Shown here piece after piece: positions 1 to 64,000 of a stretch of 64,000 nucleotides of DNA. Where the stretch lies: NCBI GenBank assembly GCA_903813345.2, contig CAIIXF020000012.1, forward strand, positions 28,966,684 through 29,030,683, read 5' to 3'. The translations under genes and the position numbers were made by a program. Numbering within the stretch: position 1 is the stretch's first letter; each line of letters begins with the position of its first letter. This stretch comes from Owenia fusiformis. Its lineage: Eukaryota > Annelida > Polychaeta > Sabellida > Oweniidae. The notes below the pieces were generated by a model. The model searched no databases and was not told the origin of the DNA. It worked only from the letters and a program-made list of their open reading frames with translations.

Positions 1-982
1 TATTTAAAGTTTTCACATGGTATGACTAGGCCAATGTAGATCAATCATGTGTTTGTTGTTCTTTTATTTTAAATTTCAAATCAGTTATTCAGATATTCAC
101 AATCATTTTCATCTTCATTCTTTCATCTGCATCCTTTTAATGTAGTAAATACTGCAGATTCAGATAAAGTATGGTTGCCCTACATCTAACATTTTACTGT
201 TTGAGTAAATAGATCAAGTATACATAACTGTATGCATATGCAAGTACTTAAGTACTATAGTTTTAATAGTATAAAACTTTTTTTCGACATCTGAAAAATG
301 CTGTCATAACATTAATGATTTAAAATATACATGTAAATGTATTTTTATTAATTTTAATAGAAAATACCCCAAGTAAAGAAAAAAAGTGCATGGTGTTATA
401 TCTTTTTACTTATTACTTAACAACAGAGGTACAATGTATGTCTATTGACCAAATGGAGAAACTCCAAAACATTTTGTAAATATGGTCATATATGGTTAGA
501 AAGGATAGAATAGAACAACTCACAAGAGTGTGAGTGTGACTTTGAACCATAAATTGATAAATTGATGAATATGAGAAATCTAATTGAATTAAATTAAATG
601 TGTGTAATGTTCATTGCGTCTGTAACAAATGGCAGTTGGCTACATTTTGCAATGTTAATGCCTTGCTTTAAAATTTAATCTTCTGAAAATAGAAATACCA
701 GTTCACAGTTTGTTTTTTGGGGGGGAGGGGGGGGGGAGTTAGAATCTATTTGCTGATGCATTATGTACATAGGACTCTGTTTTCGAAGGAATTTCCTAGA
801 CAGCTGCTAAATTCCAAATAGCCACCATTGTTCTTGACAAAAGTTTTTTGATAACTCAAATACTAGTTGTCAGATTATGGTTTGGATTCCATGTATTAAT
901 TCCTATGAGACATAGGACTCTTATCAAGAAGGTTTTTTTAAGATGGGAGTTCATACCTCCATTGGAATATTTTGTGTTCTAG

Positions 983-1699
983 GCAGTTCTAGAAAGCAGT
1001 AGAGACCACGGAATCTAGATCACTGTACATCCAGTCTTCTTAGTATAATGTTCTATCTCATTGAAATGTTTTTCAGGCAATTCTAGAAAGCAGCAGAGAC
1101 CATAGAATCCAGGTCATTGTATGTCCAGTTTTCCTTGTATAATGTTCTATCCCATTGAAATGTTTTTCAGGCAATTCTAGAAAGCAGTAGAGACCATAGA
1201 ATCCAGGTCATTGTATGTCCAGTTTTCCTTGTATAATGTTCTATCTCATTGAAATGTTTTTCAGGCAATTCTAGAAAGCAGTAGAGACCATAGAATCCAA
1301 GTCACTGTACATCCAGTCTTCTTAGTATAATGTTCTATCCCATTGAAATGTTTTTCAGGCAATTCTAGAAAGCAGTAGAGACCATAGAATCCAGATCACT
1401 GTACATCCAGTCTTTATAGTATAATGTTCTATCTCATTGAAATGTTTTTCAGGCAATTCTAGAAAGCAGTAGAGACCATAGAATCCAGATCACTGTACAT
1501 CCAGTCTTTATAGTATAATGTTCTATCTCATTGAAATGTTTTTCAGGCAATTCTAGAAAGCAGCAGAGACCACAGAATCCAAATCACTATTCGTCAAATC
1601 TTCTTAATATAATGTTTTATCCCATTGAAATGTTTTTCAGGCAATTCTAGAAAGCAGTAGAGACCATAGAATCCAGATCACTATTCGTCCAGTCTTCCT
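983..1699 (+). repeat. Eight copies of the SMG6 exon's 3' splice site at an exact 94-bp period
   Basis: Exon-like starts lie at 983, 1077, 1171, 1265, 1359, 1453, 1547 and 1641, always 94 bp apart. Each of the last seven carries TTTTTCAG followed by GCAATTCTAGAAAGC; the first has TTCTAG. Only the last copy runs on into the full PIN exon. Each unit contains about 59 bp of exon sequence, then GTATAATG and about 27 bp of intron-like sequence. Read in the exon frame, each full upstream unit meets a TAA inside GTATAATG, and the first copy meets a TAG earlier. Use of an upstream acceptor would therefore give a premature stop. The units are very similar but not identical. Confidence 0.9.
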
Positions 1700-4548
1700 C
1701 GTGCCAGACACTAACTGTTTCATTGACCATCTTGCCACCATTACAGCAATACTGAACTCAAAGAAGTATAAGCTGATTCTACCTCTAGTAGGTAAGACTG
1801 CCTTTTGACATTATTTGATAGTAACAATCATGGGAAATACATCATTTGATAGTAACAATCATGGGAAATACATTATTTGATAGTAACAATCATGGGAAAT
1901 ACATTATTTGATAGTAACAATCATGGGAAATACATTATTTGATAGTACAAATCATGGGAAATACATTATTTGATAGTAACGATCATGGGAAATACATTAT
2001 TTGATAGTAACAATCATGGGATTATTATGGAAAATGCATTGAATAACATTATTTGATGTTTGGAAATACATGAAGTAACATTATCTATTTTTGATAGTTT
2101 ATGATCATTGAAAATACATGAAATAACAATATTTGATGATCATGCAGAAAATGACAAAGCTTGTGTAGGAGGGAAGAGACCATAAGGCATTTTGTTTTTC
2201 TTTACCTTGCATGATGCATGAGAAGATATAAAATACAATATGTGAAGAAGTGAGCTTTGCCACTTATTTTTTAAGAGAGTAACTTTTCTCAAATGCAAAT
2301 AAATGTAAATTAACACATTGATTGTTTCACTTGATACTTTTTTGTCTGGAATGAACTTTTGTATTGCTGTCACCAACAGAAGTGTTAAAGTTTTTGTGAA
2401 AAGTGTTTGGTGGTTGGCATTTGGCGGTTGGTATTCAGTAGTCAAAGTCTGTAACCAATCACAGGTTGTGACATGTTGCATGTTAATGCCTCAGTGATCT
2501 CCCCAGCATTAAAGCAAGTGGCTGAGTTGGCGCAGCACCCACCTGAGATTTTGAAAACAGGCTTGCAACCACCTGAAAATCCATTTGCACCCATTTGAAA
2601 ATGAGAAAAATCATGAAAAATTGGCACATTTTGACCAATTTTGGTCTGAATTGTGAAAATGACAATTTTGCACCCACCTGAGAAAAAATCCTGGGGAGAT
2701 CGCTGTGCCTTGTTGTCAAGTGTAATGTAAAATGTACTTTCACTTTCAGTATTAAACGAGCTTGATGGGCTAAGTAAGGGAGGTAACAACAGCCAATATG
2801 AGAGCCAGGATCATGCCACTATGGTCCAACAAGAGGCCACTAAAGCAGTTGCTTATCTTGAAGAACAATTTGAACAGCGTAATCCACATATTAGGGCACT
2901 TACATCAAAGGGCACGACCATTGATACTGTGGCATTTCGTAGTGAAGAAACAGATAAAACAGTAAGTGTAGCCGTAGCAACATTTTATATAGCAACTGGA
3001 TACTGTTGCTATGTATTCTGTCTTTGTGACATGATGTTATTAAAATATTAGGTCACAAGTCAGAATGGCAGAAAATTTTGGAGTTTCAACCTGAAACTGG
3101 TAATAGTAATATTCCTATAGTAATTATCGCCATGTAAATGGGCATTGTTTTGTTTTGAATTCCACACTCTAGAGGATACATACATAGCCAATAGCATTTA
3201 TAAATAAACTTACCCTAAAATAAAAATGTTTAAAAACATTCACCCTATGTAGACTGAGTATTCAAAAAGCGATCGGTGCAGATACCATAATAGCTCATTG
3301 CACGGAGCTAACAATCATTTTTGAATTTGTTATATTTAATAAACTAAGCCTTGTTGGGTCTTAGTTATTGAAATATCACAATTTAAAATTGAACATTGAA
3401 CAACCGATTATTTATCTGGACCGATTGTTTTTTCTGTGTGCTCAGTCTGCATAGGGTGAAATTCTTAATGAAACATTCTATTGTTTTTACAGGGCAACAA
3501 TGACGACCTAATACTGTCATGTTGTTTGCACTACTGCCAAGATAAAGCCAGAGATTTTATGCCAAGACCTGACACTGGTATGTATAGCTTTACATTTGTT
3601 ATTGCATCCTGGGCTTTACATGGTCATGGTACCTTCAAAATTCATAAGCACCCTGTTAATTAGTTCTCCTTAGAATAGGGGCTTTTAGCTTGAAATCTAC
3701 ATTGAAGTCTTGTTTTCAATGAGATTTTAGGATATTTGCAATTTTGATTGTACAGGGATTTTTCTCCAATTTGATGACAAAGGACGATTCTTGGTTTGGA
3801 GAATAGTCTCCTGGGCTAATAATCTTTTTCATGAAAAATATAGAAATATTACCCAAATCAAACTATGAATATTCAAAAGAGGGCATTTAAATCTACAAGA
3901 TGTAAAAATAACACATTGGCTTGAAGCAGGGATAACGCTCAATTAGACCGATTCAATAAAATACAAGTCTCGATTTGGGGAAAGAAGTTCATCAGTGTAC
4001 TGTGCTAATATTTTTTTGCAAAAAATCTAGAAATATTACCCAAATTAAATTATGACTATTCAAAAGAAGACATTCAAATCTACATTATGTAAAAAAATCA
4101 AATTTGTCGGAAGCAGGGATAAAGCTCATTTAGATTGATGAACTTCGTTCTCCAAACCGAGAATCGTCCTTTTGATCACAATTTTGATTCTTTGTACACT
4201 TTTCTGTGAGGAGAATTTTTATGTTTAGTGTCATTGTCTTTTGTATTTTCGATTTAATTTCTAGTGATTTCCTCAAATGTTTTATCAAGAAAGATACAAT
4301 ATACATAAGCTTGTCTGACTTTTTTTGACAGCTTGATTTAAAATTCTCAGCAATGTGTCTTGATAAGAACATTTCAAAAATGGGAGAATTTTCCAATAAT
4401 GCATCATATATTTTCAGGGAAACGAGTGCAGCTTCAACGAGACGTCGTTCTCCTCACAGATGACCGAAACCTGCGACTAAAGGCTCACACTCGCAATGTT
4501 CCAGTTAGGCACATTATGTCATTTTCACGCTGGGCGAAACTGTCCTAG
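1641..4548 (+). CDS. SMG6: SMG6/EST1A telomerase-binding and NMD endonuclease, C-terminal PIN-domain exons (5' part lies outside the window)
   Basis: Four coding exons are seen: 1641-1791, 2750-2961, 3493-3577 and 4418-4548, with TAG at 4546-4548. All introns are GT-AG and the phases join cleanly (1, 0, 1). The joined peptide carries the family's PIN landmarks in order: VPDTNCFIDHL, LNELDGLSKG, RALTSKG, GNNDDLILSCCLHYC, VVLLTDDRNLR and RNVPVR, then ends shortly after, as SMG6 does. The three catalytic aspartates of the PIN nuclease are all present (in PDTN, NNDD and LTDD), so the domain should be active. The family cuts mRNA near premature stop codons in nonsense-mediated decay, and has a telomerase-associated role through N-terminal regions not visible here. 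The real gene starts upstream of base 1, and the preceding exon was not identified. The GMC gene downstream is convergent. Confidence 0.93.
1809..2026. repeat. 31-bp tandem repeat in an SMG6 intron
   Basis: About seven copies of a unit built on TTTGATAGTAACAATCATGG, with a 31-bp period. It starts just after the splice donor at 1792 and fades into degenerate copies up to about 2140. It looks like a simple minisatellite. Confidence 0.85.
3241..3458. mobile_element. MITE with CACCCTATG ends (family 'CACCC')
   Basis: The ends are inverted: CACCCTATGTAGACTGAG on the left and CTCAGTCTGCATAGGGTG on the right. It has no coding capacity. Larger relatives lie at 9707-10556 and 61551-62339. It sits in the SMG6 intron between 2961 and 3493. 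Flanking pentamers ACATT and AAATT suggest a 5-bp target duplication with one change. Superfamily not assigned. Confidence 0.7.
3776..4175. mobile_element. Short inverted-repeat element with an internal duplication
   Basis: The ends are inverted copies of about 27 bp (AAAGGACGATTCT and TTGGAGAA on the left, TTCTCCAAACC and AGAATCGTCCTTTT on the right). Two diverged direct copies of a roughly 150-bp internal block start near 3830 and 4025; both contain AATATTACCCAAAT and AAGCAGGGATAA. No ORF. It lies in the last SMG6 intron. Confidence 0.6.
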
Positions 4549-5327
4549 ACTTTATCATTACTTGATTATTATTTTATTGTTAGAATTATTTACGATGACA
4601 TGTGTGCTATTTGCATTACAGGCACATGAGTAATTTATTATTAAAGTCCCAGTATCTGTTTTTAGCAAAATCTCAGAAAAATGTTTTGTTTCTGCTTTTG
4701 GAGATTTGCTGTTCCGAAGATTTTTTAAGAACAATCACACAAATCACGAACAATCACAGTAGTTTAGTGATGATTCAAAGAAAGGGAGCTGAGCTTATAA
4801 GTTTATTTATTACAAATTTAAAATTTCTACTTTATAACTTGAAATTTTTAGATGTGAGTTTTTTGGAGAGCTTGTCATTAAAAGGTATATTCCTATTGCT
4901 TTCTGTTACGGTTGCTAAAACCAATTATCTATTTTCCATACTTAGTAAAAATTTGAAAAAGAATCTTATGATGTAGTGAAAATTGATAAATGCTCATGTT
5001 GCCATCTATATTAAGTTTATATTCAAGACAATGTTTGAAACATTATTAGGCTGGTATGTCTGTTGAGTTTTTTGTTTTGTTTTTTAAGGTTATTTTATTT
5101 CCATATTTGAATCATATAACATACAATAATACATGAATATTGTATGGAGAAACAAGCCTACGTTTGCACATTATTGGCTTGTGAAAATACATGTTATACA
5201 GTGGATGTATATCTGTTGAGTTTTCCATATACTGTTATATGCAAATTAAAAGTTGTTTAATATATCCAGATATTAATAGCCTTAAAACCTGTTAAGTATC
5301 TTTTTAGAATGATAGCCTTTATTTACT

Positions 5328-5341
5328 GTTACCATAGCAAC
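5328..5341 (+). promoter_or_regulatory. RFX X-box-like motif
   Basis: GTTACCATAGCAAC fits the imperfect palindrome bound by RFX factors (GTNRCC, short spacer, RGYAAC). No promoter is recognisable nearby, so function is doubtful. Confidence 0.35.
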
Positions 5342-5374
5342 GAAGCATTACTCATGAGTTTCTGTCTCATTTCT

Positions 5375-5583
5375 TGGGCATAGCCAGCCATTATCTAGGT
5401 GAGGCAATGGTTTCACCAAAGTTATATGGTAAATATTTGTAAAGCTTTTTTTATAATAAAACTAAAAAAATATGTCCGTATGTACAGGAGCATAATATTC
5501 TCTTTGGCTTAAACTTTGGCTTAAAATTTGCCTCTCTTATTTAAACTTTGCCTCACTTATTTTAGATCCTGGCTATGCCTCTG
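5375..5583. mobile_element. MITE with GGGCATAGCCAG ends
   Basis: The left end reads GGGCATAGCCAG and the right end CTGGCTATGCCTC, inverted to each other, about 209 bp apart. The inside is AT-rich and has TTGCCTC-like repeats. A relative is seen near 50040-50120 (GACTCGCC and CCTCGCC repeats, then CTGACCATGCCCC). Confidence 0.5.
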
Positions 5584-6122
5584 TATTTATTTATGAAATT
5601 GCCAATTCATTTCTACATTATTTAAAAGTACATCTGACATGAAATATGTACAGATACTGTACATCATTTTGTTTTAATTTAAGCAAATGTTACTGGAAGT
5701 TAAGATGTTTGCATATAAGGATATGTGATAAGAAAAATAAATTGTTTGTTCATGAAATTAAAATTTTAGTGATATTATTGATGAAAATGTGTATACTCCA
5801 AGCCCATGTATTGTATGGTTTCTCTTGCATCAAGATCGCCACATACATTCTTTGTCCCCACCACATAGTTGGGCAGCCACATTGTTATAATATTCTTGGT
5901 TACTTTCGTGTATATTATCAATGATATGTCCTATATGGATAGCTGGGCGACCCTGATGTCATAATAATTTGGGTTTCTTTCCTATTTTCTTGGAATCATT
6001 TCGTCATTTCTAATGTATTAACACGGCTGCTTGATAAAAAAAACCTGACTAATACGGAAACTGGATTTCTGAAACTGCATATTTTAGTATTTTGTACAAG
6101 ACACTAACTCCATGAATATTAG

Positions 6123-6340
6123 CAGGCCCGTAGCCAGGATTTGCCAAAGGGATTCACTTTTTGAAAAATTCCAGGGGGGTTCACTTGTGACAATTTAGGT
6201 CCAAAAATGTCCACCATCACTTGAAAACTGCTCAGAATGGTGAAAACTGGATGATTTTGAAGTATTTTTTGGCCAAGGGGAAGGGGGGGGGGGGGGTTCG
6301 CTTGAACCCATCGACCCCCCCCCCCCTGGCTACGGGCCTG
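6123..6340 (+). mobile_element. MITE-A copy 1 (reference copy, full length)
   Basis: The ends are CAGGCCCGTAGCCAGG and CCTGGCTACGGGCCTG, perfect inverted repeats of 16 bp. Inside it carries TTCACTTTTTGAAAAATTCC, then TCACTTGTGACAATTT, TGCTCAGAATGG, and a long G run followed by a C run. No ORF. The flanks ATTAG and ACTAG suggest a 5-bp target duplication. This family is the commonest mobile element in the window. Confidence 0.8.
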
Positions 6341-8067
6341 ACTAGTAATGTTAATTCTCTACAAGTCAATAACTCACATGTAGTAGATGTAGCTATTAGC
6401 TCCTCATCAAAGTTTCTAATAAAAAATATTTTACAATGTTTAATTCTATGAGGTGCAACGTCTATTCACCGAAAATAGAATTAGATATTTGTTTTAATAC
6501 CACTGTCAAGCTTACATTCTCATTAATACAAAATGATGTGTTAACATTGAAACACATTTATATATACACTCACACTACCCTACCTCGATAGCGCATGCGC
6601 GAATTTTTTGGCTTTCAACCACGTCGCTTTTGAGTATTTCGACTGCTTAGTCAAAAGGTTAATACGTTTGGTGCTCGGAGTGAGTCAATATTGCTATTCG
6701 CTGAACTTCAGTGGTGCAATAGTGAAGTCCATGTTCCAAGTTATATGATAGTTGAAGAAAGAATGTAAATAATATCGTTTTAAATTTTAAAATATTTGAT
6801 ATGTCATAGTACACGGTACACAGCTGCAAAAGTTGATCAATACAGGGTACAAGGAATGTAAATTGCTCAATAGTACAGGGAGCGAGAAAGTAAGCTGATT
6901 ATACAGACATACTATGTCCCGATCTCATGTACATTTACGTTGCAAACAGTGAAAATAATGCTAAAAGGCCGCCTGTTGATGCTTTGAGGTGTCATAAATT
7001 GTTATTTAATCCAAATAAAGTAAACATTATTTTGTAGATTTATATAACCCCTTGAATGGTCTAATTCACTACCGTTCTCAAAAACCGATCATTTAAAATA
7101 TTTTGTTCAAAATACCATCATGCCACGACTTGAGAGCATTTTGTTCTTCACGATTTGCTGTAGCGCTGATATGACATCGTATTTCTCTTTTATTGTAAAA
7201 AAACAATACCAGATCGATGTAGTCTTAGATGACGTGTTGAATGTCAGATGTTTTTGGATGGTATCTGCTCCAGTGATTCTGCATTTAATCATGAAACGCT
7301 CATCACAAGACACCTCGAAACAAACATTATCACTTGGTAAAAAAGTAAAAATAATATAGAATAAAATGTTTAATATACTGCTAAATAAGTTGCATTAAGA
7401 GAGAATCGTAGAGAATATTTTTTCCTGTATAATAGGCAGTTATTTCTTTTATTATAACGGAAAAAAATATAATACGTATTTTTAAGAATTATTTTTGATT
7501 TCATAATATTATTCGTGTATTATTTAAAGGGAACAACATATAATGCCAAATAATATAGAATAATATTCCTGTCAGGAGCAAATAATATGTTGGCATTTGC
7601 AATCAAAAACCTATTATACGTGGTTATTTTCGAGCCGTTAATCCCTAATTATTCAATTCCTATGAAATGAGTTTCATGCATACTGATAATTAATCTGTTT
7701 GTTAGGGTTAATGGATTAATCTCTACAGCTGATGGCTCTTAATTCCACAAAAATAATTTGCAAAATAAGTTTTTACATAAATATTTGATTGTATAATGTC
7801 CCTCATGTTATGATTAACATTGTGTTAAATTTTTGATTCAATCAATTAATTCATTGTAAAGTTAATTTTTGAATTTTTAATTAATTTTGTTTTCCTCACA
7901 ATTTTAATCCATTGTTTCTCTGTCACATTAAGTTCATAGCAAACAACATTTAAATCGATCCCCTCTTACACAGGTAAAAACAACCACCTGTATTCACTTT
8001 GCCAACCGGAAAAACAGTCATGACAGGGAACTGCTCAATATTCAATAAACACATTACGCATTTTACA

Positions 8068-8137
8068 CAGACCCGTAGCTGAGGACCCCCTCCCCATGGC
8101 CAACAATTCTGTCAAAATCATGTAGTTTTTCACCATT
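8068..8137 (-). mobile_element. MITE-A fragment
   Basis: CAGACCCGTAGC, then CCATGGCCAACAATTCT, TCAAAATCATG and TTTTTCACCATTC match the right half of MITE-A in reverse. It is cut off after that. Confidence 0.6.
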
Positions 8138-8628
8138 CACATACATGTATTGACATTCCAGAGCAATATAATAAGTCAAACTTTAATCCCTAATTATTCA
8201 ATTTCCACGATTTGAGTTTTGTTCACACTGATAAATAATCTGTTTGTTTGAGTTAATGGATTAATTTCCACAGCCAATGGTTCTAATTTCAACTGAAAAA
8301 TAAATTGCAAATTAAGTTTTTCATATTTATTTGCTTGTATAATGTCCCTTATGTTATGATTAACATTGTGTTAAAATTTGGATTTAATTGATTGACTCAA
8401 CGGAAAGTTAATTTTTAATCAATGGGTTTCCTCACATTTTTACTCTATTGGGTTTCCTCACAATTTAACTCAATTGTTTTTCTGTCAAATTAAGTTTACA
8501 ACAAACAACACTTAAAGCCCCCTCTTACACAGACACAAACACCTTTAATCATTTCACAAACAACACAAAACATTTATGACACGAAACTGCTATATATCAA
8601 TACATTACGAATTTGGTATAGGTCCATG

Positions 8629-8811
8629 GCCAGGGAGGGGGGGGGGGGGTCAAGAAACCCCCCCCCCCCCCCCTTGCCAAAATTCTTTCAAAATCCTACA
8701 TTTTTTACCAATCTGAGCACTGTTAAGTGATTTCGGGCCAAACTGATCAAGTGTGACCCCTTGGTTTGTTTTGAAAATTGATCCCCTGGGCTAAAACTTA
8801 TTCCACGCCTG
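8629..8811 (-). mobile_element. MITE-A copy, reverse orientation
   Basis: Diverged ends (GGTCCATGGCCAGGG and ACGCCTG), with a G run then a C run, TTGCCAAAATTCTTTC, CTGAGCACTGTTAAGTG and AAGTGTGACCCC in reverse family order. Confidence 0.7.
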
Positions 8812-9706
8812 TATTATATTGGATGTACATGTATTGCTCCGATTTCTTCTGGCAAATCACTGATAATAAATAAGAAAGGTACATTAGTTTAACTGATACA
8901 AGTGGTGTTAAGCCATGCTAAAACAAAATTAAAACGTGTATTCTCTCACATTTCACAATTCATGCGTTTTATGTTATCCATATATCTGAGATATAAACTG
9001 GGGATATAAACAACAGATTAGTCCACAGATTGGACCATTTTAATTAAAGCTGGTTTTAATTAATTTTTTGTTTTCCATTTCCAAATGTTTATTCGGTATG
9101 TTTAGTTGTTTGATAATGAAAATAAAGAAGCGGGCACATTTTACATTTATTCCTAATGTTTCATCTGACATAGCGATGCTTACGCTTTGAGCAAATTGGT
9201 GCATTGTAGAACAAACTGATGTAAATAACATGTTGACATACAGTACATGTATGTCAGAGCAATATGATAAGTAAAACTTTAATCCCCAATTATTCAATTT
9301 CTTTAATATGAGTTTTGTTAACACTGAAAGCTAATCCGTTTGTTAGAGGCGATGGATTACATGTAATTTCCTACAGCCAACAGTTCTAAGTTCCGCAAAA
9401 AATAATTTAAAAACCAAGTTTTTCATATTTATTTGATTCTATAATGTCCCTTATGTTATGATTAACATTGTGTTAAAATTTGGATTAAATTGATTGACTC
9501 AACGGAAAGTTAATTTTTAATCAATGGGTTTCCTCACATTTTTACTCCATTGTTTCTCTGCCATTTAAAGTTAACAACAAACAACATTTAACCGCCACTC
9601 TTACACAGGCACAAACAACCACCCGTATTCACTCTGCCAACCACAAAAATAGTCTTGACACAGAACTGCTCAAATTTTAGCTAAAAACATTACGCATTTT
9701 ATACAG

Positions 9707-10556
9707 CACCCTATGCAGACAGAGCCTGTGGGAAATATTGGGTGCGGAGCAAATGAGCGGAGGGTGCGGAGCTAACGGTTATTTTTTAATTTAAATTTGG
9801 GATATTTCTGAAACTAAGCCGTTTTGGGACTTCAAATATACCAAGATATGTGTATTTGACACCAAATATCAATACAATTGTGAAAATAGTAGCGCAATTC
9901 ATTCTATAGCGACGCAGTGTGCCTTAAACCTTTCCCAGACCTATATATTTTGAAATTATCCTTTTAATACTGAGTCCCCAGCATTCATAAAAAATGGTGT
10001 TCAAGGTACACTATCTATACAAATTATTTTTGCAACTTGGAAGCCAGGCAGTATCTGTGTGATTTTATAAAAATTCGGAAATTTTTTCAGATATGAGCCC
10101 CCTCTAAATATTGGGTGCGGAGCAGCTCCATAAACGTAGCTCCGCACCCAATATTTAGAGGGGCTCATATCTGAAGAACATTTCCGAATTTTTATAAAAT
10201 CACACAGATACTGCCTGGCTTCCAAGATGCAAAAATAATTTGCATGGGTAGTGTATCTTGAACACCATTTTTTATGAATGCTGGGGACGCAGTATTAAAA
10301 GGATAGTCTCAAAATATATAGGTCTGGGAAATGTTTAAGGCATACTGCGTCGCTATAAAATGAATTGCAGTTACTATTTTCACAGTTTTATTGATATTTG
10401 GTGTCAAATACACATATCTTGGTATATTTGAAGTCCCAAAACGGCTTAGTTTCAGAAATATCCCAATTTTAAATTCAAAAATGACCGTTAGCTCCGCACC
10501 CTCCGCTCATTTGCGCCGCACCCAATATTTCCCACAGGCTCTGTCTGCATAGGGTG
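9707..10556. mobile_element. 850-bp near-perfect palindrome, foldback member of the CACCC family
   Basis: The two halves are inverted copies about the exact midpoint (10131-10132), with a spacer of about 15 bp between GGGTGCGGAGC and GCTCCGCACCC. Differences are scattered single bases and a few short indels. The outer ends are CACCCTATGCAGACAGAGCC and GGCTCTGTCTGCATAGGGTG. The pentamer TACAG flanks both sides, a likely target duplication. It interrupts the four-fold repeat between copies 3 and 4. No long ORF. Confidence 0.88.
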
Positions 10557-10558
10557 TA

Positions 10559-10650
10559 CAGGCCCGTACCTAACGAGTAACGATCCCCTCCCCTTGGCCA
10601 ACAATTCTTTCAAAATCATGACGATTTTCACCATTCACATACATGTACAT
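10559..10650 (-). mobile_element. MITE-A fragment beside the palindrome
   Basis: CAGGCCCGTACC, then CCTTGGCCAACAATTCT, TTCAAAATCATG and TTTTCACCATTC. It is the same truncated type as at 8068 and has the same neighbour (ACATACATGTA), so it was probably copied as part of the long direct repeat. Confidence 0.6.
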
Positions 10651-12541
10651 GTATTGATGACAGAGCAATATAAGTAATACTTTAATCTCTAAGTTTTTTC
10701 AATTTCAATGAAATGAGTTTTGTTCACTGATAACTAATCCGATTGTTAGAGTTAATCCGTTTGTTAGAGTGAATGGATTAATATCTAGAGCCGATTGTTT
10801 TATTTTCCACAAAAATAATAATTTGCAAATTAAGTTTTTCATATTTGTTTAATTGTATAAAATCCCTCTTTCTGTGATTAACATTGTTTTAAAATTTGGA
10901 TTTAATCGATAAACTCATTGGAAAGATATTTATTTGATTTTTAATTGATGACTTTTCACATTTTTACTCCATTGTTAACATTAATTTAAAACAAGTTAAA
11001 TTTCTTTCTTCTAAACATTTATTTGAAGATATTTTTCAAGTAGAAATAGAACAGTCAAAATAAAATGTGTGTGACATGTGTAAGTAATAGAGATGAGAAG
11101 GCCAGTAGAACGGTTAATCCTATCAACTGCCATGCTGTGCATTTTTTGTTTTGTTTGGTTAAGTAATTAACCAGATGGATTGTACATCAAGTTTGACGAG
11201 AATAATCGAGTATAATATTTTTTAGAACCCAAATAATACAATATAATTTGATATATTCTGCTTAGATTGGAAAATACTAGAAAATAATATTTTTTAGAAT
11301 AGAAAAAAATCTAAATAGACTGCAATCATCAGTTTGGATTGATAAATATGACCAAATAATATTTTAGAAAGACAGAATAAATATAAATTGGCGCAAATAA
11401 TTCTAAAAAAAGAATATTATACAGGGAATAAAACATTCTGCTACATTTTCTTATTGAGATAATCGGATTTGGTAAATGTTTATATGTACAAATAATATAT
11501 TTGGATCTCACTTATTTCTAATTATATTATATTAATCTCTATATAATGTAGTATATTATGCTGATTATATTTTTTTCCTTCATAATATAATATAATAATT
11601 ACAATACTGAATGGAAATACTGTATTATTACGCATCTTTTTACACAAATATCCGAAGATAAAACAAATTTTTATATATTATTTTATCGATTTCACCAAGT
11701 GTATCCTGCTTGTGACAAGAGGAAAAATGTTTCACAATATGTTATGCCTTGCGGCAAAGTAAAGATACATTTCTGGGACGACGTTTTTTGCATCTTAAGA
11801 TTTTAGAAAAACAATTAATTCACAAAAATACAGTTGAATAACATACTGGAAAACGTATCCACATATAACACGATGACACGCAGTTTAAATAACAGTTAAC
11901 TGGCTTTTTTTGTAATATATCAATGTAACATTTTCGAAGGGAAACTTACATGCTCCCTGTACGTTGATAGATTTACTGAAATGTATCGTGTATTGCATTG
12001 AGTTTTGCTTCACTGCGCCCACTATTATCTATCTTTGCCTATAGTGGTTTTTTGCCAACAATATTCTAGAAACTGCTCGATGAATCAATTCTATGTCTGG
12101 TAGAATACTAGAAATAAATGTAAAATGTATTTTACGTTCAGAAATATGGAATTAAACCCACGTCCTCCATTTGCAACTTAGCTGTACCCTGTTCCCCTTT
12201 TAAACGTGGTCACGTGGTAGGGTAGTGTGACACTATATAAAATCAAATTACACTTGACTAACTCAATCCCGAAGATGAATAAAACTAAAATTACACTGGA
12301 CTAAGTTGTCACCGTCGAATATCATTCGCTATTTCATAGACATGTGTACAGCCATTGAATTACTTATTTCCTAATCACGTGTAGTACATAGACCAATATA
12401 TCAGGGAGTGAGAAATATGACAGAGATATAACAATCATGAAAGCCACCAAAATTGTAATTATAAGTAATTCAAAAATTGGACATTAGGGGGTTGCATTCA
12501 ATGTGCTTCATATATAGCACAAGATACATGCTTTTGTCTTT

Positions 12542-12713
12542 AACACCGGTGTAAAAGGGTAGGAGGTCCTATCAAATTATGGTCCTACTCTCCATTGATT
12601 TATATGGTGACCTAAATACAACTCTCCCTCATTATCTTATACACAATCAGGGCCAGTAAGGGCCGTTAAGAGGGGACCATAATCCCTGGGGGACCATCAT
12701 TTCTTTCACACCT
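12542..12713 (+). repeat. Dispersed repeat, copy 1 of an inverted pair
   Basis: Runs from ACACCGGTGTAAAAGGGTAG to CATTTCTTTCACACCTG. A reverse-complement copy lies at 16117-16285. TIR-like ends (ACACCGG and CACACC) suggest a mobile element about 170 bp long. It sits just beyond the stop of the GMC gene, probably in its 3' UTR or flank. Confidence 0.65.
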
Positions 12714-12761
12714 GTCTAAGGGTCTATAGTTTTAATCTGTAGAATCCCAGAGGAGCAATGT

Positions 12762-15700
12762 TTAGACAGTCTTTCTACCAAGGATCATATCTGCTGCTTT
12801 CTCGGCAATCATGATAGTAGGAGCGTTAGTGTTACCAGACACAACAAACGGCATAATAGAGGCGTCAGCTACTCTCAGGTTCTTGATACCCTTTACCCTG
12901 AAAATTTTAACTATACGTCAGTAGTAAGTAAAAAGGGGATTTTAAATAATTTGAATACCGATCCCTATGAAGGGGGGGGGGGGGTAACAAAGGGTATACG
13001 CCGTTTCTTCTTAGTTTTATCTACTAATTATTCAGAAACGAGGTGGGGGACTTCACTAACATACGGAACTAGCATAAAAGAAATATCTCGTATGTACCTC
13101 AATTCGGGATCAACTACAGAGTTCTTGTCATTGTCAGGTCCCATTCTACAGGTTGATGTGGGGTGAAACAGAGTCCATGCATTTGCTCTAATGAAACACG
13201 ACCAATAGTCGTCACTGTTAAACGAATGCTCTTTACAATGCGGATGATGCGATTTCACAAGTTCAAATCCTCCCTTTTCGAATGCCTTTGTTTTGGCCAA
13301 CTGATCAACGATAACACGTATTCCTATAAACATTACAAAAGAGTGAGTTTGTGGGAGGTAATGGTGCTGATATTTATGTTTTTAAAAGCCTGATTAGTCG
13401 AAGAGACCAGGGCTTCGTTTTTTAACTGCCCATGGGCTATTGCATTGCATAATATATAGTCTTCTCCCTAGGTATCACGAAAAAGAACAATGAGCCCATG
13501 CATTGCAAATTACATGTTGGCACGTTTTCAAAACACAGTTCATCCAAGCACACCTAAACTTCTAATTACGCTGTGGCAACCTTGTCGGCTCCTCGCGAGT
13601 GTCAACTAATTCACTAGCACCGCGGGCATACAAAAATGCATGTACTGATATGCTTTCAAAGATGCTTTTGTATTTACCTGCTACTATGTGTTTAACATCT
13701 ATGGGGTCTTCAAAGAAATTAGGCTGTATCAGAGGGTGGTCAAAAGGATCTGTAGTTTGCAGCCTGACTGTTCCATTTGTGGCTGGGTGAAGAAGAGTTA
13801 CCAATAATGATGCGCCATATTTGTCATCATTGTCATTGTCGGAATACAAAGCGTCCCACACCTGTCAAATACAAATTATCACCACCTTGCGCTTGCCCGT
13901 AGCCAGGGGCAAGCGGAAGGTGATGATTATGATGACAATGACCCCCCCCTGGCCAAAAAATCTTTCAAAATCATGCAGTTTTTCATCATTCTGAGAACTT
14001 CTAAAGTTATTTTGGCCATTTTTGGACCAAAATTGTCACAAGTAAACCCCCCTGGAATTTTTCAAAAAGTGAACTCCCCTTGGCAAATCCTGGCTACGGG
14101 CCTGTTGCGAGCTGTTCTTGGGGTATTAGTAGAACTATTTTAGAAGGCTTATATTTTACATTACTTGGGCAATAGGTGGAGCCATGGTACCGAGTCATCG
14201 TGGCGGGCCGAAGATTTTACTATGTTGCCCTTTGAAATGAGGTTATTGGCAGACTTATATTATGTCTTAATTAAAGTGGAAGTTCTTAAATATCGTACGT
14301 TGTGAATATTTTCTCTTAGGTGCACATTTTGTTCCAGGTATTTTTTTTTATTGAAGATTGCTACAAAAGTGTCGATCTCTATCACTTATTCCTTATCAAC
14401 CGATGACTTAACTATGATACCTCGTCAGTATATCCAATGTTGTCCTTGTAATAGTCGGTGCCCGGATCGCTGCCCCATAACGTACAAAGTATGCTAAACT
14501 GTATGTAAGGAAAGTCGTGATGCTCCGGCTGATGAGGACTCTTCATGAAATATTGGAGGTTATTTATGGGATTCCTTTTTAATCCTTTATAAAATAGACG
14601 AACATGGCAATATGTTGAATTATATGTTTTGTTGTTATGTATATCAACTTTAACATCGGAACGGGTATAATACGGCCAAACAGACAAAATTGATCAATCA
14701 CTTTTAAACCATCATTTTTTAACACTATAAAACTATAAAAACAGCGTAGAAAGTCCGAAATCAAATCATTACGTAACCATTGCTTAGCCATTATATCCAC
14801 CGAAAAGATCATTTCACAAAGACAGTCAACCATTGGCTTCAACCATTGGCTGCAATGCAACCATTGACTTCAACCATTCCCATTACACTTTTTTCAATGG
14901 TTAAACAGTAATTTCTTTGCAATCATTTTTATTGAAGTTATGTTAATAATCAGATAATGTTTAAACCTTCCTCAAATATTTTTAACATTAGAATTGGTTT
15001 GATTTTAACCAGCAAGAGAAGCAATTTAGGTTTCTCTCAAGTAGAGTACAAAATAATACATGTTATATAGACCATCTACAGTATTGGTAAGCTGGGTATA
15101 TTTAGTCAATTCTTATTTAAATGAGTTGGCCATCAAAAACTACGTCAGCCGTTAGTTGAATTCGAGAATGCTACCTAAATAAAGACTGATGTTAATTCCA
15201 TGAAAATCGCTATACTCGATTGTTGTTTACGTCGTCTATAAAGCATTGGCATTTTCAATGGTTGCAAACCAGTCTGTATGACAATGGTCTTTAATCATTG
15301 CACAAATGAACAGTGATTATGTAATAGTCGGCGTTCAAAGTTGTTTTGATACGATAATATTCATGAATATATAAGGTATGACGTTTTGGAATATTTGGAA
15401 AGGTGTTTTAAAATGCTGTCCATGACAAACATGTCAGTTTAGAGCGTTCGTTTTTAGAAAATGGGGGCAGATTAAGGAGGGGGATGGGTGCGGAAACTTG
15501 ATACAAAATTGAATCTTTCAAGACAACGTTGTTAATAAGTTGAAAATGTGCCAGAATGTTTTTTTGTTTTGTGATCGATATATATCTGCTATTTTGACCA
15601 AACTCAAGCATAGGCTACCTGTTCCGAAAAATTTGTACTTGAAATATTCTTTGAGGCTTTGTGCTTCTGTATCCGTGTACGCATGCGCCTTTGTGTAGAA

Positions 15701-18700
15701 CCTCACAGCGTCGGATGTAGGATGGTCCTGCATGTTTTCACCCACCGGTAGGTCTGCGACGACGGGCACCTAGAGAGAAGTTTAAGGTGCATCAGTATAT
15801 TGTACGCTCCTTAATATTCATTTCAACCTCGGGAATTCAGTAAGGAAAAAATCTGGCTCTTATATAGCGCCATGTTGGTAAAAAACGAAGAGATTGCATT
15901 GTGGTGTATTTGACACTAAAATTCAGAGCTGGAACGATACCGGATTTTAATGCAAAATCAAGTTAGATTTTTGACAGTTCTACTTGTAGCAAGTGTCATT
16001 TCTGAACTTTTGGCGCTATTTTGGCATCGAAACTAATGTTATTCAGGCAACTAAGTGACCTTTAAACAGCACCAAAAGTATGAATATAGAATTGACTACT
16101 AGTAAGTGATGACCCGGTGTGAAAGAAATGATGGTCCCCCAGGGCTTATGGTCCCCTTTCTTAACGGCCCTTGCTGGCCCTGATTGCGTATAAGATAACA
16201 AGGGAAAAAGTTGTATTGAGGTAGCCATACAAATCAATGGAAAGTAGGACCATAGTTTGAAAGGACCTCCTACCCTTTTACACCGGCTATTATATAATTG
16301 CACTGCATACTAACCCCTAACTCTTCTAAATGTTTCTTCGGTCCAATGCCAGAGAGTAGTAAGATATGCGGTGAGCCTATAGCTCCACCTGATAAAATCA
16401 CCTCTTTCCTTGCTTTGACCTCTCCCTTCACCAAATCTCTAACGTAAGACACACCCACGGCCTTCTTATCTTCCAATAAAACCTGAAGTTGCAATATCAG
16501 TTTAGTTTTAAACCGATTTCAGTGAGGACAAGAACACAGTTAGTTGCACCTAATATACAAGCTGCGGAAAATCACTATTTTACTTTGGTGATTGACAGTA
16601 TATGAAATTTGATTTTCACCAGATTTGCACACGTCTGGTCTTGATTTACTGAACAAACCAAAATAAAGTTCATTATACCTATATCTATTATATTGCCATT
16701 TGAATTTTATCAATATCATTATTGTTAGGTGATTCATTGGTGATTTTACATTACTTTTGTCACATGTGCTCTAGTTGCAACGTGGAGGTTTTTTCTGCCC
16801 AAGGCCGGGTAAAGGAAAGCGTCAGCTGAACTAGATCGGACGCCATTGCCATCTACCGTTGCTTGAGAAAATGCGAAACCTAAAATGGTTTCAGATTTAT
16901 ATTCACATAGTATGTATTGTCACCTATAAAATGAAGCATTGTACATCTTTTGTCCTAACTCACTTATGCACAGTACTCACATCACATTACTCACTACACA
17001 GTACTCGCATCACATTACTCACTGCACAGTACTCACACCACATTACTCACTACACAGTACTCGCATCACATTACTCACTGCACAGTACTCACTTATGCAC
17101 AGTACTCGCATCACATTACTCACTGCACAGTACTCACTACACAGTACTCATTTATGCAAAATACTCGCATCACATTACTCACTACACAGTACTCACTTAT
17201 TCACAGTACTCACAACACATTACTCCTACACAGTACTCACATCATATTACCCACTGCACAATTCTCACATCATATTACCCACTACACAGCACTCATATCA
17301 CATTACTCACTACACATTTTACCACATCATAGTGAGTCTTAGAACAGTACTTATACTCATTTGAGGTCAATTTACTCAACTCAATGCCTTCTTTGCAAAT
17401 TTTTCATTACGTGATTCTCTCTTCAACTTACCAAACTGATTTTCGCCATTTAGATCTTCAGTTGTTTGTAGTCCTGCCTCAATAGCTGCATCGTACACAT
17501 ACTGGAGGCTTTCAATTCTGTCTACAGGCGACACCTGAAGTGGCCCTGTTGTACTATGGTAATCTACAACAAGAAACCGAGAGAATCAAGCTATAACTTT
17601 ATCTATATATAACGATACCGGCGAATGGGACAGTATGCGGCCCACACAACTATGTATTTTCAAAGTTTAGACCATATATCAACAGTGGCCCTTGTCTCAT
17701 TTATATAAGATTTGGAAATAATGGACAAACGATTTATATTTCTAAGAAGAGTTAATATAACATAGTATAACTTTATCTATATATAACGATACCGGCGAAT
17801 AGGGCAGTGTGTGGCCCACAAAACTATGTATTTTCAAAGTTTAGACCTTATATTAACAGTGGCCCTTGTCTCATTTATATAAGATTTGGAAATAATGGAC
17901 AAACGTTTTATATTTTTAAGAAGAGTTAGTATTACATTTTGATCCCTTTTTGATTCCTCTCCTTTTGAATATTTCAGGTGTAGGTGATAAAATCATGTCA
18001 AATATCAAATTCTAACTCGTAAATTGTTTGAGAAGAAAAGTGAACCTAACATTTATTAGGCTATGCTATACCTGAGACTAACATAAAATTTTATGTTAGT
18101 CTCAGGCTATACGCGCAAAACCTTAAGTTTTTTGTGACATACGCGCTTTGAATTAAAGACATATACGTGCTTGTTGGCATCTGAAATAAATGAAACGCAC
18201 TCCCATGATATTACATTGAAAAAATCTTGAAAATAAAGGTAGCTGTTGATACTGTTTCATATACTTGATTTAGCTAGAGCCGGATCTAGATGTGATATAG
18301 ATTTCTTGAAGTAGGGTAGGACATCATCGTAGCTCCAACCAGTGTTGCCCATGTCTGCCCACATGTTGTAGTCATTCTTGTTGCCTCGGCAATATTGGTT
18401 GTAGTTGTGTGAGCTACAGCCTCCTAACACCTTACCCCGCGTCCATCTACTCGCCTGGAATTATACAATCGTATTATAATCACATGTGACCGATATCCGA
18501 ATGCGCGGCGGGCAGGCATGTGGACGGACGCTACATAAACCTTGTCACCAAATTCCTGGAAACTGCTTATCAAACCAACCTGAAATTTTTACAGATGCAC
18601 GAGAAGACAAGTATGGTGGCAAGATCTGATAGTTTTAGAGGGTAGCAGTGTATACAGGCTTCTATTTCTTATTTGGGAGAAGCGTCTGTTATAATTCATC

Positions 18701-20349
18701 GTATTTTGTAAGTACATCTAGACTCGGCAAACACAACAGATTCACATCACAAATGAATTGTTTACAAGCCATGTTGTCCCGCAACAGAATTTTAATGAGG
18801 CTACGAAATATGATTTGCGAATTATTCTCGCACAGTTGGTGTCGTTACGGCATCCCAGCAACAGAACTGGTGCTGGTATTTTGTTAATTGTGCATCAGTT
18901 ATATGTTCAAATGTCCATGTGAGGTATGGCAAGTGATTTTAGACAGTCATATCTTTAACCACGAGTACTTTCTGAGCACAAATACAGTGGTTTTTATTAA
19001 AACAATATGTTTTCTTTCAAGTGAAGTCCCCATGATGATAAGAATATTAATCAAACTCGTTTAATAATTCGAGAAATTATGAACAGAGACCCCATGTCAA
19101 CAATTTTTCCAAAATGATTTTTCTAAAAGAGGATCTTTTTCTGATTTTTATTGCATGAAAAGATTATTCAACAAGGGGTCTAGTTTTGAAGACACAAAAT
19201 TTCGATGACCCAAATTATGCTAGCTGAAAACAATGGATAGCATGAGTTTTCCCTGGGAAAATAACACGGGATATGTGGTTTTTAACTTAATAGCGCATTT
19301 TAAACACCATCCCCATTTTAGGAATTGTTAATATAGTGTAGGAGAAACTTTTCACATGATTAAATTTAGAAAAATTTATCTAATTTATATTATTTCCATC
19401 ACAGGTTGCGAAATACATGTATTACCTGAGAGTGTAGGTGTATTACACAGCATTTGCCATATTGTCCTGTCGCGTATGTAATGAATGTACAAATGAATGT
19501 ACTGTGTGAATGCGATGCAAAAAGCGAAATTAAATGTTTTCATTTTTAAGCAAGAAAATGACAAAAAAACAGAAATAGCTCTTTAAAATTCAGTTCGTCT
19601 AATAACTGCTCTGTACTATTTAAAATGTTACTTTAGTTACTTTAGTATGATATATTATATTACACCAAGGGCGAACGTAATACCCGGGGGCACCCTAGCC
19701 AGAAGGCTACTCGTTCGGATGTCGTTTCGTTTCGTTCGGTACACGCTACACAGGTCCTAGGTATTAAATAAGCCCTTGATCATACCCTTGGCTTAGTGCT
19801 ACCTTGTCTTTCAAGCCACTACAGCAATGCTTCTGTGGAACAGTTCTGTACTCCCAGTCTATGATGGTCCTTTGGGGTTGTGCGGCCTCTGACGGAACAG
19901 GCATAGTGTGATGCCACTCGATACCAGCCTCTCACAGGAGGACACTCGTCCCCTCATCCTCCGAGAGTCTAGCGGCCAACACTGCACCTGCTGAACCCCC
20001 GCCAACTGTAAGTGGGGAAATCGTTATCAATAATAACGAGGCATTAATATGCAAAATGTCACCACCTGCAATTGGTTATAGACGCCGAACACAAAACGTC
20101 GAAGTTCAACCGCCACCACAAAAAGATTGGAGAGTAACAATATGTCACCACTTGTGTTGGTGACATAAACATGAGAGACTAATTGCGATTGGAGAAATTG
20201 ATGGACAGTCGACACTTACCAATTATATAATCATACTCATTCTCCAATACATCTTTTATCCTTGAACTTATTGGAACTTTTTCTTCCCGTACGAGTAGAT
20301 AGGCTATTGCAACTGCAGCTATTAAACACGCGTTTTGAAACGACAGCAT
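12762..20349 (-). CDS. GMC-family FAD oxidoreductase (choline/glucose dehydrogenase-like), 11 exons, one in-frame TGA
   Basis: Coding exons, 5' to 3': 20349-20220, 20005-19803, 18454-18265, 17563-17432, 16879-16755, 16482-16315, 15769-15619, 14584-14421, 13861-13678, 13323-13098 and 12897-12762. All splice sites are GT-AG and the phases join to exactly 603 codons. Residues 1-25 are hydrophobic, a signal or anchor. Then come VGGGSAG (44-50, FAD binding), [12 protein letters not shown] (117-128), [18 protein letters not shown] (291-308), HPTSTCRMG (536-544, catalytic His) and NTNAPTIM (580-587, second catalytic position), with a normal C terminus. Enzymes of this family oxidise alcohols, sugars or choline using FAD; the substrate cannot be told here. 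Codon 68, in VLLxEAG where the family usually has Leu, is TGA (19934-19932). It is therefore either a recent pseudogene, a null allele or a sequence error. Exon 8 has the weakest acceptor and least conserved start. Confidence 0.88.
13892..14104 (-). mobile_element. MITE-A copy in an intron of the GMC gene
   Basis: Full length in reverse: CTTGCCCGTAGCCAGGG, then TCTTTCAAAATCATGCAG, TTGTCACAAGT and CAAATCCTGGCTACGGGCC. TTGCG flanks both sides, supporting a 5-bp target duplication. It lies between exons 8 and 9. Confidence 0.8.
16117..16285 (-). repeat. Dispersed repeat, copy 2 of the inverted pair
   Basis: Reverse complement of 12542-12713 with moderate divergence, running from GTGTGAAAGAAATGATGG to CCTTTTACACCGG. 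It lies in the intron just downstream of the GSP-motif exon of the GMC gene. Confidence 0.65.
16960..17330. repeat. Minisatellite of CACAGTACTC / CATCACATTACTCACT units
   Basis: About a dozen copies of a roughly 27-bp unit mixing ACAGTACTC and CATCACATTACTCACT. Several long open frames arise from the repeat alone and are not genes. It lies in a GMC intron. Confidence 0.85.
17590..17936. repeat. Tandem duplication of about 174 bp in a GMC intron
   Basis: Two adjacent, almost identical blocks, each from ATAACTTTATCTATATATAA to TAAGAAGAGTTA, with TACCGGCGAATRGG and CAGTGGCCCTTGTCTC inside. Few differences, so a fairly young duplication. Confidence 0.85.
18071..18106. repeat. Perfect 36-bp palindrome
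   Basis: CCTGAGACTAACATAAAA is followed at once by its exact reverse complement, with no spacer. It lies in the GMC intron after exon 3. Confidence 0.9.
18905..19200 (+). repeat. Dispersed repeat, copy 1
   Basis: Shares order and wording with 45628-45870: TATGGCAAGTGATTTTAGAC, GAGTACTTTCTG, TTTTTATTAAAACAAT, GACCCCATGTCA and TTTTTATTGCATGAAAA. Ends not defined. No ORF common to both. Confidence 0.65.
20040..20180 (+). repeat. Dispersed repeat with CGCCGAAC units, copy 1
   Basis: Holds AATATGCAAAATGTCACCACCTG-like sequence, GACGCCGAACAC, AAGTTCAACCGCC, TTGGAGA, ACAATATGTCACCAC and GGTGACATAA. Relatives are at 34205-34335 and 34500-34575. It lies in GMC intron 1. Confidence 0.5.
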
Positions 20350-21980
20350 TGTGCAGCTTTTTAAGACAGCAATGTAGATATTAAACTGTGAGCAAATGTT
20401 ACAGTCCAGGTATCAGTGAACGTATTGTTTTGCAGATGTTGTTACTTTGGCTATACAACATACAAGAGCGAGGTTATTATAACCGGTATGCGCTACATCC
20501 CGTCGTAACTGTCCCATAAACCATAGAAATGAATAGCGGAGGAGATAAAAATCAAAATTACCTCTTCTGCACATTCACCTACGTTTGTAGCATGTAATGA
20601 AAATGCATATACAGGCCAACAAAAACAGCAGTTTGTAATTAATCGAACACAACCCAGGCCCGTATCCAAGAGTTGCCAAGGGGCTTCACTTCACTTTTTA
20701 TTCCAGGGGGTTCACTTTTACCGAAAAAGGCCAAAAGCACATGAAAAGTGCTCAGAAATGGTGAAAACCTCTATGATTTTGAAAGAATTTTCGACCTCCC
20801 CACAACCCACCCCTGGCTACGGGCCTGCAACCCCCCCCCCCAACCCCTTATGGTCAACGCCTTTCCCCACAATCTTTGGTTTATTGTTTCCTTAGCTTGA
20901 TATTCAATAATGTTCCCCTCATATTCAATTGAAGAGAATTGGCAGTGGCAGCTATTATTAAGAGCATCATCCGTTGCCTTGCATGAACCAATTTGGTAAC
21001 AATATTACCGACGTGTTTAAGACTACGAGCAGCTAATGGAGCTTGAATATTTTTCTTAACTGATGTTCTTCTTCGGCATCAGAAATAGTTAGTGCTTTAT
21101 CAATAATAAACTTCACTTAATAACATCATATGTACTGACGATCACATTTGTTATATATCCTTTAGGCAGTTATCGTTTTTTATTTATCTAATATTTATTT
21201 TTTGTGGCTCAGTCAATTTGACATTATGAGCCATTTTTACAGACAGGTATCCAATATAGGTGACACTTATTATATGTAATTACATAGTATTGTGTAATAG
21301 TCCACAAGTTGACAAGTGGAAATTAGCTCCAATAATTGAGGTTTTAAAAAGTATGACAACTTTTCCATATTTTGAAGTTTTTTGCGAATGTAGACAAATG
21401 AGATTATTTCAATAAGGCTTACCATCTCTTCTATTCACTGGTTTACAATTGTCTTCTATACAGAGTACAATTAGTCCTCTGGAGACCTGGCCCTGTAGTA
21501 TTGGCCCCCGAACAAGCTGTGAAATATTATCTCCATTTCTGCAGGGTAAGGTCATTAGTTTTACTGAAATGATCTGTTATATATCTTTTTATAGGTAAAT
21601 AAGTCGAGTTTCACGGAATGATCTTTTGCAAGGGGTGTAATGAAGTATTGATAAATACACAATTTTTAATGCAACTGACCAAATAGTTTTGACATACTTG
21701 ATTTCCTGAAAAATCTAATAAACGTGGGATGTTTGTTCAATCAATTATTAATTAATTATATAATGATTAAATTATCGTCAAAATTCAAAACCAATCATTA
21801 AAGGCCCCATGTAAAGTTTAACCAACTTTCAGTTTGGATTATTTATGAGATATGTCAGTATCTTCATTTAAATAATGTGGACATCTGGGCTTGTTTATCT
21901 ATTTATGCTAATGTACTGATGGCTATGTGAGATATTCATCAGGTCACATGGTCAATCCAGTCAGTCAGTCAGTCAGTCTC
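20350..21980. other. 5' flank of the GMC gene
   Basis: The GMC promoter must lie here, reading leftwards. No convincing TATA box was picked out. It contains one MITE-A copy (20655-20827) and otherwise AT-rich sequence; a GTCA microsatellite (about 21958-21978) closes the stretch. No gene seen. Confidence 0.5.
20655..20827 (+). mobile_element. MITE-A copy
   Basis: CAGGCCCGTATCC to CCTGGCTACGGGCCTG, with AAAAGTGCTCAGAAATGG inside. CAACC flanks both ends, a likely 5-bp target duplication. Confidence 0.8.
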
Positions 21981-22796
21981 TAACCCTATTATCACACCAA
22001 ACTAGTTTTCACTACGTTCTCGAAAACGGGCTTCAGCTGTGTGCAAACGGACTGGACGTACTTAGAACCGTTTGGGGTCTATTTACAAACTTCATCGAAC
22101 GCACTCGAACGGGTAGGTCCTCTAGAACTTAGAACATGCTCAAAATGTTCTCGTGGTCGATAGTTCTACAATTAGAACGAGTGACAACGTACTAACGACG
22201 AGCTGGACGTACTACGAACGGAACCGTCGTACTTCAATCCTACTAGGGACGTTTTAACAACGAGTTGTACTGTCTGAGGACGTATTGAGAACGAGGTAGA
22301 ACTAGTTGCAAACGGTTTAAACTGATTAAGAACGACTGCTTATGAACGAGTTAGCAAAAATATAGCTATCACACCAAACAAGTTGCCACTGCGTTCTTCA
22401 AAACTGGTTTTAAACTGTGTGCGAACGGAATGAACGTAGCTGCAACTTTCTAAGGACTATTTACGAACTTCATGAACGTTCTCAGACGGGAAGGTGATTT
22501 TAGAATTTTGAAATGATTACAAATTCGATGGCGACCATACCGTTCTGTAATGAGGTCACGATGACCTTCTAGACTAAGGGACGCGTTATACGACGTTGCA
22601 CACTGATGTGGTGCGACCTGAACGAACTGCGAATGAGATGGACGTATTGAAGACTGTTTATGAACGAAGAAGCTAATTATTTTAGACATATTTCCCGACC
22701 ACAGCCAGATTGAGCCCGTTTTATGACGTTTTCGTAGGACTGGCAAGAAAGCCCCAAGAAAGGGTAAGAACTAGTTTGGTGTGATAGGGGGTTAGC
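21981..22796. mobile_element. Inverted-repeat element with ATCACACCAAACTAGTT ends
   Basis: Left end AACCCTATTATCACACCAAA followed by CTAGTT; right end AACTAGTTTGGTGTGATAGG followed by GGGTTA, its inverse with small changes. A third, internal end-like copy starts near 22365 (TATCACACCAAACAAGTT), so the element is partly self-duplicated. The inside is unusually rich in GAACG and CGTAC words for this AT-rich region. No transposase seen, so non-autonomous. Confidence 0.75.
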
Positions 22797-22889
22797 AGCT
22801 TACATGTAGCACTAGGCAGTTATATGCGCTAGCTTTTTCTTTGAAGTTTTTAAGATATATACAGTGAATATATAGTTTAACAGTAAAGT

Positions 22890-23880
22890 ATGGATGAAGA
22901 ATGTAGAACAGTGTTAGAAAAATGGAACTTGAAAGAGGAAACCATGGAAGTCTTAAATGCGAATGGTTTCAATTCCATCCTTGCCTTGAAAACAATGTTA
23001 CCAGAGGATATCAAAACTCTAAAAATTAACCCCTTGGACAAGCACGCCTGTTAGATAATGGTCCCTTTTCCATATAGCTTTGAAATCTCGTTAAGGTCTT
23101 GTTTTTAATGAGATTTTAGGAGATCTGCATTTTTAACCATTAAAAACTAATGTTTTCTTCCATCTGATGGCATATTTGAATTCTGTGAGTAATTCTCTAT
23201 CAAAACAACTTTGATTTGCACTGTAATTTACCATTATTCAAATTCTAATGATTTACTGGATGTCTAAAAAAGGTCGGGCTAAATCCCCATTGACACAATG
23301 CTGAAAAACCTTAAAAAGTTCATTTACTCTTCCAAGGATCACAATTTTAATGTGAAATCACAATCCACGTGTCAATAAGATCATAAAGTTACATTCCAAT
23401 GATGTTTTAAGTTGATCCAAATGGAATTACTTCTTAAATCAAGAAATTAAGTGACTCTGGCAATGCATTTACATGTATTCTAGCCCTACCCAAGCTCTAC
23501 CAATACCCATGATACCATCTATTTTTCATTTATATGGAAAAAGGTCAATTGCTTGCGAGAGCTATCTAATTTACATGGCCCTACAGAGGGTCAGAATGGA
23601 GTACATGCCAATGTTCCCCGGGGTCAAGACGATGACCCTCATCTTCAAGTTGGAGCAGCACTCCAGGAGCTTATTGCTAGGAATTGGAACTTTTTCACCT
23701 CCCCCTTCCCCCAGGCTTTGATCCCCATCTAAGCTTAAAATTAGATAAAGGTGAGAAGCCCTGTTTCATCAGGGAATGGATTAATAGTACACCTATACTA
23801 GATGCATGTGAGGAATCTATCATCAATGAAATGGGAGGGACCTCCCTTATCTAAAGGCGATCTGGTACGACAAAGCCAAA
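22890..23880 (+). pseudogene. Decayed retroelement-like fragment (SAM-like start, possible DIRS/Ngaro-type kin)
   Basis: An open piece near 22890-23054 resembles a SAM-like helical fold (VLEKWNLKEETMEVL, NANGFNSI, LPEDIKTLKI). Further pieces at about 23590-23880 resemble parts of ORFs from tyrosine-recombinase retroelements. The element is broken, with several breaks, and no recombinase or polymerase domain was recognised. It looks old. Family assignment is tentative. Confidence 0.35.
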
Positions 23881-24450
23881 ATCAGAGGATTATATTGTAG
23901 TCTTACATTAGGTTATCAAAATGTGACATGTAAAACTTTTGTTTTTAATTTTAAAAAGTGCTTCTTGAAGGTCTTTTTGTTAGGAAAATCGTTAATTCAT
24001 TTGTAACTTAATTTTAGAACTCACGCATATTTTTTTAATAAGCCATAATTCACACCAACGCATAGCATTTATTCTCACGTCATTTTTGTAGAAACAATTT
24101 GGTTGATAAATAGGCGAGAAATGAACTCATCCATGCATAAAAGTGTTTCAGAGAATAATGCAATTTGAAATTTTTGTACTCGTAGAAACCATTGGTAAAT
24201 TAATATTTAAAACATAATATATTCTTCTTTCAACCTGGTTAGACAACCAATATTAGTTTATTCTCAAAGTTTAACATATTTAGAAAAGATTGACTTAAAA
24301 AGGGGGAATTTGAATATTTGAGAAATGAAAATCTAAAAACTTTTTTCCCATTTTTTCTAAATTTTTAAAAATAACTTAAGGTCATGAGAAAAAAGTAAAT
24401 GAATGATAAGACATATTTGCAAACATTACACAGAGCCTTTAAATTCTGAT
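23880..24450 (+). repeat. Dispersed element D, shorter copy
   Basis: Matches 48410-49510 over its length: TATATTGTAGTCTTAC, TTTTTGTTNGRAAAATCGT, GAAATGAACTCATC, CTGGTTAGACAA, TATTTAGAAAAGATTGAC and AAATGAATGATAA. This copy lacks about 480 bp present in the other between 48840 and 49320. Confidence 0.7.
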
Positions 24451-24494
24451 AAAAATACGTACATACTTATTGATCGATCTGGTGATATTGCCGA

Positions 24495-27400
24495 ATGATA
24501 TCGTTTTCCATGAATATGATACAGCCCAGAATCAGAACCTGTATTATCCTCGTTCTATTGATTCTGTGTTCTTTAAATATCGGTGATGCCAGAAAGAGAA
24601 AATCGAGGGGTAAAAACGTCACTGAAAAGGCACTTGCCAGACATAACAGGAACAAGGTAGCGGAACTTCTTCAACCTGTAGAATTAGCCGAGCTGTCGAT
24701 TCGTGTCGTAATAAGTAAGTTAAACATTTTAGTAATTTTGTTAATTTGAACGAGACATTAACATGCCATTTGTTCCAGACGCCGAACTAACGCCAACCGC
24801 CGAACTCTGACACCGTCGTTAATCCTACATATAATTAGCAGGGGATTTGGAGATCGCGCTCATTATTAAAGGAAGGTCTTACAGTGGAAATCAATAATTG
24901 AAACAAAATTACTATACTTGTTTTATTCAACAAACTTTTATATCATATGGAATACGAATTTGTCAGTGCTAAAATATAAAGGGGTTGAGTTTTACAGGGC
25001 TTGAGTTGACTTGGGGTTGAGTTTAACAGGGGTTGAGTTGACTCGAGTCAGACGCTCTACCCCTGAGCCATAAAGGCTAGCCACTACAGCTGAGACTGTA
25101 GTAGCGACTTGATATCGAAGATCATTACACATCCATAAGACATCTCGAGTACAAAAGGTTTGAGGCCTGTAATTAGTAGATGTGGGTCTAGCATACCCAA
25201 AAAGGCAACTCTTAAGTGACAAATTTGGGGCTACCACCAGGGGGCGCTTTTTGAAATGCCCTTAAAATTAGTTTTAAATGACATCTCGAGTACATCAATG
25301 AAACCTTTGCTAAAATGTTCCTTTGGACCCTCTGAAACATTATGAGTTCTTAAGAGTAGCCAATTATTCCAAGAACATTTCCAAGGTTTGTGTAATATTG
25401 TAATACAACTTTTATAATGATGAATCACTATTTTGTAACTTAAATATGACGTTATAGTGCCCTACCCCTTCAAAACAGAGGAAAGAAGGCATAGTCAATG
25501 TAATTATTTTGCAGCATTAAGTTGGAAACATGTAGCACTGGAAAGTGAATCAATGCATCCAAGCATCGTCATTTGTTGTTTGACATTGTAATTTATCTTT
25601 TACGAGAATATAGGACTCATACACATTTTATATAACATATATAAGTTTTCAATATAGTACATGTATTATAATGGCATACTAATGTATCATGCAATCCAGA
25701 CAAAAGCATATTATAAACATTATATACTGTAACCATAAATATTTTTCATCTGAGTAACAAGATTTAAATTGTGTCCTATGTCATTTGAGGCATATTACTT
25801 TAAATGTTGAAATCTGTATTTCAATCAATGTGAACTTGACATAGTGAAGGCCGTTTCCAGTATGCCAGGCCCGTAACCAGGGGGGGGGGGGCTCTGGGGG
25901 CTCGTACGAATTGAATTTACACTTGTTAATGCTGAAATTGATAGTTTATCCATACATTTTAAGAAAATAGGTATGCCAAAGAAGGTGTTAAGCTAAATGT
26001 TGACTTGAAAGATCAAAAAAAGTAACAAATTTCGAACTCTCTCTCTACAGGCCTTGTTGCCCCTTTAAATGCTCAATTTTTGATAAAGGGTCTATCCCTC
26101 GGTAAATACATTATATCAAAGCTCGATCTCTCCGGTCCCTTTGGTATATATATTGTATTTCCCTCAGATATTCCCTGTATCAAAAACCTTCGATTTCATT
26201 AATAACCTTTATATCTTTCGCAAGTGATATTCCACGAAGCCTGAAGGGCTAATGGAATATCATCTCGTGAAAGTGCGGCATATATTCACCTAAATAGAAT
26301 TAAATATTTGTTTTATTTTTCACTGTTATATTCCTCACTTACATTTCTTGAATAATAAACTATTGATGCCTAATAAATCACAACAATGTATTCCTGGGCT
26401 ATATAAAATTGAAATAACACGGGACCAAGTGATATTCCACGAAGCCTGAAGGGCTAATGGAATATCATCTCGTGAAAGTGCGGCATATATTCACCTAAAT
26501 AGAATTAAATATTTGTTTTATTTTTCACTGTTATATTCCTCACTTACATTTCTTGAATAATAAACTATTGATGCCTAATTAATCACAACAATGTATTCCT
26601 GGGCTATATAAAATTGAAATAACACGGGACCAAGTCGTGACTGGTGAATATCATTTGATATTCGATGCTAGTCTTGGACTTCCGTTGATTTCGCTTGTTA
26701 TTTTCCAGTACATGGACCAATCAGAGAGTGAAGAATCTGACAGTGAAAAAAATAAAATACAAATACTTGATTCTATTGAAGTGAATATTTGTGCCTCTTT
26801 CACAGATAATATTCCAGAAATCCCGAAGGGCTAGTGGAATATCATCTTGTGAAAGTGTCACGGGTATTCATTGAAAATAGAATTAAATATTTGTTTTGTT
26901 ATTCACTTATATATTCCTCACTCACATTAATGGAACAACAATCTATCGGTTTTCTTATTAACCATAACAATGTACTCCCAGGACTACATAGACTTGAAAT
27001 TTCACGGGACAAAGTCGTGACTGGTGAATATCATTTGATATTTAACGGATGTCACATGACTTCCTTTGAATATCGCTTGTTATTTTTATTCACGTGTGGG
27101 ACATGGACTTATCAGATAGTGAGGAATATGTTATTTTTCGTCATGTATATGACATAGACAAATCAGAGAGTGAGGATGTCTTATACACATTGTTATACTT
27201 ATAATATCTAGACTGCATGGTTATATTATATTCCACTGTTTTTATTTTAAGAGAGGCACTATATCAAAAACTTACATATAAAATGTGAAGAATCCAATAT
27301 TCTAGTAAGACATTACAATGTAAAGCAACATATGAACATGCTTTGGATGCATTGATTCACTTTCTAGTGCAACATGTTTCCAACTTAATGCTGCAAAATG

Positions 27401-30400
27401 ATTACATTGACTATGCCTGCTTTCCTCTATTTTGAAGGGGTAGGGCACAATAACGTCATATTTAAATTACAAAATAGTGATTCATCATTATAAAAATTGT
27501 ATTACAATATTACACAAACCTTGGAAATATTCTTGGAATACTATTTTGAGCTGTTAAAGCTGTCACCTTTTGCTTGAAGCTACGAATGCAAATTAGACGA
27601 GACTTAAAATGTACATATTCAGATCAAAATTGAGACAAAAAGTGCAATATCTCTGGATTCAGTTGTTATAGATTGATGTATTGTGGCTTGTTAGCAAGGT
27701 CTTCTTATATATTTTATGGATATATCAGAATATCAAATATATTCAAGTTCACAAGGCTCTGATACAGCATTTTGATTGTGTGTGGCTGTATCCATGGTGA
27801 CCTTTAACTCACTCAGAAATGGGTTAAACCCCAAAATTGACTACTCTTAAGGACTCATAATGTTTTAGATGGTCCAAAGGAACATTTTGACAAAGGTTTC
27901 ATTGATGTACTCGAGATGTCATTTAAAACTAATTTAAGGGCATTTCAAAAAACGCCCCCACATCTACTTATTACAGGCCTCAAACCTTTTGTACTCGAGA
28001 TGTCTTATAAATGTTTGCTAGCTCCTAGAGTACCACGATCTATCTCATATGTCTCAAATGAAAATGTCCACTGACATCTAAAACTAATCAACAATTTTAA
28101 TATCATAATTTTAATGTGAATTTATATCTTCAGGTGGAATCAATGACTTAAAGTTCGATGTAAGTTTCAGAAGTAAGTATAATGAGAGGTCAGAGGTCAT
28201 GCTTCAATGAAAAATTAGCTATATAATTTAGACACATCCAATGACTGGAATTCAAGTTACCAAAAATTACATTTTTAACGAAAAATGAGTTATCAAAGTT
28301 TACACGTTTACGAAATATGGAAGTTATTTCGAATTCAGGAGCCATCTTGTCAAATAATCAATTCTTGAGCAGCGTCCTATGTCCATAAAGTAAAGTCTAT
28401 AATCTGAACCGAATCTGATAACTGGTATTTGAGTTATCAAAACTTATATATTTTTCGAAAAAATGGCGGGCATTTTGAAGACAAAACAGACAAAAAAATT
28501 CTTGAACAGATGTCCTCTTCTCATAAGAAACTAGCCTATTAAAGCTTGACAAAATCCGATTTCTGGCATTACAGTCATCAAAATCTACATTTTCCATTCA
28601 AAATGACGGCCATTTTGAATTTAGCTGCCATCTTTGAAAATCATTTACATCAACTTCGGATATTGCATGTATAAATCCCTATCTGATAACTTACTACAAA
28701 GAAATGCGGTCTATGGTCTATGTTATAACATGTTTTATCTGATTATTTTACTTTTCTTACGCGATTAGACGAAAAATGTATGTTAGAGTGTTTCAATTCT
28801 ATTTACAGGTTGTGCCGATGTTGAAATAGTTCTCGACCTATCATGTTCACTTTCGAAAAGAATGAAACAAAGGAGCCGGGATATTGCCATAGTTTTGGCC
28901 GGTGCCTTGACAACAAGCTTTGACCCTACTCTCAAAACCAAAAAAGTGCGAGTTGGAATCCTAATATATGGAGAAACAACAAAGCAGTTATTGGCGTTAG
29001 GTAATCGGTATTCTCCGAATTTCAGAATATTCTTGTATTCTCCGAATTTCCAAATATTCTTGCTCAGATACCAAATGGTATGGATATAATTAAAGGGACA
29101 AAGTGCGTAAATGAAGTCTCACTTTTGATCTTCATAGTATTTCCAATGGATTAATAAGTACCCGATCTTTCATTTGACACCAAAAATGTTCAAACAGACC
29201 ACATCAGAGTTGACACTAGATCATGAAAAAATATTTTTTTCATAAAAAGATGGCATTGTTGTTTGCATTAATTATCCATTCATTTTTGACAGGATTTTCA
29301 AGCATACGCCATCTTTTAATCCAAGAGTTATCTAAAATATACACTTTGTGAAAAGTGGTAATTCACTTTTTTCAATCTCTGAACTTCAAATGCTGTTTTC
29401 TATGCGAGTAATTTTTTTTCACTTCAGTATTATCCCAAATTAAAGTTTTTATCATATTTGATTGACTGTGTGAGTGACATGTCTCAAATAATATTTTGTC
29501 CTTTTTCCTTCAAAAATAGGCGCATTAATTAATAAGAATCCTGACCACTACCAATAAAAAGAAAAACGTTTGAAGACATCCAGATGTTAGTTAAATCTTC
29601 TCAAAATGATTTACATTTAAGGCCAGATTTTTCAAGGAGGCCATGGGGAAGAGGGTCCGCAAAACGTTTACGAACTCTCTCCATTTGACCCCATTGATAG
29701 AATAGCACATAAAGCAAATCCTCGGTTGTTTTAGATAACAAGAAAACCACCAATGAAGTTGTCAATTTACTTAGCAATATGAACTTGAAGAAAGAAGACA
29801 AGCTTTGCAGAACGATGACCCACTTAGCCTTGAAGGAGGTACAAACTATAATGTCCTCAACCAAGCGAAATAACACTGCACAACTTATACTGCTGATTAC
29901 TGATGGGCTTACATTCTTTCGTCGATACAGAAACAAGTTGTACAAAACAAGAAATGAACTGAAGAAAGATGGTGTGATTTTAAACGTCGTTTCAATGCCT
30001 CATAAGTATGTACTTATAATACTTATTAATTAATGTGGTAACATTTTAAATTTTAAATTCGAGGGTTGATCATAAAGTTCACATAATATCTCTCATTTTT
30101 TCTTGTTTTTGCAATATATCTTAATGAAATGTTCAGCCAAATATATTTAGCGTTACAGAGATATTTATTCAGAAATGGTTGTCATATTTGCCAAAAATCA
30201 AGAGCAGCAATGTACATTTTTACGTGACCAGTTTCGAAATGTACGAAATGATTTATTTTCTAATTCGCTGGGGTGCATGCGATTTCTGCCATTCTTCTTT
30301 GCTGACACAACTGGGCTCCCCGTTATTCGCTACCATGTGGCTAATTTTGGGAATCAATTTTATCAATTACTATAGTAATTAATTTCTGTATTTGAATCCC

Positions 30401-31489
30401 GTCGTCTGCCCCAAAGTACTCGCACACAGGCATACGTCGACCTCACCCAGCCAAAGTGTGGCTGCTCCATAAGAGGTTTTAACGATCATGTCAATTTACC
30501 CTTAAATGTTTTTGGGGTCCAAAGATATATTTTGCAATTACTTTGCAACCAGAGAAGCTTTTTTCATTCTTTTACATAGGTTAATCTATTACCTTTCAGA
30601 ATATATATGCATTATTTATCACGAATGCATTGAAATATGCGTAAACCCAATCATAAGGGGTCAGGTGTTTTAGCATTTTGTAACATTTCGTAGCATTTAT
30701 ATATAACACTGTATTAATTGAATATGTTTCAGTGATAGTGATGTTCTTTGGCCTCAGGTAGCACAAAAAGTCATAATGCGATTTATATCTGGTTTTATCT
30801 GTAAGGAATTGAATTAATCGAGGATTAGATGGAATTTCATGTTGATGTAATGATTATTTCTGATATTATTATTGCAAAGAATGAGCTCTGGGGACCCCAA
30901 AAACCATTTCAGGGTTAAAGACAAAATACAGGGTGATGAAATTGCATGCAAGATGTTGCAAGATGCTCAATTTGCTTGCTGAAGTATAATTCATAGTCTC
31001 AAATATATTTTCCCCAAAAGATCCATGGATCCATATAAAGATTCAATGATATAGATAACCACTTTATCATAAATTTATAACACATAAATATAACAATCGT
31101 TATACTTTGGGGAAGTTTGAGAAAATAGACATAATAAGAACTGATATGAACCTAAAACTAAAAAGGTTTGAAACAATTAATGATTGTTGTTGACTAATGT
31201 TGCTCGCTTGATCTTACAAGATACATGTACCTTAATTTGTAAATACGATAACACAGTGAAATGGGATAAATCTATTATAAGGTCAAATAAACTGTGAATC
31301 CATACAACTTATGGTGCAGTTTTACGGAGATGGTTTCTATATTTTAGGAAAGGAAAGTTTGAGGAAGAAGAATTTGTAAAACTACCACATGATATCGAGC
31401 GAAACTATTTCAATGGATCCGACCCCGATGTTGCTAATGCCGTAATGGAACAAATTGCGAATGATGCACCTTGTCCAAAAACGCCATAG
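24495..31489 (+). CDS. Secreted von Willebrand factor A domain protein, first of a tandem pair (vWA-A)
   Basis: Five exons: 24495-24714, 28134-28172, 28809-29000, 29735-30005 and 31348-31489 (TAG 31487-31489); 864 nt, 287 residues. Intron phases are 1, 1, 1, 2. An in-frame ATG at 24516 may be the true start, giving a cleaner signal peptide (RTCIILVLLILCSLNIGDA) before a basic stretch RKRKSRGK. The vWA fold runs from about 90 to 235. Its metal site (MIDAS) is complete: DLSCS (96-100), T177/T179 and D207 in LLITDG. VRVGILIYGE and THLALKEV resemble the vWA of complement factor B/C2 and collagen-type vWA proteins. The tail is acidic, KFEEEEFVKLPHD, ending with a Cys near the C terminus. No other domain is present, so it is a single-domain secreted binder; the ligand is unknown. 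The 39-nt exon 2 is the least certain part; only its second donor keeps the frame. Confidence 0.82.
25035..25078 (-). pseudogene. tRNA 5'-half-like fragment (SINE head or tRNA pseudogene)
   Basis: On the minus strand GCCTTTATGGCTCAGGGGTA followed by GAGCGTCTGACTCGAG looks like a tRNA acceptor, D-arm (A-box TGGCTCAGGGG) and anticodon-arm start. No B-box or closing acceptor stem follows; instead there are GGGGTTGAGTT-type repeats. Probably not a working tRNA. Confidence 0.35.
25234..25247 (+). promoter_or_regulatory. CTCF-like motif
   Basis: CCACCAGGGGGCGC is the textbook bilaterian CTCF core. It sits in the left arm of the foldback element; the matching place in the right arm has lost the first half. 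Binding is not shown. Confidence 0.4.
25866..25891 (+). mobile_element. MITE-A left-end fragment
   Basis: CAGGCCCGTAACCAGG followed by a G run, then unrelated sequence. It lies inside the foldback element's interior. Confidence 0.5.
26225..27060 (+). repeat. Tandem 206-bp duplication plus diverged copies
   Basis: Two almost identical blocks (26225-26425 and 26430-26632) from AAGTGATATTCCACGAAGCC to AACACGGGACCAAGT. A third, diverged copy starts near 26808 (ATATTCCAGAAATCCCGAAG) and shares TAGAATTAAATATTTGTTTT. Its last part (GTCGTGACTGGTGAATATCA) occurs twice, at 26634 and 27015. Open frames here are not conserved between copies. Confidence 0.8.
28210..28640 (+). repeat. Diverged tandem repeat of about 145 bp, three copies
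   Basis: Each copy has a GACTGGAATTCAAGTTA-like or GATTTCTGGCATTACAG-like start, then TCAAAAYYTACA, ACGAAAAAT or AAAATGRCGGNCATTTTGAA. Strongly diverged, hence old. It lies in intron 2 of vWA-A. Confidence 0.5.
29089..29490 (-). mobile_element. Element B, truncated copy
   Basis: Reverse-oriented relative of 32702-33184: TAAAGGGACAAAGTGCG end, GATCTTTCATTTGACACCA, CATCTTTTAA and CTGAACTTCAAATGC. The other terminus is missing. In intron 3 of vWA-A. Confidence 0.6.
30495..30917. mobile_element. piggyBac-like MITE
   Basis: Ends CCCTTAAATGTTTTTGGGGT (left) and ACCCCAAAAACCATTTCAGG followed by G (right) are inverted copies. TTAA follows the right end and TTTA precedes the left, fitting a TTAA target with one change. 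CCCT ends plus TTAA are typical of the piggyBac superfamily. No transposase. In the last intron of vWA-A. Confidence 0.6.
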
Positions 31490-31557
31490 TAAGTTTTTGT
31501 CATTGGGTAACGTAAACGAAAATTACCAAATATATTTAACCCTAAACCTAACTCACC

Positions 31558-31730
31558 AGCGGATCTAGACGGGGGCGTGGGGGCGCACGCCCCCCCCCCC
31601 TAAAAAGTTGGAAAATTCGTGTTTTTGTCTCATCGCTTTTTACAAAATTTGACTCTTTTTTCAATTCGCTCACAGTTATTATCACACGCCCCCCCCCCCC
31701 CCTAACACAAAATCCTGGATCCGCCCCTGT
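31558..31730. mobile_element. MITE with GCGGATC ends
   Basis: Left AGCGGATCTAGACGGGGGCG, right AATCCTGGATCCGCCCCTG, with long C runs inside and a TTTTACAAAATTTGACTC core. The outer end differs from MITE-A, but it has the same G/C-run style. Just downstream of the vWA-A stop. Confidence 0.55.
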
Positions 31731-32070
31731 AACCCTATTCCTAGCCCTGAAAAATAGAAATTACGCTCGCAGGTCATCTTTGGTTGCCGAGCATCGGCGC
31801 TATCTCATTTTTCATCAGGTCTCATTTCTGCTTAAGGTAGCTACCAATGTTCTCCAAGCTACGTTACTTTGACGTACGCCCTTTTACGTAAGGGGTTTTC
31901 ATTCCCACATTTAATCGATATATTTAACGATAAATTCTTCAATAAATATTTGCATAAGAATGTAAACAATAATCATATAAATTAGATAAAAAATCACACG
32001 ATGATATGGATCGCTAACTTTAGAGCAATAAATTCCATACCCTCAACTCTTTTTGTCCTTATACCATTCC

Positions 32071-32245
32071 CAGGCCCGTAGCCAGGATTTACCAAGGGGG
32101 GTTCACTTTTTGAAAAAGTCCAGGGGGGATTTTGGTCCAAAAATGGCCAAAATCACTTAAAAAGTGCTCAGAATGGTGTAGAACTGCATGATTTTAAAAG
32201 ATTTTTGGCCGGGGGGGGGTCGAACCCATCGAGGCTACGGGCCTG
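32071..32245 (+). mobile_element. MITE-A copy
   Basis: CAGGCCCGTAGCCAGG to GGCTACGGGCCTG with all inner landmarks. It lies in the probable 3' UTR of vWA-A. Confidence 0.8.
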
Positions 32246-32335
32246 ATACTAATGTTTATTGTATTCTATGTTACAGATACTCACCCTGGGCTTATCAAAG
32301 TGCCTAAAGAAGGAATACAATGAATACAATTATCA

Positions 32336-32341
32336 AATAAA
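32336..32341 (+). terminator. Candidate poly(A) signal of vWA-A
   Basis: AATAAA about 850 bp after the stop, beyond two MITE insertions. An acceptor-like CTATGTTACAG ends at about 32277, so a spliced 3' UTR is possible. Not proven. Confidence 0.3.
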
Positions 32342-32398
32342 GGAACGTTGAATATTTGATTTACATGTTAAACGTTACGAAATGATATAGCTATCATG

Positions 32399-32603
32399 CA
32401 GGACCGTAGCCAGGATTTGCCAAGGGGGGTTCAGGTTTTGAAAAATTCCAGGTGGGGGGGGTCACTTGTGACAATTTTGATCTAAAAATGGCAAAACTCA
32501 CTTAAAAAGTATTCAGAATGGTAAAAAACTGCATAATTTTGAAAGATTTTTTGGCAAGGGTGAGGGGGAGTTCGCTCGAACCCATCGAGCCCCCCTGGCT
32601 ACG
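32399..32603 (+). mobile_element. MITE-A copy
   Basis: CAGGACCGTAGCCAGG, TTCAGGTTTTGAAAAATTCC, TCACTTGTGACAATTTTG, AGTATTCAGAATGG and CCCCCCTGGCTACG; the last few terminal bases are lost. Confidence 0.75.
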
Positions 32604-32701
32604 ATATAATGGATCGATGGCTGGATATAACACTGGAAGGAAATCATAAAATGAGAAATAAATGAATGACCTTTAACATTCGAAATCATATTTTGAATGT
32701 T

Positions 32702-33184
32702 TAAAGGCCCATTATACTTAATTTAGAAGAAAAAAGAAAAAAGTATGATTGAAACATATTGCTCACACACTCGCTCAAATTTGACACAAAGTTTGATTTG
32801 TTTTAATATTGAATCAAGAAAAAAATAACTCACCTAGAAAAAAGCATTTGAAGTTCAGAGATCATTAGACATGCATGCACATGCTAAACAAAGTGCATGT
32901 TTTAATTACTTTTGATTTAAAAGTTGGCGACACTTCTATAAAAATGAATGTATCATGTAATACAAACAACTTCGCCATCTTTTAAAAACTTGATATATAA
33001 AGCTTGACAGATCGGAAATAATTTTTTGATTATTTATTATAAGCTTTGATGTGGTCCGTTTGAGCTGTTGTTGGTGTCAAATGAAAGATAGATTTCTTAT
33101 CAATACATTAGACATTGTATAGAATTCAAATAAAAGTCTATATTTTGCCCGAAAACATTAAAAATACGCGAAGTGGGCCTTTAT
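32702..33184 (+). mobile_element. Element B, full copy with TAAAGGCCCA ends
   Basis: Left TTTAAAGGCCCATTATAC, right GAAGTGGGCCTTTA, inverted ends about 480 bp apart. The AT-rich inside has GAAGTTCAGAGATC and GGTGTCAAATGAAAGAT shared with 29089-29490. No ORF. Confidence 0.65.
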
Positions 33185-33302
33185 TCGGAGAACGATTCTG
33201 TATAGCGCAATCTCAAAGGGAATGATTGTACTTTTTAGACTTTACAAATACATGTACATATATGTGGATAGAAGAATTAAAGAGTCTTAGCGATTCAAAT
33301 TC

Positions 33303-33510
33303 CTGGGCAAAATATATTTCAAAATCACGCAGTTCGTCACCATTCTGAGCACTTTGAAAGTGATTTTGGCCATTTTTGGACAAAAATTGTCACAAGTGAA
33401 AATTTCAGGGCCGAGGCACAGGAATATATGTAATAAAATGTTTAACCCCCCCCTGGAATTTTTCAAAAAGTGCCCCCCCCCCCCCTTGGCAAATCCTGGC
33501 TACAGGCCTG
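33303..33510 (-). mobile_element. MITE-A copy carrying a roughly 45-bp insert
   Basis: Reverse MITE-A ending CAAATCCTGGCTACAGGCC. Between AAGTGAAAATTT and CCCCCCTGGAATT lies an insert containing GGGCCGAGGC and AGGAATATATGTAATAAAAT. An inverted copy of the insert sits alone at about 33766-33812. Confidence 0.7.
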
Positions 33511-34204
33511 CGTATTGTTTAAGGACTATATAGAACTATGATGTTAAGTTTTTGTGTATTTGCACAGAGGTTTGTAAAAGCAAGTTTAAATCACGACCTC
33601 ATAAACCTTACCTGTTGTCATTGGATAAATAAAATGTACTGAAATAAAGTTTCTCGCGTTACATCCATCATATTCGCTAATCTTTCTTATGCATGTAAAA
33701 GTCTCAGTATATATATTTAAATAAATTATGTATTACCAATTGCAACGCAGTGCACCGGGGGGGGGGCTTTTAAACATTTCATTACATATTCCTGGGCCTC
33801 GGCCCTGAACTATAGTTTTAATTGCCTATTTGTCACAGGTGTTTACTGTGACCTAGGTCAATTAGATATATATGTTTAGTTAATGGTTGTTAACATTATG
33901 TGATGAATTAATGAAACATAAACAAACGCACCAATTCATCATCATTTTGCTTGTTGTGTTATTCATACAACGATTGTGCTTACATATTGTGTTCAGTAAT
34001 CTCCAGTACCCTTTCGGGGTCTTCCGGTTATGTTAGCCATCTTGGGCATGTGGAAAGATCAGCGGATTATATAATTACGATTATACCCTCATGAATGGTG
34101 TTATGTTATGTGATAGCTATTAACACAACATATCTTGATAGCCAGAAACTGTATAACAAAAGGCTTCGTGTAGGAAAAATAAATAGTTTTGATCTGAAAT
34201 AAAA

Positions 34205-34575
34205 CAAGGCAATAACATGTCACTACCTGCCATTTGTTACAGACACCAACCACTTAACATCAACCGCCGAACACCGAACACTCTCCGAAAAAAGTTGGAG
34301 ACTTTAACAATATGTCACTTCTGGTGTGGCGACATAAAAATTGGTTTTACTACATTGATTCCTGTATCCGTCAGGGGGAAATTGAAAATATGATTTGAAG
34401 AATCAGCGGCGATGAAGATATGTTCATTTTCTAATTCGGGGCTAAATTTATTAAGTACTTGATATACTTTAAGGCTAGGACAAATATATACAAATAAATA
34501 CGCCAATTACTGAATACTGAACGCCGATCGTCTACAAAAAAGTTGGAGACTTAAACCTCGTGGCAGTGACATAAA
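34205..34575 (+). repeat. Dispersed repeat with CGCCGAAC units, copies 2 and 3
   Basis: 34205-34335 and 34500-34575 repeat the landmarks of 20040-20180: ACATGTCACTACCTGCCATT, CAACCGCCGAAC, AAAAAAGTTGGAGACTT and a terminal GTGACATAA-like end. Confidence 0.5.
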
Positions 34576-34691
34576 TAGACCTAGTAATATACACATTTAT
34601 AAGTGCTGAATGTCGAAAACGAAAAAATTGTTAATTGCCCGATGAATACAACGAATGTCATAATTTTCAAATTCCACTAGGATGACTCCTG

Positions 34692-34905
34692 ATGCCTAGG
34701 TCGTACATTTGCTCCGATTCATCGACCGGCGCCCGACCATTTGCAGTATTTTGTTCAAAACTGATTTTAACTTGCTTCAAATTGACCCAACTTTTTTTTT
34801 AAATCACATACAAGTTCTCAGGAGTTTACACCTGACCTAAAATTTGAGATTTGACACTCACTTTTGAACAAAATACACAATCGGCCGGGCGCCGCCGATA
34901 AAGTC
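34692..34905. mobile_element. Element F relative (GGCGCC-rich ends)
   Basis: ATGCCTAGGTCGTACATTTG and GACCGGCGCCCGACC at the left; AATCGGCCGGGCGCCG at the right, each next to a TTTTGTTCAAAA-like piece in inverted order. The outer right end is not seen. Confidence 0.55.
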
Positions 34906-35411
34906 TGAAATATTATCTTGGCGGCCCCGATGCCAATCTCCGATCGAGTAGTTCGTTCAACAATACCATGGAAGCAACGCACTGAACGAACTGTACGGAC
35001 ACGGAGATATGGTCCAATGCAATAATTGATATCCTTTCTGACATATGCCAGCGCAATTTCCTGATTTTGATATAACTTATATCGAAATCTAATCGATCAG
35101 TTAAAGCAAATAACAAGCTTATATCTGTACAGGTTTAAAATACTTTTCATCGATCTTGACAATAACTTAAGCGGATAATTGACAAATGTAAACATCAACT
35201 AATCAGGTATTTACATCGTAATTTCAATTCTACATTTTAAGTATATTGTTCAGCAAAGAGCATTGTAACTGTTTCTGACATCAATCACTGTCAAGAATAG
35301 CATGCTCGGATCGTAAACAATTCGTAATTGTTTTATTAACACCTTTCAAACCGTGAAATAAATCGCCTTCAATTGTCTTCCGTTAGTAAGCCTTGCAAAG
35401 GATTTTTCACA

Positions 35412-38400
35412 ATGATTTACAGGTTTTTTAACATTTTTGTCCTGGTATGGAGTATTCAAAGCAAACCTGTTGTAGGAAGAGAAAACCGGAAGTGGGCGCG
35501 TCAAATCAACGAAATCAGCATCAAACCGGAAGACACGGCGATCAAAGTTGTACTAGGTGAGAAAATAGTTTGTTTGAATTTGTACAATTTCGATGGTATT
35601 GCATGTGATGATGCGCACATTTCATTTTCCCGTTTTTCCGGTGTTTTTGTGCGTTTCATATTTTCGTTCTGTGAATTTGACAGCTAGCTACAACCCCTTG
35701 TGATACCAACGACACACACCCAACGTGTGCTATAGTGAAGTGCGAGTAGATAAGACTGAAGATAAGGGGTTCCAGAGACTTGAAAGCAAGAGTAATCTGA
35801 GCGATAGGGAAACGAAAATTACTCGTAAATCCCGCAAAAAGACTGTCCACAAGAACATTCCAAGTTCAATCATAATTGAGAAAGTTATTTTAGAATTATT
35901 ACAAAATGAATATATAACGGCAACGTTCTTGTGTCAACCTCTGCAGCTTATCCCAATATAATCAGGGTCTAACTCATAAAGCAGTGGTTCAAGAACAAAT
36001 ATTTATGAATGAAGAATCCTAATCCTTGACCAGGCTATACCATATATTTGAGTTCGTTCGGTGCGTTCCAGCCTATCTCTGCAAACCAAAATTAATTCAT
36101 TCGCGGGGTACTACTCACGCAAAACTGGCAAACTACGTCATTCGATTGGAACTAAGACTTAGATTATTACTAATTTCTTAAAGTCTTGCAATTTTCTCAA
36201 GTTGCAAGATGTTCTATACTCAGCATTTAAAGTAGTGAAGCAGCTCAAACTAGCTGAAAATCCCGGGAAAATAAACATCTACAAGAAATACGTATATGGA
36301 GTACTGAATATCGAACATACTTGTAATGTTTACAAATATCCATTTTCTGATATGATGTCTGCATTTGACAACGTTGACCCGAAATCACTTAACAAGTGCT
36401 CAGAATGGTAAAAACTGCATGATTTTGAAAGAGATTTTGTCCAAGGCGGGTTTCGCTTGCAACCCCCTGACCCCTCACCATCTCTGACTACAGGCCTGCT
36501 GAACTGTGGACAAAGGTGATCGGAGTTTCTCATGTTTAAAATATGCCAAAGGGATGCCACATGCCAACAGCACAGGATGTTGCAAGAGGATCTAAAGTAT
36601 CCATTTTACAAAAAATAAGATAAAGAAAAACACGGGGTTTAGCATTTCTGTATGAGTTTGATTTAAGGCTCAAGATTTTTGTATCATCGTTAAAACACTT
36701 GAAAAGGGAACATATATCAAATATCGACCATGTCTCGTTTAACATCTCCAAGTCGCTCAACCAGAAGGAGCGTGTCTCATAAATTTACATTTTGATTTTA
36801 AGATATACGTTACAATTGATGAATTTAGTTTAATTTATGTACATGTACTTTGTGATAGTATTCCAGTAACATTAAAGGTAAATGAAATGTCCCTTAATGC
36901 TGTGGTCTTGCTATGTTTATGATATTGGTACTTAAATGGTGGGGGAGTGGTATAACATATTGTTTCTCTTCACGTTGGCTTATGATATGGGATAGTTGGG
37001 GATTGTTTTCCTTTTGACTGATGTACTCTTAGATGTGTTCTGTAAACATTTTTGGTATTTTCCCATTGGTACATGCGCATACATATTCGTTACGATGGGG
37101 CAATAATAAATAATCTAAATATTTTTCAAAATAACAATAGTTAATTAAAATAACTTATTATTACAAATCACAATAATTTTTAAGACGTTCGTGGGACACG
37201 TTCGTGTGCCATTGTCGATTTCACACCTTCGACTTTCAAGGCACAGGGTGTTCAGTAAATGAGGTGACTTCAAGATACTGTAGTAAATGAAAATATAGCA
37301 ACTGAATCTTTTTTTATATAAGATGCCTTTCATTCGTCCCTGTATCCCTAATAGTAATTTAGGAAATCTGGATTTGCCATTGATTTAATATGAAAACGGA
37401 TCAACAATTGCATCGTTCAACTTAACTTCTTAAAAGAGAGCTTCGTTTATAACCTGACTCTGCACGCAGGGTACAATTTCTTCTTACATGACGTATATTC
37501 CTTTTGAAATGATAGTCAGGGTGTCAAATATGTTCTCCCCCTTAACTTTAGCATACACACAGTGTTGCATAATTTTTTGTTTACATGATATCTGAGTTGT
37601 ACATCAAAATACGCTTCATGGAGCTCTCCACAAGAAGTTTCAGATGACTAGCTCAACTAGATGCACTTTTATGCACAGAAGTTCATACTTTTGAGATAAA
37701 GGGGAGAACATATTTATTTGACTATGTTGTGGAATCCAACCTGACGAGCGTGTTTAGAACTATAAAGCCAGGAGTTATTGCATTTTTGAATAAGAATAAT
37801 GTCATTTTAAATTGGCAGTCATATTTTTCAATTTTAAAAGGCAATTAATTCATAATTTTTAATTAATAAGGGGATGATTTTTCAAACTTAACATTTATAA
37901 AAAGAAGGTTTATATCAAATATGTTGATAGTGTAAATTACATAACATCATCGATCGAAAATATTTTAAGGTAATGTAAGTGAATCAATTCCAAATATGGA
38001 GATCTCGGTATTTTTACCAAAACGTACTTTTACTAGTTCTCAACATAAATGAATAGTATTTTAACGGGTATGTATTTTTATTTTTCCATTTTAAAGCTAC
38101 ACTTTTTGTGTGAGTGGTGCTCTCTAGTACATTATTTAAGATACGATTACTACAAATAATACTGTTACTAAAACATATTGAATATTGATAAAATATACTT
38201 CAGTCAATTCATAGAAGCAACCCAGTTGTTTAAAATATCAATTATTGATAAAGTAATAGCATATAGTGCATTACTTCTGGGACAACCCTCGTATTGTCGC
38301 TATTATAATTAAATCATAATATTTTTCTGTGTACTATCTAATTAAAATATTTGAAACATTTTGTTTTTTAAGGAACACACCATTTTCTCTCTATACTCCA

Positions 38401-41400
38401 TTGAATACACGTAGATAAGTTATATTATTTCAAACAGTGTACAATATGCTTATTTATAAACTTTCAAACTTGAGCAATTTTGTTGGTCTATCTAGGTAAA
38501 AAAAATAACTTTTCATATTCTTTTAAATATTTATTTACCATTGAATTCTATGAAAACTGAAATTTAAAAATGCTTTTTCTCTGAACCATTTTTCTGTGTT
38601 TAATTTTTTGCTTATTTTGCTTAACTAAAATTTATTTGAACTTCACAAATTTTCAAACAAATAGTCTTTCGAAATCAAGTGCTTGAAATAAAATTGAAAA
38701 GTTCCATACAACATTATGATAACATTGGGTAAAGTCATAAGCCAAAGCGGTTTAAACTTTATATGGTGGCTTCAAATAAATCAACGAAATCGCAAGAAAA
38801 CAGAACATGCAGGGTGTCCAATAAATAAGGTGAATGATATTGTATCTTTCTTAATATTGCACCAATCTTGATGAAATCTTCAGAGTTTGTAGCCCAAATC
38901 TACTTACCCTTATTCTGTGAATTTAACGCATCTTCTATTTGATTGGCCAGAGTTGTGGTTGCTATAGCAACCGAAACAACAAAAATGGCGGGGCAAGTTT
39001 GTTTACGTCACAACTTTCCGAAACATATTTATTCTTTCTGATAGCTTAATCATACCCCCAAGTCTATTACTACCACAAATACAATATAAAAACAGTCCTA
39101 AAGTCCCATTGTTATGAAAATAAGCTATTCAACATAATGTCCATCTCTAGCTATACACTTCTTATGCCTATTCACCCACTCTCTAAACACACTTTCAAAC
39201 CCATTCTTGCCCATTTCAACTGAAGTCTTGCTGAGACATGTGTTCTGAGTTCACACACAGCTATGCTCACTAGTGAAACTATTAGGGCACTGGGGCTACC
39301 TCTACTTGCACACCCTCCATATTCCCCAGACCTTGCACCCAATGACTTTTACTTATATGCAGACCTCAAGCGTGACTTGTTTGGAAGCACTGATGAACTC
39401 AGATCACACGTCTTAGCAAGACTTCAGGAAATGGGCAAGAATGGGTTTCTAAGTGTGTTTAGAGAGTGGGTGAATAGGCATAAGAAGTGTATAGCTAGAG
39501 ATGGTCATTATGTTGAATAGCTTATTTTCATAACAATGGGACTTTAGGACTGTTTTTATATTGTATCTGTGGTAGTAATAGACCTGGGAGTATGAATAAA
39601 GCTATCAGAAAGAATAGATATGTTTTTGAAAGTTGTGACGTAAACAAACTTGACCCGCCTTTTTGTTGTTTCGGTTGCTATAGCAACCACAACTCTGGCC
39701 AATCAAATAGAAGACGCTTTAAATTCACAGAATAAAAGTAAAAAGGTTTGGGCTACAGTCTCTGAAAGTTTCATCAAGATTGGTGCAATATTCAGAAAGT
39801 TACAATATCTTTCACCTTATTTATTGGACACCCTGTATATTATATCTTTGATAATTCACTCTCTGATTTGATCAATTTGAAATTGTAAATATATTGGTCA
39901 CGCATCAAATAACATGTCATATCTTTTATTAAAGGTATGTATTTACTATATATAAGCCTATACATATTTAAAAGTGTCATACAAAGTGACTGATCATGAC
40001 ATGGCGTCGAAGTGTCATAAAAATATGAGCAATGTGGCATAACTTGTACATAACCCAGAGACATATAAAACCATAACTATTACGCTTTTTGAGTTATTTG
40101 TTTCTTGCTTCAAGATCCTTGACTCTTGTAACCAGTGCCTATGTAGGTGCTGCCCCCTGGACCTGTAGGTGCTGCCCCCTGGACCACCGGATACGGAAAG
40201 GGTTTTATTGATTTCTATAATGTGGGGACTAGCCAGCAATTTGAGAGAAAGTATCATAAATGACAATATTGTCGTATTATTTTCAGCTGGAAATAGCTTA
40301 AGGAAAGTGAACGAAGTAGACGGACGAGGGATCGATGAAGGAGAGTTTGATGGTAACTATATTTTTTAATTAATTAATTAATTACCATAGTCAAAGAATC
40401 TGCAATATATTCTATGATTAGACCAAAGGCGCTTTGTCATTGTTTTTATTTATTAACAAGTGTTTTGTTTGACGATTTTTATCATTCTATGAATATTGGT
40501 TTGAGCGCGGATTTTAAGATTTGACGAGTCTCTGGTTCGATCACTAAGTATGTCAGTTCATGTTCTCTCAAACCATTCTGATTTTAGAGGGATCCTCCTC
40601 CTTTAATGGTTTGCTGTTCGTGTTATATTTAAACCAAATATTTAGAGAACTCCTCGATCTATTTTCCAACAATCAAGCCTGTATTGTTAAATTACCACAA
40701 TAAGATACATTACATATTCATTTTCTGATGAGAGAATAAAACCATACATGATTAACGAGATGTGTCCATAATGTGTCCATAAACATCAGGCCTGTAGCCC
40801 CCCTTAGCCACAAAATCTTTCAAAATCATGCAGTTTTTTACTATTCTGACCACTTCTAGTGATTTTGGCCATTTTAGGACCAAAATTGTCACAAGTGAAC
40901 CCCCCCCCTGGAATCTTTCAAAAAGTGAACCGCTCCTTGGCAAATCCTGGCTACGGGTCTGAATATGATAAAGTATCTACTTTTTACAGACTTTCTATTG
41001 GGATTGGAAAAATACTTTATGTACACCCTGTACATTCTATTTATTGCAGTATGTGCCGACATTGAGATGATTCTCGATATATCGTGTTCCTTATCTCAGA
41101 GAATAAAGGAAAGATCACGCGAGATTGTTAAGAAGATAACCAGGTCACTATTGGAGGGATTTAGCCATGGAAACAACGCCGTGAGAATTGGACTCCTGAC
41201 CTACGGAGAACGTTACACCCATGAACTTTTCTTCAGTAAGTACATGTAACTCACAGGGGTAAAGCAGACCCGATGATGCAATGAGCTTGCTCGGCGGTAT
41301 CATGACTGTGTAACGGGGCTTAATGTATAAGTGAGCTCGGTGGTAGGTTCAAACAAAGCGGATCCTCAAAGCATGTGCGCATGGTATCATCGTGGCTTAA

Positions 41401-44141
41401 CACCCGTGTAACTGATGTTTGGGAATGCAGTAATACAAAACCATATTACTTTGTTGAGAAAACCACATTTTTGTTTTTGTTTTATCACGTTTTATATACA
41501 TTAGCAAACCGATTTCAAAATAACCCAGCGCAACTTTCACAACTTATTGTGCTTAGCAACTGTAAGAGGAGGGAAACCTCAAGAGCTTACAGATGACAGA
41601 CATAATTACGTCTCCTGCCTGCCATCTTCGTTTTCGAATACCAAAGGAGTTTTAATCGATGTTAGCATATTCCTTACATCTTTCCTTATCTTGATGTAAA
41701 ATAGCAAGCTATGATACGTCAGAAATTAACACAATATTATGCGAAGCGTTTTCAAAAAAAATTGAGTCCGCCATTTTTTCGTCATTTGACCAATCAGCAA
41801 CGATTTGTCATCTCTATGTGAACTTTCCATTGACGGAAGATATGTCTTCTCTGAACCTAGAGTATGCCCCCTCTTTGCCTAGCTAAGATATTTAGACCTT
41901 TGGTTATAATTGAGTGTACTACCCTTTTGCAAAAGGAAAGGCTCTTTTGATAACGCATATCCAAACAGAATGTAGAAGGATCACCCAATCTGGTTGGTAA
42001 TTGCGATTTGAGAGACGATCCTGCCCTCTATCTAAGCCACATTACTTTTATTGATTATTAAATTATAATTAGACCATAAAAGCATTTTGCGATATTCAAT
42101 TCAGAGTATGGTTTTTATTTCCTCCTCCGTCCATTTATTCGTTCGTCTGTGCAGGACTAACTCAAATACTGATCAACAGATTTGATTTATAAAAAATAGT
42201 AGGCTGATGCCTCGTGGGCATAGAACCTCTACTTGAGAACAAATTTTCAATATGGCCGCTGGATTCCAAATGGCCGCCATTTTTCCTAAAAATATAATAT
42301 CCTTCCTCCTTTTATCATTGTTCATGATATTTTCTTGGACTAAGTACCATAAAGGGAGACGGTACTCTTGCGTGGGAGCATTTATCTCAATTCCTCCTCA
42401 GCAGACTGCATCATTATGCCAATCGCCAAGTGTCAGATTGCATATCACTGACAATGACTGGGAAAACATTTTCTAAACAGTTCAATTGAAAATATAAAAA
42501 TGGTACAGAGTTGTTGTTTCTCCAGGAGGCTTTTGCGTTTAAAGGTCACATGATAACATGTTTTGAATATCCGTGATCCGAGATTTTAGTAATGGCTAAC
42601 AATGAAATATTTTTCAATATCTTTTAGTGTATCAGGTTGGTGTCTCTCTTTTGCCATCCCTCCTTGAAATTAAAAAAATCTTTCATAGATGAAACAATAT
42701 AAAGAATTAAAGTCAATGAGTAATTTGCATGTTATTTTTTAGATAATACCGCCTCTATCGACGAAACCATGGATATAATAGACAAAATTAACCTGAGAAG
42801 ATCAGAGGGTGACATATGTAGGACATATACCCACAAGGCATTAGAGCAGGCTGTTGAGGTTTTCAAAACTTCCAAACATACAACAAAGATCATACATTTA
42901 TACACTGACGGCTTGACGGTTCTCAGAAGATACAGAGAGGATTTATATAAAATCAAGGATAAACTCAGAGAGGATGGCGTGATTATTAACGTCATTCAAC
43001 AGCCACATAGGTAAGGATACACTCTCCTTTTAATTTCCTATTAATGTTCATGTTAACATCTAGGTAAGGATACACCCTCCTTTTGATTTAATTTCGGTAC
43101 ATGTTGACCCCTAATCCAGGTAAGGATACACTCTCCTTTTAATCTCTCATTAATGTACATGTTAACCCCTCGAGCTCATCCAGGTAAGGATAAACTCTCC
43201 TTTTAATTTCCAATTAATGTACAATGCTAACCCCTCATCCAGGTAAGGATAAACTCTCCTTTTAATCTCCCATTTATGTACACGTTGACCTCATCCAAGT
43301 AAGGATACAAAATTATTTTGATTTCCCGTTCATGTTAACCCCTGATCTAGCTAGCTAAGGATACACACCTACATGATCTTGATTGTGATTAAATATTAAA
43401 ATTATGATTCTTATCAGAGTAAATGAACTTTTAAAGTGTCAAATGAGATTTAGTTTAACCTTTTTCGGAAATCTTGAAAATATTTGAAAATTGAATAAAG
43501 GTAAATATCTGTGCAAATCAAAGATATTTTGATGGAAAATGTACATGATATTTTTTATTGAAATATGTTGCTATTTTTATCAAAAAATGTTATGGCAGTG
43601 CCCTAGCTAATCACAACCAATATGTCAATAAGATCATGTAGGTGTGTCCTTAACTAGATCAGGGGTTAACATGAACATTAATGGGAAAACAAAAGGAGAG
43701 TGTATTCTTACCTGGATGAGGGGTCAACTTGTACATTAATGGGAAATTAAAAGGAGTGTATCCTTACCTGGATGAGGGGTCAACTTGTACATAAATGGAA
43801 GATTAAAAGGAGAGTGAATCCTCACCTGGATGAGGGGTCAAGATGTACATAAATGGGAGATTAAAAGGAGTGTATCCTTACCTGAATTCACTGTTCAACA
43901 TTTTGACAAAGTCACAAGAGTACCATATTTCATATTTGCTATTTCAAACTCCTAAGAGTCTTACGTTTTACGTTTCCATGACAACCTTGCTCTTTCCAGG
44001 AAGGGGAAATACGAGGAAGAAGAATATATTGAACTGCCCCACTCCGCTGATCACCTCTTCAAAGGAACTGATCCCGATATCGCTAACTTTCTCGTCGATC
44101 GAATCTTATTTGACGCTCCTTGTTTCGATAATATAAAATAA
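35412..44141 (+). CDS. Secreted von Willebrand factor A domain protein, second of the tandem pair (vWA-B)
   Basis: Five exons: 35412-35556, 40287-40352, 41050-41235, 42743-43010 and 44000-44141 (TAA 44139-44141); 807 nt, 268 residues. Phases 1, 1, 1, 2 and the 142-nt last exon match vWA-A exactly, so the genes are tandem duplicates. Signal peptide about 1-20 (MIYRFFNIFVLVWSIQSKPV). vWA from about 72 to 215 with a complete metal site: DISCS (80-84), T160/T162 and D188 in LYTDG. VRIGLLTYGE and RTYTHKALEQAVEVF again resemble factor B-like vWA. The tail, YEEEEYIELPHSADHLF then GTDPDIANFL and DAPC, is shared with vWA-A. Exon 2 (residues 49-70, acidic) is unrelated in sequence to the short exon of vWA-A. 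Intron 1 is about 4.7 kb and repeat-filled; intron 4 holds donor-like repeats (separate entry). Role unknown; extracellular binding is inferred. Confidence 0.82.
36376..36498 (+). mobile_element. MITE-A, right half only
   Basis: AAATCACTTAACAAGTGCTC, AAAACTGCATGATTTTGAAA and a final CTGACTACAGGCCTG. The left half is missing. Confidence 0.65.
36499..37520. other. Intronic stretch of vWA-B with nothing recognisable
   Basis: AT-rich sequence with no exon, clear repeat or RNA gene seen. CAGGGTGTTCAGTAAATGAGG at about 37243 resembles one end of the mariner derivative at 38810 and may be a lone end. Confidence 0.4.
37522..37712. mobile_element. MITE with AAATATGTTCTCCCC ends
   Basis: Left AAATATGTTCTCCCCCTTA, right AAGGGGAGAACATATTT, inverted ends about 190 bp apart. 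No ORF. In intron 1 of vWA-B. Confidence 0.6.
38957..38972. promoter_or_regulatory. X-box-like palindrome GGTTGCTATAGCAACC (left mariner arm)
   Basis: A perfect 16-bp palindrome fitting the RFX X-box pattern; its twin is at 39673-39688 in the right arm. Carried by the transposon. Confidence 0.4.
39263..39520 (+). pseudogene. Mariner transposase C-terminal fragment
   Basis: An 85-codon open frame, LLAHPPYSPDLAPNDFYLYA, then LKRDLFGS, EWVNRHKKCI and GHYVE at the stop, is the typical mariner C terminus including the third catalytic Asp (PYSPDLAPND). The first two catalytic Asp and the DNA-binding domain are absent, so it cannot transpose itself. Confidence 0.88.
40142..40185 (-). promoter_or_regulatory. 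Two exact 22-bp repeats, each with a CTCF-like core
   Basis: TGTAGGTGCTGCCCCCTGG plus ACC occurs twice in a row. On the minus strand each reads CCAGGGGGCAGCACC, near the CTCF core. About 100 bp upstream of exon 2 of vWA-B. Confidence 0.35.
40787..40962 (-). mobile_element. MITE-A copy
   Basis: CAGGCCTGTAGCC to CAAATCCTGGCTACGGGTCTG in reverse order with all inner landmarks. AACAT and AATAT at the flanks suggest a 5-bp duplication. It ends about 90 bp before exon 3 of vWA-B. Confidence 0.78.
43009..43380 (+). repeat. Tandem repeat seeded on the exon-4 splice donor of vWA-B
   Basis: GTAAGGATA recurs at 43011 (the real donor), 43064, 43120, 43184, 43243 and 43299, with a worn copy near 43356; spacing is 53-64 bp. 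Units read GTAAGGATACACTCTCCTTT, then TAATTTCC, ATTAATGTACATGTTAACCC and CATCCAG. Most copies keep AG before GTAAGG, so each is a good donor. Confidence 0.88.
43640..43885 (-). repeat. Inverted array matching the donor repeats
   Basis: Four to five units of CTTACCTGGATGAGGGGTCA, then TGTACATTAATGGG and TTAAAAGGAGAGTG: the reverse complement of the array at 43009-43380. The two arrays lie in the same intron 260 bp apart and could pair as a long hairpin in the pre-mRNA. Confidence 0.85.
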
Positions 44142-44333
44142 CTGCTATGGTGCACTTCGGAGATTTCGAATCTTCAAAAAACAGGTATAAATATAATCTT
44201 ATTTGACACCCCTTGTTTAGTATCATTAGCTGTGTAATCATCATCGATCCCCTTTGTTTAAATATTTAGATACCTCGTTGAGGTTCTGAATCTTGTATTC
44301 TGAATCTTTGTTTAATTCTATGACTATAGTACA

Positions 44334-44406
44334 TATACAGGGTTGTCCAAAAAGTGAACCAAAGAAGCAAGATGGGGTTTTCACTTTCTTGGACCACCCT
44401 GTATAT
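44334..44406. mobile_element. Tiny mariner-like MITE (about 70 bp)
   Basis: TATACAGGGTTGTCCAAAAA at the left and CTTGGACCACCCTGTATA at the right are inverted, each bordered by TA. TTCACTTTYTTGGAC is also shared. Almost nothing lies between the ends. Confidence 0.7.
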
Positions 44407-44631
44407 GTATTATAGAAATAAACAACAATTTTCAATCATAGAAACTGAAGAAATTATTGTATATTAATCCAAGTAAGGAAGATAATGGATATGTTAAGAC
44501 AATTTAACTTGTATGTTTATTCCATTTTCCTAGATGGTTTGGTATGCTGGCAATGTTCATTCTGTAGATGGCGTAACTGGTAACGATGTGCAAATCGAAC
44601 GCCACATTTTACTTGTTTTCCTATCAAACAG

Positions 44632-44637
44632 AATAAA
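44632..44637 (+). terminator. Candidate poly(A) signal of vWA-B
   Basis: AATAAA within GAATAAATAAATTG, about 490 bp after the stop. No stronger signal is seen before it. Confidence 0.4.
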
Positions 44638-44826
44638 TAAATTGTATACTGGTTCTTAGCACGTGGTAAAAATGGTTTTGTTATTTTCAATTTAATTCAA
44701 TCAGCTTTATTTTCTTATATATAGTATTATTTACAAAGTTTTGCATGACCTTTGTGAGTGTATACAGTATAAAGAATATGTTGTAATTTATAGTAGGCAT
44801 ATGATAATCAGGCGATCTAATGATTA

Positions 44827-46217
44827 ATGCCTTGGTCACATAGGCTCCGATTTTCACTACGGCGCCCGGCCGATTAGTATTTTGTTCAAAATCGGTCGGC
44901 GAGCCCGGGCATCGTACGGGCGCCGGGCGATGATCGCCACTCATCGGCCGATTTTTAGACATCGTACGGGCGCCGGCAGAGTTTCATCGCGGAGATAAAA
45001 GTTGCCGATGTCTTGGCGATTTTTTCTCAAGCAAACTCATCGGTACCTACCCGGCCGTGTCCCGTCCTACGTCTTACGGCGCCCGGTGGCATCGCACGGT
45101 CATCTTGGGATTTTGCGTGCTGATTTGTTTCATAAATCTTAATAATGATTACTTATAAAGTGATAAAAAGGTTCTAGAAATAATGAGGTAAGGAACTATT
45201 ATAATTACTACATACTGTCAGAGATTTTTTATAAAACATAAATGGAACGATTAGGCTTACTGTAAAACAATGACACACATCTGAATGGCTGGGTGGGTGG
45301 GTTGATCTAGTCGTTCTTATATTGACATTAATCGTGTATGTCTGTCATACACATTGAATAGAGTGATACATTTTTATACGTATATTCACTTATGCATTAG
45401 CAATTACAAATCATTTATTTAAAAAAATCTTCTGACTGATTTTGTGAATAGTCACAATTTTAATACGAAGTTCACTGTCTCAATAATTACAGTTAATATG
45501 CCAAAGGCTAAGGATAGAGGGGATTAGGCCAATGGGCCATATATAGGTAGACATAATATTTGTTTATAATAAGATTTAAAAATAAATTAAGGTCAGGGTG
45601 CACTTTGATGAAAAGACCACGTGCAGTATGGCAAGTGATTTTAGACGGTCATAACTTTCACCATGAGTACTTTCTGGGTATAAATACAGTGTTTTTATTA
45701 AAACAATGTGTTTCCTTTCAATTGGAGTACCCATGATAGTATAAATATGAATCAAACAATTTGAAAAATTATGAATAGGGACCCCATGTCAGCATTTTTT
45801 CTAAATATTGAACCTATTTACTCGAAAAGAGGATCTTCTTTTTCCGATTTTTATTGCATGAAAACATTATTAACCTGGAAGTCCTGTCTATCGAAGTATT
45901 TCGTTTTCGAATCTTGCATTCACGCCATGTGGAACAGTCATACTGGGTCATACAAGAATTAAGTATAAATCTAGAGGCCTGTAGATCGACCGATGTCCTG
46001 GCGGGTGCCGTACGGCCATCGGCAGATAGCCTTGCGATACCCGTGCAATGTCTTTCAGATTCAATTGATTGCGGGCGCCGTACGATGCCTTTACTAATGT
46101 GACCATACTCACGATTAGATCAAGACATCGGTGAAAAGTCGCCGGCGCCCGGTCGATTTAGAAATCGGCCGATGACTACTCATCGGCCGGCGCCCGGCGC
46201 CTATGTGACCCAGGCAT
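44827..46217. mobile_element. Element F, 1.4 kb, with CpG-rich inverted arms
   Basis: Ends ATGCCTTGGTCACATAGGC and GCCTATGTGACCCAGGCAT differ at one base. The arms (44840-45115 and 45970-46200) are full of GGCGCCGG, CGGCCGAT and CATCGTACGG words and much richer in GC and CpG than anything nearby. The AT-rich middle includes a copy of the dispersed repeat also found at 18905. No transposase. Confidence 0.75.
45628..45870 (+). repeat. Dispersed repeat, copy 2 (inside element F)
   Basis: See 18905-19200. It shares TATGGCAAGTGATTTTAGAC, GAGTACTTTCTGG, TTTTTATTAAAACAATG and AGAGGATCTTCTTTTTC. Being inside element F, it may be either cargo or a later insertion. Confidence 0.65.
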
Positions 46218-47430
46218 AACGCGAACTAAGACTAACTAGTACACATTCAAAAGAGAGCATCACAATACATAAAAGTGTTGCTTGATACAATCAAAACATT
46301 TTACTAAAACTGACTTCCAACATGGCAACATGTTTGCAGTTGGGTCAATAAATTATTCTTATGGTTTTATCTATTATTCATCTATATGTCTATATAGTAT
46401 TCCTTAAAATATATTAAAACATCTTCACTGTTTCATAAGAGATGCTTTTTTGAGATAATCGTGTTTTACTGAATTAAAGTATTCAAATATGTTCGAACAT
46501 ACAACTGAAATAGATGATGATGATCGATATCATGGCTACTGCGCAAATTCTACGACTTAGGATGTTCAACGTTTTAAAAGTGGTGTTCGTAGTTGAGACC
46601 TTATGCGTTTGCAGTTTTTAACATGATGATTATGTGATATTTATATTTGGTGTTATCGAGATACTCTCGTTCAGACGAAGCACGGTCGTGCAGCGATCGC
46701 GATAACCATGAAAAGTCTACGCCATCATGACGGCATGGTGTAAGATTTGAAACTATGTGCTTGTAAGCCCCTTTTCAGCCGTTTGAACAATGCTTTTATA
46801 ATGCCTACTCCAGTTTGCGTCATCTTGTTGTGGAATAACAATACCACAATCACAGCCCCGTTCTAAATAAATTAAAATAAATCTTGAATGTGATGAAAAT
46901 ATCATGAAAGTAAAATGCGCAAATAATTTGTAAAATGAATGCCTATGTTGATAGGCATGCAGTTTGGGATCGAAACAAACCGCATGCCTAAGTGTGCACG
47001 CAGTTTGGCTACCGCACCGTGAATCATATCATATGGACAATTGAATGAGAAATATTGATTTTTTCTTGCTCACTAAAATCAGAAAAATGACGTTGACCCA
47101 AGATATAATATTACATTTATTCAAGTAGGTATGATACACATGTAATGTGATAAATATACGTACTCAAACAATTGACTTACATTTAAGAACAATGAATGTC
47201 TGATAAAAAAAGTGGTCTGATAAATATTATCTCTGAATGATGCGCCATTGCAAAACTGATTAGCAGGTATAGCTTGTTCGGGGAAGCTATAAAGAAGTGA
47301 AACAACAGAGGTAGTTCGAAGGGTAAAGAAGACTACAAAATCAAATTAATATCATCTAGACATCCATCATTGAAGTCGAACAGCATTTCTTGCTTGACAG
47401 TCAATTTTGTAAGTATTTAATTTGTTTGCT
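46218..47430. other. Intergenic stretch with no recognisable gene
   Basis: AT-rich. A short near-palindromic patch around 46950-47020 holds GATAGGCATGCAGTTTGG and CGCATGCCTAAGTGTGCACG. Nothing else supported. Confidence 0.4.
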
Positions 47431-47454
47431 ACTGTTGTGAATGAATAAATAGAA

Positions 47455-48310
47455 TTCGAACATGACTGTATTCACGCCTTCTATAAACTGTAAATAAAGT
47501 CATCATTTCACCCGGGGTATATTCGTGAAGAATACCCCTGGTAATACGAGTAATGTGTGACGTCACAACGGCGGGCTGTAGTAATGGCGGACCATAATGA
47601 ATATTCGAAACATTATGGTTAGTTTTCATGTTCGAATCGTAATATAGACCTCAGAATCTCAGATCAGGGGTAATATCGTCAAATACACCCCTTAGAGCTA
47701 AGCACAATTACCCCTGCTCTTCGGTCTATATTTTTCTTAATTTGAGCATGACTGTTTTCACGCCTTCAATAAACTGTGAACAAAGTCAAAAGTATGTGTG
47801 ACGTCACAACGGCGGGCTGTAGTAATGGCGGACCATAATGAATATTCGAAACATTTTGGTTAGTTTTCATGTTCGAATCGTAATATAGACCTCAGAATCT
47901 CAGATCAGGGGTAATATCGTCAAATACACCCCTTAGAGCTAAGCACAATTACCCCTGCTCTTCGGTCTATATTTCTTAATTTGAGCATGACTGTTTTCAC
48001 GCCTTCAATAAACTGTGAACAAAGTCAAAAGTATGCGTGACGTCACAACGGCGGGCTGTAGTAATGGCGGACCATAATGAATATTCGAAACATTTTGGTT
48101 AGTTTTCATGTTCGAATCGTAATATAGACCTCAGAATCTCAGATCAGGGGTAATATCGTCAAATACACTCCTTAGAGCTAAGCACAATTACCCCTGCTCT
48201 TCGGTCTATATTTCTTAATTTTCGAATCGTAATATAGACCCCAGAGCAGGTGTACTATCGTCTAGCCCTGCGGGTTGTATTCGATGACAATACCCCTGCT
48301 CTTCGGTCTA
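47455..48310 (+). repeat. Roughly 240-bp tandem repeat with a TGACGTCA site in each of three units
   Basis: Three long units plus a partial one. Each full unit has TGACTGTNTTCACGCCTTC, GTGACGTCACAACGGCGG, GGCGGACCATAATGAATATT, TCGAATCGTAATATAGACC and TTACCCCTGCTCTTCGGTCT. TGACGTCA lies at 47558, 47799 and 48038. The second and third units are almost identical; the first is more diverged and has an extra block with ACCCGGGGTATATTCGTGAA. Confidence 0.85.
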
Positions 48311-48391
48311 TATTTCTTAAATAAATAATACCAGCCAACCGAGAGCCATTTTTACATAGTAATAGTGGTTTTACAAATCTTTTGCACTCTT

Positions 48392-49510
48392 AAAGCCCCC
48401 ATATAAAGTTTGGCTTATATTGTAGTCTTACCCAATGTTAACAAAGTGTGATGTGTGAAACCTTTTTTATTTCAAAAAGTGGTTTTTGAAGAACTTTTTG
48501 TTCGAAAAATCGTGAATTTATTCAAAACTAACTTTTAGAGGTCACAAGTATCTTTTAATAAGTGATAATCCATACCAATGCATATCATTCATCCTCACAT
48601 GTTTTTGCCGAAAAATTAAGAAAATTTGTTCATAAATAAGGCTGAAATGAACTCATCAATGCGTGAAAATGGTTCAGAGAAAAATGCATTTCAAAATGTT
48701 AGTTTTCATAGAAACCAATGGTAAAATAATATCTAAAACATTATATATTCTTCCTTATTATCTGGTTAGACAATCAACATTGGTTTACTTCTGAAGTTTA
48801 GCATATTTAGAAAAGATTGACATGGATAAAATTTCAATTTTTTCAAAAAGTTTTTGCCACCCGAGTGAGTTATAATGACATCACTTAGGTTGCAAAATAT
48901 TTTTATATGCTAAAACATTGAAGTGGTACATTAAATATGGCATTTTATTATTGAAATATTTTTTTTGATTTAATTTTTTGAATACTTTTTGTTAAATCAA
49001 CGAAAATTTCCTTTGTATAACTACAATATTGAGAGGTCTAAGAAAATGTTATATATGCTATTTTGTTCCAACAAGCTTCGGAAAGATGTTTTATTTCATT
49101 CTCAAGAATTGGTAAACAGGAACAAAAAACAATTGCCCTGAAAAACAAAATTTTTTTTAACAAAAACTGTTATATAAAATATATATAAATAATTTTCGCA
49201 TTAAATTGTTGTCAATCAGTCAAAATTACATAAAGGTCCGTGTTTTTTACAGAATGTGTTCAATAATTGGTTTAAGAGAAAAACATTGTTGAATCAGTTC
49301 ACCACATCGATACCAATCCTTTGAATATTTGAGAAATGGAAAGCTTACATCGTTTTTTCAAAAATTATTTCTAAATTTTTTTTTTTAATCATTTTATTAA
49401 AAAAAGAAAAAAACAAAAAAACTTTTAAAGTCATGACAAATGGTAAATGAATGATAAAAACATATTTTCAAACTTAACACGGGGATTTTTACTTTATTTC
49501 ATGATAAAAA
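48392..49510 (+). repeat. Dispersed element D, longer copy
   Basis: Starts TTAAAGCCCCCATATAAAG and ends near ACACGGGGATTTTTACTTTA. Matches 23880-24450 at both ends, with about 480 extra bases (48840-49320) in the middle. AT-rich, no ORF, so a non-autonomous element. Confidence 0.7.
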
Positions 49511-49584
49511 TAGATTTATTACATTATTCAAGCTCAAAGTACAATTGGCTTTGGCTTATGTGTTCCTGTACACGTATACACAGT

Positions 49585-49674
49585 TAGGCCCGAATCACAT
49601 TTGCACCGATTTGAACAAATACTCAATCGGCCGGGCGCCGGTCAATGGATAGGAGCAAATCTGACTCAGGCATA
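49585..49674. mobile_element. Element F, 90-bp miniature copy
   Basis: TTAGGCCCGAATCACATTTG and CAAATCTGACTCAGGCATAA are inverted ends; CGGCCGGGCGCCGG sits between them. A minimal member of the family at 44827. Confidence 0.65.
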
Positions 49675-50355
49675 AAAGATATGATTGGAGATCTTGAAAC
49701 ATACTTGCACTTACATTTACTTAGTTTAATTAATGCTTTGTGATTTTATAAGTCATTCCTAGAAGACCTCCTAAACTTTAGATTATTTGAAAGTATTTAC
49801 ATGGTCTTGCTAAAAGACCCTGTACTCCCCCCCCCCCCCCCCCTTTATCCTTCTCTCTGTATATTGCCAGGTAAGGAGAGTGAAGGTGACGGGGGGATGG
49901 ATACAGTCAAACCATTATACCTTGATAAACTCAAAACAATGGGCGTGATAGCTTATAATATAATGCAGGTGGGACTTTTTTCAGAAAAATTACAGAAACA
50001 CATTCTACTGATACTGTAAATATTGTTTTTCACTACGTGAGCTTGAATTTTGACTCGCCTTTTCAACTGTGCCTCGCCTATTCAATTCTGCCTCGCCTGC
50101 TTTTGGAACCTGACCATGCCCCTGCAAACTATTCTTCACATCTAGTACACAAAACTAAAATATTATCACAACATGCATTAGTTTTGTCTATTAAGTCATT
50201 CAGATATTAAAACAAAATAATTTCATGAAATTAATTACACAAATGACGTGTTTATCTTAAGACTTCAAACCAAGTCCAATAGGGTATCAATGATAAATCT
50301 TAATTTATAAACTTAAACAAACCGAAATAAACTTTTATGAGCTTTAAACAGTGTA

Positions 50356-50550
50356 CAGGTCCGTAGCCAGGAGTGGTTCGCAGGGTTCGGGCGAACCCCC
50401 CCCCCTTGCAAAAAAATCTTTCAAAAACATGCAGTTTTTCACCATTTTGAGCACTTCTCAAGTGATTTTAGCCATATTTGGGCCAAAATTGAACTCCCCT
50501 GAATTTTTATAAAACTGAACCCCCCTTGGCAAATCCTGGCTATGGGCCTG
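50356..50550 (-). mobile_element. MITE-A copy
   Basis: CAGGTCCGTAGCCAGG to CAAATCCTGGCTATGGGCC in reverse order. Flanking GTGTA and ATGTA suggest a 5-bp duplication. Confidence 0.78.
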
Positions 50551-51216
50551 ATGTAGTACGTGCGCTCAAACTTAAAACAACTTTACTTAACTGAATTAAA
50601 ACATTAATACTTCAACTTAATTTAAAAATAAAAAATCATCACCGACTTTCCTTTGTTATCATTGCTCTACGAAAATTAGGCTACAATATTTGATTTTGTC
50701 CGTTTTTGACCAATCTTTCGTTTGTACACAATGCTTTAAAGATGTACTATAACCGTTGTCAGAATCTCTTATAAGCTTGTCCTTAATATAAAGAAATAAC
50801 AACTCTTTTGTTATTTCAGCTACATAATTTCAGATCTGATTATTAGTCCCGACCCCGACTAATGTTTTTCACAGATCGGGATATGACGAATCGAAGTTAC
50901 ACTGTCACGTAATTTTATAGGGCTCGCGGGATATTCACGAAGTCAAACACCTTTATCCCGTATGAGCACTTTGTAGCACTGAGTTACGGGACAGTCAGGT
51001 TTTCAAACCCACTGTCCCGTAATTTTTTTTTTGACAACGCTGGGATATAATTGTTTGAGACCTGACATATCCCAGCGCTTGGTAAAAAAATTTGCTGCGG
51101 GATAAAGTGATTTCAAAACTTGACTAGTGCAGATCAAAGTATAGGCTATCAAGCCATCACATACATGTATCTCTATGTAATTACCATACTATATTAACCC
51201 TTGCAAAAAATTCCAT

Positions 51217-51590
51217 TTTTCATCTTTGTACTGAATTATATCAACATGAGTCTTTTATCTTTGAAATGTGGTTAAGTTTATTGGGAGGGGTGGCATGTAC
51301 ACACTTGATTCAAAATGCTATTGTTTGTGTGTGAGGGGGGGGGCATCTCCACACTTGACTCACATCATGGTCTATTAGAATCACAACTGTCACAAATCAT
51401 CATGACCTTTTTGTACTGAATTATATCAACATCTGTCTTTAATTTTGAAAATCTTGCTAAAGTTTATTTGGAGGGGTGGCATCTACACACTTGATTCAAA
51501 GTGCTATGTGTTATGTGGGGGGGGGGGCATCTTCACACTTCACTCACACCATGGTGTAGAAGAATCACAACTGTCACAATTCCTCATTCC
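51217..51590 (+). repeat. Tandem duplication of about 187 bp with G runs
   Basis: Two units, each with TTTGTACTGAATTATATCAA, GGAGGGGTGGCATNTACACA, a G run followed by GCATCT, and AATCACAACTGTCACAA. Confidence 0.85.
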
Positions 51591-52028
51591 ATCCATCTGG
51601 TATCATTTAAATAGCCTTGAGTATAATATGCAGTATGTACATTAATCCTTGTGCACCATCCTGTATGATTTATTATGCCTATTGTTGCAAATGTCTTTAT
51701 ATTTTTTAATCAGCGAATATATATGTATATAAATCCTGGTGAAGTAATGTGGTCATTCCCCAAGCCATCTCATATCATTTATCATTCAATTGTTCATATG
51801 CAACAGCTCCTTGCATTGAATTCAAGAAAAGATGTTTTTCACAATAATATTGTGGCAATTTCCTCGTGTCATCTGTTTTTCTTTGTCATCCCTATTGTTT
51901 GCTGTACATGTCCTGTTTTTGGTTTTTAATAATCGCCTTTGCACACTTTGAATATATTCAGCACAACTGTCAACAGAATATGTGACTGAAAAATCAATAA
52001 AAACAATTATTAAAAATGCATTAATGTT

Positions 52029-53690
52029 AACATGGTATGTTACAAGATATGACAGTGAGTGACAGAGTATGTTACAAGTTATGACAGTAAGTGACATGGT
52101 ATGTTACAAGCTTTGACAGTAGTAACAATGTATGCTATAATGGATTACAGTGACTAACAGGGTATGTTACAAGATATGACAATGAGTGACATGGTATGTT
52201 ACAAGATATGACAGTGAGTGACATGGTATGTTACAACATATAAAAGTGTGTGACAGGCTATGACAGTAAGTAACATGGTATGCTACCACGTATGACAGTG
52301 ACTGACAAGATATGTTACAACATATAACATTGAGTGACATGGTATGTTACAAGATATAACAGCGAGTGACAGGGTATTTTACAAGCTATGACAGTAAGTG
52401 ACATGGTATGCTACAACGTATGACAGTGACTGACAGGGTATGTTACGACATATGACATTGAGTGACATGGTATGTTAATAGATATAACAGTGAGTGACAG
52501 GGAATGTTACAAGATATAACAGCGAGTGACAGGGTATTTTACAAGCTATGACAGTAAGTGACATGGTATGCTACAGCGTATGACAGTGACTGACAGGGTA
52601 TGTTACGACATATGACATTGAGTGACATGGTAGTTACAACATATAACAGTGAGTGACAGGGTATGTTACAAGCTATGACTGTAAGTGACATGGTATGCTA
52701 CAATGTATGACAGTAAGTGACATGGTATGCTACAATGTATGACAGTGACTGACAGGGTATGTTACGACATATGACATCGTGTGACATGGTATGTTAGTAC
52801 ATATAACAGTGAGTGACAGGGTATGTTACAAGCTATGACAGTAAGTGACATGGTATGCTACAACGTATGACAGTGACTGACAGGGTATGTTACAACATAT
52901 GACATTGAGTGACACGGTATGTTACAACATATAACAGTGAGTGACAGGGTATGTTACAAGCTATGACAGTAAGTGTCATGGTATGCTACAACGTATGACA
53001 GTGAATGACAGGGTATGTTACAACATATGACATTGAGTGACATGGCATGTTACAAGATGTAATAGTGGGTGACATGGTATGTTACAAGCTATGACAGTAA
53101 GTGACATGGTATGTTACCAGATCAGACAGTACTTGACATTGTATGATAAAATATCTGACAGTGGGTGACATTATATCTTACAACATTCGACAGTAAGTGA
53201 CATAGGATGTTCCATGATATGACAGTCAGTTATATGGTATGATGAAAGATATGTCATTCAGTGGCATGGTTTATTCCAAGGTATGACAGTCAGTGACATG
53301 GTATGTAACAATATCAGACAGTGGGTGACATAGAATGTTACAAGATAAGGCAATGTGTAACATGGTATGCTACTTGATATGACAGTGAGTGATGCGGTAT
53401 GATACAAAATATGGCAATGAGTGACATGGTGTGTTAAAAGATCTGACAGTTAGTGATATGGTATATTATGATGTATGACAGTAAATGACATCTTATGTAA
53501 CATATGCAAGTGAGTCACATGAAATGTTACAAGTTACAACATGGAGTAATATGGTATGATACCACACCTGACAGTGAGTGACATATGTTACAAGATCAGA
53601 CATTAAGTGACATTATATGTAACTAGATCAGACAGTAAGTGATATTATATGTTCCATGATATGGCAGTCAGTGACATGAACCTTTTGCTA
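52029..53690 (+). repeat. 32-bp minisatellite, about 50 units, with a four-unit higher-order repeat
   Basis: The basic unit is GTGACATGGTATGTTACAAG followed by ATATGACAGTGA. Between about 52240 and 53060 unit variants cycle in a fixed order (CTATGACAGTAAG, ACGTATGACAGTGACTG, CATATGACATTGAG, CATATAACAGTGAG), a period of about 128 bp. Units at both edges are more worn, as expected when a satellite grows from its centre. Confidence 0.9.
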
Positions 53691-54289
53691 CAATGCTAAC
53701 ACTATTTTGTGAAGTAAAGTACATATTTCTTGAAATTGCTAATATCACTCTTTGAAGTCTAGAAGAGTGACTTTAAGTTAAAGCAGGACACTAAATAGGT
53801 TAACTTAGGCATTTTTGAAGATTCTTGGCTCCAGAACTTAGAAGTACAGTATTAGCTACTTAAATAAGGGACATACCATATCTATTTTTACTTGCTTTCG
53901 TGTATATATTTGAAGAAAATTCCTTTCATTGTAGCTGTACATCTATAAATGATGTTAATTTTAATTAATGGTTAATATTTTGACTTGGTTTTGTTTTCAA
54001 TTGAATATCAGCAAGATGGACTCTTTTTTTCAACCATGATTACAGCCCGGGTTTTCAAACCAAAGCAATGCATTATAATTTGATGATTGAAAAACAAATC
54101 ACCGATAGTGTAGATTCATATTACTATTTTTTCTGCTTTATGTACAACTTCCCTAAATCATGTAAATGAAACATAGCTAATCTGATTGACTCATGAGTAA
54201 CCATCTCAGAGCAACCATATCACTTCATAAGTAGTCTATGTCACCCTGGAATAGCCTGACAATGGTACAATCAGATACCGTTGTCACAA

Positions 54290-54845
54290 ATGGCGGACAT
54301 TACAGTCGCTTCAATTACTTTGAGTTTGATATATGAACAAAATTGCCCAATTACATTTCGATTAATAGTAAAAAATGGTAAAATGGGTGTCTTCTACCAA
54401 AAGTCTCATTAGACCATTTGTCTTGCTTAAAGTATTCACATACCAAATATGAACAAACTTTTTTCGAGTTATGGTAAATAATGTAAAAATCGCAACCTTT
54501 TTTTTTATCAAAATGGCCACCTTCTACCAAAAGTGTCAATACACAGTGTGCTGTGCTTGTTGTATTCACATACCAAATATGAACAAAATCGCTCAAATAC
54601 TTTTGGAGTTGTAGTAAAAAACATTAAATGGCGTCATATTTTTCAAAATGGCTGCCTCCTACCCCAAGTGTCATTTGACAGTGTATCATGCTTATAGTAT
54701 TCACATACCAAATATGGACCAAAATCTCTCCACTACTTTCGACTTTTAGAAAAAACGTACAAATGGCCACCATTTTTCAAAATGGCAGCCTTCTACCAAA
54801 AGTGTCATCATGCAGGCAGTGTGCCATGCTTAAAGTACCTTCAAT
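54290..54845 (+). repeat. Diverged tandem repeat of about 125-140 bp, four copies
   Basis: CTTCTACCAAAAGT-like starts at 54391, 54531, 54656 and 54790, each in a unit with GTATTCACATACCAAATATG and TTTTCAAAATGGC. Open frames here are by-products. Confidence 0.75.
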
Positions 54846-55436
54846 TAGTACATTGATGTTATACTTTACAATCCCCTGTCGTTCATACTGAACATCATGT
54901 TGGACAAGCCAAAAATGTCTAATTGCCTATACAGGCTGTGTGAAATTGCTTGCAATCTTAAACAACTATCTTCCCAAAAAACTATCCTACATCTATCTGT
55001 ATGACACTTAGAACCTTAAATAATCCTTATTTTTGTTATCTTTTTTTTCTTGTCAGGCAAACTACAATCATTTGTGTATTCTTTTCCCCAAGCTAACCTA
55101 ACTACAATGTATATCCTTATTTATGTGGTATATAGTATGTTTCTAACATTAATTTAGTATATTTGAACAATTCCTAAATGTAACAAACAATTGGTGTTTT
55201 AGCATGATGGTGTTACCTAAAGTGAACATGAACACTTCAAACCAAATGTTTCAGACGTTGGGAACAAAATCAATGTTCATAATGACCCGAGATTTTGACA
55301 ATAATCTAAGGTCACTGTGAAAACCAATAATGATTACTCCCGTATCCATCTCTTTTGCGAGTTTCGTTTTTGGTGCAATGTTCCACATGTGTGTAAAATT
55401 GCATTGTTTCAGTTTTCTAATGATAATGTTGCAACA

Positions 55437-56805
55437 CAATACGCAATTGACCTTCACAATGATCTCAAGTGGATTATAACACAAGAGACCAAATGAAAAC
55501 CAACAGAGAATTGCTTGTCGTCAATTCTAAGTTTCACTTTTTAATGTTATTGTTGCAACACAATACGCAATTGACCTTCACAATGATCTCAAGTGGATTA
55601 TAACACAAGAGACCAAATGAAAACCAACAGAGAATTGCTTGTCGTCAATTCTAAGTTTCACTGTTTAATGTTAATGTTGCAACACAATACGCAATTGACC
55701 TTCACAATGATCTCAAGTGGATTATAACACAAGAGACTAAATGAAAACCAACAGAGAATTGCTTGTTGTCAATTCTAAGTTTCACTTTTTAATGTTAATG
55801 TTGCAACACAATACACAATTGACCTTCACAATGATCTCAAGTGGATTATAACACAAGAGACTAAATGAAAACCAACAGAGAATTGCTTGTTGTCAATTCT
55901 AAGTTTCACTTTTTAATGTTAATGTTGCAACACAATACGCAATTGACCTTCACAATGATCTCAAGTGGATTATAACACAAGAGACTAAATGAAAACCAAC
56001 AGAGAATTGCTTGTTGTCAATTCTAAGTTTCACTTTTTAATGTTAATGTTGCAACACAATACGCAATTGACCTTCACAATGATCTCAAGTGGATTATAAC
56101 ACAAGAGACCAAATGAAAACCAACAGAGAATTGCTTGTCATCAATTCAAAGTTTCACTTTTTAATGTTATTGTTGCAACACAATACGCAATTGACCTTCA
56201 CAATGATCTCAAGTGGATTATAACACAAGAGACTAAATGAAAACCAACAGAGAATTGCCTGTTGTCAATTCTAAGTTTCACTTTTTAATGTTATTGTTGC
56301 AACACAATACGCAATTGACCTTCACAATGATCTCAAGTGGATTATAACACAAGAGACTAAATGAAAACCAACAGAGAATTGCCTGTTGTCAATTCTAAGT
56401 TTCACTTTTTAATGTTAATGTTGCAACACAATACGCAATTGACCTTCACAATGATCTCAAGTGGATTATAACACAAGAGACTAAATGAAAACCAACAGAG
56501 AATTGCTTGTTGTCAATTCTAAGTTTCACTTTTTAATGTTAATGTTGCAACACAATACGCAATTGACCTTCACAATGATCTCAAGTGGATTATAACACAA
56601 GAGACTAAATGAAAACCAACAGAGAATTGCTTGTTGTCAATTCTAAGTTTCACTTTTTAATGTTAATGTTGCAACACAATACGCAATTGATCTTCACAAT
56701 GATCTCAAGTGGATTATAACACAAGAGACTAAATGAAAACCAACAGAGAATTGCTTGTTGTCAATTCTAAGTTTCACTTTTTAATGTTATTGTTGCAACA
56801 CAATA
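55437..56805 (+). repeat. 124-bp satellite, eleven units with no change of period
   Basis: CAATAC starts at 55437 and again every 124 bp to 56801, without a single net insertion or deletion. Units differ by only a few bases (GCTTGTYGTC, GCCTGTTGTC). Each contains ACACAATACGCAATTGACC, CTCAAGTGGATTATAACACA and AACCAACAGAGAATTGC. A first worn unit precedes it from about 55360. It ends about 200 bp before the promoter of the small gene at 57120. Confidence 0.92.
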
Positions 56806-56990
56806 CTTTGATTTTGACATAATTTTTTATTTGAGTATTGAAATGAATTTTTTGTACACAAACATAGTCTGTTCAATTTGGCAAAATTGCACTCACTCCA
56901 ATAAATAATAAAAAATGTAACTCAAAAATATTATGAATTTAGAATGAAACAAATATATGTTATAAATAATTGGTTTATGAAATGATTGTA

Positions 56991-57083
56991 ATTGGTCAGT
57001 ATGCTTATCCAATCACATTGTGACTCACCATATCTAAATTAGCCAATGAGATACAAGAGCATCATGATAATTTGCTATAAATA
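56991..57083 (+). promoter_or_regulatory. CCAAT/TATA promoter of the 80-residue gene
   Basis: CCAAT boxes at 56991-56995 (as ATTGG), 57009-57013 and 57043-57047, then TATAAATA at 57076-57083, 44 bp before the ATG. The layout resembles replication-dependent histone promoters. Confidence 0.7.
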
Positions 57084-57119
57084 CAGTTGTAAAGAAAAGA
57101 ATAATCATTAATAATAGCT

Positions 57120-57362
57120 ATGGATGCTCTAGAGTATTTGGCTGATCTACAACATGCACTGCTTGAAGAGAGGAGCAGATGTAAGGCTGACCTTGGTATT
57201 CTTGAAGGACAAGCAAACCTGATTGTCAACAACAGCCTTCACCTAACTCACGAAGCCACACTAATTCTGCAGGAAATCTATTCTCTAGAAGAACTTATAG
57301 AGAAGCTAACAACTTCAGTTGGCATGGTTGAAGATGCCATGTTAGACCTGATGATGCGATAA
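57120..57362 (+). CDS. Intronless 80-residue helical protein with a histone-type mRNA 3' end
   Basis: Single open frame, ATG 57120, TAA 57360-57362. I do not recognise the protein. It is acidic, begins MDALEYLADLQHALLEERSR, and its leucines and isoleucines fall in near-heptad spacing (LADLQHALLEE, LILQEIYSLEELIEKL). It is probably helical, perhaps a coiled-coil or a small helical bundle. It has no signal peptide, no membrane segment and no histone-fold signature. The start is set by the TATA box 44 bp upstream; the implied leader is only about 12-15 nt. The reading frame is trusted because a promoter precedes it and a perfect histone stem-loop follows 31 nt after the stop. It shares this architecture with the SGNH gene 2.7 kb downstream on the same strand. 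Expression in S phase or in eggs and early embryos is inferred. Confidence 0.75.
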   Translation: MDALEYLADLQHALLEERSRCKADLGILEGQANLIVNNSLHLTHEATLILQEIYSLEELIEKLTTSVGMVEDAMLDLMMR

Positions 57363-57393
57363 TGGTTCCATAAGCACAAAGAAGAAAAAGAAC

Positions 57394-57430
57394 GGTCCTT
57401 CTAAGGACCACCAAATATTCATAAAAGAGA
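57394..57430 (+). terminator. Histone mRNA 3' stem-loop and downstream element
   Basis: AAC GGTCCTTCTAAGGACC ACCA at 57394-57409 fits the consensus GGYYYTTHTHARRRCC at every position: a 6-bp stem and 4-nt loop. After 13 nt comes AAAAGAGA (57423-57430), like the purine-rich element read by U7 snRNA. In animals this pair directs cleavage without polyadenylation. Confidence 0.88.
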
Positions 57431-59990
57431 ATTAGCTTAATGAATGCGTTGTTAACTGTATGAATGTGTTGTATGAATCCGCCTTTTGTTTAAACATGGT
57501 AAAATGTATTTATTTCACAAGTACAGTACAAAAATTGTTAAAATTTGAATTACCAACATTATGACAACATTGTGTCTTCAGCGTATCTACCAACCTAGAA
57601 GTAGCATTTCCAAAGAAAATTAACCTTCAAAGTTGCTAAACACTAATCTGAGACCACATTTCTAGAAATAATTTCTAATATGAAATCACTTTGACTGAAT
57701 TTCTAATGATGAAAATTCAAAATATTTTCCTCACACCTAATTATAAAAAACACTGTATTTAAGCCTTCAAAGTGAAAGATCCAACTGTGTTACATCTATG
57801 CCCTTCTACATTGTGGCCTCTAACATATATCTGGAATTTATCTTTTCGAGAAAAAAATTGACAATATTTGTAACAATTACTTTGAAACTAGAGTGATATA
57901 CAGCCTATCATCATTTTTTAAAAATACATTAACATGCAAAGTGTCATCACCTGCAAAATCCTTACATACTATGAAAAATTTATGTTTTAAGTCTTAATGT
58001 TCCAATTGTTGATCCAAAAACTTTGTTCAGAAAGTGGTACGTAAATTGGTAGGAAATTCAAATATTTTTGGTAAGGTGGACAACTAATGTATTTTTAATC
58101 ATGTAAACAGTACATTAAAGGCATAGTCTTACTTTTTTCTATTACGAAGATTATTTTTCCCAGCACATGATACATGTCATTGTTGTGTCTTAGACTGTGC
58201 CATATTGTAAGTTTGTTTATATTTTTACGATAATTAAAAATTACTAAAAAAATGTCTCAAATTGTTTGAAGTCAAACTTTGTATAGTGCCCTAAGGGTTA
58301 AGGTATCATTAACTAATTAATATATAATCTCATAATATTTACAAGGCAAAATTAGTCTCTTTAATTAAAGCTTCATTGGTGCTCACTTATCTCAAACCCT
58401 CATTAGATAATCTTCTATATAAACATTCATGTCAAATGTATAAAACAAACTAATTACAATAAAATATAAAGTAAAAAATTTCATAGAAAGTAAACAGATT
58501 CAGCATGAGGCGTGGAGATTATCTTTGATGCTGTCGCCTGGGTAGAATAGTATTACTTCAAAGTGGTGCCTTGTATTAAATTAGCATCATAATTGCTTTA
58601 ATTCTAAGTTACATTTACTTTGATAGCTTCATGGCTCAACTGTTAAATATTTTTTCCAAATACACAATTGCCACTTTTGTAGTCATTTTCTGACTCACAT
58701 GATAAAAAACTATATAACTCTTTTTAACCTGTGTTTGAATTTAGCAGTAACAGACATTTCACAATTTGGTCACACTGTTGATTGCCAGGACTCGGTACAT
58801 CTCCTCCCCTGATAAGGGAACTTCTAAAATGATGAATGAAGCTTAATAAATAGATATTACTACTTATTTTTCATTGTTTTGATTGTGCCAGACTGATTTG
58901 GAAATGTAAGTCACAGGGAATGATCTGCATAAAATATCGTAAAAATCAAAGTTAGTTTTGTTGAAATGTAATCAAGACTAAGAGCTCTTTATAAAATTCT
59001 TTATCTGCAATTAAGCTGTTTTAACCCATATGCTTATATGCACACAATCAATTAATTTCACTTATATTATTTGATATGGTGAATTTCATTGTCTATATCT
59101 CTCTTTCAAAATCAACCTAAATTGTCTCTGTAGTCAATAACCCAGATGCGAGTAGAAATAATCTTGATTTACGTCATTAAAAATTCAGTTAAAGTAATAT
59201 CATATTTGAAATCGACATGTAAAATTACATCTAGAAATGTGGTTTTAAAAAGTGTTTATTGACTTTGAAAAATTAATTTTCTTTGAAAATGTGACTTCTA
59301 GCTCGGGGAGATTCCCCATAGACCCCATGCTATAAAATCACAAAAAATGAAATATCTTTTCTTTTAGTGGACAGATAATATTTTGCTTTACTGGACATAT
59401 TTTCATTAGTATAAGTATCAGACATATAAGGGTTATATGAAAATTGAGCCACTTAAATTGATAATATTCAAGTTTAAGGGAACTTTCTTATACACCTGCC
59501 ATGTTAATTGACCCGAATCAGCCACCTGGTGGTGAAATTGGTAACTACCTACTCGCATTTGGGTAATTGAATATGTTTACTTATGTTGAGCTCATAAAAT
59601 CATCATGTTTTTTAAAATGATTTCTAATTTCTATTGTAATTATAATATTTTTTTGATATTTTATATACCTTATAAGAGTTTTGTGACGGGTGATAAGAAC
59701 TGGTGGATTTAACTGTTTTGACAACTTCCCTTAAAAAACAGACTACAAAGTAACAAATATCCTTTGATCAAAGAAGCAGCAGTGTTTATATCCTTGTTTA
59801 CTTAACTATTTTAGAATATCCTCTCAAAAAAAACGAAACAATAAAAGCAATCATATGTGTCACTTTGATGGTATTTTAAACATTTCACTGCATACTTTGA
59901 TCATGAAACAACAATGTATTTAATCTTTTTTAATAATTTTAAGGCAATTAAATGGATCCTTGATGCCTCCGAAAACCTTTTTTTTAAATT
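57431..59990. other. Spacer between the two histone-end genes
   Basis: AT-rich, no credible ORF, repeat or RNA gene seen. GACTCGGTACATCTCCTCCC near 58789 and GCCACCTGGTGGTGAAATTG near 59520 are local GC-richer patches without an assigned role. Confidence 0.5.
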
Positions 59991-59992
59991 GA

Positions 59993-60035
59993 CCAATCAC
60001 TGTTGTCCAATATATTGTCATTTTGATATAAAAAG
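59993..60035 (+). promoter_or_regulatory. CCAAT/TATA promoter of the SGNH gene
   Basis: CCAAT at 59993-59997 and 60007-60011, then TATAAAAAG at 60027-60035. The TATA box lies only 21 bp before the first ATG (60048), too close for that ATG to be in the mRNA if transcription starts 25-30 bp below TATA, but 45 bp before the second (60072). Confidence 0.7.
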
Positions 60036-60071
60036 AGACTTTAGAACATGCATAAATCACAACTGTCAGTT

Positions 60072-60713
60072 ATGGTTCAGGGTACACAAGTAAGCATTGT
60101 TGTAGTAGCAAGTTCACATGGGAGGGGTATACATAGACCCATTGTGACCAGTGATTTCTGGTTGAAGGAGCGAATGAAATTATCAGTCTATTTTGAACCG
60201 GGATTGACGTTCAAAAGATATCAAGAAACTAGAAGCCACAAGAAGACTTTTGATGAGATGCTACAACTGATCAAAATAAAGGAGAAGCCTGATATTGTCA
60301 TCATCCATGTTGGTGGAAATGATATCGCAGCCAAACATGGAGGCAGGCGGTTGAATCGCAGCTCACAGCTTATTCAACTTGTGTTGAAGAATGTCAGACG
60401 AACGATGGAACTTTTCCCCAAAGCTACTATTTGCTTTTCATCAATTCTACCAAGAGTGACGACAAACAAAACAGTTTGGCAATCCCAGACCATTAAATAT
60501 GTTAACAATAAGCTGAAAGGAGAGATATCCTCAATGGGAAACGCTTGTTTCATCTACCATACAGTGAACTTCGCATCTGCGAAGGGTGGTACAATTCCGT
60601 TTGACGACGTGTTGCGGCAAGATGGCCTCCACAAATCTGTAAAAGGCAATAGATTGTTTGCCGATAATATTGTTCGTTCATGCAGAGGCATCATGTATGA
60701 TAACGGACATTGA
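60072..60713 (+). CDS. Intronless SGNH-fold hydrolase with a histone-type mRNA 3' end
   Basis: Single open frame to TGA 60711-60713. I choose ATG 60072 (213 residues) over 60048 because it restores the TATA-to-ATG spacing of the sister gene. Numbered from 60072, the SGNH blocks are: I, VVVASSHGRG with Ser15 aligned to the serine of GDS; III, HVGGND with Asn83; V, DGLH with Asp184 and His187. The catalytic Ser-Asp-His set is complete. Length fits a one-domain GDSL/SGNH esterase. The family hydrolyses esters of lipids, sugars or proteins; the substrate is unknown. No signal peptide, so probably intracellular. Similar domains also occur in ORFs of some retroelements and in multicopy invertebrate families, so an origin from such a source is possible, but no other element part is near. 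A perfect histone stem-loop follows 28 nt after the stop. Confidence 0.85.
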   Translation: MVQGTQVSIVVVASSHGRGIHRPIVTSDFWLKERMKLSVYFEPGLTFKRYQETRSHKKTFDEMLQLIKIKEKPDIVIIHVGGNDIAAKHGGRRLNRSSQLIQLVLKNVRRTMELFPKATICFSSILPRVTTNKTVWQSQTIKYVNNKLKGEISSMGNACFIYHTVNFASAKGGTIPFDDVLRQDGLHKSVKGNRLFADNIVRSCRGIMYDNGH

Positions 60714-60741
60714 TGCATCATACCTGGCTCAGAACCCAAAC

Positions 60742-60779
60742 GGCCCTTCTCAGGGCCACCTATTTATTCCAAAAGAGAA
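60742..60779 (+). terminator. Histone mRNA 3' stem-loop and downstream element
   Basis: AAC GGCCCTTCTCAGGGCC ACC, stem-loop at 60742-60757, matches the metazoan histone consensus at every position. After 13 nt comes AAAAGAGAA (60771-60779), the same word and spacing as in the gene at 57120. No AATAAA lies between the stop and this signal. Confidence 0.9.
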
Positions 60780-60784
60780 ATTAT

Positions 60785-61550
60785 GAATTCAGGTTATAAG
60801 GTTGTTAGTGTGTGAGTATGTATGTTGTTTTTGGGAAAATATTTAAAAATAATAAAAATACATGGTTGCGGCCTCCATAAAGTCTTTTCAAAATAAACTA
60901 ACATGAATTTTGTTGCACCTATTTTAAGTAATTTCTAAAAGTCCTCATGCAGAATTTGAAAATATGTTTTTTTACTCATTTACTTAAAGAATTTTCAAAA
61001 ATATTTGTGGTAAAAAGTAACTTCATTGATAAGATTGAACAATGGACATACTAATTCCATCAGAAATCTAATGCGACCCGTATATGTTTTGCATATGAAA
61101 AAAATCTGCACCCTAATTGACTCAGGGTGCAAAGTATGTAGTACTTCTTTTAATGTAAACAATATCTATAACATCATATTTTAAAATAATGCAAAATGCC
61201 ATTCAATTATCAAATTAACAGCATATTTGATATTCACATTTTTAATGATACCATATTAATGGTTAAAGGATTCCAAAAAGAAAATCCATATTTTATAATA
61301 AATTCTAATCCTCCCCATTGCATGCTTGATCCAATCAACATTTTTATGTGTACCCTTTGAGACAGTAATTGTTATCTTAAAAGTTTGAATTAACATTTAC
61401 TAGGCCATGATCATTCAATTAACACCACACATTTTTGTTTTTTTGCATGATAATTTGTAAAATCTTTGGCAAATCATGGTGCAGGGATCAAAATATATTT
61501 TGAAAAGACTTAACCTCCCCTCACAGCCGCCCGTTTCCACACCACATATA
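60785..61550. other. Flank of the SGNH gene
   Basis: AT-rich with no gene or clear repeat seen up to the next mobile element. Confidence 0.5.
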
Positions 61551-62339
61551 CACCCTATGCAGACAGTGCTATACGAAAACAACCAGTGCTAATTTATGTG
61601 CATGCATGAAATTATGTGCATGTTTTAATGGGAATTTTTGAATTTTAAATTTGTGATATTTCATTATACACTAATTCATGGTAGGTACTCAATTATTTTC
61701 ACACATACCGAGATGGTAGAGAATGCTTAATAAAAATGAAATTGTGTTGATAATTGTATACTTCATTCTTTAGAAATGCACTAAGTGTTAATCATCTCTC
61801 CATAGGAAGGTTTTCAAAATTGCCACTCATGAACATCATTTCCAGCCTTCATTCAGTATTGTTGATCAACTTCACAATCAATATTATTTTTTACCTTTAT
61901 TTTGAAAGTTATTATTTTCTGTGTGATTTTATAAACATAGGCAACATTTATCGCATGTGTGCTACCCATGAAGAGTCAGTTCAGAAAATGTTTATTGAGG
62001 TTATCATCACATCAATTCTTTAAACGTATCACATATCTGATAAATGCTCATCATTTATTATAAAAGCTCAAAGAAACTTTTTGACTTTTAAAATGCCAAT
62101 AAAATATTTATCGATATGTCACAAGGTTACAGGATCACCAATACTTAAAGTATGCTGTAAATGATGCATGGAAGCGGTAATTCAAACAATATGCTTCGAA
62201 GAGAAGTTAAATGCTGAGTAACCAACATACTTTAGTCCATGCAATATTACAAATTCAAATTCGAAAATGACCATTAAAACCCCACAATGCACACATACAT
62301 CCACACTAATTGTTTTTGTAGCACTATCTGCATAAGGTG
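61551..62339. mobile_element. CACCC-family element, 789 bp
   Basis: CACCCTATGCAGACAGTGCT at the left and AGCACTATCTGCATAAGGTG at the right, inverted with few differences. ATATA and ATGTA at the flanks suggest a 5-bp target duplication. No transposase; open frames inside are weak. Confidence 0.75.
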
Positions 62340-62872
62340 ATGTATCAGATAACCATGTATTTTTATTGTCATCTTGAAAATGAAAATGCAATTCGACAGA
62401 GTTGCAAGTCAAGAAAAATATCATAAATCAAGTTTGAGTTTTTATATTTTCCTACAATAAAGCATCCATGAAAATTTGAAATCACTGTGACAGTTCCACT
62501 TGAAATGTGTATGCAGTACTTTAAAGTATTGTGATGAGCTTCCCATATAAAAACAGTATGGCGGTTCCAGGCGATATGTGATATGTAAATCTCAAGACTT
62601 CATTCTTACCTATTAAACACAAATCCATGATCTTGGAACTTCACTCATAAAATGTGAAATTGATTTGTCAAAATGAAAATCTCAGTTTTATTAATGTGTG
62701 GCGATATTTACTTTAATATTCTTACAAAAACAGGCAAAGGTGTCTGCACAGTGTCTTCAACCTGTGGACCCTTGTGTATTATTCCGGGATCGCGCCATTT
62801 AATGTGCCACATACTCATGACTTCGAAGACTTCTACTGTGGGTTACTCATCACTTCTCATCTATGTAAATAT

Positions 62873-63460
62873 TAAAAGGTGGATTGGATCGAGTGGATTG
62901 GATTCATGTTAAATGTGAATTGGATTGGGAATCTTTGAAATATGGATCTCCTTAAAAATTCTATTGAGCTCCCTCTAAGAGGACTGGTGCTCTCCTCACT
63001 TGGAAAATGTTAAAAAATAGATGTAATATTATTTTGCTTGGGTTGGCTAGAAGGGTAAACTGGTCTCCGCTTTTTTATTCATTCCAAGTGTAATTTAAGA
63101 CATTTATAAATCATGAGGCAGACTGGTTTAAAGATCCATATTATTTTTTTCAGTCCAAACGGAAACCAGGAGAAATATTTTGGGAACATCCACACATCAA
63201 TTTGAATGACAGCTTTTATCTACGGATCTTTGTTTAATATTTCTTACAAAAGTTGATTGACAAGGGAAGGCAGTTACATACATATGGAGTATCTATCAAC
63301 TAATTGGATTATGTAGTTGTTGTTGCTTTGTTCTGATTCCTCAAATGGACCAAAGTGATCACAAAATACTTAAGAGGTAACAAATTCTAAATTTCGAAGA
63401 TTTCGGATCCGATCCACCTTTTACATGAATCCAATCTACTCGATCCAATCCACCTTTTAA
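62873..63460. mobile_element. Inverted-repeat element with GGTGGATTGGATCGAG ends
   Basis: TTAAAAGGTGGATTGGATCG then AGTGGATTGGATTCATGT at the left is matched by its reverse complement at 63422-63460 with one or two changes. About 510 bp of unassigned sequence lies between. Confidence 0.65.
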
Positions 63461-63504
63461 TCTCTACCCCCATCTAAATTAATCTCAATTTTGGATGATG
63501 CAAT

Positions 63505-64000
63505 TGTCATGGATTAGTTGTGATAAAACCACTTAAGGTGCCACATACTCGGGACTTCTATTCTAGCTTACTCATAAGTTCCCATCTAAATCTAATGTTA
63601 ACTTTAGTCAATGCAATTGTCATCGATGAGTTGTGATAAAACCACTTAAGGTGCCACATACTCAGGACTTTTAAGACTTCTATTGTAGCTTACTCATAAT
63701 TCTAAATTCTAAATCTAATGTTAAGTTTAGTCTGATGCAATTGTCATGGATGAGTTGTGATAAAACCACTTAAGGTGCCACATACTCATGACTTCAAAAA
63801 CTCCTATTCTAGCTTACTCATAATTTACCATCTAAATCTAATGTTAACTTTAGTCGATGCAATTGTCATGGATGAGTTGTGATAAAACCACTTAAGGTGC
63901 CACATACTCAGGACTTCGAAGACTTCTATTCTAGCTTACTCATAAGTTACCATCTAAATCTAATGTTAACTTTAGTCGATGCAATTGTCATGGATGAGTT
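63505..64000 (+). repeat. Satellite of about 113-124 bp running off the window end
   Basis: TGATAAAACCACTTAAGGTG starts at 63521, 63634, 63758 and 63880. Units include GCAATTGTCATGGATGAGTT, GCCACATACTCAGGACTT and CATCTAAATCTAATGTTAAC. The next unit begins as the window ends. A lone worn copy lies near 62795-62865. Confidence 0.88.

Follow-up and report, generated by a model that had tools for sequence, protein, structure and literature searches.

Histone-Type 3' End Signals Behind Two Apparently Non-Histone Genes of the Annelid Owenia fusiformis

Introduction

In the literature consulted, histone mRNAs are called the only known metazoan mRNAs that end in a stem-loop without a poly(A) tail. 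A stretch of 64,000 nucleotides from Owenia fusiformis (contig CAIIXF020000012.1, positions 28,966,684 to 29,030,683; hereafter the window) raises the question of whether this ending can also be used by genes that encode something else. Two intronless open reading frames (ORFs) of the window, referred to here as genes A and B, are each preceded by promoter-like boxes and followed at similar distances by a histone-type stem-loop and a purine element, and one of them encodes a member of a known enzyme family. With a probability of roughly 0.74, genes A and B are non-histone genes of the replication-dependent histone type, whose mRNAs would be cut with the help of SLBP and U7 and left unpolyadenylated. 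The arrangement suggests that other genes have acquired an mRNA ending thought to be exclusive to histones. No non-histone gene with such an end is described in the consulted portions of the open-licence PubMed Central matches listed, although a precedent in print is possible.

If the reading is true, genes A and B, unlike each other yet both equipped with all of the signals, would demonstrate that genes other than those for histones can recruit the pathway. They would additionally make it possible to test directly how the histone 3' end affects an mRNA whose product is not a histone, and why this end has stayed restricted elsewhere.

Stem-Loops and Purine Elements

The stem-loop of gene A, GGTCCTTCTAAGGACC, occupies positions 57394-57409 and that of gene B, GGCCCTTCTCAGGGCC, positions 60742-60757, both on the + strand, with the loops UCUA and UCUC, respectively. 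A cmscan of the window at gathering thresholds yields two matches, each to RF00032, the histone 3' stem-loop family of Rfam, which lie at 57389-57435 (36.8 bits, E 4.2e-7) for gene A and at 60737-60782 (40.1 bits, E 2.6e-8) for gene B, and both exceed the family cut-off of 34 bits. No third RF00032 match occurs among the 30 matches listed at E ≤5; bantam and other microRNA matches and two snoRNA matches in that list scored below their gathering thresholds and were disregarded. The search consensus GGYYCTTYNNARRRCC finds the same two stem-loops and nothing else in the window, compared with a mean of 0.01 matches in 100 dinucleotide shuffles, none of which held two, and a single match in 6 Mb of third-order Markov sequence with both strands counted. 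Folded as 26-nt pieces, the hairpins reach -9.4 kcal/mol in gene A (equalled in stability by 2 of 200 shuffles) and -11.4 kcal/mol in gene B (0 of 200), while for 52-nt pieces 4 of 200 shuffles are equally stable for either gene.

The stems begin 31 nt past the stop codon in gene A and 28 nt past it in gene B, and in both genes the element AAAAGAGA, a candidate histone downstream element (HDE), begins 13 nt past the stem (57423-57430 and 60771-60778, + strand). The window contains eight copies of AAAAGAGA on both strands, two of which are those behind the stem-loops. The element includes the purine core AAAGAG, which in mouse H2a substrates pairs with CUCUUU of U7, according to one study (PMC7026596); the likeness is to the histone elements of other animals. 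A point against is that, in the clam Lucina, a purine element was reported to accompany only some histone genes and to lie at other positions (PMC6210712). By analogy to ACCCA of mouse H2a (PMC7026596), cleavage of both transcripts is predicted about 5 nt past the stems, at ACCAA (57410-57414, + strand) in gene A and, judged in the same way, at ACCTA (60758-60762, + strand) in gene B.

A preliminary description of this DNA had ascribed the entire set of histone 3' end signals to a pair of intronless genes, with hairpins 31 and 28 nt past the stops and AAAAGAGA exactly 13 nt after each, and the measured distances and the RF00032 scores bear this out. It had further stated that the stems differ at two paired positions, U-A versus C-G, with pairing kept, which it took as a sign of selection rather than of a recent copy. 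The preserved pairing stands; however, the stems differ at the third pair only (two nucleotides), in addition to the last loop base, and since both forms match GGYYCTTYNNARRRCC, this single change is a weak indication of selection. Against a recent copy, the sharing between the two genes is limited to a 41-nt 3' element, 76% identical, which is their only link among the eight direct-repeat families found at 56807-61500. Consistent with this, no part of one gene pairs with the other when both regions are compared with the window by blastn at E 0.01, a search that would miss short or weak similarity, since the 41-nt element itself went unreported. Two different ORFs are each set within the same arrangement of signals.

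Gene B also carries AATAAA at 60851-60856 (+ strand), a possible back-up polyadenylation signal 137 nt past the stop, with further copies 178 and 583 nt past it, so that a polyadenylated form is possible. These signals would fit a model in which both genes produce polyadenylated mRNA in most cells and the stem-loop form in S phase only, a reading that overlaps with the preferred one and that we regard as unlikely. Dual ends of this kind have been reported for H2AC18 (PMC9756948) and H2A.X (PMC7807067), and both signals are present in bdelloid H2A variants (PMC2642717). These genes share with gene B a stem-loop followed by a downstream AATAAA; they encode histones, in contrast to gene B. Against such alternative ends, gene A has no AATAAA within 1038 nt past its stop, while ATTAAA first appears 751 nt from the stop.

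Promoter Layout

Upstream of gene A, ATTGG at 56969 and 56991 and CCAAT at 57009 and 57043 form a series of CCAAT-type boxes (56969-57047, + strand), all four within the 150 bp before a TATAAA box at 57076-57081 (+ strand); at least four such boxes are present in 0.5% of the 150-bp windows of the 64 kb. From the start of the nearest CCAAT to that of the TATAAA box there are 33 nt, and a further 44 nt lead to the ATG. Gene B has two CCAAT boxes, at 59993 and 60007 (59993-60011, + strand), a pair that is weak on its own because 5.3% of the 150-bp windows of the 64 kb hold at least two, and a TATAAA box at 60027-60032 (+ strand) that starts 34 nt past the first CCAAT start, 20 nt past the second and 45 nt before the ATG at 60072.

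The two layouts are similar, a feature on which the preliminary description was silent: CCAAT boxes come first, then a TATAAA that precedes the likely ATG by 44 nt in gene A and by 45 nt in gene B, and one CCAAT starts 33 nt (gene A) or 34 nt (gene B) before the TATAAA. A CCAAT precedes 18 of the 280 TATAWA sites by no more than 60 nt, at spacings from 5 to 60. An in-frame ATG of gene B at 60048 is located just 21 nt past the start of TATAAA and probably lies upstream of the transcript start. Provided that ATG 60072 is preferred over ATG 60048, the parallel between the promoters may be considered modest evidence. CCAAT boxes occur in histone promoters.

The Encoded Proteins

ORF A (57120-57362, + strand) is intronless and encodes 80 residues that belong to no known family. 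Protein A is acidic (pI 4.4) and is predicted to form one continuous, coiled-coil-like helix; the structural model is confident, yet it consists of a single helix and therefore says little. NCBIfam gives only a weak match (cobaltochelatase, E 0.12), PHROGs gives none, no PDB sequence matches at E ≤10, and no second copy of the ORF is present in the window, where the next best tblastn match (E 0.88) contains stops.

Could such an ORF, and the hairpins beside the two ORFs, have arisen by chance? In 48% of 300 simulations, or roughly every second one, an ORF of 80 residues turned up somewhere in 7.2 kb, and ATG ORFs of at least 70 residues number 35 in the window, A and B included. Nevertheless, the codon-position bias of ORF A (chi2 27.6) was reached by none of 1777 simulated spurious ORFs and by none of 764 local windows. 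Moreover, two stem-loops are found against about 0.01 expected, both on the same strand, about 30 nt past a stop and equidistant from AAAAGAGA. An origin by chance is accordingly hardly credible.

ORF B (60072-60713, + strand) encodes an SGNH/GDSL hydrolase of 213 residues. In a 221-residue form, the protein matches Pfam PF00657 with 33.7 bits (cut-off 23.6, E 5.4e-8), and the sister model PF13472 reaches 26.9 bits, below its cut-off of 32.9. Like other SGNH/GDSL hydrolases, protein B has the profile match; it also contains the motifs GGND (Asn83) and DGLH (Asp184, His187), which align with 5b5l and are candidates for the catalytic Asn and Asp-His, and Ser15 in SSHGRG, located by eye outside the 5b5l alignment, may be the catalytic serine. 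The nearest fold match is PAF acetylhydrolase, and because the model is poor (pLDDT 45.8), fold matches only support the assignment made from sequence. There is a PHROGs match to a family of unknown function (E 2.9e-5) and no NCBIfam match; no signal peptide is apparent by eye. No second copy is present in the window (next best tblastn match E 0.082, with stops). An ORF of 213 residues appeared in none of 300 simulated 7.2-kb stretches. The codon bias of ORF B is modest, as 1 of 650 local windows, 1.7% of 2044 windows across the 64 kb and 5 of 78 simulated ORFs with at least 120 residues attain its value; the coding case for this ORF rests on the Pfam match. Taken together, the codon bias of ORF A and the family of ORF B make both look like real genes. 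No SGNH/GDSL hydrolase is known to have a histone-type 3' end.

Neither protein matches a histone family in Pfam at E ≤1. In a tblastn search with four core histone queries, no histone-coding sequence was found in the 64-kb window, the lone match at E ≤1 being to H3 (E 0.76, at 19803), away from either ORF. The view of the preliminary description that the genes are not histones, and that they encode an otherwise unknown helical protein of 80 residues and an SGNH hydrolase, is upheld by these profile matches and the helix prediction.

A Proposed Histone Gene Plan without Histones

Genes A and B resemble replication-dependent histone genes of animals in being intronless, with a CCAAT and TATA promoter and short UTRs, in having a 16-nt stem-loop with an ACC flank about 30 nt past the stop, and in carrying an AAAGAG purine element at a fixed distance. 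The replication-dependent histone genes of Hydractinia, for example, are described in PMC5011920 as intronless, with short UTRs, predicted TATA boxes, a stem-loop and a purine-rich HDE. The difference lies in the products, in one case an acidic, helical protein of 80 residues and in the other an SGNH hydrolase, and, compared with clustered histone genes, in the lack of any histone gene detected by the four tblastn queries in the 64-kb window.

One way to obtain histone-like promoters together with histone-like 3' ends would be the loss or replacement of the coding part in duplicated or scattered histone genes, with the flanking signals persisting as passive left-overs. Histone genes outside clusters exist in bivalves, such as the H1 orphon genes of Mytilus (PMC6210712). 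Such an origin would, however, require two separate occurrences; the tblastn queries gave no histone trace beyond the H3 match mentioned above; and the ORFs, which either are biased in codon position or belong to a protein family, span the interval from TATAAA to stem (44 and 45 nt before the ATG, 31 and 28 nt past the stop), leaving short UTRs and no room for introns. We consider it decidedly unlikely.

In the preferred reading, a CCAAT and TATA promoter would generate transcripts with a very short 5' UTR, the stem-loop within about 30 nt of the ORF would serve SLBP, and AAAAGAGA, 13 nt further, would pair with U7 snRNA, so that cleavage by the U7 snRNP, with CPSF73, would take place about 5 nt past the stem. 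The cut mRNAs, presumably lacking a poly(A) tail, would be translated with SLBP and may build up while DNA is being replicated, or else in eggs and embryos, yielding a small acidic, coiled-coil-like protein from gene A and an SGNH esterase from gene B. It is about an even bet that a genome-wide set of non-histone genes, perhaps extending across the clade, took over the complete histone plan, from promoter to SLBP/U7 3' end, with poly(A)-less mRNAs that are produced and degraded as DNA replication starts and stops, or stored in the egg, alongside histone mRNA.

SGNH/esterase domains are found in ORF1 of L2/CR1 LINEs, and genes A and B might accordingly be parts of a mobile element or an endogenous virus that exploits the histone mRNA processing of the host. 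Protein B weakly matches an ORF1-encoded protein, PDB 4c1b_A (whole-chain E 0.023, no stretch significant alone), and repeats are present nearby, including weak matches of 20-35 nt (73-80%) that flank a gene on both sides. Against this, neither ORF has the second copy in the window that was sought by tblastn, there are no strong terminal repeats around A and B, and no ATG ORF of at least 81 residues lies between gene B and the end of the window, 3.3 kb further on, whereas a LINE ORF1 esterase would be linked to an ORF2 with reverse transcriptase. Viral contigs likewise gave 0 matches to the stem-loop plus HDE pattern and 0 to the stem-loop with its flanks, and short peptide patterns returned 1 stretch for protein B and 24 for protein A, among which no relative of either was confirmed. 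A mobile or viral origin is therefore very unlikely.

In bacterial genome contigs, a peptide pattern of protein B returned 15 stretches, with no relative confirmed, and the stem-loop pattern returned two matches (L001 and L002), neither with an Rfam match, which were taken as chance. By eye, the surroundings of L001 look like G+C-rich bacterial coding DNA.

Histone-Type 3′ Ends

The histone 3′ UTR stem-loop family of Rfam (RF00032) was the sole family above its gathering score in the window (cut-off, 34 bits), with two matches on the forward strand, one behind ORF A, giving gene A (57389-57435, 36.8 bits, E 4.2e-7), and the other behind ORF B, giving gene B (60737-60782, 40.1 bits, E 2.6e-8). 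A laxer Rfam search of the window yielded no third copy among the 30 matches listed. The consensus GGYYCTTYNNARRRCC is matched twice in the window; 100 shuffles predict 0.01 matches, and Markov sequence, with a single match in 6 Mb, about 0.01 as well. Both stems (57394-57409 and 60742-60757) are directly followed by ACC, and the spacer between stem and AAAAGAGA, a candidate histone downstream element (HDE) targeted by U7 (57423-57430 and 60771-60778), is exactly 13 nt in each gene. The entire 41-nt 3′ element (57391-57431 and 60739-60779) shares 76% identity between the genes. The preliminary description had likewise reported histone-type 3′ ends on both genes, but it counted two differing paired positions in the stems, whereas the actual difference is a single base pair (U-A versus C-G). 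AAAAGAGA occurs eight times on both strands of the window, including a copy at 60031-60038 that shares bases with gene B's TATA box (TATAAAAAGAGAC), probably by coincidence.

In the mouse H2a substrates described in PMC7026596, U7 snRNA pairs through its CUCUUU with AAAGAG, the purine core of its target, and ACCCA precedes the cut. By analogy, the cut would follow ACCAA (57414) in gene A and ACCTA (60762) in gene B. Histone genes of Hydractinia are described as similarly organized, being intronless with predicted TATA boxes, short UTRs, a stem-loop, and a purine element (PMC5011920). Histone mRNAs of the clam Lucina pectinata are reported to carry the stem-loop, with purine-rich elements for some histone genes only and at other positions, and the HDE therefore appears variable among molluscs (PMC6210712). 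Since AATAAA occurs 137, 178, and 583 nt past the stop of gene B, a second, polyadenylated form of its mRNA is possible; such dual ends have been reported for H2AC18 (PMC9756948) and for bdelloid H2A variants (PMC2642717). Among the titles and abstract openings listed in searches of open-licence papers, none describes a non-histone gene with a histone-type 3′ end.

Promoters

Histone genes typically possess promoters combining CCAAT and TATA boxes. Comparable candidate promoters, absent from the preliminary description and added here, precede both ORFs on the forward strand: CCAAT/ATTGG boxes at 56969, 56991, 57009, and 57043 with TATAAA at 57076 and ATG at 57120 in gene A, and CCAAT boxes at 59993 and 60007 with TATAAA at 60027 and ATG at 60072 in gene B. 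The TATAAA-to-ATG distance is 44 nt in gene A and 45 nt in gene B, and a CCAAT box starts 33 and 34 nt upstream of TATAAA, respectively, the second box of gene B lying 20 nt upstream. The parallel holds when the second ATG of gene B is chosen over the first (60048), which lies 21 nt downstream of the TATAAA start; transcripts of TATA promoters usually start farther downstream than this. At least four CCAAT-type boxes, the gene A level, are found in 0.5% of 150-bp windows, and two, the gene B level, in 5.3%. The parallel is modest evidence, because 18 of 280 TATAWA sites are preceded by a CCAAT no more than 60 nt away (spacings of 5 to 60). It gains weight from its location before these two ORFs with histone-type 3′ ends.

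Coding Potential of the Two ORFs

ORF A (57120-57362, forward strand) encodes 80 amino acids, a length that taken alone is no evidence for a gene; when 300 stretches of 7.2 kb were simulated, 48% contained a chance ORF of 80 aa. The codon-position bias of ORF A amounts to a chi-square of 27.6, a level matched by none of 764 background windows taken locally, by about 1 in 2057 windows when the full 64 kb is covered and the place of ORF A is counted in, and by none of 1777 spurious ORFs (70-95 aa) generated by simulation. Its G+C content is 42%, a value attained by 62 of the 1777 simulated ORFs, compared with 24-29% in the longer flanks. The acidic protein (pI 4.4) has no match in Pfam, PHROGs, or PDB sequences and a single weak one in NCBIfam (E 0.12). 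It is probably a coiled coil, as it is predicted to form a single helix spanning residues 3-79 (pLDDT 97).

ORF B (60072-60713, 213 aa) encodes, judging from its sequence, an SGNH/GDSL hydrolase, matching PF00657 above the cut-off (E 5.4e-8) and PF13472 below that model's cut-off, and containing GGND and DGLH motifs. The best fold matches, obtained from a poor structure model (pLDDT 45.8), are PAF acetylhydrolase and esterases. On its own, the codon bias is modest, being matched by 1 of 650 local windows, 1.7% of 2044 windows across the 64 kb, and, in simulation, 5 of 78 ORFs no shorter than 120 aa.

Proposed Mechanism and Origin

Both genes and their 3′ signals are present, and the earlier interpretation that they have adopted histone mRNA processing is supported for these two genes to the extent that sequence allows. 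They may belong to the small regulon that it proposed. A histone-like promoter would give rise to a short, unspliced pre-mRNA, in which the stem-loop would be bound by SLBP and AAAAGAGA by U7 snRNP, with the cut expected between them. The resulting mRNAs would carry no poly(A), their levels may track DNA replication, and they could be stored in eggs.

Among eight families of direct repeats in 56807-61500, the 3′ element is the sole one linking the two genes, and blastn (E 0.01) did not pair them, a search that also missed the 41-nt element, so that weak similarity could escape it. Recent double copying of one gene is disfavoured by this single shared repeat and the absent pairing. The two genes could have acquired their signal frame from histone genes or have evolved it. 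A tblastn search with four core histone sequences found no histone gene in the window; with E values up to 1 allowed, nothing came up beyond one match to H3 (E 0.76). Derivation of the two genes from a mobile element is unlikely, given that the window holds no second copies of them, that the repeats on either side are weak, A+T-rich, and 20-35 nt long, and that the stretch from gene B to the end of the window contains no ATG-initiated ORF of at least 81 aa.

Other Features of the Window

The 64-kb window has a G+C content of 34.7%. A tandem array at 55406-56806 (124-bp unit, 11.3 copies, 98% matches) stops about 310 bp upstream of ORF A, and several of its copies show sub-threshold minus-strand matches to the bantam microRNA, probably by chance. 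Between genes A and B, both of which lie outside it, an inverted repeat resembling a fold-back element has arms at 57590-57727 and 59156-59306, with pieces 81-91% complementary and about 1.4-1.6 kb apart. The palindrome GGTTGCTATAGCAACC stands at each end of a 0.73-kb stretch (38957-39688) with similar inverted flanks; the ORF within it (39263-39520), which by eye we take to be mariner-transposase-like, has no Pfam match at E 0.01. Among ten ORFs scanned, one on the minus strand (13031-13333) carries part of a GMC oxidoreductase domain (E 2.4e-14), and another, at 40965-41246, has a von Willebrand A-like stretch slightly below the Pfam cut-off (E 2e-4). Taken with the histone-type elements, these gene pieces point to an animal genome. 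Two further ORF pieces, at 29779-30033 (LITDGLTFFRRYRN) and 42769-43014 (LYTDGLTVLRRYRE), resemble each other and, judged by eye, probably represent exons from von Willebrand A-type genes that have been duplicated, a reading consistent with the von Willebrand A-like stretch at 40965-41246.
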